Assembly (NCBI GenBank): GCA_036172665.1
Contig: CM069869.1
Coordinates: forward strand, 5,580,001 to 5,644,000
Direction: 5' to 3'
Source: Prosopocoilus inquinatus
Lineage: Eukaryota; Arthropoda; Insecta; Coleoptera; Lucanidae
Length of the DNA stretch: 64,000 nucleotides
The position numbers and the translations under genes were made by a program. Of the stretch, positions 1 through 64,000 are shown piece by piece. The notes under the pieces are model-generated. The model searched no databases. It saw nothing but the letters and a program-made list of their open reading frames with translations, and had not been told where the DNA came from. The number at the start of each line of letters is the position of its first letter. The first letter of the stretch is position 1.

Positions 1-2760
1 GAATCCATTGGTGATAACCAACTTTGTTACAAATGTAAATTGCATAAATGCATGATTAAATTAAATAAAATCGAATTTTAGAGGAGCAGGCTTAATAATT
101 TTTAATTGCGATTTCTTTGCAGGCGTACAACTACCGTCGAACTATCGGATCATCGATCGGTCGTCAGACTTCTCTCTTTTATAACTATATCATACCTGTA
201 AGATAAAAACCACAAATTAAGTAATTATTAACTGATGTCGGTTAACAGTTTGACAAAGCTTCGACTGTCGTTGAGAAGCGTTGTCTATAAATCTTCCCTG
301 AGATATTAAGATAAATATGGCAACGTTGCTAGATTTAAAATTCTTAAATTGCTTTTTTTTCTCTTCAAAGAAGACGCAGCAGATAATGTTTCCAACATAT
401 ACCAAAAGTAAAAGTCTGACAGTTTTTGCTGCACAATTCATTTACACTCTATGTCAGTGGTTTCTGAACTTTATGTTACTATACATAATCTTACCGCCTC
501 CCCGTTTCCCTACATGTGTGATAAAATTATATAGAAATTTATCTGCATATATCTTTTTATTCATGTGTTATGTTATTGTCACGTTTGAAACATTATATTC
601 TAAATTCACATTTGTTTTTACAAAAATTCAGCACGGAGATTTTTGGTTTATATTGGCAAAATCGTTTAGTTAGCATTCTGCAAGTACGGTCGGCGACACC
701 GGCTTAATTGCCGTGTGGAAATTGTCTAACGTGAAGTAGTCCACCTGTCTCGTCTCGTGGCTGGCAGAGAAAGAAAGAAAGATAGCGCACGACCGCACTC
801 AAAAGAAATATGCACGAAGGGAAGCCTACTCAACCGCGGAACAACGTCGAGAAATATTCGTGATAATGTATTTGCACAATCGTCACTGTGATCTCGGGTA
901 CTTTCCATTAAGAAGTATCCTACACTTGGTTCACCAAAGAGGAATTTTCTCCAGAACACGTTCTGAATATCTCCGGTTTTCAGATTTTCAAATCCCATTT
1001 CCTGTCGACCTCTTAGTCTTAAATCTTCTCCTAGTTTGCCGATTTTTATGTTTACCCCTCGATGCTATTTGTTATGTTAGTACCAATGCTGGGGCTTTAT
1101 ATATTTCACGAATATTGTGTTAGGGTAAAACCGGAGGAAGGAATTTAAATGCATTTCTTCTAATTTCGGCAAGTTCGTATGGTTACGGTAATTTTGGGGC
1201 GTAGAGATAGAGCGTAGTACAATATAATTAAATTACATTTATTATTTGTAATTAATTTACATGATTATACTAGGGGAAGGTTTTTAAGAAATGTGTGAAA
1301 TATGAAGTGTTTGCTCGTTTGCTCAGGGCCGTATTACCTATTTTATTTACAACTAATTCTCGGAATATGATTCCTATTTGCTACAGTATATTTATATTGG
1401 ATGAAGCGTAACCCAAGAGGAAAAAAAAAGAATGCGTAGCACACTTGCTGCAATAGGTATGGTTCAAATGGCGGTTTGTACGAAAGATCTACGGTTCCGT
1501 TCTCTGCAGATGTTTCTTCAGCAGTGATGCATGCAGCATGATAGTTTCAGTTCTTTTTATCTGTTTTATGATTTCAAATCTTCACCGGTTTAGCTATATC
1601 TGGTTTTCCTCTTTACTCCTTTACAGAAACTTCTAATTCAATTACCTTGAAACAGTTTTATAATAATATACTATTACTACTTCGGGGTTCGTAAATAACA
1701 CTCGTCCACAAATTATTTTAAACACTTTATTAAAAACACAATCGTCTACACAACAGAATACACTAGCAAAACTATATAATTAACAAATAGTATTTCTATA
1801 CATCGCCGTTTATAGTCCAAAATGCTGGTATCTTTCGCTTCTTAAATAAGAACCTCCGATATTCGCTTTTATAGTTAATGGGCTGGCTCTAGATATGCGT
1901 AGATGTCCTAGAATTTCTCGATGTCGCACTGGAATACTTCGCAGCTTTTCCGAACATATCTGCGGTATTAATCGCCAGCGCCCCAAGCGACTCTTGTCAA
2001 AAAGTCCGGCGCCGGCCCGTATGGCCACAAAATACCCAGACGCCCCGAGCCCACAGCTGTAAAAATACTCTTATAATCATGCCTTATTTTTTATAAAAAT
2101 CGATTTGCATTCTTTACACTAAAGTTTTTTCTTTTTTGTTTTTTTCAGGACGACGTTTCATCCCTTCGATTGGTGCCATCCCTTTCATGGGTGCTGACAC
2201 AGACACGGTCGAGATTCTTTACAGAACCACGACACGTTCCGCTGAGAATTCGCACTTTCTAGACACATAAAAACAATTGAGAACAGTAATGTTTCGGGCG
2301 AAAAAAAAAAAATAAAAACTAAATAGGCTTCTTAAAATCAAGGAAAAAAAGAGTAGACCAACTAGCTCGAAGGGTAAGGCAAAGGGAGTAAGCTGATCGA
2401 ATTCTATCGAATATAAAGCAATTTTTATGAAATTTCGTAAATTTTACACCTGTGACGTCAAACCTCTCACTATAACTTGATACCCAAGTAATGCACATCA
2501 GTCCAGGAAGCACACGGGATGGTCGGGTGGGGGTACAAGTGCAGAGCGATCAAAGCGGATTCAAGATTTAATTTTGGCATATAAGTTTTAGGTTGACATT
2601 CTTTAATAGATGTATTAGGGGGAGGGAAGTACTCCGTGGAAAGATATCGCTTTGGAAAAATTTAAAATTCTTTGATTTTTGAGAAATGTTTTTGAAATTA
2701 TAAAATTTGATTTTACACGCGTTAGCAACCTTACAGATTTCTGTAAAAACTAGCTAAAAC
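1..2760. other. No gene recognised; AT-rich sequence
   Basis: I read both strands and found no domain, repeat pair or RNA gene that I can name. The open frames here are short and have no recognisable composition or motif. Several T- and A-runs are present (for example 1423-1432 and 2300-2313). A T-rich tract ending in CAG near 2147 looks like a splice acceptor, but no coding sequence follows it. Confidence 0.5.
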
Positions 2761-2795
2761 ATGCCCACTAGATGGCAGGGAAGTTTGGTGAGTTC

Positions 2796-2845
2796 AAGGT
2801 TGGTAGAGCTGGACTGTTTACTAGAAGGTTGCCTTGATCAAAGCA
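2796..2845 (+). repeat. tRNA-like head of a SINE-type repeat
   Basis: The segment carries TGGTAGAGCTGGACTG, which resembles a tRNA D-arm and box A, followed after a short gap by AGAAGGTTGCCTTGATC, which resembles the T-arm and box B. Nearly the same 46 bp recurs at 61965-62010, in the same orientation, while the flanks differ. A shared tRNA-like head with unrelated flanks suggests a tRNA-derived SINE. It is not a functional tRNA, because the anticodon arm is not intact. Similarity outside the head is weak, so the tail could not be delimited. Confidence 0.4.
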
Positions 2846-3596
2846 GTGGTCAGAGGATGTGTATCTCGTATCTCGTGACGTCAAGTCACGTGATAAATTC
2901 CATTGGACATATTAACGAGATTTTTGCGTTATTTGATCAATAGGATCATAGAATTGATTCCATTTTTAGTGAATTTGATTAAGCTTTAGGAAAGAGATTA
3001 AAATTCACCCTATTTACTTCATTGTGACGGACAGAATTTTCATGTGACGTCATGAGTTACTTTTGCGGGAAGGAAATTTCAAACTGCATATTAAATGGGA
3101 ACGAGGCAACCTGCTAGATGCAATATTAGTTTTACCAACCTTGGATGAGTTACGTGAAGTTGAATTTTTTTGTAATTTTCTGCGATTGTACCTAAAAAAA
3201 TTTGGTGGAGGCACCTGGATGATTTTTTTTAATGATATCTGTTATACATCTTAATTAGCAACTTACATGAATTGCCAACGTTTGTTTTGCTTGTAAGCAA
3301 AATTAACGTTTTAAATGAGGGGATTCCATGCTAACAATTGAAATTTTTAAGTTGTTGAACTTGAACTTGAAATGCTCCACCAGAGATCATATTAAATTCA
3401 AGACAATTAACGCGCATGCTCATTAATTATGCTTCAAAGTGACGCTGAGAGTTTTGGTACCTCGACTTTTGGACTCAAACTTTTAGAAAATGCTTTTTGT
3501 CACATCCTGCAAGGATAGTTTAAAAAGGAAAATTTGTAAATCAGTGCACTGAACGCATTTTACTTTAAATTAAAAATTATCTGTGTATTAATGAGA
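2846..3596. other. No gene recognised
   Basis: AT-rich sequence between the tRNA-like head and the hAT insertion site. TGACGTCA-like motifs occur near 2877 and 3045, but nothing else is recognisable. The last 8 bases (3597-3604) are the left target duplication of the hAT element. Confidence 0.5.
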
Positions 3597-3604
3597 TTGA
3601 TGAT
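3597..3604. repeat. Left 8-bp target-site duplication of the hAT element
   Basis: TTGATGAT here is repeated exactly at 5861-5868, immediately outside the other end of the element. Eight base pairs is the hallmark length for hAT transposition. Confidence 0.9.
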
Positions 3605-3625
3605 TAAAGAGCGGATTCTATGCTA

Positions 3626-3715
3626 AATGCATATTGCATGCATATTTTGCATATTTGAGCATTTTGTTCAAGTTTCGCATATTTCTTAGAAACGTGCATA
3701 TATATGCATATTTGA
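3626..3715. promoter_or_regulatory. Left subterminal GCATAT motif cluster of the hAT element
   Basis: At least five GCATAT or ATATGC hexamers occur in 90 bp, including the palindromic run GCATATATATGCATAT. A matching cluster lies at 5750-5850. Subterminal repeats of this type are bound by hAT transposases in other families; the binding itself is inferred here. Confidence 0.6.
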
Positions 3716-3994
3716 AAGAATTTGTGTGGAAGTGAGTAAATTTTTTCCTGAATTCTTAATTCGTCAGAACATGTTGTTGTATTAATTAGGGTCTAGTTTG
3801 CACCCTTTTTTGGGCTTAAGCAGGCAGAATTTTCCAAGTAGTGAATTAGGGATTTCCAAGTACTTTCTTAACGATGCGGTGGGGCGTTCATGTTTGCAAT
3901 ATTGTTTCATCACTTCTTCACGGATTATTAGTCGGTTATTGCTGCGAACGTTTAGTTCTTCCGTAAAAGTATTTTTGTTTGTGAGAAGTGCAAT

Positions 3995-5573
3995 ATGCCG
4001 AAAGACAATTCGAGCCTGGTTAATTCCTGGATCAGAAGCTATCCCGAGCTTGCTTACACCAATGGAAGCGTATTCTGTAAAGCCTGTAGTAAAATGGTAA
4101 GTTTTAAGTTTGTTTTCTTCCTCCTTAGGTAAATATTTGCTTGGTTCTTGAATATTGAAAGTTCAGACAGTTTAAAAAAATTTAAGTTCTTGTTGTAGAT
4201 ACCAACCCAACGAAAATTTTCGGTCACACATGTCGGGACAGAACTACACAAGTCAAAATGCAAGAAGATGAATGAATCGAAAACATTTCAATTACCCTTA
4301 GACAGTGGACCGTCGTTGATGACTTCATCTAATGAACAACAAGAATTTAATGCTGATTTATGCGAGGCGATGATTTGTGCAAACATACCTTTGAAAAAAC
4401 TGCAAAATTCTATTTTTAAAAGTTTTTTGGAAAAATATACCAAGAAAAATGTTCCCGATGAAAGTACGTTAAGAAAAAATTACGTGCCTCGCATCTCCAA
4501 CGATACTCTAAAAGAAGTCAAGAAAATGGTAGAAAATCAATATATTTATTTTATTGTGGATGAAACTACTGATTCTTGTGGGCGTTACATTGTAAATTTG
4601 TTAATAGGGTCTTTGCGGGAAGATAAACCTAGTGAATCTTATTTAATAGCCTGTACACAGTTAAACAAAACTAATCATTTAAGTATTTTAAGATCTGTTA
4701 ATGAATGTTTTATGAAATTTTTCTCACCTAATGTAGTTCCTACTGAAAAAATTTTACTTATGGTATCAGATGCTGCCCCTTACATGGTTAAAGCCGGGCA
4801 GCAATTTAAAACAATTTATAAAAATTTAGTTCACGTGAGTTGTTTAGCTCATGGATGTAACAGAGTAGCTGAACATATTAGATGTGAATTTTCTGATGTA
4901 AATCTACTAATTAGTACCATTAAAAAAATATTTGTCAAAAGTCCCCTACGAGTTCAGTTGTACAGGGAAAAATTGCCGAATGTACCTTTACCTCCCGAAC
5001 CAGTGTTGACTAGGTGGGGAACTTGGTTGGAAGCGGCAATGTTTTATGCTGAACATTTTGTAGCAATTAAGGAATTGGTTGTAGAGTTTAATGCCCAAGA
5101 TAGTGCTGCTATTGCAAAGGCACAAAATATTGTAACAAAAACTTCATTGGCAAATCAACTGAACTTCATCAAAATGCATTACAGTTTTGTAATATAAACT
5201 ATAAACAATTTAGAAAAACCGAAAATGTCTTTAATAGAATCCGTTAAAATTGTTAAAGAATTTAAAGAGAATATTTCAAAAGTTCCAGGTAAAATCGGCA
5301 GTTCAGTAAATAAAAAATGTTTATCCGTTTTAGATAAAAATAGCGGCTTCAAAACCCTTGAGGAAATTTACGAAATTTTGAATGGAAACTTTGAAATTGA
5401 CTTGTGTAGAATTTTCAGCTATGAGTCACTTTAAATATGCCCCAATTACCTCCGTGGATGTTGAAAGGAGTTTTTCAATTTATAAAAATATTTTGTCAGA
5501 TAAAAGGCAAAATTTCCTGGTAGAGAACTTGGAAAAACACATTGTTGTAAATTATAATCGAAGATTTTTGTAG
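3995..5573 (+). pseudogene. hAT transposase (BED finger + RNase H-like core + hAT C-terminal domain), broken
   Basis: Exon 1 (3995-4096, 34 codons) starts at an ATG and holds the first half of a BED-type zinc finger, FCKACSK. A 102-bp GT...AG intron (4097-4198) keeps the frame. Exon 2 (from 4199) completes the finger with H-x5-H. The core shows VDETTDS (first catalytic Asp), VSDAAPYM (second Asp), SCLAHGCNR and LTRWGTWLEAA. A TAA at 5195-5197 interrupts the frame, which continues afterwards. A frameshift at about 5390-5420 then leads into the C-terminal dimerisation region with the diagnostic SVDVERSFSIYKN and catalytic Glu, ending at 5573. The family resembles hAT genes related to vertebrate CGGBP1; that is recalled, not computed. 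Apart from the two lesions the reading frame is well preserved. Confidence 0.85.
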
Positions 5574-5749
5574 TCGTTATAATATTTACTTAATAATGTA
5601 CATACATAATATACATACTTCCTTCATATAAGCGTTTACAAATAAATGTAAATAAATTGTATAAAATATAATGTTTTTTATTTGAATAAGAATGCCCATA
5701 AAACACAGTAGACCAGTTATTGCATTATTTGAAGTGTTCGGCCTATCTT

Positions 5750-5850
5750 GCACATATTTCGCCATTTTTAGTGCATATATATGTGCATATTTCATCATTT
5801 TTTAGTGCATATATATGCGCATATTTCATCAAAATTACTCGCATATAAAT
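5750..5850. promoter_or_regulatory. Right subterminal GCATAT motif cluster of the hAT element
   Basis: Repeated AGTGCATATATATG[TC]GCATATTTC units mirror the cluster at the left end. They are probable transposase binding sites. Confidence 0.6.
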
Positions 5851-5868
5851 CCGCTCTCTATTGATGAT

Positions 5869-7311
5869 GGTTGAGATGACTTTGACTTTTTAGGTAAAAT
5901 AAATGACATTACGCATGGACCGATCGGGATGGGCGTTGTGTGAAAATAAATTTTAAATGAAGTCGAGAGAAAAAAAATGAGTAACAAGCAAAAAAAGAAG
6001 AAGTCGTGAAGCAACGCCGACATCCGCTCAACGCCAACACTTATAAGAGCTAATGAACCTGGTGAACCCATGCGATGGAACGGAACGGGTGTTTTTGCTT
6101 CGGTGGTAATCTCAGCAGCCAACGACATATTTCCTCCGAAGGCTCATTATATATATCGTCCTTCGGGCCTCAACAGTCACGCTGATTGCTGGAACCAGTT
6201 ACGACTTCCGCTTTAAGAGCCTCGCCACAGGTAGAAGTTGCCAGAGATTATAATCACAGCCTGCGATGACCGACCGGCTCTCTGCGAGGAGAGCGTGTTA
6301 TTATTGCCACGATGTTTTATGCTCTTCTATGATTTATGCACATTATGGATGATCTGCTATTTCTATGGGAACTAATTTTGACTCTAATCCTGATTTATCG
6401 CGCTAACATTTCATGATTCGTACTACGGTCAGTCGGTAATCATTCGCGTTACCGGTCCATTCCAATCTGGTGTGCCGATGATTGATTGTCAGTACGTCTT
6501 AGGATTAGAATATGATAGGCTTCACGTGTGCAACTGGTAATAAACGCCGCCTTTGATTTACTTCCTTTGTTCGAAGAGGAAATTCTTGCTTGCCAATCAA
6601 AATCCTCAAAGTTTAACAGTATTTTAATTGCAGATATTTATCTGCCCGTTCAGATACCGCGTGAAGTGACGGTAAAACCTTCCTCATTCCTTTTGGTCTT
6701 AACAATAGACAACATCATTGCTTTGATTATATTGGGCGGGACCGGGCAGGTGTCAGCGTAGGTAGAAATTCCGACCTGAAAAGATACAAGTGGATGGATG
6801 ACGGCGTTCTTATGCAATTGGTGTTTATGTGATAGGAAGGACGCATTTCCTTTGTCGACGTTTTTGTGGGAACTTTTATTCAGCTCCGGGGCGCACTTAG
6901 GAATTTCTTAAATGTTTGCATCGTTTCAGGTGACTTTTATTAAGTCCCTGTCTGCATTAACCTGAAACCATGTATTATTATTTGAAGGTACGTACATACA
7001 AGACGTAGGTATGCCATAGAAATGTTTGAATGAATGGCTGCTGCATCCTATCAAGAGGAAAACTTAAAAGTATAGCCAGTTACAGAAACAATGTCGCTGA
7101 AGCCTATAAGCAATTATAAAACCTATAAAAAGCTGCAATACCAACAGATTTTTTAAGCTATTTATTATGCGACACATTGCAACCTTTATTGATACTTTAT
7201 TGATCACTTACTAAGACTTATTGTTATGTAATGCATTTATAACAGTGTAGCACAACACAAACTATCCTCCGCCAAATCCTGTATGAATACTTTTATTTAC
7301 GTCATCCACGG
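5869..7311. other. No gene recognised; non-repetitive sequence
   Basis: There are no transposon remnants that I can name between the hAT element and the first LINE. About 6130-6500 has a more balanced base composition than its surroundings and no coding frame, which would suit conserved non-coding DNA, but I see nothing decisive. Confidence 0.4.
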
Positions 7312-9867
7312 GGTAATATGTACTTGAACGAAATCGAGCTCTGCGGAGTAGAAATCGATCTCCAATATAAAATCACGGTAGTGGCTGTCTATAGACCGCC
7401 ACAGGGCAGCGTGGAAATTTTTATGCAAGTTTTGGAAGAGTTATTAAATGCTCTAGCCCTCCGGAAAACTAACTTTATCATAACAGGCGACCTCAATATT
7501 AACACCCTGACTGATTAAAGTGCTACTAAGGATCTGAAATCACTATTGTTGTCTTACAATCTAAACTTGGCAATAAAAAGTCCAACACGCACTACCAACA
7601 CGACAATATAATCACAAATCTAAACAATTATGAATCAAGCTTATCGCCTCGCATATCTCAGACCACACCGCATAATTATTAACTTTCCTGCTTTACAATG
7701 GAAGTCAGCACAGTTCAAAATTTGGAAACGAGATTTCAACGATACCAGCACATCCAAATTTTTACACGATCTAAGCCTAATAGATTGGATGGTTTTAAAT
7801 AGTCAGCTGAGTGCAAACGACAAATGGAATAAGTTCACTCTACTTCTATCTGATACCTTTAATTATCATTTTCCCGTACTTCAGAAAACACTTTCCAGCA
7901 AACCTAAAAAAATAAATCAAACCGAGGATATTCAACGATGCAAGAAACTTTTAGGTACCCTGTATGTGTTAAAGAATCATGATGCTTCGATGGATACCCC
8001 GTATAAACAAACCAAAGCAATATACAACTCCCTGCTGAAACAAGCACGAACCAAACGTTATGATGACTTAATCACTACATCGGATAACAAATCAGTAGCC
8101 ATATGGGAGGTTGTCTCAAATTGCTTGGGAAAGAAATCACCTAAAAATGTCCCGACTAGTCTATCGGCAGAAGTTTTTAATACCAATTTTTCCTCCCGTG
8201 TAGAAGACATACAAAAAAGTAACATCGCCGGAAGAAGACGTTCCGAAAGTCAGTGCAAATGCGATATACCATCCAACGATAAATCCATTTTTCTCCATCC
8301 CACTTCCATTGAAGAAGTCTTCGATATTACTACCAAACTGAAAAGTAAAAAAAAGTGCAGGTTTCGACAACTTCCCAATGTTTTTACTAAAAAAGAGTAT
8401 TCACCTACTAGCACCTCCCCTCGTTGACATTATAAACACATCCTTAGCAACTGGACAGTTCCCTTAACACCTCAAACTTGCAGTCGTTAAGCCAGGTTTG
8501 AAGAAAGGGGATCCTGAAGATGTATCCAACTATAGGCCCATAAGTGTGCTATCATCCTTTTCAAAAATATTTGAATATGTGGTGCTTGATAGAGTATAGA
8601 ATATCATGCTACGACACAACCTCCTGAACACAAACCAACATGGTTTCTTGAAAGGGAAAAGCATCGAAACTGCCCTCTACGATTTCACTTCTCCTGTCCT
8701 GCACAACTGGGAAAATGATAAATTGGCTTGTGGACTATTTTCGGATCTGACGAAGGCCTTCGAAACGCTAGACCACAACATCCTGTACTCAAAACTGGAT
8801 CGCTGCGGTATCAGGGGAAATGCCCTCGATTGGATAAAATCATATCTCTCCAACAGATTATAAAAAGTAGTCACGATGGACAAACACGGAAGCCAGTAAT
8901 CTAAGCTAACAGAAATCTCCATAGGTGTATACCACAGGGCAGCGTTCTTGGTTCATTACTATTTATTATCTTTCTGATTGATCTGCCTCTAAAAAGCGAA
9001 ACACCCTCCTGCCACATATACAACTATACTGATGATACTTGTATGTTAGTCACAGGTACCACCTTCATGGACATAAAACAACTGGGATGTAAATTTGTGA
9101 AAAATATAGATGACTGGTTATGAACCAATAACTTAATTCAGAATGATGCTAAAACTAAGTGCATATTATTCAAAAGTTTTAATTTCTGTGATACCCCATC
9201 CCACATAAATTTAAACGGCAAAAAAATCAACTTGGATAACAGTGTACCGTACCTCGGTATACAAGTTGACGAAAATTTGAACTGGTAGACACACATTGTC
9301 CGCCTCCGAAATAAACTTAGCTCCGCGTGTTTCGGACTTAGAGTTCTCAGGCGTTTTGTCAGCTCCCAAGTGTTAGAAACTGAATATTATGCCAACATAT
9401 ATTTTCATCTACAGTACGGGATCATATTCTGGGGAAGCAGCACACACATCAATCACGTCTTTACGTTGCAAAAAAGAGCACTGCGAATTATGTTCAAACT
9501 GTCTCCTCGAGAATCCTGCAGGGGAATATTCCAGTCGAAGTGCCTTCTCACAGTACACGGAAAATATATTCACAAATGCTTAATATATTTATTCAAAAAC
9601 AGACATTTATTTGTAAATTTTGAAAACAAAAATGTCAGCAGATACGCTACTAGAAACGATAAATGCTATGTATGCCCACCTCACAGGCTAGCTAAATTTG
9701 AACAAGGTACCCAATACTCTTGCATGAAATTATTTAATCATCTGCCACTAACTTATAAGCTAATGTTTGATTCTAAGAATTTAAATATTGTCAAGAATAA
9801 AATATTTAACCTGCTAGTAGAAATCCAACCTTATTCGCTAAATGACTTTTATCGTTTTTGGTGGTAG
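7312..9867 (+). pseudogene. LINE ORF2 remnant (endonuclease and reverse transcriptase)
   Basis: Endonuclease motifs are visible as VVAVYRPPQG and ITGDLNINTL near 7380-7515. A long linker frame spans 7630-8427. RT blocks follow in several frames: NYRPISVLSSFSKIFE (about 8530-8577), NQHGFLKGKS and LFSDLTKAFETLDH (8606-8863), then CIPQGSVLGSLLF near 8930 and the catalytic box as YTDDT near 9030 (normally YADD). The C-terminal region with QYGIIFWGSS and LQKRALRIM ends at 9867. Frameshifts (near 7515, 7650 and 8355) and stops (near 8466, 8597 and 8861) break it, so it encodes no active enzyme. The exact clade is uncertain. Confidence 0.8.
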
Positions 9868-10010
9868 TACTACAAGCTAACTTCAGTTTCCTTGTTAGGA
9901 CACTTAATTTTAGAATTATATATTTAATGCGATGTTATAACCATTAACTATTATTGTGACGTTTTTGAACTTATTGTTTTCAGTTTCGAAATAAACATAT
10001 TATTATTATT
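7312..10010 (+). mobile_element. Non-LTR retrotransposon (LINE), 5'-truncated, Jockey/CR1-like
   Basis: The segment runs from the second half of an apurinic endonuclease domain, through a reverse transcriptase, to a 3' tail of AATAAACATATTATTATTATT. The (ATT)n tail is typical of insect LINEs of the Jockey/CR1 group. The 5' end is missing: coding similarity begins in the middle of the endonuclease. No target duplication was found. Confidence 0.8.
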
Positions 10011-10013
10011 GTT

Positions 10014-10734
10014 AATAGGGTACATGAACATTTTTTTTGAAGATTTTATTTGAAATTAGGAAAAAATACGATAATTTAGACATATTTATTTTTTTTGATA
10101 TTTTTGAATTGATTAAATTCCCGCCAAAACGCATATTCTGACCGTGTGACGTCAATGTTCACATGCTGTCAAATCGTAATAAGTGAATATCAATACGAAC
10201 ACATAAAACTTATTACAATAAATAGTAAAACATGTTATCAGTATTGTGCTGTGCTATAATGTAAAAGTACCTGTGCGGGAACTCTGAATAAAGTATTTAT
10301 AAGCGTTTCACAAAATTTAGTGTCACCAACCTTACTTCTCAATGGCGAAAAGTTCCCGTTTCCACCACAAATTTCTCACCAACAAAGTAAAAAAATTATA
10401 ATAATTTCTTTAAGATATTCACTTCGTAATTGTCGCTTAAATTAAAACTATATTTTTCAGCACATATTAAGAGCAAACATTCAAACTATTTGATAAGGGT
10501 TTGCATACAACATGAACGTCAAGTGATAATTTATGAACACTGACGTCACAACGAATGGGAAGCCTTTTGAAACCACGTGATTTATAATTGAATATTTTCG
10601 ATTTTATTTATTAATTTAAGAAAATAATAAATAGAAACAGCGTACAAATTTGGTGTTTTCGCGTGTGTTATTGACTATAGTCTCGATTAGAGAGCTTCAA
10701 TTAATAATTTTATATTATTGTCATGTACCCTATT
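10014..10734. mobile_element. Non-autonomous TIR element inserted at the LINE 3' tail
   Basis: The two ends are perfect 14-bp inverted repeats, AATAGGGTACATGA at 10014-10027 and its complement at 10721-10734. The 721-bp interior is AT-rich and has no coding frame. It contains two TGACGTCA-type motifs, near 10147 and 10542. The element lies directly after the (ATT)n tail of the LINE. A target duplication is not clear, so the superfamily is open. Confidence 0.6.
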
Positions 10735-12955
10735 GTCGTCGTAAGTTTTAAACATAACAAAAACACTCTGTGAGTTCACAAAACATGTAATTATAAACAT
10801 AACCTCCACATCGTCATTAGAAATTATTTCAAGCGCGAACTAGTAACTTGTTTTTCATCGAAGGACCAAAATAGAAAAATAGGTTAGAATGTTCAATTGA
10901 ATAATATTCTGATTTTACTGAACCGAAACGAATACACACAACAATAACTTGAGGCGTCGATTAATCGCTGAATTGCTAACGGACGAGAGGGTTAATTGCA
11001 AACGGAGACGAGAAGGTAATGGGTAAATCGGTTGCTTACAGGAAACGTTTTCCTCCTTTTAATTGACACTGCACAGATCGCACGATGGCAGAATGCGGAA
11101 ACTGACGGGCTATCTTCGCTTACGTAACTTGGCCGCCGGCCACGTTAACAAACGATTTGATAATTTAAATATTTGGATAATGGCGGTAATTGACTATTAC
11201 ATTTTCGAGCAAATATTTACGTGTTACGTCCGAGGTATAGGTAGGCAGTAGCTTTTCCTGTCACGCATTTCGCGTTGAATCGCCTTAAAAAGTTCATAAA
11301 AATGCTGCCCTGTCTCGAGTAACATTAATTGATTGGACGATTTTGTAATTTGTTATTTACCACTCGATCAAAAATGCATTTGGAATAGGTCATGATCACT
11401 TTTTTCACACATGACGACATTTCTTCTTCTTTTTTTTCTGTTTAGCTTATTCAACCACTACATAAACATAAATAGCATGCACAAAAAAATAATTGGGAGC
11501 ATAATTTTGGTTAAATGTTAAATCACATATAATGTTAAGGTATTTTTTTGGTTGAGCGTTAGTCTCAATCACGATAATAGGACGGTACATTCGTTACGGG
11601 CACACGAACGTAAGAAATACTTTAATTGCGGTAGATGTTATGTCCTGCTCAAGGCGTAAACACAGTTCTCTCTCGCACGTTGATGTTTTACCTCCCTGCC
11701 TTCAGCAATGTATCCAAAATTAAAAAAAAACACAGTTTCGTTGTATATTTGACAACTTCTTCGGGATAAAATAAAAAAAATAAATTTTTCCTGAGAAAGT
11801 TGTCAAACGTTCCGCGAAACGTCGATATTTACAGAACCTTTTGCATTGTCCGATGGTTACTATTACGAAGTCTGCGATGATTTTCCATAAGAGATAGATG
11901 ATCAATCGAAAGGCCCTTCTGACAGAAAATCAGGCTCAAAAGTTCTGAATAAATAATAGATTGCAGGTGGGGATTGGAAATCCACTTTTCATCCTCTTGT
12001 CCTCAATTCCTTTAACAATCTGCACAAATTTTGTTACGTGGTAACTAAAGGACAGCTTTGTTTGTGGGTCTGCGCCTCTGGTAGCAAGGTCGGTCGTTCC
12101 TTCGGAGACTAAGCTGTGAAAAAGAGCTGCGTAAATGTGCCCACTCAGTGGAGATGGCATGGAGGATTCAGAAGATGATGTAGAAAAGGGCATCGACCAG
12201 CAAATTGTTATGCAAACTACAAGCGAAGGGTGATACACGGCCGGGAAAGTATATCCCTGTCTGTCCTCTGAAGGTATAACTCCCCAAGACCCGCTTTTCC
12301 GTTGGTGTACCCAAAAGAAAAAAAAGACTCCTCGATATCGGGTTCGTTCAAGGACGAAGAGGAGATCATTCAAGGATGACGGGCGGCTAAAGAGTACGGT
12401 TCACCGGATTTTTCCAAAACAGGCCGTCTATAGAAGACCTAGCGGAAGAGAGGAGTTCAGAAGGCCAGGTTTGTCATGCAGTCCAACCTAACCGAAGAGG
12501 ACGATTCATTAAGGTTTCCTCAAGTGGAAGGTTGAAGAGGAATATCTAATTGGAAAGATGCGTAATAGTTGCGTCTAGTAGAAAATTTCGGCAGCGAGGA
12601 GAAAGAAGGTGAAGACAGCATGTGGAGGCAGAAAAGAAATGTGGCCAGTCGAGACGAAGGGAATAGAAGGTAGAACAAGAGCAAGTTGCAGATCGGAAAA
12701 AAGAACAGCAGACTGAGAACAGAATATCAAGGATTATATCTTCATGGCAGGCTAGTAATCGCCCCACCGCTAATTACCATGAATTTACGTTTGAAACTCT
12801 GTTTCCTACATCGGACTCGCTTATTTGGTATGATTACGAAATATTTGTACTTGTTAGATGTTCTTATCTGTTACAATATTAAAAGAGAAGACATGACATT
12901 CTGTAAAATTACAATTAAAGCAATTATTAGTTACGGTAACTACATTGACAAATAA
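10735..12955. other. No gene recognised
   Basis: Mostly unique-looking AT-rich sequence. About 11060-11260 is less AT-rich, with a palindromic GGCCGCCGGCC core, and might be conserved non-coding DNA. A purine-rich, transposon-like patch spans roughly 11940-12750, part of which recurs elsewhere (see 12231-12300). No frame in this stretch has recognisable motifs. Confidence 0.4.
12231..12300 (+). repeat. Dispersed repeat fragment, inverted copy near 17.1 kb
   Basis: GATACACGGCCGGGAAAG and the following TATCCCTG match, in inverse orientation, about 17128-17165. A weaker match continues for roughly 40 bp. It is a short shared piece of an unnamed repeat family. Confidence 0.4.
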
Positions 12956-14934
12956 ATTGATTTTTACGTTCACAAAACCACGATATTAAATGCAGGTAAG
13001 CAAGAACTTCTTATACCAATTACCAAAGATTCTAAAACCTTTTGGCAAACTTTAAATTTTTTTCGTGGTTCTAGAAATACCGGCGCTTTACCAGGTGATT
13101 GTTGGGAAACTTATTACAACAATTTAGTAGTTCAAAAGTCTGATTACTCTATTGAATTCTTTGATGCTAGGCATCCCTTTTTGGATAAGCACATAGATCT
13201 CGAAGAATTAGAGTTCGTAGTGTCTGCTTGCAAAAATAACAAAGCACCTGGTCCTGATGGGATACCTTTTGAATTCTTTAAGAATCTTCCACAAAATTGG
13301 ATGTTTTATATCATTAATCTCTTTAAGAAAGTCTTGGAATCGGAAAGTGTTCCCTATGAATGGACCACCATTTCTCTTACGATGTTGCATAAAAAGGGCC
13401 CTATGGATGCTCCTTCCAATTATAGAGGCATTGCGTGCATTAGCTCCATTTTAAAGCTCTTTACGACCATTTTACTCAATCGTCTGACATCTTCAATTGA
13501 CATCAACACTATTCTACCAGAAAATCAATCCGGATTTCAAAAATCTAGATCTTGTCTCGACAATGTTTTCACACTAAATAGTGTAATTCAAATTCAACTT
13601 CATCGAAAAGGCAGAAAAGTGTGTGCTACTTTTATTTATCTTAAACGGGCGTTTGACTCAATCAATCATGTACTGTTATGGGATAAATTGTTCAAACTGG
13701 GTGTCAGTGCGAAACTTCTAAGAATAATACAGTCTCTCTATTCTAACGCGACTTTCTGCATAAAAGCTTTCAATGGTTTTACCAAACCCTTTGAAGTAAA
13801 TGAGGGAGTGTTACAGGGTGAACCCCTAAGTCCAACTCTATTCGCCCTTTTTATGGCTGATATTGAAATCTACTTTCGTGACCGTGGTGCAGTTGTCGTC
13901 AACATATATCATCACCACGACTTATATTATTGTTGTACGCAGATGATCTGGTGCTTCTAGGTATTTCTGAAATTGATTTAGCGCGAAAACTAAATCTTCT
14001 GGAGAAATATACTACAGAAAATAAGCTTACTGTAAACGCTGCTAAACCAAAAATAATTTGCTTCTCTAGAGGAAATTTCAGAGTCAATCGGGCGCACCGT
14101 TTCCTCTTTAATGGTGCCGAAATCGAACTAGTCAACAATTATATATATCTAGGGGTTTCTCTCTCTTCTTCTTCTCTCTTCTGTAAACATGCAGCAATAT
14201 GCCTCTCCCAGTCAAAATAATCAATTGGAGCCGTTATGTCACTGTTATCGCAGTCAAAAACAAACTCGTGGGACGCACGCATCACTTTATACAATACCGT
14301 TATAGTCAATGCACTATCTAATTGTATCCCCGTTTGGGGTCTACGTTATTCAAACATTATTGAGAGAGCCCAAGTCGGATTTTTTAAAAGACTACTCTTG
14401 TTACCAAAAAACTCTTCTGATTATTTAGTTCGCTTAGAAGTGGGTGCGGTTAAACTTGAGTACCTCATTGTAAAACACTGTCTAAACTGGCTTCTAAAAA
14501 TTCTTAAAATGGAAAATAGCAGATTCCCAAAAATCGTCTTCAACCAACTGCTAAAGATACAAGATACTAATCTTGTTAAATTTAACTGGGCCTTACAAAT
14601 GAAAGGTATTTTTATAAAGGTTAATTGTCTGGACACTTGGAATTCTCTTTCCGTCGGACACCTTAAGGCATCTCTTAATAGAATTTTGTCTCGCTACCGA
14701 CATAAACTCTTTGACGAAAACTTGGAAAGACTTAAACTCTCAGAGTTCGCGCTCTATAAGTTCTTCGTCATCAAATCTAATCCAGCTCATCATTTATATT
14801 GCCCTCTACCAATAAAACTAATTCGACTTTTTTCTCAGCTGAAAGTGTGGAGCACATATTTCTTGAAAGCAAGCTTTACGAGAGTATTAAAGGTCCAAAA
14901 ATCAGTCACTTGCAAAATTTTGACGAACTCATAA
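12956..14934 (+). pseudogene. LINE reverse transcriptase remnant
   Basis: The frame is open from 12956 without an ATG. RT fingers and palm show NNKAPGPDGIPFEFF (13240-13285), NYRGIACISSILKLF, ENQSGFQKSRSCLDN, FIYLKRAFDSINH (usually LRKAFD) and NEGVLQGEPLSPTLF up to about 13850. A frameshift between about 13890 and 13930 moves the catalytic box LYADDLVLL into the next frame. A TAA at 14218-14220 then interrupts the thumb/C-terminal region, which continues to 14934 in the same frame. The YADD box is intact; the gene is not. There is no sign of a downstream RNase H. Confidence 0.78.
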
Positions 14935-15270
14935 ATCTATTAAAGAATCCAAACCTAGATATATAATCAAGGAGGTAGCTTATTTTTGTATTAATTTTTT
15001 AAAACTTCGTTCCTTTATTATTAACGAGTGAATACATTCTTAATTTTAAGTAAATTATCTTGTGTCCCTAAACTTTAATTTACCTCATTACCATGCATAT
15101 ATAACTTCTTTATTTTTTGAAAAACTTTCCATAGTGTTGCTAGTATTAATACGTTCGAATTGTGGTTTATTTTCCTTTATGCTCTGTTTTTTTTTTGTAA
15201 CTGAACCCTTGCTATTTGATTATATGTCAAGAGAAGCAATAAATATATCATTATTATTATTATACTTTGA
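12956..15270 (+). mobile_element. Second LINE (non-LTR retrotransposon), 5'-truncated
   Basis: A reverse transcriptase gene remnant is followed by an AT-rich 3' region and a tail ending AATAAATATATCATTATTATTATTA near 15265. Its RT differs clearly from those of the LINEs at 7.3 and 51.6 kb: GEPLSPTLFALF instead of QGSVLGSLLF or QGSILGPLLF. It is therefore a different family. No endonuclease domain is visible, so the 5' part is lost. Confidence 0.75.
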
Positions 15271-15876
15271 AGAGCACTGGACTAGGGCACGACAAACATT
15301 TGCATATCTTTAAGATTGGAACGACAAGTATTTATAGGTTGAGAATGAATTTGGTCTCACGAAATTTTACAGAAGTTTACGGATATCGTGTTACAGTCAA
15401 ATTTTGATTTTGACGATCCGGTTGGTATAGACTGCTTTTCTTACTTCTTCCTGAGTGTCTTTGGTGCGATATGTGTTGAAGCTTTCATGAAGAATGAAGT
15501 CAGTCGCTCCGAACGGATTGTGGGCCGCATCGCTTTAGTTTTCCCCGTGTCTGGGGGATCGTTTATTGGTTCAGTGGAGTATGCCACGCTATTCGCGGCT
15601 TTTCTGTTCTCCGGCAAGGTAAGCGTTGTGTTTGATTCACTTCATTCACTTGATTTTCACGGGCGTTTACCACTTTTTCTTTATCTGTGGTGTTTGTCCA
15701 ACGGGGTCCTAATCATAGACTTCTCAGAAGCGGGGTATATTTTTGTGTGTGTAAAGTGTTCTATGGTTTTGTTATTTCCAAACCTGCTCGCCAATGAAGG
15801 GGAAGCAGCGTAGAATTTTCTCCCTAACACTGAAGGATACCTGAAGTTACTAATGACCCTCGAGAAATATCTCAAG
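15271..15876. other. No gene recognised
   Basis: A moderately GC-balanced frame runs 15388-15813 on +, but it has no domain I recognise and no conserved start context, so I do not call it a gene. Confidence 0.35.
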
Positions 15877-15938
15877 CGTGTACGAACCCACGACCTTACG
15901 ATTGCAAGGCCGGTCCCTTACCACTGGATCGTTCAGGC
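15877..15938 (-). repeat. tRNA-like sequence (pseudo-tRNA or SINE head)
   Basis: Read on the minus strand, the sequence has GATCCAGTGGTAAGGG (box A-like), a 5-bp arm CCTTG/TAAGG around GCAATC, and GGTCGTGGGTTCGTAC (box B-like). The anticodon loop is one base short and the acceptor arms do not pair, so this is not a working tRNA. A SINE head or degenerate tRNA copy fits best. Confidence 0.4.
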
Positions 15939-18467
15939 TGTTGTATATTCCACATTTTCTCCTTTATAGCAAGTAGTCAGAGCATATCGTAACGTTGAGT
16001 TCGAGCTGACCTGGTTATCGCCTTATTTAATACCGAAAGCTATGTTCCTATCCCGACAGGCGACGCGACGGTAACCGTTTTTCTTTGAAAGCAGCTTCAA
16101 CTGCGGCGATTCCTGGACTCCTCTATCGACGTCGTACTCCTGAGAGGAAGCGTAAGATTTTCCTATCTGATTTTTCTCTGGCAAGGTGTGGTGTGACGTC
16201 GCATCGTTGTAGTGTATTTTCCGGGGTTCGTCGCGGATCGAACCGGTCCGTGGGCGAACGTCGTGCCATTTTTGGGGTCAGATATTGTTTGAATTTTTCA
16301 ACTACGAACTCTGCGGGAGGAATTTATTTGCCTGATAATTTTTCTGTTTAAGTGCCGTAACGTGGTTTTACTACATTTTTTTTATATACATTTACATAGT
16401 TTATGTCCCGTATACCGAATTTTGCTAGATGTTTATTTTGTATCTATCAATTTCGTTGGCTCAAATTCAGAGAGCGTGCAGGAATCGGTTTGAGATATTT
16501 TTTTAATTAAATCTAATTTAATCCTGCACTTTACTCTTATTGCACTCGTGGGACTTCAGTCGATTGTGTCACAAACTAAAACACTAATGTCCTTGATAAC
16601 CACATCGTGAATAATTCGTCCATCTGCTTGTTTGAAGGACGAATCCAACGATCCTTTTTTTAATAAAAACTAAACCTTAGGCGTGCGCGCTAATTAATAT
16701 TAAAAATTTGTAAAAAGTAATCAATAGAGCGCGTTTCTACTACGTCGTAATATTGGAGTTTTTCTCCTTTGTATTTTTTACATTTCATGGACATTTTGTC
16801 TTGCGCGTTCACGCCACAGTTCTTTTTGTAGATGCGAAGAGATTGTAAGCTGCGCGAGAGTACTCCCACCAATGCTCTTTCAGTTGGGCCCTGTAAAGTA
16901 TAAACTTTAGATACTTCTGATCGATAGCCCAGTACAGGGTTGCTTTTTATCACGGACCACCCTGTTTGTTGTAAATAAGCGTACTATTTTTACATAATCT
17001 GAACATCTTTCATCTCACAGCACTTACACTTGTGGAAGGGAATCCAAGGATCACTTTAATTTACTTTATTTTTTTGCCTTCACCTGTGTCGCATTGTTGG
17101 GGAAGTGGTCCTGGAATGTTGTGCCTTCTGTGATAATTCAGGGATACACCCTCCCGGCCGTGTATCTTCTTCTTTATTCGGGAGTTGCGTAATAACTGCT
17201 AGGTGGCGCCCTTAACTGTAATAACTATGATACCTATTGAATAAAGAAACTTTGAAGACTAACGGAATCAAACATATGAAATGATCCCAATTCATTTTGA
17301 CGACTTCTGGGCTAGTTTATGATTGAATGATTCTAGAAATTGAGATTATGGCTGAACTGTTATAGAACTGTTGAAGACTGAAAAAAAAACATTGAAGATG
17401 ATACCTTGATTTGTTCTATGGTTGTATTCCTTTATAACCAAGCCTCGGGATGCTTGTGGAGCTCAAAGTTCAAGAGCTCAGTCGGGAACGTTCGACTGTA
17501 AATCGTAATGATCTTAATGCATGTGGATATTTATTTTATTCCATTGATTGTTTTACGTACTTTGTACAGACTTTGCACACTAATCAATTTATTCACACTA
17601 CAAGCTACAACAAGCTTCCCGACCTTTATTTATAACCCCTGTGCGTTTTTAGTATAATCTAGTAAAAGAAAAACAGAAAATTTATAATCGTATTCAAATT
17701 CTTCTTAAGAGCAAGATGTAATCAAGAAGGCTGGAAAAATTTCTTAATTTGGAGTGCAGCTGCTACTCATAGAAGCTATAACCTTAATAGCATTTCGCTG
17801 CGATTTGAACTTACTTTGTGTCCAGCAGAAGTAAAAGAAGACGATGAGATTTCACAAAAGAAAATGAAAAAAATTACTCAATAATCAAGTCAGAATTAAC
17901 GCGCGTACGTTGCGTTATTCAAATAAATCGGTAATTGGAAGATTCTCTCGCACGTGTGCACGTCTGCACAAGGTTTATGTTAATGGAAGCTTCGCTGATT
18001 ATACATTCAACTTCCTTATAACCGCGCCACACTATCAATACTGAAGCGTTGTGAATGTTGGAAATTAACACGGTTTTCTTGCCAACGTTTCACTCTAAAT
18101 TACACGGGACATTTTCAGTTAATAAATTAATGATAAGTTAATAAATTCAATTAATAATTTAATAACGTGACTGCTGATTTTAACCAATAGGAAGTATTGT
18201 CTCCTCAAAAGCATATGTTGGCGAAATTATTGGGCCGCAAGTTTTGGCCGAAGAGATAACAAGGAGCAAGTCGAGGCGCAGTGAGCTTGGCGGACGTCGC
18301 CATCAAGTGTAATCTCCAGGTTTGGCGCGGTAAAAAGTGCGCGTTTTTCGAGCCGATCTGAATTGTGAAACTAACGTGTATTGGTAAACATTCCAAGAGC
18401 CGCGCCTACAGCGGTAAACGGACTCGACAGTGCGCCCCTTTTGGCTAACTCGATGTGATATATCTAG
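15939..18467. other. No gene recognised
   Basis: AT-rich and apparently unique for most of its length. It includes the inverted copy of the 12.2-kb repeat at about 17128-17165. A somewhat GC-richer patch at 18200-18430 has CGGACGTCGCC and other CpGs but no coding signal. Confidence 0.4.
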
Positions 18468-18705
18468 GGATGCATGCGATACTTCCATACTTTTGTAAGC
18501 ATCGATATTTTTTGAGTTTCGAATGGCATCGGAACATCTATACCTTCGTTTCAATACTTTTAAAGTATCGATACTTTCGTTTAGGAACTGAAAAGTATTG
18601 CAATCGCCAAATTAATGACAACAAAAATTGGGTCTCGCTCCCCGATCTAATTTTGTGGTGCAAGTCGCAGACGTTTTTTGTGCGTCTCAAACTAAAATTT
18701 ATTGT

Positions 18706-18758
18706 CCGAAACGCAGAATCGTAAAATGATTTAAACATCTTACGATTCTGCGTTTCGG
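18706..18758. repeat. Perfect 19-bp inverted repeat (hairpin)
   Basis: CCGAAACGCAGAATCGTAA at 18706-18724 is exactly complementary to 18740-18758. A further ATG/CAT pairing inside leaves a 7-nt loop. The stem is stable and unusual for this AT-rich region. Confidence 0.8.
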
Positions 18759-19379
18759 TATTATAATTGCCTTAAGTTAAATTTTTATCGGCCCGCAATT
18801 TGTATTTTTAGCGTTGGTTCGTTGATTGCACAATCTTTCGCAAGCGCCGGTACCGTCCATATTTCGTGGAAATTAAATTAAATGATTATTCTAACCGTCC
18901 AGACTAGTTGTGAAACTCGGCGACGTCTTATAGCGTTTTAGACCGACTACACTAGTGCACACTGAGTGTATATTCATCTCAGTTTCGGTGCTCCGGTGCG
19001 CCCAATCGAAAACACTATTAGTTTTTTTGTGGCATCTGGTGCCTGCTTGTTATGTTATTTGGACGAAAACATAAATTACGTTCGCACTTGACACTTGACG
19101 CCATCGGTTATTACTGACAATACCTTTTACACGGTTGGATTTTGTATATTTCATGTTGGTTTTGGTTCGTCCAAGCCCTCCTCTTCGTGGTTATGGACGA
19201 AACCAAGTTTGGTTTTATTAGGGCACGGTGGTGTGTTTTAGTTGTGCCTTTGGCTGTCTATACAACTTGCCACAGAAATAAGTACATTAATTTTAACTGA
19301 CACTAAAACTCTTCAAGAGTAACAACTTTTTTAAGTACATTTTTTCTGTGAAAGTTCTAGTCGTCGAGTTTGAAATTAT

Positions 19380-19779
19380 TTAAAAATTTGCTAGAAATAT
19401 CACTGTCCGCCACTGGAGATTATACAATATTGCAGTGCTGTGACTGTTGCCTAGCAACGATGACGTGAACAAACCTGACGCAATGTCAAAAATCTGTCGC
19501 ATAATATTAATAAATTGGGGTCGACATTTAAAGCTATCCAAAATAGCCTCCTCAATGTCTGCAACTGTCTGGACGTTGTCGATCACGATTATAAGCTGCA
19601 GCCTTAAAGGACCCGTGTTCTCGGAGATGCTGCACCACTCTGACAAATGTGCGAACATTCGGAATGCGACGATTCAAAAACCATTCCAGGTAAATGCGTT
19701 GGGCTAAAGCAGCATTGCCCTGGCTCTTACCATAAATTAATACAATACCAGTGCATTCATAATTTGAAAATGTAGGCAT
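19380..19779 (-). pseudogene. DUF4817-type HTH protein remnant of a transposable element
   Basis: On the minus strand the frame from 19779 reads YECTGIVLIYGKSQGNAALA, then RIYLEWFLNRRIPNVRTF, then VVQHLREHGSFKA. This is the typical DUF4817 pattern (a stretch with LIYG, a YxxxxxNRRxPxxxTF core, LRExGSF) found in many multi-copy arthropod transposon-like genes. After GSF a frameshift moves the signal to the overlapping frame (QTVADIEEAILDSFKCRP), which fits the usual EEAV/L helix that follows. The catalytic region expected downstream is not visible. Family assignment is from recall of the pattern. Confidence 0.6.
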
Positions 19780-19929
19780 TGTACAAGAAGAGCTATTTCA
19801 ATTCAGACGCTCGACAAAGGTGACTCCAAATTATTTTCAAAAGTCATCTATTTCACAAACGACCGTTTCTAAGCAACTTAAAAAAATGAAAATACTGCCC
19901 ATTCATGGAACGTGTGACGAGTTCTGTTG

Positions 19930-20850
19930 CTGGTTAAAATTAATGCGCTTATTTCTGTGACACCCAGTATTTCCTGGGAACGGGGCATTTCTGATTTGGA
20001 CCTCGATCAGGACATCGGGGGCGGATTCCTGCAATTAACAACTTCAGTCAGCTGTAAACTTGGGATGTCCTGGTGGCTCGAAAATTCATCCGAGTTTGTC
20101 TCAGCCTGTCACCGTGGTTATGAACAGGCGATTGTTGCTCTTTCACAAATTATTATTGCCGTACTTCTCTTGCCTTTTTCCAGGTCCTGGCTTTAAGTAC
20201 GTTTTTCGTTATAGCATACTTTAAGTACAGGCTTCCGTTTTGGCGTACTTAAAAACACTTTTTGGGACGACCTTCTGTGACGATCCTTTTGGGGAAGCAG
20301 ACATTGCCCACCAACTTTCTTTGAAACAGCCCTTCGAACTAACGTCACTAAATCAACACACTTACGTGTTCAGCCATCCCATTACAATTCGCAGTTTATT
20401 GTGTAACAAAGATAACAAATACAAAAGTTGCAAGAGCAACAAGGAAATCAACACTTTTAGGGAATTCTTTTTACTACGATGATAGTAGTTTACGGCCGAC
20501 TGTCTAGTCAAGAATGTATTAGGTTATGTTATTCTCCGCAGCCATAGTAAATTGCCATTTGTGAAACGTCACTTTGATTAACAAACTTTCGTCTGTGTTT
20601 TTTTATCCGTAGATGAGATTATTGTACGACAAGGATAGATAGAAAAAATTCACTAATGTCGCTACCTGAACACGAAGTGTGTCGATTTAGGACCTTACTT
20701 CGAACTTACTTACTTTTTGGTTTTGGCGTCTCCACACTCAATTAATTATTGAGGTGATGGTTCGACTGTACGAAGATCTCTCAACGTTGATTTTTAGGTG
20801 GGAGATTCCCGTTTATTGTGGCTTGTTATATGACGAGCTTTAGCTTTTGG
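19930..20850 (-). repeat. Copy 1 of a ~1-kb dispersed repeat (inverse copy at 38.9-40.0 kb)
   Basis: Read in reverse complement, segments at about 20000-20110, 20255-20310, 20695-20745 and 20750-20850 match 38920-39450 and its neighbours in order. The shared words include GGCGTCTCCACAC, CTTCTGTGACGAT, GGGGAAGCAGACATT and CCAGGACA. The element is rich in ACTTAAA/TTTAAGT. The open frame at 19927-20196 lies inside it and has no recognisable domain. Class unknown. Confidence 0.55.
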
Positions 20851-22371
20851 GGTGACTAACGCCATGCACAGTATTTTACTCAGTAAACTTTCAAGTCAGT
20901 TTAGAATTTGTAAACTAGTGACGGATTCATATTTTGTATTCATTGGTGCACATATTTTCTGAAATGAATCTGCTGCATAGATCGAGTCATTTCCTTTTAT
21001 CAACTCCGGCGAAGATAATGTGGCGCTCATTTACTTTCTGATTAAGTAAACCTTCTCGCCCGTCGCGACTGAGCTGCTGGCTGTGCTGTAATTTAATTTC
21101 CTCCGCGCAAATCTTATTTCTACTGAGGTAGTCACGATTATGGAAAATTTGAAAATCGTATTTAATTAATTTAAAATGTATTTTTTTCCGATGCAATACG
21201 AGTTATTTGCTGATAAGCGGTTTGCTGGTGCAACGACTCAGGCGATGAACTTGTAGCGTGAATCCGCAAAGTTGCAAATACGCAAATAACTAGGGCATTG
21301 TATAAGTGTTTAAACATAATCAATTAATTCACGATTTAATAGAAATGACGGTTGAAAACAACGTGAAAATCCTAACATCACCTTTTCAGCAACCGAGCAA
21401 AGTACGGGTTCAATTAAAGTTTTGCGGAATTTGGTCATGACGTCACGCACATTGGCAGTATAAAAGATGTGCGTAATTTGTAAAAGATATCAGTTAATCT
21501 GATCGTCATCGTGGGATACAGTTATCTGTATTTCTGACCTTTAAACAATAAAGGTAATCCTTGTTGTTTTAATGAGTTAGTTTGCATTTTTCCTGTTACT
21601 CCCTTTTCACTGCTACGCAACCCCGCGTCTGGACGCCGACAGCTCGTAACCTGTTGGAGACGACCGACGCTTGACAGTAGGTAGCAAACTTTTAGTGATA
21701 TGTTGTGCTACAAACATTTGTTTTTTGTTATCAGTATGATTGGAAACATTGGATGCACTGATGCATGTTTCATGTGCACGAAACTTTTTTTTAAACCAAA
21801 GATATCGGAAAACTTTCGTATGCATCTTTTAATGATTTCCCATTTTTACTTCTTAAATTGATGATACATACATGCATATAATTTTACTGTTACATACAAC
21901 GATACGATATTTCAAAATATCGATACTTTTCTGCCAAGTATCGTACGGTATCGATACTAACAAAAACAAGCATTATTTGATACAAAGGATCGATACTTTG
22001 CCTAAAATATGTATCCCTTTGTCTTTGTGAACCACTTTTGTTTGTCAATTATACATTCTCTAATAATTGGATTTATTTTCTGTACTTTAATTATTGTTCT
22101 TTGATTCATGACTAAACGTTATTACCGATCAACTTTCGAACTTTCTCGCTAAGTAAAATTACATTACTGCTCTACCGTTGAGTTTCGGTTAGTGGTGCAT
22201 AATAGGCCAATCCTGTCTCGCACAAAGACTTTCATCGGAAGCCGGAGCATAATGGTAACAAATCACTCTTTTTGGCTGCGGTCCTACTTCGACTCTTATT
22301 GGTTCTGTTATGAATTGATTTTTTTTCTACCTCGGTCCGTTATTGGTCAAGACTCATTCATTGGCTTTTAA
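20851..22371. other. No gene recognised
   Basis: AT-rich, with the right-hand GTATCGATAC cluster at 21897-22000. A CpG-containing patch at 21420-21480 includes TGACGTCA followed by AGTATAAAAGA, which could be a TATA-type promoter, but no gene is seen downstream. Confidence 0.35.
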
Positions 22372-22656
22372 TGCCCGTTTGTACCACTTTCACTTAAAAC
22401 TTTAAGTTAAGTCTCACTTAACCATCTCACTTAACTGGTTAAGTGAAACTTTTTCAATAACAGAAATGGCCAGTTGCACCGAATACTTAAGCTGAACTTA
22501 ACTTTAAGTACTGCTGATATTTGAGGTTACACAACATTCAGTAAATCACATTCTGAGCGGTGCTTAAAGTTAAGCTCGACTTTGTGTTTGGTGCAACTGG
22601 CCATTAACCACCTAAGTGGGACTTAAAGTTTTAAGCAAAAGTGGTGCAAATGGGCA
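22372..22656. mobile_element. Palindromic MITE with a second palindrome nested inside
   Basis: The outer arms begin TGCCCGTTTGTACCAC (22372) and, inverted, TGCCCATTTGCACCAC (22656). They continue with the ACTTAAAACTTTAAG motif. Inside lies a second inverted pair, AATGGCCAGTTGCACC at 22465-22480 and its exact complement at 22590-22605. The whole is full of CTTAA/TTAAG motifs. No target duplication was identified. The layout suggests one MITE inserted in another, or a serially duplicated foldback. Confidence 0.65.
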
Positions 22657-23547
22657 CATAAAACACGCATAACTGATTTATTTACACTTCGGTTCGAGTA
22701 ATGATAAAACGATTTCGTTAGTTTACTATCGCAGTAAACGCAGCCACCGCCAAACCGGCCCATTAACGACTCCCCCTTAAAAAAAGGGTTAAACGAGTCC
22801 ATTAATTAGAAAATGAATAGCACATGATAATATTAATTAAGCTTCTAATTAAACAACATTGTAGCTATCAGCACAAGCGACCGTAACGAAGTTTATAAAT
22901 GGTGCAAAACAAGGAAGATCAGGAAATGATTGCGTACGACGGCGTAAATAAAATGATTAAGTCATTAAAGGACAAAAACTGGTGTAGGTATGAAGTGGCG
23001 AGCTTTAAAAGGCACGAGAGAACACTAAAGAGAGACCGTGTTATTGAATAAATGCCACGCAGGTTTTCCCAGAAATGTCAATTATAATTGAAGCATGTGT
23101 TAATTGCATGTTTTATTAATGATCAAATGAACTGTTATCATTCTGGTGGCGGAGATTATTGAATGGGATATCCAACGCGCGGTATAATCGACCGCCTTAA
23201 GACAATTAACGTCGACTTTGAAAAGCCTGTTCAAGACGGATGATTTTTTTTTTGGCTCGGACGTAGACTAGGTTCCAGGATAATTGCAGATTGCTACGCC
23301 TTCGGTAACGTCGGCGTACCAGAGGTGTTTTCACGTACATAATAAGAAAAAAAATCATGTACTCTCATGTTTACAACATATAATATGCATACGTTAACTA
23401 GCTTTAAAGTAGCGTTTCCGTTTAATATTTTATCCACAATATTAATTGGCTTATCATTACGGTATATTATTTTATATCAATTGGTATAATCTCGATGAAA
23501 AAAAGATTATTGAAGTTGAGTTATCTTCACACCGTAATTGCTTTGAA

Positions 23548-23549
<2 letters not shown>
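22657..23549. other. No gene; unique sequence rich in TAATTA-type motifs
   Basis: No coding or transposon signal. TTAATTA, TAATTAAG, TTTATGG and related homeodomain-core words are dense at 22720-23240, in otherwise mixed-composition sequence. This is compatible with a conserved enhancer but is not evidence of one. Confidence 0.3.

Positions 23550-23584
<35 letters not shown>
23550..23584. repeat. (AAT)n microsatellite
   Basis: An uninterrupted run of about 11 AAT units. Shorter runs of the same type occur at 25527-25545 and 49985-50009. Confidence 0.95.
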
Positions 23585-23585
<1 letters not shown>

Positions 23586-23623
23586 CAATGATCTTGAAAA
23601 CGTTCGCGTTTTATAGGCGCAAA

Positions 23624-24241
23624 CAGTGGCGTAACTACAAGTCAAGCCGCTGGGTAATAAAATTTTTGCTCTGTTTTTTATTTCGGAGTACTTTGAAGTT
23701 TTGGCGCTAAAAATGAGCTTTGTCATTGGTAGCTAGCCGGAACTGACCAATCACAAAGCTCGTTTGACCACTGATTTCAAATAAAGTAATTAGAATCATT
23801 CAGCTTTTAATTTGAATTCTAAATGTCAAATGATACTTGCCGCCGATGCTGTCACATGACGGCTGTCAATGTTAAGCTGACAAGAACCGGAAGTTCCGCG
23901 AATTATAATAAAATTAAATAAAATTAGGTGTTGCTAACTGAAACAGTCACTCTTGACGACTTTGTACGTTATTCTTATCTTTGTACATAAACCTCATTAT
24001 AGCTACTAAAAATTAGTGAACGCTTCATTGTAACCAATTTTCTTTTCTAAAAGGTTCATCTGTGGTCTTTATTTAGAGTTCAATAAAGTGAGAGGTTTAT
24101 TTAGCACAATATGATCGTTGAAATTAGATATGAAATCGATAAAAAAACTCACTTATCAGTTATGGAAAATATTGTTAACAAAAATGTTAATTTCTGTCTT
24201 CTGGCACCGGATTACGCTATGACCCCTATGTTACGCCACTG
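23624..24241. mobile_element. hAT-type non-autonomous element, 618 bp
   Basis: The ends are CAGTGGCGTAAC and its exact inverted complement GTTACGCCACTG. CAGTGGCGTAACTA termini are widespread among hAT MITEs. The interior has no coding frame. The 8 bases outside each end do not match, so the target duplication is lost or the true edge differs slightly. Confidence 0.65.
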
Positions 24242-24529
24242 GTCATGAAATGTCCAAGCCCATTTGTTTTAATTACAGAAAGCTGTAGTCACCGTCCCTT
24301 GGTAGTAACTTAAATACAATTGTAAATGAGTTATATTATTATTTTTTTTTCAATTTTTATTGAAGTTATTCGATGTAATAAAGTGTACATTATAGGATTT
24401 TTTATTATTTTTTGCACTGATGATGCTAGAAGTTGTATTGTTATGACTCCAGATTATTATTATTCTTTCCTTTATACTATACTCACTTTAATTAATTAAA
24501 AAATAAATTAGTCAAGTCGTTCTCGGTTT

Positions 24530-24618
24530 GCAGTGGGAATTTCGAGTTACGTTTCTGCTGATGAAGCCCCAAATAGGGCTGAAATAGTTGTACAGAGGCT
24601 GTTCGAGGTTTTCACTGC
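24530..24618 (+). ncRNA. Type I hammerhead ribozyme, copy 1
   Basis: The catalytic core is complete: CTGATGA (24558-24564), stem II AGCCC/GGGCT with loop CAAATA (24565-24580), GAAA (24581-24584). A short stem III follows, with the predicted cleavage after TA at 24592. Stem I pairs CTG/CAG next to the core, then an internal loop, then TCGAG with CTCGA-like and GCAGTG with CACTGC. The helix extends outward through CAAGTCGTT paired with AACGATTTG. Stem III is weak here (T-G in place of C-G), so activity may be reduced compared with the copies near 40 kb. The CAAATA loop is the same as in Schistosoma hammerheads (recalled). Confidence 0.8.
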
Positions 24619-26219
24619 AATCAAAAACGATTTGCAACAATTTTTTTTAAATTAGTTACATTAACAAATTAGAAAAACAGATGGGAATATGACTCATTTG
24701 AAAATAGAAAATAAAATACATGCAGCTGAGAGCTTATATGTATAACGAAAGCATTAATTAAGCTTAAAGTATACTAAGAAATGAGATCATATTACATTAA
24801 TAAAAATAAATCTTGCATCTTGCAGTCTAATAAAATGATAAGTCAGCCGCTTTCAGCGCAGCTTCCAGTATTAGCTTAAGCTAACCACGTCACCCAGAGA
24901 AATATAATAAACATTATAAGAGAGATAGAGAGAAAGGTAAAGTCAGTTCCGAAAGTGACTTTGTTTGTTTGACGCCGCGCGCGCCTCAATTTTCCTCGTC
25001 GAGAAATTCTCACAAATTCAAAATTCGTCTTCTATCAGTCAATTTTCCTAGTTGAATTCAAATACTTTCCTACTTTAATTCAAATAAAGTGTACCTAAGA
25101 AGCATCCACAACTGGCGAGAGTGAGTTTGAAGAATAAAGAATCGTTGTTGCTTAAAATCTAGCATCTAAATAAAGCCTATAAACGTGTAATGATATTTCT
25201 TTTGTGATTTTCCCTTCTCTCTTTCATATTCCAGTTTCCATTTTGCGTTAGTCGTTAAGTTTTAATTATTCAGACAATTTTATTAATATTTATATAGTGT
25301 TTGTACAAGAAAGAAAGAAAAATTCAATTCAACCACCCTGTAATTGTAATTAACTGTTCACATTTATCAATTGATACACAAAATTTTCTCTTATGTTTGA
25401 ATATACAGGATGTGCCAACACTGTTTTTTTGGGTAATATCTCGATAACTACTGAAAATCCAAATAAAGTTTTGTTGAAACTATTGACAGAATTCTTGTCT
25501 TGGACTCATATGCAAATCAAATCAAATAATAATAATAATAATAAATCAAATCATCATTTATTGGATCAAAAGATGATCAGGTCAAATATACAATCAAATA
25601 ACAAAACAATGTGTTCTATAAAGTACGAAACAAAACTTACGTACATTCAGAATAACAAGCTTTAGTCAAGCAATTCTGTAATTCTGTATTAAGACTTTTC
25701 AAGTAAATATAATTTTAATTTCCTTTCCAGGATTGCCATGCTAACTTCTTGCTACCTTTCTTTCTGGAATTTATGAATATGTTAAAATCTCACACAAGCT
25801 TTGTGATGTTGGATGGTTAAATATGGCGTTTCCATTCTCATTTTTAGTATCACAAAATTTTAATCACACGAACTTCACCACATCTTTATAATAAAATCAC
25901 GTTCAGAACGGATGATCACAATATAAATATTCGTCGAAAAGATCTTATTTCACTGCATCATCATTTTGTTTACAAAATCCTTTATGTTGCAACGTAGCCA
26001 TGTTTTGGAATAACATCCCTTCGCAAGTAAAAGAAAAACTCAAACCATCTAGATTTAGCTATTCCGTGAGCAATTAGCACAGTTTGCCTACAACTAATAG
26101 GAGTACATATTACTTTTCATCAAGCTATTCTATTTGTCTTTGACTTCTCTTCTTACCTTAATCTCCTCCATACGGAAGATTAGACGTGCTCTACAGCCGA
26201 ATCTGAACCTGCACCTATT
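24619..26219. other. No gene recognised
   Basis: AT-rich sequence. ACAGGATGTGCCAAC near 25406 resembles the ACAGGGTGT termini common in arthropod DNA transposons, and a short (AAT)n run follows at 25527. No second end was found. Confidence 0.35.
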
Positions 26220-26700
26220 TCAAAGAAATTTCATTTAACTTCCTAACCGGAAAAAGTTTGTTTAAAAACGTATTTCGACAGCTATGCTGCAATCTTCAGT
26301 AGATGCCTTCTTCTTGATCATAAGAGAAGTGACTGTGTCATGCCTATCGCTACTTTATATACTAATTCGTTCCGCTTCAATGAAGCGTGCTCTCTAAAGC
26401 GAGCGTCTCACTGGATTGCGTCAACCAAGCCAAGCAACACGGGACCTGCCAAAGACCCATCATTAAATCTCTCTTAATTTTGTATATGAAAATGGTTTCA
26501 AACCCCTGTAATTCCCTGTTGCTTTTACTAACCTAAGATTACTTAAATCTATTTTATGACTGGTGTCAAAAATATGTTGGGCAACACTGGATTTTTCAAT
26601 TCTATTGTACTTTAAATGAGCTAAGTGTTCTCACAACTTTTCGAATGAAATTAGTCAAACGCTGAATTCGCTAAGAATCCGGAGAGGAGTGTAAAGGATG
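26220..26700 (-). mobile_element. Penelope-like element, 3' fragment
   Basis: On the minus strand a GIY-YIG endonuclease C-terminus (26463-26630) is followed by about 230 bp of 3' sequence. This contains CTGAAGATTGCAGCATAGC, then TGTCGAAATACGTTT, the layout typical of Penelope-like element tails. Coding similarity is lost upstream of about 26680 through frameshift. Confidence 0.6.
26463..26630 (-). pseudogene. Penelope-like GIY-YIG endonuclease, C-terminal piece
   Basis: The frame reads EHLAHLKYNRIEKSSVAQHI, then FDTSHKIDLSNLRLVK, ending at a stop at 26463. The pattern REHLxxxKxxxxxKSxVAxHxxxTxH is characteristic of the GIY-YIG domain at the end of Penelope-like polyproteins, where the endonuclease nicks the target. 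The upstream part is out of frame (a stop lies directly before Glu at 26630). It is only about 55 codons long and certainly non-functional. Confidence 0.6.
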
Positions 26701-29700
26701 CAATTTTGCAGCCAATTGACTGATCCCTACGCTGACGTCATTACTCCTTTTCATCCTTTTGAGAGTCCTATCCGCTGTTTCCCAGAAACCCGAGCATACT
26801 TTGTGAGTTACAAATAGCATCATTAAATTACTCTTGCTAGTTGATTCATCATTTTTTCATTGTTTCATGTTTCATGTTTCATTAATTTAATTATTTATTT
26901 TTTACGTTATAGTGAAACACGATTTAGAGTACTCCCCCCCTACGGTATTCTATTTGTCCTAAATCAATTTGGTTTTAGTTTCAACTCTAAACTTTCCCAT
27001 TCTGTTCTGAATAGTTGTTCTTAAGTCTATAGTAGTAAATTTCTCCTTTCATTTTTCTTTCCTCTCCTTCTCTGACAATATATATGTGTTGACGTAGGTT
27101 TACCGATTAGCCCTAAACCTGATTTTTTTTTGTAATATTTCGTAATTTTCCTTGCATTGTATTACATAGATTGTTGTAAACTAACAGAACTAAGTTTTTT
27201 TTTCAAATTTTTCATTTCATATTTCCAAGAGGCCCTCTTTTACTCCCGTTCCCGATTGTCATTTCTGACACTGTCTTGAACTTTCAACGCAAAAAATATA
27301 AACATCTTTTAACAAATTTCCTGCAAAGTTGCGGGCTCAACCTCGGATAGAAACAGAGCATTTAGACGTGGGATAAGAACACAATTCGTTCAGGATAGAA
27401 TCGGAAGAGAAACTTGAAGACTTGAAGACGTCGTGAGTAGAAGAAATTTGCTGAAATTAAAGTTGAATAGGAGATACCGATAATGACAACGAAGAAAGCG
27501 TGCCTCTAAAGAAGACAGAAAAACGAAAGAGTATTATTTGAACTGAAGAAAGGCGACGATGGCTTTACAAGTTCCATAAAAACGTAATTGGTGAAGTAAC
27601 GACGAAGAGGTAAACGTTGATTTTCTTTTGGAGAAACATTTTTCTGGAACTCAGGATATTAGGAATGTCTTGCAAATTTGTCAAGATTTACGAGAAAATG
27701 CACAATTTAAGGCCAGTTCCAACGATGAGGACAAAAATCATATCTATTTGCTTGACGTAATTTGAATCTGTGCATTGAAGAAACTGATTTTTGAAGAAGA
27801 CGGTGATAGAGGCAATCGTCAAGGAATACATGAATTTGAAGACAATTTAACCGAGAATTGAGGTATGGACTTGAGACCAACAAAACTGAAAGGAAGATGA
27901 AAGTTCGCAATTTTGCGATGCTTAAAAATAATAATAATGAAAGTTGGTCTTGTGTGCAAAGCTTATGAAGGAGTGAGGAGAAAAAAAGGCGATGGTAACA
28001 AACGAGGAAGACTACAATAAGGGTGAAGAAAATGGCGATACTTTGAAGATAAATTGAAGATGAAGAAAACGATGACGCACATATAAAGATAAGAACAAAG
28101 AGAATTCCCAAAAGGACAGTTGTAAAATTAATATTACTCTTTGAATATATTCCATGAAGTCATAAAGAACACTTCGTAAAATATTTCTTCACGTAATAAT
28201 TTTTGATATGTTTCGGTGTAAAACCATTCTCAATATATCCTCAATATAAGGACAAATCTGATAGTTTGAAACGTAAAATCTTGTTTAAGGCCATTTTACT
28301 TAAAATAAGACAGACAATGTAGACAACTTAAATTGTAAATGTGAAAAGTATCCAAAAGTTACCAACCTATTGCTGGAAATATTACTGTTGGCAATTGATG
28401 GCGTCTTAATTGAAATGATTACAATTATTACAATGTTGAAACTACTCCACAGATTCCTCTTTTTATTTAAATTTGTCTTGTATTTCTTGGTGTTTGTTTT
28501 GTTTGATCATTTCCTATTCTTATTTCAGTTAAGAGACAATATCCTCCTGGCTTTTCTGATTTGAATCCATCGACTTCTTTTCTTTTCATATTTTTCTTTA
28601 TTTTTTTGCAGTTTTGCAGCACTCCTGCTTTCTTCTTTGTTCCTACCACTATTTTTCCTATTTGCGTCATCCAGATCTAGTCGGTCAGATTTAATAATAA
28701 CAGACAGAATCGCATTTGTCTATTGATCGATTTACTAGTACTGTCGCGTTTGAAAAATCATACTCTAAATTAGTTTTACTTTTTGAATTTTATCCATAAT
28801 TCAACACGCGTATTTTAGGCAAAAATTGTTTGGTTGCATTTAACAGGTGCGGTTATTGACGCGGGTTTGGCATGGATTAGCCGACACGACGTTTGCATGC
28901 GTTGCAGATCAAGTCTCTTGGGCCAAGGAACGTACGTCCACAGGGGAATCCGTGTCATTAAACCTTGCTTGCGCTGCATCGCGGATTTTTTTTTTTTAAT
29001 TAAAAAATAAATAACGCGCTCGCTCTTTAATTCGGTTTTCACGAGACGCTGACTTTATGATAAACGTCCGTTGTTTTAAACTTTTAGGAAACGCACGGGT
29101 GGTATAGGAGGGAAGTTTATAGATTAGCAGGAGGAAGTCAGCAATTGTGATCATTAAGGGTATTATTATGATTATTGTCAGTTTGTGACTTAGTGGTAAT
29201 ACTTTTCTGATTTTCATATCTTCTTTCTTCAAGCCAAGCTTTTTTCATACATGTTTAATTTCATGGGCGATCTAAAGAGAAAACCGTCTGCATCATAGAC
29301 TGTTAGTTGCGTAACACAAGTACGTACGCACAGGTCGTATGTCACTTTCGTGGATTACCATTAAAAAAGACAAGTTAAAGACCCCAAACGATTACAATAA
29401 GCCTGGTGAAAAGAAAGCGTCACTCCTTGAGCGAGATTTACATAAATTATAAATACATGTGTAGCAAACTACGAACACGAACAATGGAGATCTTTGGCGT
29501 TGTTTCCGTATTGATAAAGAGATTTATCTGCGCGCATTACCATAAATCATTTAGAAGACGCGAATTTCTTTTATCTGCCGTAATTGGATTGTGCAATGCT
29601 CAAAAAAAATTCGTTGGATAAACTCTGTAATTATGTCGACTTCGAGTGCTGGAAACGCATAACACCGTTCTGAAAAGGCTGGCTTCTTTAGAAAATGCGC

Positions 29701-29769
29701 CCACGGTTTAATTCGCAGGTAGAGGCGAGCTCCTGACAAAGACTTCAAGAACTCCGCCTCCGCCCAACA
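26701..29769. other. No gene recognised; purine-rich low-complexity patches
   Basis: The + strand is strongly purine-rich at about 27350-28110, which produces a spurious long hydrophobic frame on the minus strand (27707-28111). Neither strand shows a domain. About 28815-29045 and 29400-29640 are less AT-rich and may be unique conserved DNA, but nothing specific supports this. Confidence 0.35.
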
Positions 29770-29844
29770 ATGGCTCAAAATGCATCAGTCATCTTCCTCG
29801 CCGCCGTGCTTTTCCTTTTGTCACAAACTATTGGTGATAAATGA
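29770..29844 (+). CDS. Candidate signal-peptide exon or micro-ORF
   Basis: An ATG in good insect context (CCAACAATGG) opens 24 codons encoding MAQNASVIFLAAVLFLLSQT and four more residues. That is a polar start, a hydrophobic core of about 12 residues and small residues at the end, the plan of a secretory signal peptide. A potential donor, TTG|GTGATA, lies at 29833/29834, ten bases before the stop, so this could be a first coding exon of a secreted protein or neuropeptide precursor. A pyrimidine tract and TTCGCAG lie upstream near 29712. Codons are GC-richer than the surroundings. No partner exon was found; chance is a real alternative. Confidence 0.25.
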   Translation: MAQNASVIFLAAVLFLLSQTIGDK

Positions 29845-30355
29845 TGCAAAATGAAATACCGTACCGGATTCATAGTCCATTGCTCTTCCAATACAGGCAT
29901 TTTATTCTTTCATATAAGCATGCATCATGACTTATGTATGGGTATAAAAAGATATACAGGTGGTCCAAAGCATAGGTGTTAATAAATAATTAAGAAAAGA
30001 TATTTCGGTATAATATGGGAAAAGTTTAAAGTGTATTCTATTTTATATCCATTAGGTTGTGTTTCCGTTTAGCACTACTGGATTATTATCGTTTATATTC
30101 ACTCATGCATCAAGTTTGTTTACGTTTAATTACGTTGATCTTCGACACGATTGTTCTTGTCTTTTTTCGTCGACTGCCACTGAAATCGCGCTTTCTCTCT
30201 TTATAGGCCATGTATAAAAAATGACTCCTGCCCCTTAAATAGCCCACCATACCACGTCATATATGTATGATTTAGCAATTTTTTATACCGGTCAACAATT
30301 TTTTATACCTTTAATTGTTTGTGCAGTGAAATTGGTGAAATTGGTGAAACATGAT
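29845..30355. other. No gene recognised
   Basis: AT-rich; nothing identifiable on either strand. Confidence 0.45.
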
Positions 30356-30583
30356 AGTATAAGATTAATACTAAATAAAGTTTTACTGCTGGGGCGTTAT
30401 ATTGCAGTCCAGGTCCATCCTTAGTTCCAGGTATTGATCAATAATTGGTTTATTCGGAAATTCCAACAATCACATTGAATTTCCGAATACACCAATTATT
30501 GATCAGTACCTGGAACTAAGGTGGACCTGGACTGCAATATAACGCCCCAGCAGTAAAACTTTATTTAGTATTAATCTTATACT
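30356..30583. repeat. Long foldback: 108-bp inverted repeat with 13-bp spacer
   Basis: The arm 30356-30463 is nearly perfectly complementary to 30477-30583, leaving only CCAACAATCACAT between them. There are only a handful of mismatches (for example TCCATC against GGTGGA, and GGTATTG against CAGTACC). Transcribed, it would make an almost perfect ~107-bp double-stranded RNA hairpin. Outer ends are AGTATAAGATTAATAC and its complement; no target duplication is evident. Confidence 0.85.
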
Positions 30584-31562
30584 CTTTGAGAATGGTAAAA
30601 GTGTATTACCAAAACATATGTCAGAGTTACTGAAATAAATTCGTGAAACAATTAAATACAAGTGTTTTCTTTTACTACAATTCTTTATACTGTTTCGCGA
30701 ATTCATTTCGTTCATACGAAACAGACTTCTTAATTTTGATCTAGAAACTTATGCTTATAAGGTTTCAAGCTGTTCAGAATGAAATGCTCATTGCAGATAC
30801 CAAATAAAAGACTCCGTACATGAATTGGTTCTGTTGTAACGGACTTGCATCTTCTTGTTACAATGCTTGTTGACTTTTCTGGCTGATGACCACTGTAATA
30901 GTCTTATTTAGATTTATGTGATTTCCAGTTATCTGTAATTCATCTGTTATTGTCGTAGTTACAAAACACAACAGTGATGTAAAAATTTCATGAAACACAT
31001 TCTTTTGAAATATTTCATAAAAGAATTCAGGAAATTTTCACCTTCAATGAAATATATTGTAATCTCATTTTTCTATTGTCCTTAATTTTAAAAATTCATC
31101 ATGTACGGTTGAGAACAAAAATATAAACGAGAACGAATGTGTTTTAGTGCATGCAAGAGTGAGAATCATCAACTCTTCGAATCCAAAAAAAAGGAAATCA
31201 ATTTTTTCCAAGTGTAAATTTGCACCTACCGTCGTCAAAAAAGTAATTCTAACCTATTTCTGCCTATTTCTAATAAATAGAGATCGGAATCACATATTTT
31301 GACGTCATCAATAGGAGTTTGGGTTTGCATAGAAAACTATTTTTAATATGTTTTTATTACGCAATCCTTTCCGGAATAATTAGGGAGGGGGGGGGGACGT
31401 CCTACAATTGGTTTGCACAAATTCGGCATAATGGGGCAGCAGAGTACGGCCAACTTATCAAATTTCAAATTGTATTCTGTCGTTAAAAATCGTATGTATT
31501 ATCAAGCATGATTAAAAACAGCGAGATTATTAAATAGTTACGTTTTGTTTTTTTTTTTCAAT
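30584..31562. other. No gene recognised
   Basis: AT-rich. A G-run of about 14 bases interrupted once lies at 31382-31396. Confidence 0.4.
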
Positions 31563-32340
31563 TTATTGATTGTTTTTTTTCAAACGTAATGCGATCACTT
31601 TTGATCGATTATTGATAATATCTCCGAGCAGTTTTGAATTATTAATCATTTTAGTCTTTTCGCTCTTATTTTTTATATTTTCTGAAATTGTCCTTTTCTT
31701 TTTAATTTCTTTTCTGTTTGTCATAAAATGTACGATCGCCGTTTGTTTCTCTTTCTCTTCTTTTCTCGTCGGAGTTATCCATTTTTCTTCCATGTCCTTT
31801 CCGATTATATCTTTTTCCAAAAGACGAAAATGTTTTTTTCTTTTTTCTTTTTATTTTATTTGGCCTTTATTTGTGAACAGAATAAAAACTTTCTGCACTC
31901 TGCAAACCATTGCAATCATCTTTTGTTTTTGTTGTTTTTGTGTTGTGATTGTGATTTTCTTTCATTGTGTGCTCTTTCTTTGTAAATTACGAATTACTGT
32001 TATGTCTCGAATGTATAATGCTTTTTATTTCACTTTTTCTCGACTGTTAAAAGCTTCTTGCTTTTTTTTATTTTCAATTGTTTACCATTTTTCGTAAATT
32101 AAATATTTATAATTTCCTTAGAAATTTTATTTTTTTGCCATTTTTGATTGTGTTTCTTCGATTATCAAAAAAAAAGTTTTTCACTTTTTTCTGGTTTCTC
32201 ATTGTGTAACATTTTCTTTTCTTGTATCCTTTTTCTTGCAAACTGTTTCGATTTTCTCCTGTTTCCTTTTCCCTCTCCTTAATGCGGCAATTCCATTTTG
32301 AATGTTTGCTATTAATTACCATCTTCAGAATTTTTAAATC
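31563..32340 (-). other. Pyrimidine-rich (+) low-complexity block, mirror to purine-rich Gypsy block
   Basis: The + strand is overwhelmingly T-rich. Read on the minus strand it is A/G-rich and gives a Lys-rich frame at 31563-31820 without known motifs. It ends where the A-rich Gypsy remnant on + begins (about 32370). This may be the internal region of a related retroelement lying head to head, but no domain proves it. Confidence 0.35.
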
Positions 32341-32376
32341 GGCACTTTTTGAGTATTATCACGCACGCACGACTAA

Positions 32377-32643
32377 ATGGAAAAGGAAGAGAAATTTCAT
32401 CGTCGTTCTCAAAATCCAAAATCCAAAATTGATACAAATCAAGAAATTTTTGAGTCACAAACTTACGTTTTAGATAGGATTCAAAGCGACCAGAATGCCG
32501 ATTCTTGGATGATGAACGTAAAATTCATTGATAATGATGAAACAATTGGTTTTAAATTAGATACAGGCGCGCAAATAAATGCACTTCCAGAACAGATTTA
32601 TGCAAAGTTAAATTCTGTTAACGACCTCAAACTTTGTAATTAA
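32377..32643 (+). pseudogene. Retropepsin (aspartic protease) of the Gypsy remnant
   Basis: An 88-codon frame contains FKLDTGAQINALPEQIY. The DTGAQ active site (residues 62-66) followed by INxLP is the Ty3/Gypsy protease signature. The catalytic DTG is intact. The frame ends at a stop right after the protease core (LKLCN), and downstream protease and linker sequence continues in broken frames to about 32790. Confidence 0.75.
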
Positions 32644-32649
32644 AAAAAT

Positions 32650-33540
32650 TACAAATACACTGACGAAAAGCGAAGAAAACTTGCAGGAAAAACAGATGAA
32701 GAAATAAAAATTACAATTAAAAGTTATAAAAAACGAAAACGATCAAGAAATTAAATTGCTAGTAACCTCAATGAGACATGAAACGTAAACTTGATAAAAT
32801 AAAAAAAAAACAAAAGCGAATGAACAAACAAAATGAAATGAAGAAAATGGTAAGATAAATGACAAACAAAAGTTAATCAACGATTCTTCGGCTGAAGAAA
32901 ACGAATAGAAAAAAACAAAGGAAAAGTTAAGAGTGACTGCAAGAACAAATGCCAAGAAAAAAAAACTAAAACTAAAAATAACGTCAATAGAATAGCTTGT
33001 TTTTTTTTATTTTAATTGACGCCCAGAGTGCTGTATGTGAATATTGCAGATTTAAGCATGCTAGTCACAGCCGTCTGGACGTGAAATAAAAAAAAAACAC
33101 GTTATGAAACAATATCTGGACAAAAAGAAAGAAAATAGAACAAAGAGACAAAATCAAAACATGAAGTGAACACATGATGAACAAGAAACGAAAGATGATT
33201 GACAATTTTCCGGCGGTATGTAAAGAACAACAAAAGAGGACAAACAAACGAAATGGGAAACATCAAGCATACGGTGAACAAATAACAAAAGAAAATCGAC
33301 AATTTTCTGGCGAAATATGAAAATAATTTTAAAACACAAACACTCTCTGGAGCGTAATGCTTTGGAAGATAAAATTCGACGAAAGAAAAAAAAAAGAAAA
33401 TAAAAAGAAATCGATCAAAGAAAAACTGTCATGCATTTCTTGTTCCATTCATGTGCAGTGTGAGTTCGTAAAACTTATTTGTGAATGAATGTGAATGATA
33501 TTACGAAAATCGTAAAGATATTATTTCAGAAAACAAAATA
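32650..33540 (+). other. Degenerate A-rich stretch between Gypsy protease and RT
   Basis: Protease-tail similarity (ENDQEIKLLVTS in one frame, near 32735-32770) fades into A-rich sequence. Two roughly 100-bp imperfect direct repeats are present at about 33165-33240 and 33265-33320, both containing GACAATTTTCYGGCG. Long frames on the minus strand here are artefacts of the purine bias. Confidence 0.45.
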
Positions 33541-35480
33541 TTGTTTCAGGGAACTGGCAAAATTAAAACAAAGCCATGTGAAATTAAACTTAAAGAAAAT
33601 TATCAACCAGTTGTTGTTCCTAGTGGAAGGGTTTCATTTCAGTTAGACAAATTAACTCATCTGAAAGTAATTAATAAATAATAATAAAGTAATTAATAAA
33701 TAATTAAAAAAACTTGCTGAATTTTATAATTCAATCACAATAGTAAGGAAACCAAATAGAGACATCGGAATTTGTTTAGATCTTCAGCAGTTAAATAAGT
33801 CATTTATTCGTGAAATATATGAATTACCAACTTTTGAGGAAATAACTAAAGATATGAAAAAATCGTCATTTTTTCAGTTCTTGCTGCAAATAAAGGCAGA
33901 TAGTTTTAAATGATAAGTCTGCAGATTAACAACTTTTCCAACTACTTTCGGATTAAATTAAGTTGATTCTTGTCCGATGAGAAATGCAAGTAAAAAGTTT
34001 TTTTTTTTTTAATCTTGAACCAGACAGAATTATTAATCTATAGGGAAACATTGAGTGTATTTCCATTCATAATTCTGTTCGTTTCAAGATTACAAAAACT
34101 TTTTACTTTCCTTTCGGATTATTAAAATTTTTACGATTACCTTTTGGATTAACATCGACACCTGAAATATACAGGGTGTTCTCTTACTGTGTGCAAATAA
34201 AAAAAACCTCAGTATAAGCACACGGTATCTTCTGCGGATATCTTTTGATGGCTGCCGTATCATAACTAAAAAAATTCGGTGGATCACTTGTTTGGAACTG
34301 CTGAAAAATACGAGAAAGATAGCAAGGTCAACGACGCTTTCTTCTCGGTATGAACACGCCCACCGATACCGCACTCGATTTTCAACGCAACGTTTCGTAA
34401 TAATAATCACTGATATCGTTTATTAATTATTTCATTTAAAATTTTAATTCATTGAGCGAAGTAATATGTTTTACGATATCAACCATCGATGAATAAATCC
34501 GAAAATTTATGCACCAATTAGGCAAGCGTTAAAAATATTATTCCTTCACCCTTTTACGTAAATAAACTTTTGCTGCAATTTCGCTACTAGCTATTAATGT
34601 ATTACTACTTACGATCCTTGGAAACAAAGTAAAGGTAAAATCTTTATAAGTCTTTTAAAAATAATATGGAATGAGAAATGACAATTTGTTTGTACTTCGC
34701 TTTTAATTTGTTCGGCAATTACGAACCGCAGCTTCTTGAATTGCACTAGATTTTAATTTAAAAATACTTAAACTTGTAATTACTTGCAGTGAAGTTAATT
34801 TAAATTGTAAACGTTTTGACGGACCAGCTGATCGCAGCGGCGATGAGTTACGTCGTTTCTGCTCGACTTCCAGTAAGACACTGACCCTGGCCTACTTCGG
34901 CTGCGGGTCGTAATTGAAGAGGCGCCCACATTCCACTTTTAGCTATGCCAGCAGTTCTCAAACGGTTTAGTGAAAACCTGCCACTGAAAACTATTTATGT
35001 TAAGAACATACGAGTTCAATCGTTGCCGTTTATGGTGATACATTACAGGTTTAAATATTTGCTCACGGTAAAAGAAGACCCAGTATAATACAGAATTTTT
35101 TCGAAAATTTTTGAAAATATTCCAAATATTAAGATCTACATTGATGATGTAATAGTTTATACCGAAACAAAAAAGGAACAAAAGAAAAAAAATACAACTA
35201 GTAGATACTGAACAGGGCTTATGAAAAAGGCAAGCGTTTCAACCCAAAGAAAAATGTAAATTTTGTCAAACGGAGGTGAAATATGTTGGACATGTTATAT
35301 CAAAAAACAGCATCAAAAACTTGACAATGACAAAGTTGAAGCAATTAAACAAGTCCCAGCACCTAAAAATACAAAAGAACTTTGCAGATTTTAGGTATGT
35401 CAACTTATGTAGAAAAATTTTTGTCAAATTTAACGACATTAATATCAAATCTTAGACAATTAATGAAGAAGAATGTAATG
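33541..35480 (+). pseudogene. Gypsy reverse transcriptase, split by an insertion
   Basis: The 5' RT block runs 33550-33960. It includes CEIKLKENYQPVVVPSGRVS, IVRKPNRDIGICLDLQQLNK and LPTFEEITKDM, then the LTTFPTTFG block. A second block at 34090-34172 has FPFGLLKFLRLPFGLTSTPE, then stops at the inserted element. The frame resumes at 35090 with FSKIFENIPNIKIYIDDVIV, the catalytic YIDD box, and continues with KCKFCQTEVKYVGHVIS and VPAPKNTKELCRFLG to about 35500. Several stops and frameshifts are present. The catalytic Asp pair is intact, although the gene is dead. Confidence 0.75.
34170..35085. mobile_element. TIR element nested in the Gypsy RT, ~916 bp
   Basis: The ends form an approximately 29-bp imperfect inverted repeat: left TACAGGGTGTTCTCTTACTG, right (inverted) TACTGGGTCTTCTTTTACCG, both continuing into GCAAATA. 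The insertion falls exactly between the Gypsy RT codons for PEIY and the following block. TA (or the longer ATACAG) is repeated at the two edges, which would suit a Tc1/mariner-like TA target. The interior has no coding frame. Confidence 0.7.
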
Positions 35481-35510
35481 TGAGTATGGTCACAAAGTCG
35501 TGAGGATGAG

Positions 35511-35774
35511 TTAACGATTTTGATGCACAGGCCAAAGGTTTATTTTCTTGCAAAATTGTTTTGACTTTGGAGATGCCTTCTACGTATAGCAAATTCCGCA
35601 CGGTTCTGCACATCGCAATGGTTTCAAGGCTGACTTAGGTTTCGGTTAGTTGTACTTCACTATGTCTTATTGATCTCTTTGAGTATGAACACCTTGCAAT
35701 TACAACTTTCCCTTGATTGACAGGTACACGAAATTTATCTGACATTCATTTTCAATTCAATTGTATTTTTAAGA
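35511..35774 (+). other. Possible Gypsy RNase H region, too degenerate to confirm
   Basis: FDFGDAFY-like pieces can be read in mixed frames after the RT connection. They are compatible with a decayed RNase H domain but not diagnostic. The mariner insertion follows at 35777. Confidence 0.3.
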
Positions 35775-35776
35775 TA

Positions 35777-37070
35777 CGTGGGCTGCTGGAAAATTTTCTG
35801 GAATCTAGTAGGTCTAGAATTGTTAGCGCTTATTAACTGTCATATTTGAAAAATTTGACGTTTCTCGCTTATAATTTTATTGACAGTTCCTATCCAAGTG
35901 AACTAGTTTTGTTTGTACAGCATTTAAGAAAAAGTAATTTTGTGTAAACATGGAAACCTCGCGTGAAAATTTTCGTGTCATGATTTTTTACGATTTCAAA
36001 TGTGGTCTAACGCCGAAACAATGCCTCGATCGACTTCATTTGGCTTTTGGAGATGAAGCACCATCAAAGAGCAGTGTTTATGATTACTTTGCCGAATTCC
36101 AGTGTGGACGTACCTCTCTCAGTGACGAATTTCGTGAAGGTCGTCCATCAACCTCTCTTGTTGCCACTAATGTAGATGCTGTGCGTGAAATGCTTGAGCG
36201 AGATCGACATGTGACATACCGTGAGATTCAAGCATCCTTACGCATTGGGATGAAAGCAATACACCAGATTTTGCATGATCTTTGAACGTATGAAGGTTTT
36301 GCAGTCGTTGGATCCCACTCAATTTAACACAAGCGCAAAATCAGGATCGTGTCAAATGGTGCTAAGAAATGCTCAAGGAATTCAATGGAGGTCGTTCAAA
36401 TTTAGTTTATAACATCGTTACTGGTGACGAAACGTGGATCTATTCGCACGAGACAGAAAGTAAACAACAATCTACCGTTTGGGTATTTCAAAATGAACCA
36501 AAATCAACAAAAGTTGTCCGTTCACGCAGTGCTGCGAAGCAAATGATTGCTTGTTTCTTTGGTTTAACTGGACATGTAGCAACCGTGGCTTTAGAGGATC
36601 GAAAAACCGTGAATACTGATTGGTATACTACAATTTGTTTGCCGGAAGTCATCGATCAAATAAGAAGAAACAATCGAAATCGACGAATTATTCTCCATCA
36701 TGACATCGCCAGCTCTCTCTCATTCAGCCCTGTCAATCAATTGATTTTTTGTCCAACAAAAATGTTGAATTAATGGCTCATTGTCCATATTCGTGATTTA
36801 TCACCTAATGATTTCTTTTTGTTCCCAAATATCAAAAATAAAATGCGTGGTGAGCGATTTTCGTCGGCTGAAGCAGCGGTTGAAACATTCCGGACACTGG
36901 TTTCTGAGGTACCATCTTTAGAGTGGAAAACGTGCTTTAGCAATTGGTTCGAGTGTACGCAAAAGTGTATTGACATCAAAGGTGAATACTTCGAAAAACA
37001 ATGATATCGTTTACCAAATTTCATATGCGCTTTTTCATACCGTTTCCAGAAACTTTTCCAGCAGCCCGCG
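35777..37070 (+). mobile_element. mariner element, full length, 1294 bp
   Basis: Terminal inverted repeats begin CGTGGGCTGCTGGAAAATTT (left) and, inverted, CGCGGGCTGCTGGAAAAGTT (right). Both are flanked by the TA target duplication (35775-35776 and 37071-37072). Length and content match the usual ~1.3 kb for mariner. The transposase inside is broken. Confidence 0.93.
35950..37004 (+). pseudogene. mariner transposase (DD34D), frameshifted
   Basis: The ATG at 35950 begins the paired HTH DNA-binding region (LTPKQCLDRLHLAFGDEAPS, VYDYFAEFQCGR, VTYREIQASLRIG), which stops at 36285. After a frameshift the catalytic region reads MLKEFNGGRSN, VTGDETWIYSHE (first Asp), then LHHDIASS (second Asp; usually HDNAS). 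Two compensating shifts and a stop lie at about 36700-36800. The third Asp region is changed to RDLSPNDFFLFPN (usually SPDLAPNDFF). The C-terminus ends at 37004. At least three lesions make it inactive, but all three Asp positions can still be located. Confidence 0.9.
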
Positions 37071-37072
37071 TA

Positions 37073-38900
37073 CATTCAAAATCGCAAGTAAAAATCATTC
37101 AATATAATCAAAAATTCAAGAAACTCTCAACTAAAATAATATCAACTCTCAGAGTTTTATTGCTTTGGTTGCCTAACAAAAACAAAGATACGGGAGTTTT
37201 CTTTTGCGTATCCATTGTTCCTCATACTTAGCTTTCTGTTGTATCTGTTTGTTATTAATACTTTATGCAAAACATGAAATTTCAGTCACTCTGTATATCG
37301 CAAGACCAGAAAAGAAATGCTGAAACTAAATACGTGTGTGTACAATCACAGTTAAAAGTAATGTTCCGCCCCCGAGATGAAGTAAAACTGCGGCCTAGTT
37401 ACTCGTTATATTGACCGCTATAACGAGTGAGCGGACAACTGTATGTATGTACAGGTACGAGCTGGCCGCCCATTTGTTGTGATGATCATGATCAAAATGG
37501 ATAAGACCGTGCACGCATTTCAGTAGACAATACTTTTAATTCTGACTGTACCCTCATACGGTTTATTGAACAAAGCAAAATGTTTTTTTTTTTATTAAGG
37601 CGAAAGATCGCGTTTCAAAACTTGATTTTGATAAGTGAGAGAGCCATAACAAAGTGAAGCGATCCGTTGGTTGATATTAGTGGAGCCACCTCTGTATTAT
37701 GTACATGCTAAATGTAAATAGATTTTTTAATGTCGGCGTCACAGACGTGGCAACGCCGAGCTGTAGAGGAATGCAGCTCTCGAGGAAGGAAGGAAGAAGA
37801 GAGGGGGATGCTGGATCAGTCGCTGACCTTGCAAGGAGAAGAACTGCGGCGCTCCCAACCACCACGCAGCCACAACCGGATATGCTGTACACAGCGTGAC
37901 CAAAAAGAAAAAAGAACCTTTCGGCAGTGACCGTTTTTAAAATGTAAATCCGTCTTCAGTTTTACAAGCTCGAATAAATATTACATTCAAAACGTGACGT
38001 TTATAAGCAATATAAATTATGTTAATCAATTAATTATTTTATGAGTCAGACTTTGCGTAACTTAGAATAAGTTTATGTACTAAAAAATTACAAAGTTTTT
38101 TTTTGAATCATGCTGGACATTTGTATTTGAAGGTACGCGCCGTGTTTTCGAACAAAGAAGTATTGACAAAATAAATTATCTTTCGAAAAAAAATAAATAA
38201 ACCCTGTACTAAGTACGTATTACATTCATTGTATACACATTTTATTTATATTTCTTTATTAGCACGTACAAACAAGTGGTTTTCTTTTATTTTACTTAAA
38301 TGACTTTCTTGATTTCTTAGTAATGCCAACGGAATTGTAAAACGTCCACTGGACCTCCCTCCAAACTAAGAGCGTGGACGCTGGCGCCGGACGTAGACCG
38401 TCAATTGCCGTTGTTCCAATTACAGGCGAACAAACGTTTAGCAGAATTTTTACAACCAACAAAATAAAATGAAATGGAAGTAATTTATATCACGTCGTGA
38501 TTCGTTTTGATAAAGCTGCGGACTCACGCGAGTTATACCGTCTTTCTTTGTTCGTATGTTTACAACAAATCTAGCGCTAGAACAACTATGTTGGCAGCTC
38601 CTCCCAATATGGGATACGCATCGCCCCTGGCAAAATAGGTAACCACAAAATGTGCGTTAAAAAAAATCCAGATGTAAGAAGGGTGTGTGCGCACCTTAAT
38701 GTTAACGCAAATCCACCTGTATTATTTAATGAACCGTAATTAAATATCAAGAACCAAAATATCGACATGTAAGTGAACGAAGAACAAAATAACTAATAGC
38801 GTGTCCGCCACCGGCTTTACATAATCGGTAATTAAATCGCAAGTTTACTGATTCAAATTTTATTCATGGCGTTAATCGCCTGCAGCGCAAAAGTTCATTA
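37073..38900. other. No gene recognised
   Basis: AT-rich overall. The piece at 37680-37930 is GC-richer, with overlapping open frames in several phases on both strands, but none shows a motif or convincing start. Confidence 0.4.
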
Positions 38901-39960
38901 TACGAACTCAAATACGGCCTAAAGCCGTAGCCGCAGTAAACGGGTACCTCCCGCCTGAATATCCGCGTCGAGAATTCCACGTCCTGTCGGTTCATCACCG
39001 CAACTTTTGACGTGTGGAGACGCCAAACCAAAAAGCGGTTCAAAGGCCTGTGTTTCGAAGAAGGTCAGTACGAAAGAGTTGCTTAAAAAAGCCGATACGA
39101 AATATCTGTTCCCCCAGTAAGGATCATCGCAAAGGGGGCAAGCTGGGACAAACACAAAGGAGTTTTTGATCCGCCAGGGCAACTCCGACCGAAGTCGTAT
39201 GATTGCAGGAAACCTTCCCAAGGTCCTGTCAGTACCAAAACAAGCGTGCCTTATGTTCGCCATGGGATATAGACACGATACGGGGCCGCAGCTTCCACGC
39301 GAAACGTTCACTTAAATGTCTGCTCCCCCAGAAAAAATCGTCACAGAAGTTCGTTGCAAAAGGTACTTAAACTGGTACGTAAAACTGAAAGTCGTACTTA
39401 AAGCCTGATCGTAATAAAGGAGACAAGCTTAGACAAACTCTAACAAGTTTTTGATCCGCCAGGACACCAAATTAACTCCGACTGAAGACGTACAATTTCA
39501 GGAAACCTTTCCGAAGTCCTGTCGGGACCAAAACAAGCAAGCCTTGTTAGATATGCGATGCAGGCACGATTTGGAGCCTCAACCTACACACGAAACGTAC
39601 TTAAATGTCTACTTCCCCAAAAAAAGGACGTCACAGAAGATTGTCGCAAAAGTTACTTAAACTAGTACTTAAAACTCAGGCAAAACTAGAAAGGTGTACT
39701 TAAAATCTAAACTTAAAACCTGTTGGTAATAAAGGTGACAAGCTGGTTCGAACTCTAATGATTCTTTGATTCGCCAGGGCACCAATTATCTCTGACCGAA
39801 GTTGTACAACTCTAGGAAGTTCTTCTGAGGTTCTGTCGGTACCAAAACACCCATGTCTTGTGCGCTATGGAATACAGACACGATATTGGGCATCAGCTCC
39901 CGCATACGAAATTCACGACTGTGCCCTAGGGGTATCACAACGACGATTAAAAACTACATG
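38901..39960 (+). repeat. Copy 2 of the ~1-kb dispersed repeat, with three ~300-bp internal tandem units
   Basis: The words TTTTTGATCCGCCAGG (39163, 39447) and TTCTTTGATTCGCCAGG (39762) mark three successive units at intervals of about 285 and 315 bp. Each unit continues with ACTGAAG, GTACAA, TTCAGGAAACC-type words, GTCCTGTCGGKACCAAAACA and ACTTAAA. The segment is homologous, inverted, to 19930-20850. Tandem amplification occurred only in this copy. The open frames within are short and unlike any family I know. Confidence 0.65.
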
Positions 39961-40261
39961 CTCCCCACAAATTAATAAAGCCAACCTTGGCTTCGTCCCG
40001 AAATACGGGAAGGGTTCAGACGAATCATAATCATGGTGTCGTAAATCAAAGCCAACCAAGTATAAGGTGACGTCAAGAGACACCAATGGCGTTAAACGCA
40101 GGGTGGCCAGATTTTTGTGAAGAAAAAAAAGATTTTGGAACAGTTTTTTTTAATTTCCAATTTTGTAAAGCCACGGGACTTTTTAAGGAATTTCTCCACT
40201 GAAGATTACAGAAAACTAATACTTATTGAAAACAATGAATATTATATCTCGAACTTAATAA
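39961..40261. other. No gene recognised
   Basis: Short link between the ACTTAAA-rich repeat and the hammerhead-bearing repeat. Nothing was identified. Confidence 0.4.
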
Positions 40262-40298
40262 TTATTTTAGAAAAATTTTGTGCAAATCGTTTTGGATT

Positions 40299-40387
40299 GC
40301 AGTGAGAACCTCGAGCAGCCTCTGGACAGCTGTTTCAGCCCTGCTTGGGGCTTCTTCAGCAGAAACGTAGCTCGACATTCCCACTGC
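40299..40387 (-). ncRNA. Type I hammerhead ribozyme, copy 2
   Basis: On the minus strand the sequence is identical through the core to the copy at 40811-40899: CTGAAGA, stem II AGCCC/GGGCT with loop CAAGCA, GAAA, stem III CAG/CTG, cleavage site TC. Stem I has its internal loop and outer helix in place. It lies in the inverted arm of the compound repeat. Confidence 0.88.
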
Positions 40388-40810
40388 AGACCAAAAACGA
40401 CTTGCCCAATTTATTCGCAAATGCGATGTAAGAATGATGAACATATAAAATAGCGACATCTTACTATCGCTTTTTGACCTAACATTGCAGTAGGATAGAC
40501 AAATTGAAGCGGGATTTGCTCCTAATGAGTCCCCCATGCAAGGCGGCCATGCTTGCTGTCAAAGCCTATCCTACTGCAATGTTAGGTCAAAAAGCGATAG
40601 TAAGATGTCGCTATTTTATATGTTAATAATTATTATTTGATGGAAGTACGATGTACACAAATTTTTACTAAAACTTAATACCTTCATTCGAAAGACAATA
40701 AATCAGAGAAATTTTTAAAATAATTTGCATATATTTATATATTTATATTTTAAATGTTCATCATTCTTACATCGCATTTGCGAATAAATTGGGCAAGTCG
40801 TTTTTGGTCT

Positions 40811-40899
40811 GCAGTGGGAATGTCGAGCTACGTTTCTGCTGAAGAAGCCCCAAGCAGGGCTGAAACAGCTGTCCAGAGGCTGCTCGAGGTTCTCACTGC
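40811..40899 (+). ncRNA. Type I hammerhead ribozyme, copy 3
   Basis: Core CTGAAGA at 40839-40845, stem II AGCCC (40846-40850) with GGGCT (40857-40861), GAAA at 40862-40865. Stem III CAG/CTG is at 40866-40871, with predicted cleavage after the C at 40873. In stem I, 40836-40838 pairs with 40874-40876. An internal loop of 7 against 5 nt follows. Then 40823-40828 (TCGAGC) pairs with 40882-40887 (GCTCGA), 40818-40820 with 40890-40892, and 40811-40817 with 40893-40899. Outside, CAAGTCGTTTTTG pairs with CAAAAACGATTTG. Stem III has no loop, as in animal retrozyme and Penelope hammerheads that act as dimers (established knowledge). No core base is missing. Confidence 0.9.
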
Positions 40900-41175
40900 A
40901 ATCAAAAACGATTTGCACAAAATTTTTTTAAAATCTTTCATTATGCTTTGACAGCAAGCATGGCCGCCTTGCATGGGGGACTCATTAGGAGCAAATCCCG
41001 CTTCAATTTGTCTATCCTACTGCAATGTTAGGTCAAAAAGCGATAGTAAGATGTCGCTATTTTATATGTTAATAATTATTATTTGATGGAAGTACGATGT
41101 ACACAAATTTTTACTAAAACTTAATACCTTCATTCGAAAGACAATAAATCAGAGAAATTTTTAAAATAATTTGCA

Positions 41176-41615
41176 AGTTGATTGTAATACCAAATTTTGG
41201 AAATAAGTCAGAATGAATGTTCAAGTAAAGTGTCTTTTCAGCCATTGTATTTCAAACTTATTAAAGTTTTTAACTTAATGTTTGTTGCGTAGTACGTACT
41301 ATTTTTTAGTCTAACCAGGAAAACATAAATATTAAGAAAAACTTTTATACTTTCTGAGTAATGTTAAATAAATTTTAGTAGGGTGCGTATTTCTAAGGAA
41401 AACACAAAAATTAAAATATCTCATTAATTATTGCATTTTGTATAACGCATAATATGGGCAAATCAATTGCAAATAAGCACTACTAACAGGCCCTAGGAAT
41501 ACATCGACTTACCAGTCATCCTACTATAATTCCTGAGAAGATTTCTGAGGCGTCATTTCGTCCGTCCCGGAAAATATAGTATAAGAAGGGCAACGGCTAA
41601 AATCTCAATCCACCA
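41176..41615. other. No gene recognised
   Basis: AT-rich; nothing identified. Confidence 0.45.
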
Positions 41616-41885
41616 TTAAGAAATGAGCAGAGAGCGATTCCTGGCTAATTTCAAAACCGAAACCAGAAATGTCCAGAAAAGGGGCTTGCTATTTGAACCG
41701 TTAAGTGTTGATTAAGCTTTGGAAAAAGAGTGAGTAAAAGGAGGGTGAAAATACTCAATTAATTTAAATTTTAAGTAAAGCCGGAGATTTTGAGAGCAAA
41801 AATCAAAGGGTTTGTCTCACTATCGTCGCGTCGGTTTAAACACAACGAGCTCTCGTAAGTGCCTAACATCCTTTCATCATATTTA
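41616..41885 (-). repeat. SINE-like repeat, copy 1
   Basis: This segment matches 62424-62640 over about 220 bp. Shared words include GATTCCTGGCT/AATTCCTGGCT, GGGCTTGCTATTTG/GGGAATTGCTTTTT, GGAAAAGAGTGAG and TCTCACTMTCGTCGC. The 62-kb copy continues into a tRNA-like head on the minus strand, so both are read as minus-strand SINEs. Here the head region is too diverged to see. Confidence 0.45.
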
Positions 41886-42427
41886 ACCCCTGTACCTATT
41901 ATGTAATTGTACATGCAAACGTAATGTGCCCCGTTGAACATGTGGACTTTACAGTATAACCACGAAAACATTTCATAAAAATAACGAAAAATGATAAATT
42001 TCTGCAAGAACTTTTAAAAATTTTGTTATCTGTAAAATTGAATTGTTTTGTGCGTATTTTTGATAGTACAATAAATAGGTATAATCGTGTCTATCGCTCA
42101 AATAAATCAATTATTGTTTCAATTCACCTTGCTTCTTGCTACACTATTCGTGCCTTGGATACTTGCTAATAATAAAGAAAAATGTTATCGCCAGCGGATG
42201 TCCTTATCTTAAACACTCCGAACATGAAGTGCGTGTTAACCGCGATTCATTCGAAGTTATTGCTATTAGTATAAGCGGTGGTTTCAGGAAAATCTTCTGC
42301 ACATGTCTTTCAGTTAACATGAACGAGAGGGGGAAGGTTTATGACGAACAATTTGTTAAAGCAGTAGTCTCACCTTAATAAAGAGCCCTTATTTATTTTA
42401 TTACATTCTCTTTTAAATAAATGTCAT
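41886..42427. other. No gene recognised
   Basis: AT-rich; a frame at 42136-42378 has no recognisable features. Confidence 0.4.
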
Positions 42428-43090
42428 ACCGGGTGTTTGTGAAATAAGTGCAGAAATTTTAACCTGCAATACATCACCATAAATGGGAACGATTAAACTT
42501 ATATGTCCTTAACAAAAGTTTTACACATTTCGAGAATATCGCAGCTGAAAATCGGGCAAGAAATAATCGTACGTCTATGTCTTTGAGGTAGCTCAAGAAA
42601 AGGAAATTTTATTGGGACAAAAAGATAGATGTGCAATCGAGCAGTGACCCTTGCCGAAGTCGAGAGGCCGATAAAAGCGTTGTTTTCAACGTCTCAATAA
42701 GTCGTATTACAGCTGAGCGAAAAAATTTGCTTCATTTTTTATGATTATGACAAACAATTTATTGCTCTGTATTCTTTGGAATCAACAGTTTAGTTTGTGA
42801 AAAGTGATTAAACGAGTTAAAGCTAATACGATTACTATCTACATAGTGTTATTACTTATTAAAAGGCCGCAATTCACGAACGGCGAGAGAACAGCATTTC
42901 AGAGGAGTGTATTCGTAAAGTCGTCGACAGTATTTGCGCAAGTCCTGACATGCACACCAACACAAGAATCACTTTTTCGCCGAGCTCGTTTGTGTGTCGC
43001 TGAATGATGACCACCACGTCGAACAATTGTCATAAACATTTCTAAATGTCTAATAGTGAACGTCTGTTTGAATGTAATCCTCTGCACAGA
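42428..43090 (+). mobile_element. Possible 5' part of an arthropod transposon with ACMGGGTGTTT terminus
   Basis: ACCGGGTGTTTGTGAAATAAG at 42428 resembles the ACAGGGTGTTTCTGAAT termini of elements that often carry DUF4817 genes. Downstream, in one frame near 42880-42945, EECIRKVVDSICASPD resembles the helix that follows the DUF4817 core. No second end and no complete gene. Weak call. Confidence 0.3.
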
Positions 43091-44096
43091 TGATATTCGG
43101 TGAGGGTGTGTTGCGTATTAGTCATTCCCGCGATGTTCGCTGTCTACGACCAGAGAAACAAGTTCAGAAAGTTTTTTTTTTGTTATTCTATGAGGAACGG
43201 ATAAAAGAATTTTCTTTCTGTTAATTTCTTTTTTTTGTAATTTTCCGTGTTGTTTGTGATGTCGGCGTGCTGTGGTTAAAAATTTGGCACTTGTTGCTAT
43301 TTGCTATACCGATTGAAGCCTTCCATTCTAGCCAATAGTCGTTTCTATGCGTTTGATTGAAAGAAACACATACAGTGCGTACTTGGTTGCTCTGTTGGTT
43401 AAAGTAAATGTCTTCAATCGGTATACATCCGTTAATAAAATAACCTGATTCAGAGCATTTCATTTAAATCTGATAAATAAAGCATGAAGAGAGCAGCATC
43501 TTGCATCATTTCCTAATCTCATGCAGCGAAACAATGGGATGAATTAATGTCGTCTTACATGATGAATAAATACACTTATATACGTAATCATGCGGTGACA
43601 CGCACCTTTGATAATAATGTAAATACATTAGCCGGTTGGGCGACAAATACTTACTCGAAGCTAAACAAATAATTCCATTTCGAATTTACAGATCCATATC
43701 GAACGGAAATGAGTCTGATCATTTTTTTTTTTGACGGGCGAAAATTTCTGTCACGTTTTCATCTCACGCAATAAAAAAATAACAGCAAAATCGCGGCGAC
43801 GGAACAGGCCTATTGAGATAATAAAATCTGAGGACAATGAATTATATGATTTGAGAAATTTGTTTGTTGATGATGCCTAGGTACATAGAACAAACTGTTT
43901 TTGTATTGCTCACCTTAATTAGTACTAATTACAAGTTGTAACAAATTAATGTTAAGTAAAAGGAAAATATTTTTCTCCTAAATCGTTCTGCATAAACATT
44001 AAACAAATTTCATTCGCTAATGACATTTATAATTAAAATTCTTTCTATAGCATTATTTTTCTGTTTGAACTAGAAAAAAGCAAAGACAATTCTTCA
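43091..44096. other. No gene recognised
   Basis: AT-rich. An inverted pair ACCGATTGAAG near 43309 and CTTCAATCGGT near 43411 gives a loose stem of 11 bp. Nothing else stands out. Confidence 0.4.
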
Positions 44097-45250
44097 TTTA
44101 GAAGTTGGTAAGAAGAAGAAGAAGACCGGGAAGAAACCGAAAGGAAACGGAATTAACACAAGATTCGATTTCTTTGAATCTTATCCACTCTGGTCTTCAT
44201 CTTATTAATTTCTTCATTTAGAATTCGATAAGGAAAAGACTAGAACGCTATCGAGTTGTCATTTGAAATTTAAGATACTTCTTGTCGAGTCCTTCACCTT
44301 CTTTCTACCGCATTTTGCAACTGTGTTTGCTTTCTCTTTTGATTTCTTTCCATCTTGCCAGCTTCCTGGTCCTCTTCCTACGAATTCTTTATTCAGAATT
44401 CTTGCTCGCTTCCTGGTCTTTTTCCTATCGGATTCTTCATTTAGAATTCGGCAAGAAGAAGAAGACCAGGAAGCGGGCATAACGAAAAGAAACCAAAAGG
44501 AAACGGAATTAACACAAGATTCGGTTTCTTTCAATCTTGTCCGCTTCGTGGTCTTCTTCTTGTCGATCTTCTCATTTAGAATTCGATAAAGAAGAAGACC
44601 AGAAAGCGAGTAAGATGGAAAGAAATCGAATCCAATCGAGTACTTCATTTAGAATTCAAGATTCTTCTTGTCGAATCCTTCATCTTCTTTTTACCGAATT
44701 TTGCAACTGTGTTTGTTTTCTCTTTTGATTTCTTTCCATCTTGGCCGCTTTTTGGTCCTCTTAATATCAATTATTTATTCAGAATTCTTGCTCGCTTCCT
44801 GGTCTTCTTCCTATCGGATTCTTCATTTAGAATTCGGTAAGAACAAGCAAACCAGGAAGCGGGAAAGACGAAAAGATACCAAAACTAAACGGAATTAACA
44901 CAAGATTCGGTTTCTTTCAATCTTGTCCGCTTCGTGGTCTTCTTCTTGTCGATTTTCTCATTTAGAATTCGATAAAGAAAAAGACCAGAAAGCGAGTAAG
45001 ACAGAAAGAAATCGAATCCAATCGAATTCTTCATTTAGAATTCAAGATTTTTCTTGTCGAATCCTTCACCTTCTTTTTACCGAATTTTGCAACTGTGTTT
45101 GCTTTCTCTTTTGATTTCTCTCCATCTTGCCCGCTTCCTGGTCCTCTTCCTATGAATTATGTATTCAGAATTCTTGTTCGCTTCCTGGTCTTTTTCCTAT
45201 CGTATTCTTCATTTAGAATTCGGTAAGGAGAAGAAGACCAGGAAGCATTT
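44097..45250. repeat. 386-bp satellite array built of foldback modules
   Basis: The anchor TTGCAACTGTGTTTG occurs at 44315, 44701 and 45087, exactly 386 bp apart, giving roughly three unit lengths. Within each unit, arms of the type CGCTTCCTGGTCTTCTTC and its complement GAAGAAGACCAGGAAGCG alternate around centres such as TTCATTTAGAATTCGG, making two or more hairpins per unit. The 5' end is more diverged and compressed. The array stops abruptly at an arm (CCAGGAAGC, 45248). Confidence 0.85.
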
Positions 45251-45344
45251 ATGATAATGAATTTAATGATTACACTTGTAAAAAATTTTGGCTGTATTTT
45301 TGGATATGGCATATTTTTATGATATTATGAGAGTGTAGCCATTG
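45251..45344. other. No gene recognised
   Basis: Short AT-rich link. Confidence 0.4.
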
Positions 45345-45632
45345 TCAATGTAAAGATTTTGCTGGTTTTCTATTCGTGTAACTAAAATACAGCATTTTAA
45401 AATAATTCTTATTGGGAATTCCTTTATAATTTCCGAGATATGTTAAACAAAAATAACAATCTATTAAATGTTCTATGGGTTCTCTCCATATTTTTGGAGC
45501 TCCAAAAGGCAATTTTCTTTTGTTCTCACGGTACCAACCTTTGAAAACTGAACGAGAGCCGCCACAATAAACAAGCGGAGCCCACCACTTGGTGACGAAT
45601 TGGCATCCAAAATACGCCAGGCTTTCCAACAT
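45345..45632 (-). pseudogene. Fragment of an uncharacterised multi-copy arthropod gene
   Basis: The 95-codon minus frame contains FVTKWWAPLVYCGG, KGWYRENKRKLPFGAPKIWR and EPIEHLIDCYFCLT. The pattern WWxPxVYC...LxFxxPxIWREPxxHxxDCYFCLT is one I recall from large uncharacterised arthropod and cnidarian proteins present in many genomic copies. Cys and His positions are largely kept, which suggests a metal-binding region. The second Cys of the first pair is altered (CGGS instead of CxxC). There is no host gene context; it is probably a mobile or retrocopied fragment. The function is unknown. Confidence 0.5.
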
Positions 45633-45740
45633 ATTGTTTAATAAAGTTTAATTCTTGCTTATGGTTGACGTATCGTCCACACATATAACAATGACAATCA
45701 GGAGATAACTTACACTGTATTTTGACAACATTTTTTTACA

Positions 45741-46079
45741 ATAGCCGTTCTCCATTTAAATTCATTTCATTCAAAATCAAATTGATTTGATTTTGAACTG
45801 AATTGATTTTAAAACGTTAAAGCTTTATATAATTAAGCTTTATATAATAACGTTTTAAAATTAAATGAACATAACCTCAAAATATGTATGAAAGTCATAT
45901 CAAACTGAATATTGATTGTAAAAACCAGCTTGGTCAGTAGGGAGTGAGGGAGGAGGAATTCAATCACTTCTTTATCACTGATCGCCAACTGAATAACTGC
46001 AAATGGAATACAATTAGTGATTTTTAAGTGAATTTGAACTGATTAGAATTCAAATTTGTTGTAAATGGAGATGGCTAAT
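45741..46079. mobile_element. Small TIR element (MITE) with internal palindromes
   Basis: The left end ATAGCCGTTCTCCATTTAAA and the right end, inverted, TTAGCCATCTCCATTTACAA are similar terminal repeats. Inside are TCAAAATCAAAT/ATTTGATTTTGA (45771-45796) and the 14-bp arms ATTTTAAAACGTTA (45806-45819) and 45848-45861 around a direct repeat of AAGCTTTATATAA. There is no coding frame. The target duplication is not clear. Confidence 0.5.
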
Positions 46080-46249
46080 AAATCAACGCAACATAACACA
46101 AACGTCCAAAAATAGTTACTTACAATTAAACATGACAGCTTTGAAATTTTAACGAAACAAATGATACTGCGTCAATCAGTATCAAAAGTCTACTCCACCT
46201 AATAATGAAAAAACTCCACACACAACAAAAAAATTTGTTACCTATTGTT

Positions 46250-47400
46250 ATGTTCCGGAATGCTCAAGTCCCTCTGAACATGGAGGAGAGGTTGTCATTG
46301 ACGATTCCGATTTCGAACCTCCTCAACGAATATCAAGTGAAGATGTGATATTATCGCTACGATTGGGAGAACGAAGAGGAAGACCAACTCGAGCGCTTCA
46401 AGATTATGTTACTTATTCACTAAGCACTGAAGAACTTGAAAATCCGTCTTCAGTTCAAGAAATTTTTAATCGTCCTGATAAGATTCCCGAATTCAAGCAA
46501 TGGATCGTGAATTCCAAGCTTAAACGGAAAATGAAGCTTGGGAATTGGTGGATCTTTCTCTAGGAAGAAAACCATTAGAATATAAGCGGGTTTTTAAAAT
46601 AAAAAAGATGCTTCAGGAAAATCTGTACAACATAAGGCCCGCCTTATTATCAAAGGTTTTGCGCAAAAGAAGGGCATAGATTTTAATGAAACACATTCTC
46701 CGGTGGTTCGTTACAGTTCCATAAGATATTTATTTGCTATGGCTGCAGAATATGATTCAGATATTGATCAACTTGATGCAGTAATTGCATTTCTTCAGGG
46801 TGAACTATCTGAAGAAATATATATCATTCAGCCAGAATATTACAAGTATTCAAATAAACAAAGTTAATACGGTCTTAAACAGGCTAGTCGTGTATGGAAT
46901 ATTCAACTTGTCAGATGTTTCAAAAATATTAAATTGAAGCAATCACAAGTTGATACTGATGTGTTTATTGCCGAATAAATGAAAAATCTGTTCCGATACC
47001 AGCAGTATGTCAATGATATTTTATTTTCGAATGATAAGTAAATGAAGAAAGAAGTGAAGAATGAACTGAAGAAAAATTTTAAAATGCTCGACATTTATTT
47101 TTGGTTTTCAAATAACCAGAGACCGCAGAAACAAGAAGATCTGGATTAGTCAACAAGTTTACATTGAAAGAATTTTGAAGCGTAATCCAATTGGAACGCT
47201 AATGCTTCCAGGTGAAAAGTCAACTAAGAATCAAACCCCGAGCCAACCGAATGATTTGAAAAAATGAAGAATGTGCCTTATCAAGAAGCTGTTGAATACA
47301 ACTCAGATATCCCGAGCTGAGATCTCGTTCGCAGTGAGTTGTTTCAATCACAAAGGAGCAGGACCAATTGTATACAGCAAAAAAAAAATGCTATTAAACG
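46250..47400 (+). mobile_element. Ty1/Copia retrotransposon pol remnant
   Basis: The segment holds the end of the integrase region, the reverse transcriptase and the start of the RNase H region in the usual Copia order. No LTR was recognised. It is bounded on the right by a short T-run sequence (about 47440) that also occurs near 34004. Confidence 0.75.
46345..47400 (+). pseudogene. Copia reverse transcriptase, broken
   Basis: The linker reads LGERRGRPTRALQDYVTYSL. RT blocks follow after a shift near 46560: RVFKIKKDASGKSVQHKARL, IIKGFAQKKGIDFNETHSPV and VIAFLQGELSEEIYIIQPEY, then YGLKQASRVWN near 46870. The catalytic box is QYVNDILFSND near 47010, so the first Asp of YVDD is Asn here. VPYQEAVE and ISRAEISFAVSCFNHKG (47271-47365) mark the region after the RT. 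Several stops and frameshifts are present. Function is lost. Confidence 0.75.
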
Positions 47401-48153
47401 ATGTATCACAAGGATTACTTTGCTCTTTGAAAATACAACGTTTTTTTAATCTTGAACCGGACAGAAATATGATGGGAAACCACTCAACGTTTCGCTATAG
47501 ATTTATAATTGGGCCTGCTAGCTCTTAGGGGATGAGGGCTGGGAGGCTGAAAATTACATCTTCAAATGATGATTTAAAAATAAAAATAGACCTGTATGAG
47601 CATTTTTATGAAACATTTTTCTTAAACATTTTATAGAATTTATCCGTTACTTTTGGGAAACTGATTAAATTACTAACCCGCTACAAAATATTACCATCGG
47701 AAGTGTTAGCGTTTTATTTCACCAGTTTGAATAGGATGAAAGTGGGGTGTAAATCACGTGATTATTTGCGTAGTTTTCTGTTGGATAAAACTTTTTGTGT
47801 CACGTCAGTTCAATGCGGTTTACACTTGAGTCACGTAGAAGTGCCTACGCAGCTTAAGAAATACGCATGTATGTTTTTTTTAACGTCACAAGCAAGAACG
47901 AACTCCAATCGACTTGTCTGTTTACATCCATCTCCGACATTGTTCAGTTGGCATTATTTGACAGTAAGGAGAGATTGTGCATAATCATGTACCTAATCAT
48001 TAAGTAATATTTCAGTTAAATAGATCCACATTTTTTTGTTTACTTTCTTAAGCTGTACAAGGCCCATGTAGAAGATTGTCGAACAAGTGCCGATATGAAT
48101 TTCAGCGCAGTCTTTCCAAGTTTTTTGCATTTTTGCGAGGATCGTACGATATG
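47401..48153. other. No gene recognised
   Basis: TTTTTTTAATCTTGAACCGG (47440) with the following CAGAAATAT matches about 34004-34035 inside the Gypsy remnant, so a short unnamed repeat is shared. The rest is AT-rich and unassigned. Confidence 0.4.
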
Positions 48154-48155
48154 TA

Positions 48156-49650
48156 CAGAGTGGACCATTTTTGATGGTTTTACCAGGTTTCTCAGTTATT
48201 TATAGGAATAGAAGAAAACCGTTTTCGCGACCCAATGCTACTTTTTCAAGAAAAACTCAGTGGAGAAAACAAAAGTTAGCTATCTCCATTCGTTCGGGAA
48301 ATATCGGTCGAAAACGAATTTTTCCGAAAAATGATTTTTCACAATATCTCAACTGTTTGACAAGATATTTTGAAAATTCAAAAACTGTTTTATTCAGAAA
48401 TTAATGTAGATTTCGCTGACGTTATTGTCTTTTGTAAAAACTGCGCCAGTTCTGCGAAATAGACTATAACTTTCTAATTTTAAATGGAAACCGTAGTTGG
48501 CTATGACATAAATAAATTGTTTCTTTAATGAGGTTTTCAAAAATATAAGGTTTGATATAATTATTTTTAAAAATAACAAAGATATCAATTTTCATTATTT
48601 TGCAGTACTTATCACGCAATGACAATAAAAACAAAAGAAAATTAGTTGTTTTCCTCAAAAATCTATTATTAGAATAAATAATACAGGTAATTAAATTTAG
48701 CAAAATAAATATCTAATGCTATTAGAGAACTCATAAAACTATAAGTAATGTAAATATGGATTAACTATTAATGCAGCTTTGAAGAATTATATGTTATATG
48801 TTCCTTTGAAATTATTAAATCTTAAATTTTATATTATCAAAAATTCTTAGATATGTTTATTTCACTTCTATCCGCGATTACATTTATTAATATACAAAAG
48901 TTCTTGAAACCTTTATTAAACTTAGGAAATATCCGACAATTCAATTATTTCTTAAAGAAATGCACTAACTTATGCAATTTAAAATTTATAAAAATCTCTT
49001 AACTATTCACATTAATAATTCAAGAAATGTTCAAATGGAGTTAATCCATTTTTACGTTCTTGTGATTTTATGTCAGTTTCTGATAGATATATGAAGCTAT
49101 TTATTTATTGAATTAAATTTTATTTAATAATAATTGATTTTTGGGAAAACAATTGAACTATATTTTTTGTTTTTGGTGTCATGGATGGCTTGTTAGCTAC
49201 CGGAAAATAAAAAATAATAAGTATCTTTATTATTTGAAAAAATAATTATATCAAACTTTATATTTTTGAATACCTCATTAAATAAGCAATTTATTTGTGT
49301 CATAGCCAACTACGGTTTCTATTTAAAATTAGAAAGTTATAGTCCGTTTCGCAGAACTGGCGCAGTTTTTACAAAAGACAATAACGTTAGCGAAATCTAC
49401 ATTAATTTCTGAATAAAACAGTTTTTGAATTTTCAAAATATCTTGTCAAACAACTGAGATAGTGTGAAAAATAATTTTTCGGAAAAATTCGTTTTCTGCC
49501 GATATTTCCCGAACGAATGGAGATAGCTAACTTTTGCTTTCTCCACTGAGTTTTTCTTGAAAAAGTAGCACTGGGTCACGAAAACGGTTTTCTTCTATTC
49601 CTATAAATAACTGAGAAACCCTGTAAAACCATCAAAAATGCACCACACTG
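48156..49650. mobile_element. Foldback-type DNA element with ~450-bp terminal inverted repeats
   Basis: The left arm (48156 to about 48600) and right arm (about 49200 to 49650) are inverted copies with over 90 % identity by eye. Termini are CAGAGTGGACCATTTTTGAT and CAGTGTGGTGCATTTTTGAT. TA lies on both outer edges (48154-48155 and 49651-49652), matching a TA target duplication. The middle 600 bp is AT-rich with no coding frame. Frames inside the arms mirror each other and are not genes. Confidence 0.85.
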
Positions 49651-49652
49651 TA

Positions 49653-50134
49653 CGTCCGTAAACTCAATCATTGACAAATGATCATTAAGAACAAATCGTA
49701 CGATTCCTGTTAATATGTATAGAATAATAAAATTAAAATCATAATAATAAATAAACAAGAGACGCTCGATTTTACAACGCGATATTTCAGGCATTCCCAA
49801 CCTTCGAAAAAGAAAAAAAAAAGGGTTCGTCAACCCTCTCCTCCATTTCAAGCTTGAAATAACATGTAAGCCAGTATGTGAACAACTTTATTCCCTAGGA
49901 AGAAAATATATTATTTCTGTCACGATTTTCGTCTCGTTTACTATAAACTAAATTTCTAATACTTGAAATTAAATTTCGAATTTAATAATAACAATAATAA
50001 TAATAATAAACTTTTATTAAGTACAAGTAACAAAAGACTGTCCAAAAGGTGAAAAGAAAAAAAAATTTTGTACCTAATTGGTAGCAGAGTCAGATGGTCT
50101 AACAAAGTTAGGCCCCTGACCTTCCCGCTGCACC
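49653..50134. other. No gene recognised; short (AAT)n run
   Basis: Contains an imperfect (AAT)n tract at 49985-50009 and otherwise unassigned AT-rich sequence. Confidence 0.45.
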
Positions 50135-50136
50135 TA

Positions 50137-51498
50137 CCCAAGCAGCAAGCAGTCGTTTTTATCACGTCATTATTTGGTCAAAATTGGTCAAGGACGTCGA
50201 ATGACCAGTTTTTAACGTAATTTTTTCGTAAAAATTTTGTTTAAAATTTGACGTTTATAAATCACGTGAATAGAACGTCAGTTTAATGACATAAATTTGA
50301 CACTAATTTTAAAAAAGTCTCGTTTCGATAATAAATTTAGGTATAGATTTGACAAGATATTAGATTTTGTAGGAAAATATAAATTATAAACATGATTGAA
50401 TTTATTAAATAATACCATTTTAATACATAAGAAATGTACTAGACTTCTGATATCTGATACGGGGTATGCGACGCATATCGTAATCGTAGTGCCCGTGGTC
50501 CTTAAGTTTTGTGCAATTCGTTTTTAAGCGTTTGACGTACAAAAACGACGTCGCCGGGCTGTGACATTTGCCCGTCATTTTTACGTCTTTAATACGTCAT
50601 TGACATTGGTCATTCGACGTAAACGATATTTGAATAAAAATTAAAATATGATTTAGTTTTTTAGTTTTTTGGTTACTTATGCGTCATAGGTAGATAGATA
50701 GTTATAGATTAAAAATGACGTCAGAAATACACGACTGTTTGACGAACAAAAACGACGTCGCCGGGCTGTGACATTTGCCCGTCATTTTTACGTCTTTAAT
50801 ACGTCATTGACATTGGTCATTCGACGTAAACGATATTTGAATAAAAATTAAAATATGATTTAGTTTTTTAGTTTTTTGGTTACTTATGCGTCATAGGTAG
50901 ATAGATAGATATAGATTAAAAATGACGTCAGATATACACGACTGTTTGACGAACAAAAACGACGTCGCCGGGTTGTGACATTTGCCCGTCATTTTTACGT
51001 CTTTAATACGTCATTGACATTGGTCATTCGACGTAAACGATATTTGAATAAAAATTAAAATATGATTTAGTTTTTTAGTTTTTTGGTTACTTATGCGTCA
51101 TAGGTAGATAGATAGTTATAGATTAAAAATGACGTCAGAAATACACGACTGTTTGACGAACAAAAACGACGTCGCCGGGCTGTGACATTTGCCCGTCATT
51201 TTTACGTCTTTAATACGTCATTGACATTGGTCATTCGACGTAAACGATATTTGAATAAAAATTAAAATATGATTTAGTTTTTTAGTTTTTTGGTTACTTA
51301 TGCGTCATAGGTAGATAGATAGATATAGATTAAAAATGACGTCAGATATACACGACTGTTTGACGAACAAAAACGACGTCGCCGGGTTGTAACATTTTCC
51401 CGTCATTTTTACGTCTTTAATACGTCATTGACATTGGTCATTCGACGTAAACGGTGACCAATCTTTGACGTGAAAGAGACGACACCTTGCTGTTTGGG
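50137..51498. mobile_element. TIR element containing a 207-bp tandem array, 1362 bp
   Basis: The ends are CCCAAGCAGCAAGCAGTCGT and, inverted, CCCAAACAGCAAGGTGTCGT, continuing with similar TCACGTCA and TTGGTCA words for about 45 bp. TA flanks both sides (50135-50136 and 51499-51500). There is no coding frame. The interior right part (from about 50530) is a tandem array. GACGT/ACGTC words are extremely frequent through the whole element. Confidence 0.8.
50541..51460. repeat. 207-bp tandem repeat, 4.4 copies, with an alternating two-unit pattern
   Basis: AAAAACGACGTCGCCGGG starts at 50541, 50748, 50955, 51162 and 51369, always 207 bp apart. Units 1 and 3 share GATAGTTATAG and GTCAGAAATACA; units 2 and 4 share GATAGATATAG and GTCAGATATACA. 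The array therefore evolved by duplication of a 414-bp dimer. Each full unit carries a palindromic TGACGTCA. Units are almost identical, so the amplification is recent. Confidence 0.95.
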
Positions 51499-51519
51499 TA
51501 CCCCTAAAAATATTTACCC

Positions 51520-54290
51520 ATATTCTATATAAGCGCACATGAGAAAAAAAAAGACAATCACATGAATTATATTGTAACTGAAAATTAACTGTAATTCATT
51601 ACAAAATTTAGTCACGTAGAAGCATGGCTTTTAACTTTTTACTGAAGTATGGAGATGAGAACATTAAGAGGCCACGTGGAAGATTGTTCATAATATTTGT
51701 GATACGATAACTAAAGGATCCCTTAAAGGATTCATCGGTGTGGTTCGGTATGGAAAGAAGTCCCCGATTCCAAATATTAAGATTATGACCATCCGTGCAA
51801 TATCTAATTTTATTATAAAGATACGGTGGGCATTTATATGTTAGGACCTTGTGGTAAAAAACAGCAGTATGTAAATACCTTCTATTTTTCATGTTCAACC
51901 AGCCTAATTCTTAGTTTGTGTGAAATGTGCTGTCTGCGTCTTACACCAAAAATGAGACGCATACAAAAAACTCTCTGTACTCTGGCTGAGTCAGAATAAG
52001 ACGGAAATGAATCGAACACAATATCACAATAATTTAAATGGGACAAAACAATAGTTTCGCACAACATGACTTTAATATTCCTTGTGAGATATTGACGATT
52101 CGCAGCATAGAGTAATTTTAAATTCGTAAATGCTCTTCGAATGACTGCTGAAACATGATTAGTAAATTTAAGATTAGAATCTAAGTGCAAATCCTAGTTC
52201 TTACAACTGTCTGAGATATAAAGAGGAATATCACCTAAGCGTATATCTAAGATTTTCACCACGTCTGCACGAGAATTTTCCTTACCGCATATTAGAAAAG
52301 TAGTTTTCGAAGAATTGAGTCGAAAATCGTGCTTTTCAGAAATTTGCATCAAATTGTTAACATCCTCATTGACATACTGACTAGCGATTGAAGCTTCACT
52401 AGCCCCAAAAGAACAGTATAGCTACGTGTCATCAGCGTACAAATGGTAGTTGCAATGCTTAATTACTTCCAATAACCTAGAGGTGTATGCAGTGAATAAT
52501 AAAGGTCCCAAAATAGACCCCTGTGGAACACCGCATTTAACTTTGAGAGAATCAGATAACTCTCCATTAAAATAGACTTTTTGTGACCTTTCTGAAAGGT
52601 AACTAGCGAAGAAATTCGTGGCATTGTCACTAAGACCTACTGATTTTAAAATAGCGAGCAAGATGTCATGTTTAATAAGACCGAACGCTTTCGAATAGTC
52701 TAGTAACACTAATAGAACATATCTGTTATCATCCAAAGCAGTGACAATGTCATCAGTAATAGTAGTTAGAGCACTAGAACAGCTGAAATGTTGCCGAAAA
52801 CCCGACCGCTTTTCAAGAAATAAATTATGAAGGGTAAGAAATTGTCTCAATTGCTTTTCAATTACCATTTCAAGGACTTTAGAGAGCACTGGCAGTATAC
52901 TAATGGGACGTACATCCGTTAAAGATTCGGGATGGTTATTCTTCGGCAACGGTAACACTCGCGCTTCCTTCCACCTCATAGGAAAAACACTATGGACCAT
53001 GCAATAATTAATTATATGTTTAAAAATTGGCAAGAGATATGGACAACAAAAGTGTAATAAATCAATACTAAGACCGTAAGAGTCAGACGCCTTACTAGAA
53101 AAGTTTAAGAGAATTTTACAAATGTCATCTTCTGTGACTGGAGAAAATGCAAAACTTTCATTCGTGATGGGATTGTTTACATAGAAATTTATCAGTTGGG
53201 TAGAATCAATATCATCACATAAAATGGAACTTCAAAAATGCTGATTGATTGTATTTGCATTGCCAAGACTTACCGGTATAGCAACCTTCTTGCTATTGCA
53301 AATGCCAAAATTCTTAAGGTGTTTTCAAATAGCATTAGCATTGCAATTCATAACCAAATATTCTAAGCAGGCTTTATTTTCGGATCTAACAGATAAAGTA
53401 ACTAAATTTCTTAAGATTTCGTAATGCAGCCAATATTCTTGGAGTTGTGTACGTTTAAACTTTTGTAAAGCTTTATTGTGCAAATCCATCATTAACTTTA
53501 AGATAGGTGTAAGCAAAGGGCAAAATTTAATCGAAGCCTAACGTGGTTTGAGGGGTTTGTGTATATCAAACAGTTGCAAAAGAAACTCAATTTTCATGGT
53601 CAATATTATCAAGTCACCATTAAAATTATTCATATGCTTGAAGTCCCGATAAGAAAAAAGAGATGTATGATTGTCAGGACGTTTAACTGGAATCATGCAC
53701 CAAATTAATGATTGATCGGATGAGCTAATAGTATCCATTACACCAGATTCCAGGACATTATTGGAATTTGTAATAATATGGTAAATCAATGTAGAGGTTC
53801 TCATAGTTATACGAGTTGGGTGACTTATAATTTGTTTAAGATCCAGCGTATCCAAAAGTTCAAGATATTGTAGAGCCAAGAACCAAGAATATACATACAA
53901 TCATAAGACGCAGACAGTTTCAGCACGACCTCTTCAAAATAGGGTAAGAAATCGGCATAGTTGTAATTAGGCGGTCTATATACAACTGCAATTAAGATAC
54001 ATGTATTTTCAAAAGTTAACTTGAGCCACATATGTTCAGTAAAAGGTGTTATTTCTGAAATAACTAACGAAAATTTTAAATACTTATTGACGTAAACACC
54101 CAATCCACTTCCATTTCGATCAAACCTAACAAATTTGAAGTTTTCAATTTCAAGTACATTACAGCGCATATTATTCGAAAGCCATGTCTCGGATAAGGAA
54201 AAAATATCAATATTTCTTAGGCGAATGAGTCCACCTTCCCTAAACGACAAGCTTGTGACGCGGCATGTTAAATTTCGATTAAGAGAACGA
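51520..54290 (-). mobile_element. Third LINE (non-LTR retrotransposon), minus strand
   Basis: Endonuclease, linker and reverse transcriptase regions follow in order from 54250 down to 51608, with few breaks. It is the best preserved LINE in the window. The 5' end lacks the first part of the endonuclease. There is no obvious (ATT)n tail. Its 3' end lies only some tens of bases from the satellite-bearing TIR element. Confidence 0.8.
51608..54250 (-). pseudogene. LINE ORF2: endonuclease plus reverse transcriptase, lightly broken
   Basis: The endonuclease shows DIFSLSETWLS, SGLGVYVNKYL and LIAVVYRPPNYN (53825-54250). The GDFN motif is damaged, and SDH is SDQ (ISSSDQSLIWC near 53730), removing a catalytic His. 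The linker runs through 53325-53516 to 53034. RT blocks are DVRPISILPVLSKVLEMVIE, KRSGFRQHFSCSSAL, LLDYSKAFGLIKHDIL, CGVPQGSILGPLLF and YHLYADDT (52422-53033). A stop right after YADDT and another near 52195 interrupt an otherwise continuous frame. A frameshift near 51900 leads to the final stop at 51608. RT catalytic residues are intact. Confidence 0.8.
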
Positions 54291-57200
54291 CGCCACTCTT
54301 ATTACAACTGAATTCTTCTCTAACCTCCTTGAACTCTTCCAATTGCCTTTATTAAGCTCATTGTCGCTAATAGCGTAATTTAGTGCTGCAAGGTGCTACT
54401 TTTAGAAAAATTATGCAATAATTGCGGCTATTTATAAACCAGAAAAGGCACACGTCTTGTGTTTTTGCGCGCTGATCGCGCAGGAAGTACATTTTTCACG
54501 TCGTCGTTCAATTCCCCGATGATTACACACACAGTTTCAGTTTTTCAATCTGAAAGAAACTTCAAGAAACCAAGTTCCTACATAAATAAGTTAAACCGTA
54601 ATAATTATTAGGTAGGTATCACCTTCTGTATCGCAAACACAACTGTATTAACAATTTTATAGAATGGAATAGATTTACTGTAGCTTATTTCTATTATTTA
54701 ATTGTTTAATTAATAAATTTATTATCTAAGTGAATGGTCGTCGAATAAATCTGGATCAAATTCGAGGAAGAAATGCGTCGGTTCGAAGGACCAATAAGGT
54801 TGATGAACCAATTCAATTCCTTGTTACGGGCCCAGATTGCATGACACTACATCACCTAAACCCGTCCATTTCTCTCTTAGTTTTTTTGCTGCTACATTTA
54901 ACCAGAATGCTTTTTGGGAACCTATCGTTCTTTGATTACTTAGGTTAACTTCTAACTTATCTGCTGCTTCTACTGAGCGAGTTACACTCTCCATTTTACA
55001 CGCGTCATCGAATTTTCGACTAAAACGTCTCTGTGATTTTTTTGTTTAACATGTGGCCATGTTTCATCTTCAGTTTTGCCACCAATTTTCCACTCTGTTA
55101 CGGTCGAAGTCGCTTTTATTTGTGGTAAATATTTCTGTTAGACAATCGGCAGCCCTGACTTCTTCTCGACTCCGCACGTTCATTTAGCCCTCGTTTCAGT
55201 GTAAAACTTTCTCTGGTAAGGGTCACACGTCCATTGGATTTTCCTTGTGCAAAAGCTAACAGGTGCTAACCTATTTTGATTAACATAACCTTTATCCCCA
55301 AGGATGAATTGTTTTCTTCGTTTGAGAAACACTTCTTTGATGGCAATGTCAGTCGTTTATTACTGATTCGGGCTGACTTGGTGAGTTCATTCTCTTTTTT
55401 TTGGAATTTCTTTTATTTCGTATCCCGTTTCCGATTACGACAGTACTATTACGCTTCCTGAGTATCAAACGGTCCCGACAAGGAAGTTTATCTGCTCGAA
55501 GCGGAATATCGAACACAGTTCACGCCTCTTGTTTCATCCGGAAGGCTGGTGTTCTACTCCGAAGAGGACTCTCAAAGGAGCTTCAGGATTGAATCGTCGA
55601 CTACCTCCGTAGGTTCTGTCTTATAAAGTAACCGTTTACACCTTTTTCTTCGTCACTTCTGTTGATCGTCGCAACATACATCCCGATTCATCTTGCGGGA
55701 TACCTTTTTTTTGACCCTTCAACTTACGTGCAACTTTTGTTGCCTAGTTTATGTCTCACCCATACGTCAGACAATTTAATTTAATCAATACAATTCCTTT
55801 TTTTTATTAAAGTCACTAATTAATTTTTGCTCGATAACAATTGTTAATGGTAACTTTACTGCTTTTGTTAACGTTTGAATCAATTCAATTACTAGATTTT
55901 TTCTGTTGTTACATGGGTTATTGTGAGACGACAGGAAATATCCGAACGTACAAACCATTTTGAAATATTTAAGATCAGTTGATGGAATACTTTGAAACAA
56001 ACTTTAATGATAACGTTTTATTTTTTGCTATTTGCCGTAAATTGTTTTTATTCTGTCATTGAATTGTAGTCTTGGACACATTCCGCCTTTTTAAAACTGG
56101 AGTTAATTTTGTGTTGGAATTATAGTCGACACCGGTGTCTGTATTCTCCAGTTAGCGCCTCCCGGTTAATTATTGTTAAATATACTGTTTCTTGTGCATT
56201 TCCTCTTTTACTCCACGCCCTCTCCGACTATAAAAAGCTGCCGTTGGTATCACGCTGTGTGCCTTGGTGACTATGGCAAATCAACTACTGGAAATCCCGT
56301 ATACGCAGTGATCTAAGAAAGAAAAGAAATAATAAAATGAAATAAGGCTTTATTGGAAAAATTTTGCTATATCGGGTGCGCCACCAGAAGTAGGAAACAC
56401 AATACCAAATATCGTTATCAAAAAAATAAGAATAATTTTCTTTAAAAACAAGTTGTATTATAATTGTAAATTGTGGTTTCGATGTCTATCGATATCGGTT
56501 GGTTGCATATATACAGTGGCGCATCCGGTATATCCGCATTCGCACGAACTTTTTACGTTTCCCAAACAATGATCTCATAACTATTTCGACATTTACTTAG
56601 ATTTACCCGATGACCGAAAATAAAAACTAATCGAATGTCGAAACAATTAAGTAATAGTTGATTCCTCTTAATTGCGGTCCAGTTAAAGGTGCGGTCACCG
56701 AGATATAGAGATGTGTAAAAGACGCATGAGCGCACCAAGACAGAAAACCTGTTCAATTTTAATCGGAAACGAATTAGTGACGGCGTTTTTGTTGTGTAAC
56801 CTTCACACCGAACGTGATGTTCTCTCTCCACTTCAGTCTGGCCCGCTCAAAGAAGAAGAAGAAAAAAAAAATGATATGTACTTTTGTTGTTTTCGTTCGG
56901 TTGAGTTAATGGCCTTTTCGCTTACTGCGTCTGCCGGCGACGGTTTTGAAATTCCCCGTCAGCTCCGAAACTGTGTTTTCCTGTTAAGAGAATGTAGCAT
57001 GTAGCATTTAAGGAATACGGTTTCTTTGTAAACCATTCAAGGCTGGTCACTTCTAAGTGAAGCTTTCGGACGTAATCGTTTCGCACTAAAAGATTGCAGA
57101 TGTAAACAATCTCGATAAATAACATTGAGAGTCTTAAATTGTAACAAAAGTACCGCCTGACCCAAACAGAAAGGATTTAAGATCGGCTACCGCAACAACT

Positions 57201-57570
57201 TTCAAGTTGTTTATTTAAAACCAGTGGAAATATTTCATTGTTTATGCCAAAAGGAAATTCCTAAATAATGAAAAGTGTCAAAACACCGTCTTCTACACAA
57301 TTGCCTGTTACAATCCGAAATTACTTAGCACCCTGTGTTTTTTGAAATTAGAAGGAAAGTAGGTTTAAGTTTCGCCCAATCAAATCTACAATGACAAAAA
57401 TACAGGGAAGGAAGAATATACTATGAAGAAGGACCAAAGGAATAAAAGAAAATAATTAATAAATTTGGTAGTACTCAAAAATGTTTTGGGTTTTGTACAT
57501 AACTTAAGTCAATGTTTTGAACAATTCGAAATTTTGACGCCCTATTTGATAGCGGGGCGTAAAAAAAGTG
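54291..57570. other. No gene recognised; one unnamed minus-strand coding-like remnant
   Basis: On the minus strand, about 54827-55045, an open frame contains FDDACKMESVTRSVEAADKL and REKWTGLGDVVSCNLG. Its composition is protein-like, but I recognise no family. The rest (55050-57570) shows no domain, repeat pair or RNA. A (GAAGAA)-type patch sits near 56850. Confidence 0.3.
56229..56260 (+). promoter_or_regulatory. Possible TATA-type promoter
   Basis: TATAAAAAG at 56229 is followed 21-25 bp later by GGTATCACGCTG, which could be an initiator. The GC-richer stretch around it (56100-56300) resembles an LTR or promoter, but no gene was found downstream. Confidence 0.2.
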
Positions 57571-57900
57571 TCTGTTGTCACGGTAATAATGTCAACTCAG
57601 AACTTCTTGCAACAGATCAGCGAGATGTAAAATAGGTTAGAAATTGTAAGTGAGAAAGACTCGAGACTGATCCACTTTAGCCATCCATTGGTCAGATAGA
57701 GCAAAATAGAGCGTCCCAAGCTACGAGAAAACAATAAAGGCGAGTGAGTTTGTGGTAGAAGAACAACTTTGTGTGTTTATTAATTTAGCAATTGTTAGCC
57801 GCAGCACATACAAATGATACCTTAACAGTATTAATGAAGTGAGAGTTAGGCGTTTCTAAAGTGTTTAATTTTTGGAATTGGTGACCCAACCGTCTTCGGC
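57571..57900 (+). mobile_element. Possible solo LTR with primer-binding site
   Basis: The segment begins TGTTGTCACGG (near 57574), has AATAAA (57731) followed by a GT-rich tract, and ends before TTGGTGACCCAACC (57880-57893). TGGTGACCC shortly after an LTR end resembles the primer-binding site of insect BEL/Pao or Gypsy elements. No second LTR and no gag/pol was recognised, so this is tentative. Confidence 0.3.
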
Positions 57901-60228
57901 GGATTATGTCGCTTCGTTGATCGTCACCCCGCTGTTACTGGAACTGCTAGCTATGGGGTGGAAATTTACGTTCTTGGACTTGCTTTTATTTTCCAAGCAA
58001 AGTTAAGTAGGTGCTTTCTTGTTTACTCATCTTGTTCCTCTCTGTTTTCCACGGGCGTTTATTGTTTGCGAATGTAATATATTGTTAATTTCCCTTTTAG
58101 TGACTGGTACGGGGTAGTTAATCTTTTTTTTGTGTGTGACGCCTTGTCCGCCTGAAGCAGCGTGGACGTGCTCCGTCCCCTCACGGGCCTTCGTTGGACG
58201 GGTTTCTAAGAAGACAGTGCCGCCTCCGGTTCGAGTTAGCAGCCACGTATTACATTTCTGGTCCCGAAGGGATTCTAAAGTAAGAAATTTCCGTGAAGTC
58301 ATCACCCCGGATTTGGGTTCCCCCAGTACCGTAGAATTGGCGCTGAGCTGCGGAATATTTCTCCACGAATTCGGCGAGGAGTGACGTGCTGTTGTTGAAC
58401 AACTCTAGGGTAGTTTCTTTTGGGGTTCACGTCATTTTATCTAAGTTATATTTACCGGTTGCGTCATTGGTGTACATTAACTATTTTTTTTGCTTTTACA
58501 ATTTAATCTTTGCATTGTATAGCGTTTATTGTTTGAGTTTTGTTTCCTTCTGAGCGTAAGAGTAGATTCGGATAGTTTTCGGCCTTGCGCTACACGCATG
58601 AAGTTTTTTTTCTGATTCTTTTTCTTTTAATAATTAATGTTTACTGTTGTAAGCAAATACAAGAGTACTCACGTCGATGCGGTTTTAGCCGTCGTGGTTT
58701 TGGCCTTGTTTTGTAATATTAACCTGTTTGATTACCTCACTAGGGGATTTGTAATATAGTTACAAACTTTGAGATTGTGTTTAACCTAAAAACGGTTGAT
58801 TCTTGTTTGCACCGACCTAGAATCTATTTGTTGATTAATCACATTGCTTGGAACACGTACCTATGGGAAGGGATTTACGAAAAACAATAATATTAAAGAA
58901 CATTATTGGGGTCCTAATATTAAAGAGCATTATTGGGGTTCCTTTGTTTTTGTGTTCCCTAATGATCGCCATTTGGGGTATACCAGTGCCGAAGCGGGTC
59001 CTGGGGAGTTACATATATTTTTCGTGGACAAACAGCGATTCATTTTCCCAACTGTGTATTACCGAAACCTTGCGTACTTAATCGTGACACCTCTAGAAAT
59101 TTACCACGCCGTCTCCACTGAGTAGGCAGAATAACCGTAGAAGGGAATAAACTATGAATACCATGGCAAAAAAATACTACTACCACTGTACAGAAACATT
59201 GGCACCCAATAAAAGGCACCAGCCATTATAGCAATTATTTTAATGCGTGAACTTTACATATTTCAGGATTCAGATATGTTTCTTTTTAACTAATTTTTAA
59301 GTGGCAATCCATTCATTCTAGATCACTCATTCAAATGAGTCCTCTTGGGTGCTGAGGAATAAAATAAAAGTCTAATTAATTGTAAGTGAAATAATGATTT
59401 TCGGCGTGGCATCAGCTAGGGGATTGTTCTCCTGGCGCCCTGAACTTTTTTGGCCCCGCTCATCTACAAACCAGCACTGGCTCGGAACAGCTGAATTGTC
59501 TTTCTCAGCGCTAACTTGCCACCATTCGCGTTAATTATTCAGGAACTAAAGCAAATTCATTCAGATGATAGCATGTTTTATTCCAGAACACGTTTTCTTT
59601 TCTATTTACAGCCTCGAAGAAGATTATCATCGTCATCAAGGCAAACGGAAAACAAAATAATCGATCATGCTCATGTTGTTCTGAGCTCCGAAAGTTTAAA
59701 CGTAGAGCAGGCAACTGTAATCACAGACGTTTAAATTAAACGCGTACATCACATTTTATCGATCGATATAGATGTGTCAAAGTTATTAAGAAGGTTTCCG
59801 TCCTGCGAATATTATTAAAAATATTTGATACTTTGTTAAAAAATAGATTGCAGATTTTTTTTGAGAAGAATCTATTTGGATTTGGATTACAAAAACCCAC
59901 ATTAAAAAAAAAGTAGATTCAAACAAAGTATGCAATACCGTGCCAACAAAAATAAACCAAACACAACCCAACCAACAGTAGCTACTTATTCAAGAAATGC
60001 AGACACAGTCACTGGGTGACTTTTGCAACTTAACATTGCTGCTAGAGCAGCCTGTTTCTGTAACTTCATAGTCTGTTGGTCCTACGGTACTTTACTGCGG
60101 AGTACAGCTTCTGGAGTTCTTTGTATTTGATACAAAATGGCTATTAGACTACTCTGTGACATGGGTTGTAGAGGTAACGGGCAAAAATGCTTTTAGGAAA
60201 TGCATGATACTTACCTTATTCTTACGTC
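57901..60228. other. No gene recognised
   Basis: 58130-58380 is GC-richer and open in two frames on opposite strands, without recognisable motifs. It might be leader sequence of the possible LTR element upstream. A short direct repeat, TATTAAAGARCATTATTGGG, occurs twice at about 58894-58940. Confidence 0.35.
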
Positions 60229-60515
60229 CATTGCACATTTAGCAATTATATTAATAACAATGTGTTTGTATATGAATCAGAGATATGGTATTGTGATCTC
60301 TTCCCCTTGTCTGATGAAAGGAACAAACATGGTGCCGAAGAAAAGACGAACCTGGATAGCGGAGCACAACCACAGAATCGTCAGCCGATCCCACAACGCG
60401 GGGAAAGTAAGCAGACCCGGCTGAGCAACTGGCGGATACAGTAAGATTACCCTTGTAATCTCATACCTTTATTAGAGCTTATATGTACATATAGCACGAT
60501 TTGCGAGATGTGCAA
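60229..60515 (+). repeat. Paralogous repeat, copy with a 110-bp insertion
   Basis: GTGTTTGTATATGAATCA and the following ~45 bp match 61469-61520, and TTATATGTACA with flanks matches 61572-61590. Between the shared CTTGTCTGA and GCAACTGGCGGATA, this copy has 110 extra bases (60315-60424). Those are flanked by CTGA on both sides. Confidence 0.6.
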
Positions 60516-60819
60516 ATGTCGCAAATTTCCCATATGCCTCTTGTTCTTCATGAAACTGTTATTGACTAAAATGAGTCTTCTATCGATATCTGCGCTAGGC
60601 AGGAGCAAATCCTGAGATACTAAGATGCAATAACCAAACAGTAACTAATTGTAAGTGACTGTCACTCAGCAAAATACAGGCTACTGGGTGTTCACTTTAT
60701 TAACTCACAAAATTAACCACGTTTATTTTAATCGGTGCCAATCTAAATTCTTTGAGTTTTCGTCAAGGAATGTACGCGAATAATAAAATACCATAAATTT
60801 GAAATTTCAGCCTGGTCGT
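60516..60819. other. No gene recognised
   Basis: Unassigned AT-rich sequence. Confidence 0.4.
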
Positions 60820-61040
60820 TTTAAGTGCCGTGCCGCCGCTGGCTGCGAAGAGACCGTTGTTGTGCTTTGAAAAAGTTATTTATGGCCGGTGTACACGCGG
60901 CGAGTGTAAAATTGTCGAAAAATACGGCGGCAATAAATAACCGGGCGCTAATTGCTGTCAAAACACGCGAATTAAAAATGCGCGCTCGCAAACAAAACGC
61001 GCGCAGATTATGTCCGGCTTTCAGGGAGCCGTGATGTGTG
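60820..61040. other. GC-rich, non-coding-looking patch; possible regulatory DNA
   Basis: Much higher GC and CpG content than the surroundings. It contains TTATTTATGGCC, GCGCTAATTGCTGTCAAAAC and AATTAAAAATGCGCGC. These resemble homeodomain, Abd-B/Cad-like and Meis/Hth-like sites. Frames on both strands are open through composition only. Regulatory function is an inference. Confidence 0.25.
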
Positions 61041-61435
61041 GGTTGAGAGGTTACAGACCTCTGGGATGACTGAGCAAAGACTTCATATCGCAAATGATGA
61101 AACCATTCCCCCATTCCGATTTGCTGACGCTTCTTGAGCTGCTCGCCATCGCCTTTGGCCGTGCTATTCCCAATCATTGTTCGCTACTGAATCGTAGTTA
61201 ATCATAAGCTACGTCTACATACATGTATACGCAATCATAGTTACAATCAGTTATTCTGCACCAAGACGCAGAGTAAATCTTGTAAGTGGGTTTTATAACA
61301 GTCTTCCAATGAAAAGAAATTGAGTTGAAAAGAGAGAAACCAAAAATACCTTGAACCTTGAATCTTGCATGCTTATAAGTTATTGATTGCCTATTTATTT
61401 TTTCTATTTCACGAGCAATTTCTTTTTGTTTTTCA
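61041..61435. other. No gene recognised
   Basis: Unassigned sequence. Confidence 0.4.
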
Positions 61436-61600
61436 ATATCTAGCAAGGATACTAAGAGCAACGTGTTTGTATATGAATCATAAATGTGGTATTTTGATCT
61501 ATTACCCTTGTCTGAGCATCTGGCGGATAGCGCAACTGATGGACTGCTCAAACTCGTACATTCATCAAAGATTATATGTACAGCGAGATTTGCACTTTAA
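61436..61600 (+). repeat. Paralogous repeat, copy without the insertion
   Basis: Matches 60229-60515 as described there. The junction CTTGTCTGAGCATCTGGCGG is uninterrupted here. Confidence 0.6.
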
Positions 61601-61964
61601 TCTACCTCAGAATTTCATTGATCAAATTGATCAACAAGTATACTTCATATGCTGAAAAAGTTTACGTTTTAGTTATTAATGTAAAAGGTCGGATGTTTCG
61701 TCCGTAGAGATTCAACGTTTTTACAAAAGTTAAAGTTGATAACAACTAGATGATAAGCTGTTGCATAAAAACAATAGAAAAGATGCAATTGTTGTTTTTC
61801 CCGCCGTGTAACTGATACGCTAGTCTTAAATTACGCGCATTAAATATAACCTGGTATTGAAAAAAATCTTTGTTTCATCTTCTGTAAAGTTGCGAAATGC
61901 TGACGCAACGATTTTCAAGGTTAGTTTGAAAGGGCGTCAGACTCGAGAAAGACAAGGCCAAACG
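61601..61964. other. No gene recognised
   Basis: Unassigned AT-rich sequence. Confidence 0.4.
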
Positions 61965-62010
61965 CAAGGTTGGTAGAGCTGGACTGTGTGATAGAAGGTT
62001 GCCTTGATCC
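61965..62010 (+). repeat. tRNA-like SINE head, second copy
   Basis: CAAGGTTGGTAGAGCTGGAC and AGAAGGTTGCCTTGATC repeat the sequence at 2796-2845 almost exactly. Here the box B-like part ends in GATCC, closer to the tRNA consensus. Confidence 0.45.
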
Positions 62011-62329
62011 AGAAGGAAGGGTTTGTCTTATCTTGTCCGCTGTGCTTTGCGTAGTCCCCCGGTATTAACTGAGTTGGGTTCAATAACGAACAGAACAAAC
62101 AGCCATGGGATCTGAACCCACGCTGTAACGTGACACGACCTCCTGTAAGGAACCTGAGATCGTACTTTACAAAATTTCCTTAGCCTCAATTTTTTTTAAA
62201 CATGCATTTCAGTAGTCACAGGTGTGAATCCGATGCGATACGAGTGCATCGATTGATTCAGAAGCCTTCAGTTTTCTGAGCATTTAAATAAGCATCGGAA
62301 AACGGAGATAATTAACACCTTAACAGATA

Positions 62330-62392
62330 AAACAGCGACATCCTACGATCGCTTTTTGACCAATCAAAAACGATTTGCAACAGATTTTTTTA
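62330..62392 (-). repeat. Truncated fragment of the hammerhead-bearing repeat
   Basis: AGCGACATCCTACGATCGCT followed by TTTTTGACC matches the inverted B block at 40451-40480. It is joined directly to AATCAAAAACGATTTGCAA, the outer stem I strand of the ribozyme block. The ribozyme core itself is missing. Confidence 0.6.
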
Positions 62393-62423
62393 ACACCTTA
62401 ACATTGTGTAAAGTGGGCAAGGG

Positions 62424-62720
62424 ACAAAATTGTCACATCCTCAAAGAAGGGCTGAAAGTAAATTCCTGGCTTCCCTCAAACCAAAAACGCTCAAACAAGG
62501 GAATTGCTTTTTAGGTCTTTCATGGTTGATTTTGGGGAAAAGAGTGAGAAGGAAGTTGTTGAGTTTTTGTGTAAGTTTGAAATTTTTCTCACTCTCGTCG
62601 CAAGTTCAAGGGTTAAAAAAGGTTTGAACTAGACAAGCCCTTGTAAATTCTTTTATCATTTAACCAGCCGCCCTTACACACCAAAGTCGGCTAGGCTGAC
62701 CGCTGAACCACGTTACAGAC
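62424..62720 (-). repeat. SINE-like repeat with tRNA-like head, copy 2
   Basis: Body sequence matches 41616-41885. On the minus strand the head reads GTGGTTCAGCGGTCAGCC, then CCGACTTTGG and GGGCGGCTGGTTAAATG, a degraded tRNA-like order of box A, anticodon arm and box B. Poor conservation of the head keeps this tentative. Confidence 0.4.
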
Positions 62721-63052
62721 AGACTATAGTGTTACAAATTAATAATTAGATTCAATGCTAGTACAGTTATGCCAACTGTTTTACAGACATTGCATTGCTG
62801 TCGGGCAAAATTTGTTCATGTGGAGAAATAACCAATTATTAAGTTCCTGTACAACAGAGTATTTAATTATTTTAGCTATTCCTTAAACTTACGAAAATAT
62901 CTTTCGGAGTGGTTGGCATATTTCGGGTATTTCGGTCGCCAAAGTACAATGGCATCTTAGATACATTGCCACCGCAAAATGCAATGTCTTGGATGTGCAC
63001 GAACAAGATACAATATTTAAATACGCAATAAACAAAATAACAAGGTTTTAGA
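62721..63052. other. No gene recognised
   Basis: Unassigned AT-rich sequence. Confidence 0.4.
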
Positions 63053-63182
63053 TAAATTAATTTAATTAACAGTAAGAGGAGGACAGAAAAAAATCGGTAA
63101 TCGAAGTGCTCAGGTTTCGATCATTGGACGTAACGGAATTTTTCTGTCCTCTTAGTATTTCTTTCCTTCATTTAAATTAATT
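63053..63182. repeat. Small inverted repeat (~130 bp, MITE-like)
   Basis: TAAATTAATTTAATTAA with AAGAGGAGGACAGAAAAA on the left is mirrored by TTTTTCTGTCCTCTT and TTAAATTAATTTAA on the right, around a centre with ATCGAA/TTCGAT. No target duplication was determined. Confidence 0.5.
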
Positions 63183-64000
63183 TAATGTGTGAGAATGTGT
63201 TAGATATTCACTAAACAAAATACATAAACAAAATGTACTTTCAGTATATCGAACGTTATAAAAACCCAAAAGACTTATGGAAACATTTAGATTATCTTGA
63301 TTTGCCAACAAAACCATAGTTCCTGCGCGATTAAATAATATTGAAATGAGTAATAACGCATGCAAAGTCGGATCAAGTTTCCAACCGGGAACAATGAGCT
63401 CGAGCGTACGGTATTTGCAGTTTTGCCCCTAATTATACTCTCGATTAAGATTTTTTCTGCATAGGAAAATGCCATCGTCTGATGTCCCCTTCTTATTAAG
63501 AATCTAAACGGGAGAAAATACTTAAGAAGAGCGGGAGCCTACGAAAAGTCGATCTTCCAGGTCCCTCGAGTGATGCTTCTAGACTTAACTACGCGTGACG
63601 TTCCTCGTTTGAAGCTTTTTTTTAAATAAGTTTCCTCAGTTTGAAATTAATTTCGCGAATGAAGTTACTACACTTCGTGGGAGTTTTTTTTTTAATTTTT
63701 GATAATAAATTTAATCTTTTTGAGATTTTCACCCAAAATATATCGAAGTATGCAAACGAAATATTATTTTACGCGATGAGGAACTGAAGAAAGGAGGAAA
63801 AGACAGCAAGCAGCCCGATAGATTAACACGGTGGCGCGGCGTGTTATGTAACCGCAGTAAATCACAAATCGTGTGTTTATTGAAGCTTGCACCGGCAAAT
63901 CCGGCTGCATTTCATTTTACAACATTAAAATTACCTGAAACACGTAAACTGATTTGTTCCGTAGTCAGTTTAAGTAAAGCGATTTTTTGGCTCTTACCAA
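63183..64000. other. No gene recognised
   Basis: Unassigned sequence; overlapping minus-strand frames at 63177-63475 show no motif. Confidence 0.4.

Follow-up and report, generated by a model that had tools for sequence, protein, structure and literature searches.

A putative self-cleaving hammerhead retrozyme with foldback insertions in the genome of the beetle Prosopocoilus inquinatus

Introduction

A window of 64,000 nucleotides from the beetle Prosopocoilus inquinatus (C1:5580001-5644000, in an assembly of 649,647,856 bases) contains an 89-nt module that had been read, from the letters alone, as a complete type I hammerhead self-cleaving ribozyme. This raises the questions of whether the motif is real, what kind of element carries it and how such an element could move. 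Published work is cited here from excerpts. Animal retrozymes are described there as having no conserved motif that reveals an autonomous mover, and Penelope-like elements are named as likely candidates, the reason being that type I hammerheads occur in both and that the two co-occur (PMC7761336). The question of mobilisation is testable here because one genome offers thousands of copies whose order can be read, a sample with readable ends and duplications, and an apparently young GIY-YIG family of like order.

Results

A hammerhead motif in three copies

We scanned the window for the full motif, defined by the core letters, a stem II and a stem III of at least 3 pairs each, A15.1-U16.1, an N17 other than G and a stem I of at least 4 contiguous pairs. 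Exactly three places were found (Table 1), at the positions and with the sequence of the original prediction, and the invariant core, stem II, short stem III and cleavable N17 that it had described are all present. A chance motif is ruled out, since 300 first-order Markov windows gave no match. On the plus strand, positions 40839-40873 are composed of CTGAAGA, stem II (AGCCC-CAAGCA-GGGCT), GAA, ACAGCTGT and C17, and positions 24558-24592 of CTGATGA, loop CAAATA, GAA, ATAGTTGT and A17. Both distinct window copies carry 11/11 of the invariant letters (C3 U4 G5 A6 N G8 A9, G12 A13 A14, A15.1-U16.1), with N17 not G, and the window copies have three helices with stem I open to the flanks. A stem I internal loop and a CAAATA-type loop II were also observed. 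Judged by eye, part of stem I is lost in three copies sampled elsewhere in the genome (L011, L017 and L024).

Table 1. Features of the retrozyme family in the window (positions are those of the 64,000-nt stretch)
Feature	Position	Strand	Basis or remark
Predicted type I hammerhead ribozyme, stem I to stem I	40811..40899	+	sequence, fold, motif scan, Rfam alignment, copy comparison
Catalytic core, stem II, stem III and N17 (C)	40839..40873	+	predicted cleavage 40873/40874
Second hammerhead copy	40299..40387, core 40325-40359	-	core letters identical to the 40839-40873 copy
Third hammerhead copy, diverged	24530..24618, core 24558-24592	+	N17 = A
Inverted retrozyme segment, starting at the U-tract site	40264..40568	-	blast blocks
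Plus segment with right end GATGTCGCTATTTTATATG of the 40264 insertion	40566..40635	+	continues into the right target duplication
Left target-site duplication TTAATAATTATT	40255..40266	.	terminal repeat comparison
Right target-site duplication TTAATAATTATT	40623..40634	.	terminal repeat comparison
Insertion carrying the third hammerhead copy	24504..24656	+	9-bp TAAATTAGT at both ends
Core-less relative	62312..62403	-	inverted left end fused to right end, 14-bp TTAACACCTTAACA flanks
One complete retrozyme unit, 312 nt, GC 43%	40757..41068	+	as long as one genomic tandem period (311-312)

The 40811 and 24530 copies differ at 10 of 89 nucleotides. These changes alter none of the 11 invariant letters and break none of the 33 pairs, 5 of which become G-U, so that the diverged copy, with its CAAATA loop, keeps the pairing as had been claimed; when the same 10 changes were placed randomly, this degree of conservation was matched in 0.4% of 50,000 trials. 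Over 136 nt, the two distinct copies show 18 differences and 5 broken outer stem I pairs (2.2% in the random-placement test), and between these two copies outer stem I is less conserved than the 89-nt module. We confirm that the hammerhead motif at 40811-40899 is real, with the copies listed.

Rfam scores and predicted folds

The original prediction had named the lack of a covariance-model match above threshold as one half of its refuting condition, and at Rfam gathering scores this half went against the prediction: neither the window nor any of 7 sampled loci carrying copies gave a match. The best match, RF00163 Hammerhead_1 at 40833-40879, reached 23.8 bits against a cutoff of 34 (E 3.6e-4 for 89 bases, core aligned to core), and the same model scored 15.3 bits at 24552-24598 and 18.9 bits in L026, both below the cutoff; these sub-threshold scores were obtained on short stretches with an E-value threshold, and the gathering cutoff is a scoring threshold, not a biochemical definition. 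When 901 bases were searched, the sole hammerhead family listed was HH9, with 14.5 bits on each of two copies. The pair 10.1-11.1, usually G-C in hammerheads, is A-U in the main family.

Compared with shuffles, the 89-nt hairpin folds 5.3 sd lower, and the long stem I contributes much of the difference. The predicted minimum free energy structure of the monomer (-48.2 kcal/mol) is not the hammerhead: it is a hairpin in which stem III pairs with part of the core, and hammerhead-constrained folds reach -42.2 and -43.3 kcal/mol. For two molecules of the 40811 copy, the predicted co-fold (-100.3) consists of two hammerheads with a common 8-bp stem III. A double-hammerhead co-fold is not predicted for the 24530 copy. 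All of these fold predictions take no account of tertiary contacts.

In a 7-row alignment, 88.1% of cells are paired compared to 32-44% (maximum 43.7%) for slid structures, and 6 pairs show two-sided change (shuffles 2.1, sd 1.2); the structure was derived from one of the 7 rows, a choice that favours it. One row (L007m) is a near duplicate of another (c40p) with shifted ends, and the alignment leaves out L011 and L024, in which stem I is incomplete, as well as the minus window copy, whose core is a duplicate. A further test made use of the DNA palindrome ACAGCTGT, in which C15.2->T keeps a U-G pair and G16.2->A breaks the pair, these being the identical mutation on opposite strands. For this one pair, 230 pair-keeping and 242 pair-breaking changes were counted (p 0.61), with no excess of the former. 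Genomic copies therefore decay without visible selection on the 15.2-16.2 pair, and any constraint would be that of a few source copies.

At L017:5764-5790 (minus strand) we noticed a diverged hammerhead in which the 10.1-11.1 pair is G-C, stem III is a palindrome of 10 nt (ATAGCGCTAT) and N17 is G. In this copy U-A replaces C-G at 15.2-16.2 and the 5' part of stem I is gone; it perhaps represents a second subfamily.

Altogether, the data support a type I hammerhead as the best reading of the motif, with a loopless palindromic stem III that appears suited to dimer action and with self-cleavage predicted, because the core is intact in independent copies, the pairs are kept and a dimer co-fold is predicted for the 40811 copy.

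An abundant 312-nt unit

Using a core pattern of 27 letters and allowing at most 2 mismatches, we counted 11,797 + 11,907 = 23,704 matches in the assembly, or 36 per Mb, and none with a reversed control. An exact 35-letter pattern with paired stem III and N17 not G gave 7,248 + 7,236 = 14,484 matches (control 0). These counts rest on patterns that cover the core and stem III, not stem I; a word-based DNA search with the 89-nt module skips common words and returned 0 matches, the window's own copies included. A pattern scan of viral contigs gave 0 matches. Within a 364-kb sample (the window and 30 further stretches), 11 core-like places were found, of which 8 are without mismatch and 6 pass the strict scan. 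In the pieces examined, namely the window and 7 loci, the Rfam gathering cutoff thus misses a hammerhead family that is matched more than 20,000 times in the genome.

Head-to-tail pairs of units, counted with a tandem pattern, number 1,622 + 1,802 = 3,424 in the assembly (control 0). The first 100 tandem places listed fall into 62 arrays, the longest run being 13 units, and among the first 100 core matches listed all same-strand neighbours closer than 1 kb (6/6) are spaced 311-312 nt apart. One array, at C1:13287509-13291269, consists of 13 hammerhead units with a 312-nt period on one strand.

As a circle, the 312-nt unit has a predicted folding energy of -112.1, compared to -75.7 (sd 8.5) for 60 first-order Markov shuffles. 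The longest ATG frame of the one unit followed on a tripled circle is 96 aa, and the unit has no reverse transcriptase or GIY-YIG ORF. Several traits by which animal retrozymes are recognised were found: tandem units in the range of about 150-450 bp, each with a single hammerhead, a GC content under 50%, no long frame and duplications above 4 bp. Judged by its sequence, the 312-nt element is an animal-type, non-autonomous retrozyme, in agreement with published animal retrozymes. It is very abundant in this genome and is a new variant by virtue of its foldback architecture, with ribozyme cleavage and circles predicted.

Sampled insertions are mostly minus-plus foldbacks with recurrent ends

Neighbouring copies show a strong bias in order. 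Among the first 100 core matches listed, neighbours closer than 1 kb comprised 17 minus-plus, 0 plus-minus and 6 same-strand pairs, and strand changes inside the 62 listed arrays were 10 minus-plus and 0 plus-minus. Genome-wide, inverted neighbours counted for gaps of 120-150 only were 179 minus-plus versus 18 plus-minus.

We delimited 17 sampled insertions and oriented them with their common end at the right. They remain from 19 stretches after removal of L017, whose divergence prevented delimitation, and of window 40746-41090, a continuation of the 40264 insertion; the weak pieces L022:4338-4406 and L028:6843-6894 were not counted as insertions. The right-end motif is found in 16/17 insertions, and the left-end motif in 9/17 by script and 11/17 by eye, with L022 and L028 added. 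By-eye reading placed an inverted segment at the start of 13 of the 17 insertions, and 11 of these start at the U-tract; when 13 ends were placed randomly, 11 never fell within 14 nt in 20,000 trials, the observed end positions being those read by eye. L021 and L025 have their inverted start away from the U-tract. The four insertions without an inverted segment (L003, L009, L011 at 7610 and L026 at 2658) are plain 5'-truncated copies.

Exact terminal repeats of at least 10 bp occur in 8/19 own end pairs versus 12/342 cross pairs, and one of the eight (L011 at 7609) comes from an insertion of 40 bp that overlaps itself. Eight target duplications of 9-14 bp are 84% AT, compared to 64% for the window; a 9-bp duplication is near chance level, as 31/342 cross pairs reach 9. 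The 24504 insertion lacks the right end, and its 9-bp TAAATTAGT pair is either a target duplication or an overlap of the unit by a few nucleotides, other copies having a similar flank. In several insertions, judged by eye, the 3' end of the target agrees with the U-tract of the RNA (TTTTAG vs CUAAAA), as twin priming predicts.

Two stretches of the window, 40566-40729 and 41012-41175, form a 164-nt direct repeat that is 100% identical; it comprises the retrozyme right end and about 94 nt of flank and recurs after the second plus unit. A matching foldback at L007:4740-5500 is without the flank piece of this repeat.

A GIY-YIG family as candidate partner

A search of the assembly with the PF01541 (GIY-YIG) profile gave 2,232 first-look candidates, and the 150 that were scored all lie above the cutoff. 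Among these 150, open frames reach up to 788 aa with no internal stops, and close pairs (<10 kb) comprise 47 minus-plus, 1 minus-minus and 0 plus-minus. The many matches of equal score suggest young copies. From its domain, frame size and order, this family is likely an EN+ Penelope-like element. A regular expression for a GIY-YIG zinc motif had no match in the 364-kb sample, so that no partner sequence was seen in it. The 11 GIY-YIG matches on C1 below 16.3 Mb were compared with 52 of the first 100 tandem places and 7 of the first 100 core places listed; none lies closer than 10 kb to any of these, and therefore the retrozyme and its candidate partner showed no physical link there.

In order, and in order only, the retrozyme copies share the inverted plus direct, head-to-head arrangement of Penelope-like elements. 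Rotifer Penelope elements have head-to-head inverted and direct pLTRs with duplications of 8-10 bp, and pLTRs are enough for mobilisation in trans (PMC3846280). At AT-rich targets the lizard Penelope-like element PAc cleaves both strands and extends both, with a start inside its RNA (PMC11167929).

Discussion

We consider a retrozyme with hammerhead cleavage, circles and both-strand priming by Penelope-type machinery to be the probable best explanation of these results. It takes the motif, copy number, tandem period, order bias, sampled ends and duplications and the presence of the GIY-YIG family as observed; cleavage, circles, both-strand priming and the partner enzyme we infer. The 312-nt unit would be transcribed and its RNA cut by the hammerhead at the predicted site (40873/40874), mainly as a dimer via the palindromic stem III. 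The cleaved RNA would probably be circularised, and a reverse transcriptase could then copy it at a chromosomal break, primed from both target strands. One target strand would prime at the UUUUAUCUG site, which would become the right end, and the other might often prime at the U-tract AAAAUUUUUUUAAAA, which would become the left end. Joining of the two cDNAs mid-element would give the minus-then-plus foldbacks, and copying beyond one turn would give the 312-nt tandem arrays. The most likely enzyme would be the Penelope-like element suggested by the GIY-YIG frames, whose copies show head-to-head order too. A more tentative proposal, to which we give somewhat less than an even chance, is that a Penelope-like enzyme routinely primes from both strands of a target break, at two dedicated sites of one circular ribozyme RNA, that the self-complementary foldback rather than a simple copy is the normal product and that the palindromic stem III allows two units to cut each other. 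If true, the two-site, both-strand geometry would also account for the inverted repeats of Penelope elements themselves.

The same order could in principle come from a LINE that moves the retrozyme by ordinary target-primed reverse transcription, in which twin priming, and hence 5' inversion, is frequent. Twin priming yields minus-plus order and junction microhomology (PMC2912911), as seen here, and reverse transcriptase frames that we read as non-LTR lie inside the window. We nevertheless find LINE-driven movement unlikely: about 30% of human L1 insertions are inverted, and inversion is rare for Alu and SVA according to a heading of that source (PMC2912911), whereas in our sample of 17 the inversion share is higher (13/17) and the left priming site nearly fixed, with 11 inversions from one site. 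Nor was any right-end match found 3' of a reverse transcriptase match in the 364 kb, a small sample searched with one set of reverse transcriptase query proteins; L021 carries a retrozyme insertion on the upstream side of such a match, at a distance of about 400 bp.

A ribozyme that is catalytically dead or too slow, in an element that spreads as linear RNA, seems improbable. Such a state would fit the A10.1-U11.1 pair in place of the usual G-C, the weak monomer fold and the Rfam score below the cutoff, and ribozyme mutants of PAc were unaffected in insertion in vitro (PMC11167929). Against it, the 14,484 exact matches retain the invariant letters and a cleavable N17, and Dolichopoda hammerheads show compensatory changes at 10.1-11.1 (PMC2837043). 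We give hardly any credence to a foldback DNA transposon (MITE), a long hairpin with an accidental hammerhead-like core, even though the copies are long inverted repeats with target duplications. The preservation of core, stem III and N17 in so many exact matches speaks against it, as do variable duplication lengths and variable inner junctions, and a simple MITE is ruled out by the 312-nt tandem arrays and the plain 5'-truncated insertions.

The Penelope-driven retrozyme that we favour can be set beside several known systems. It resembles the animal non-LTR retrozymes of Acropora, Mytilus and Ambystoma in its type I hammerhead, many copies, GC below 50% and duplications above 4 bp (PMC7229834), and its 312-nt tandem unit compares with retrozyme RNAs of about 170-400 nt known from animals (PMC7229834). 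According to that source a coral has more than 6,000 hammerhead motifs, a mussel about 5,000 and the axolotl 126,247 (PMC7229834). Unlike in those retrozymes, head-to-head minus-plus foldbacks are a main form of copy in our sample; one of their ends is fixed and the other is often fixed as well. The palindromic stem III of this insect motif could serve as an 8-bp helix between two molecules, while for most invertebrate motifs an ability to cut as monomers is described (PMC7761336).

With Penelope-like elements and the hammerheads of their pLTRs, the beetle retrozyme has in common a hammerhead repeat, a full or partial tandem and an inverted repeat at one end, as well as head-to-head order, AT-rich targets and short duplications (PMC11167929, PMC3846280, PMC7761336). 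It differs in being a 312-nt unit without a long ORF and in having a full stem III, whereas Penelope-like hammerheads are described in these excerpts as minimal, without helix III or loop contacts. The Dolichopoda pDo500 satellite likewise is an insect repeat with a type I hammerhead in which 10.1-11.1 changes occur; its repeats of about 500 bp are termed satellite DNA, and the excerpts describe no foldback insertions (PMC2837043). In the open-licence PMC literature we found no paper joining twin priming with hammerheads, or hammerheads with Penelope and Coleoptera.

Other features of the window

Several further repeats and coding pieces lie in the window. Reverse transcriptase pieces, non-LTR by our reading, occur at 12956-14559 and 51972-53231 on both strands, and the second-best match of the part at 12956-13957 is a Diabrotica protein with 51% identity. 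A DUF659 transposase-like frame at 4199-5197 has a best match of 90% identity, and its named matches include beetles (Abscondita, Brassicogethes, Photinus, Tenebrio), ants and aphids. Because both belong to mobile elements, these proteins give only a weak placing of the host, as an insect and perhaps a beetle. A 1.5-kb stretch at 48153-49653 shows an 81% match to its own reverse complement. Tandem repeats are found at 50530-51453, with a period of about 207 bp and copies 96-99% identical, and at 44259-45330, with a period of 386 bp and 3 copies that are 74-90% identical to the first over 300 nt.
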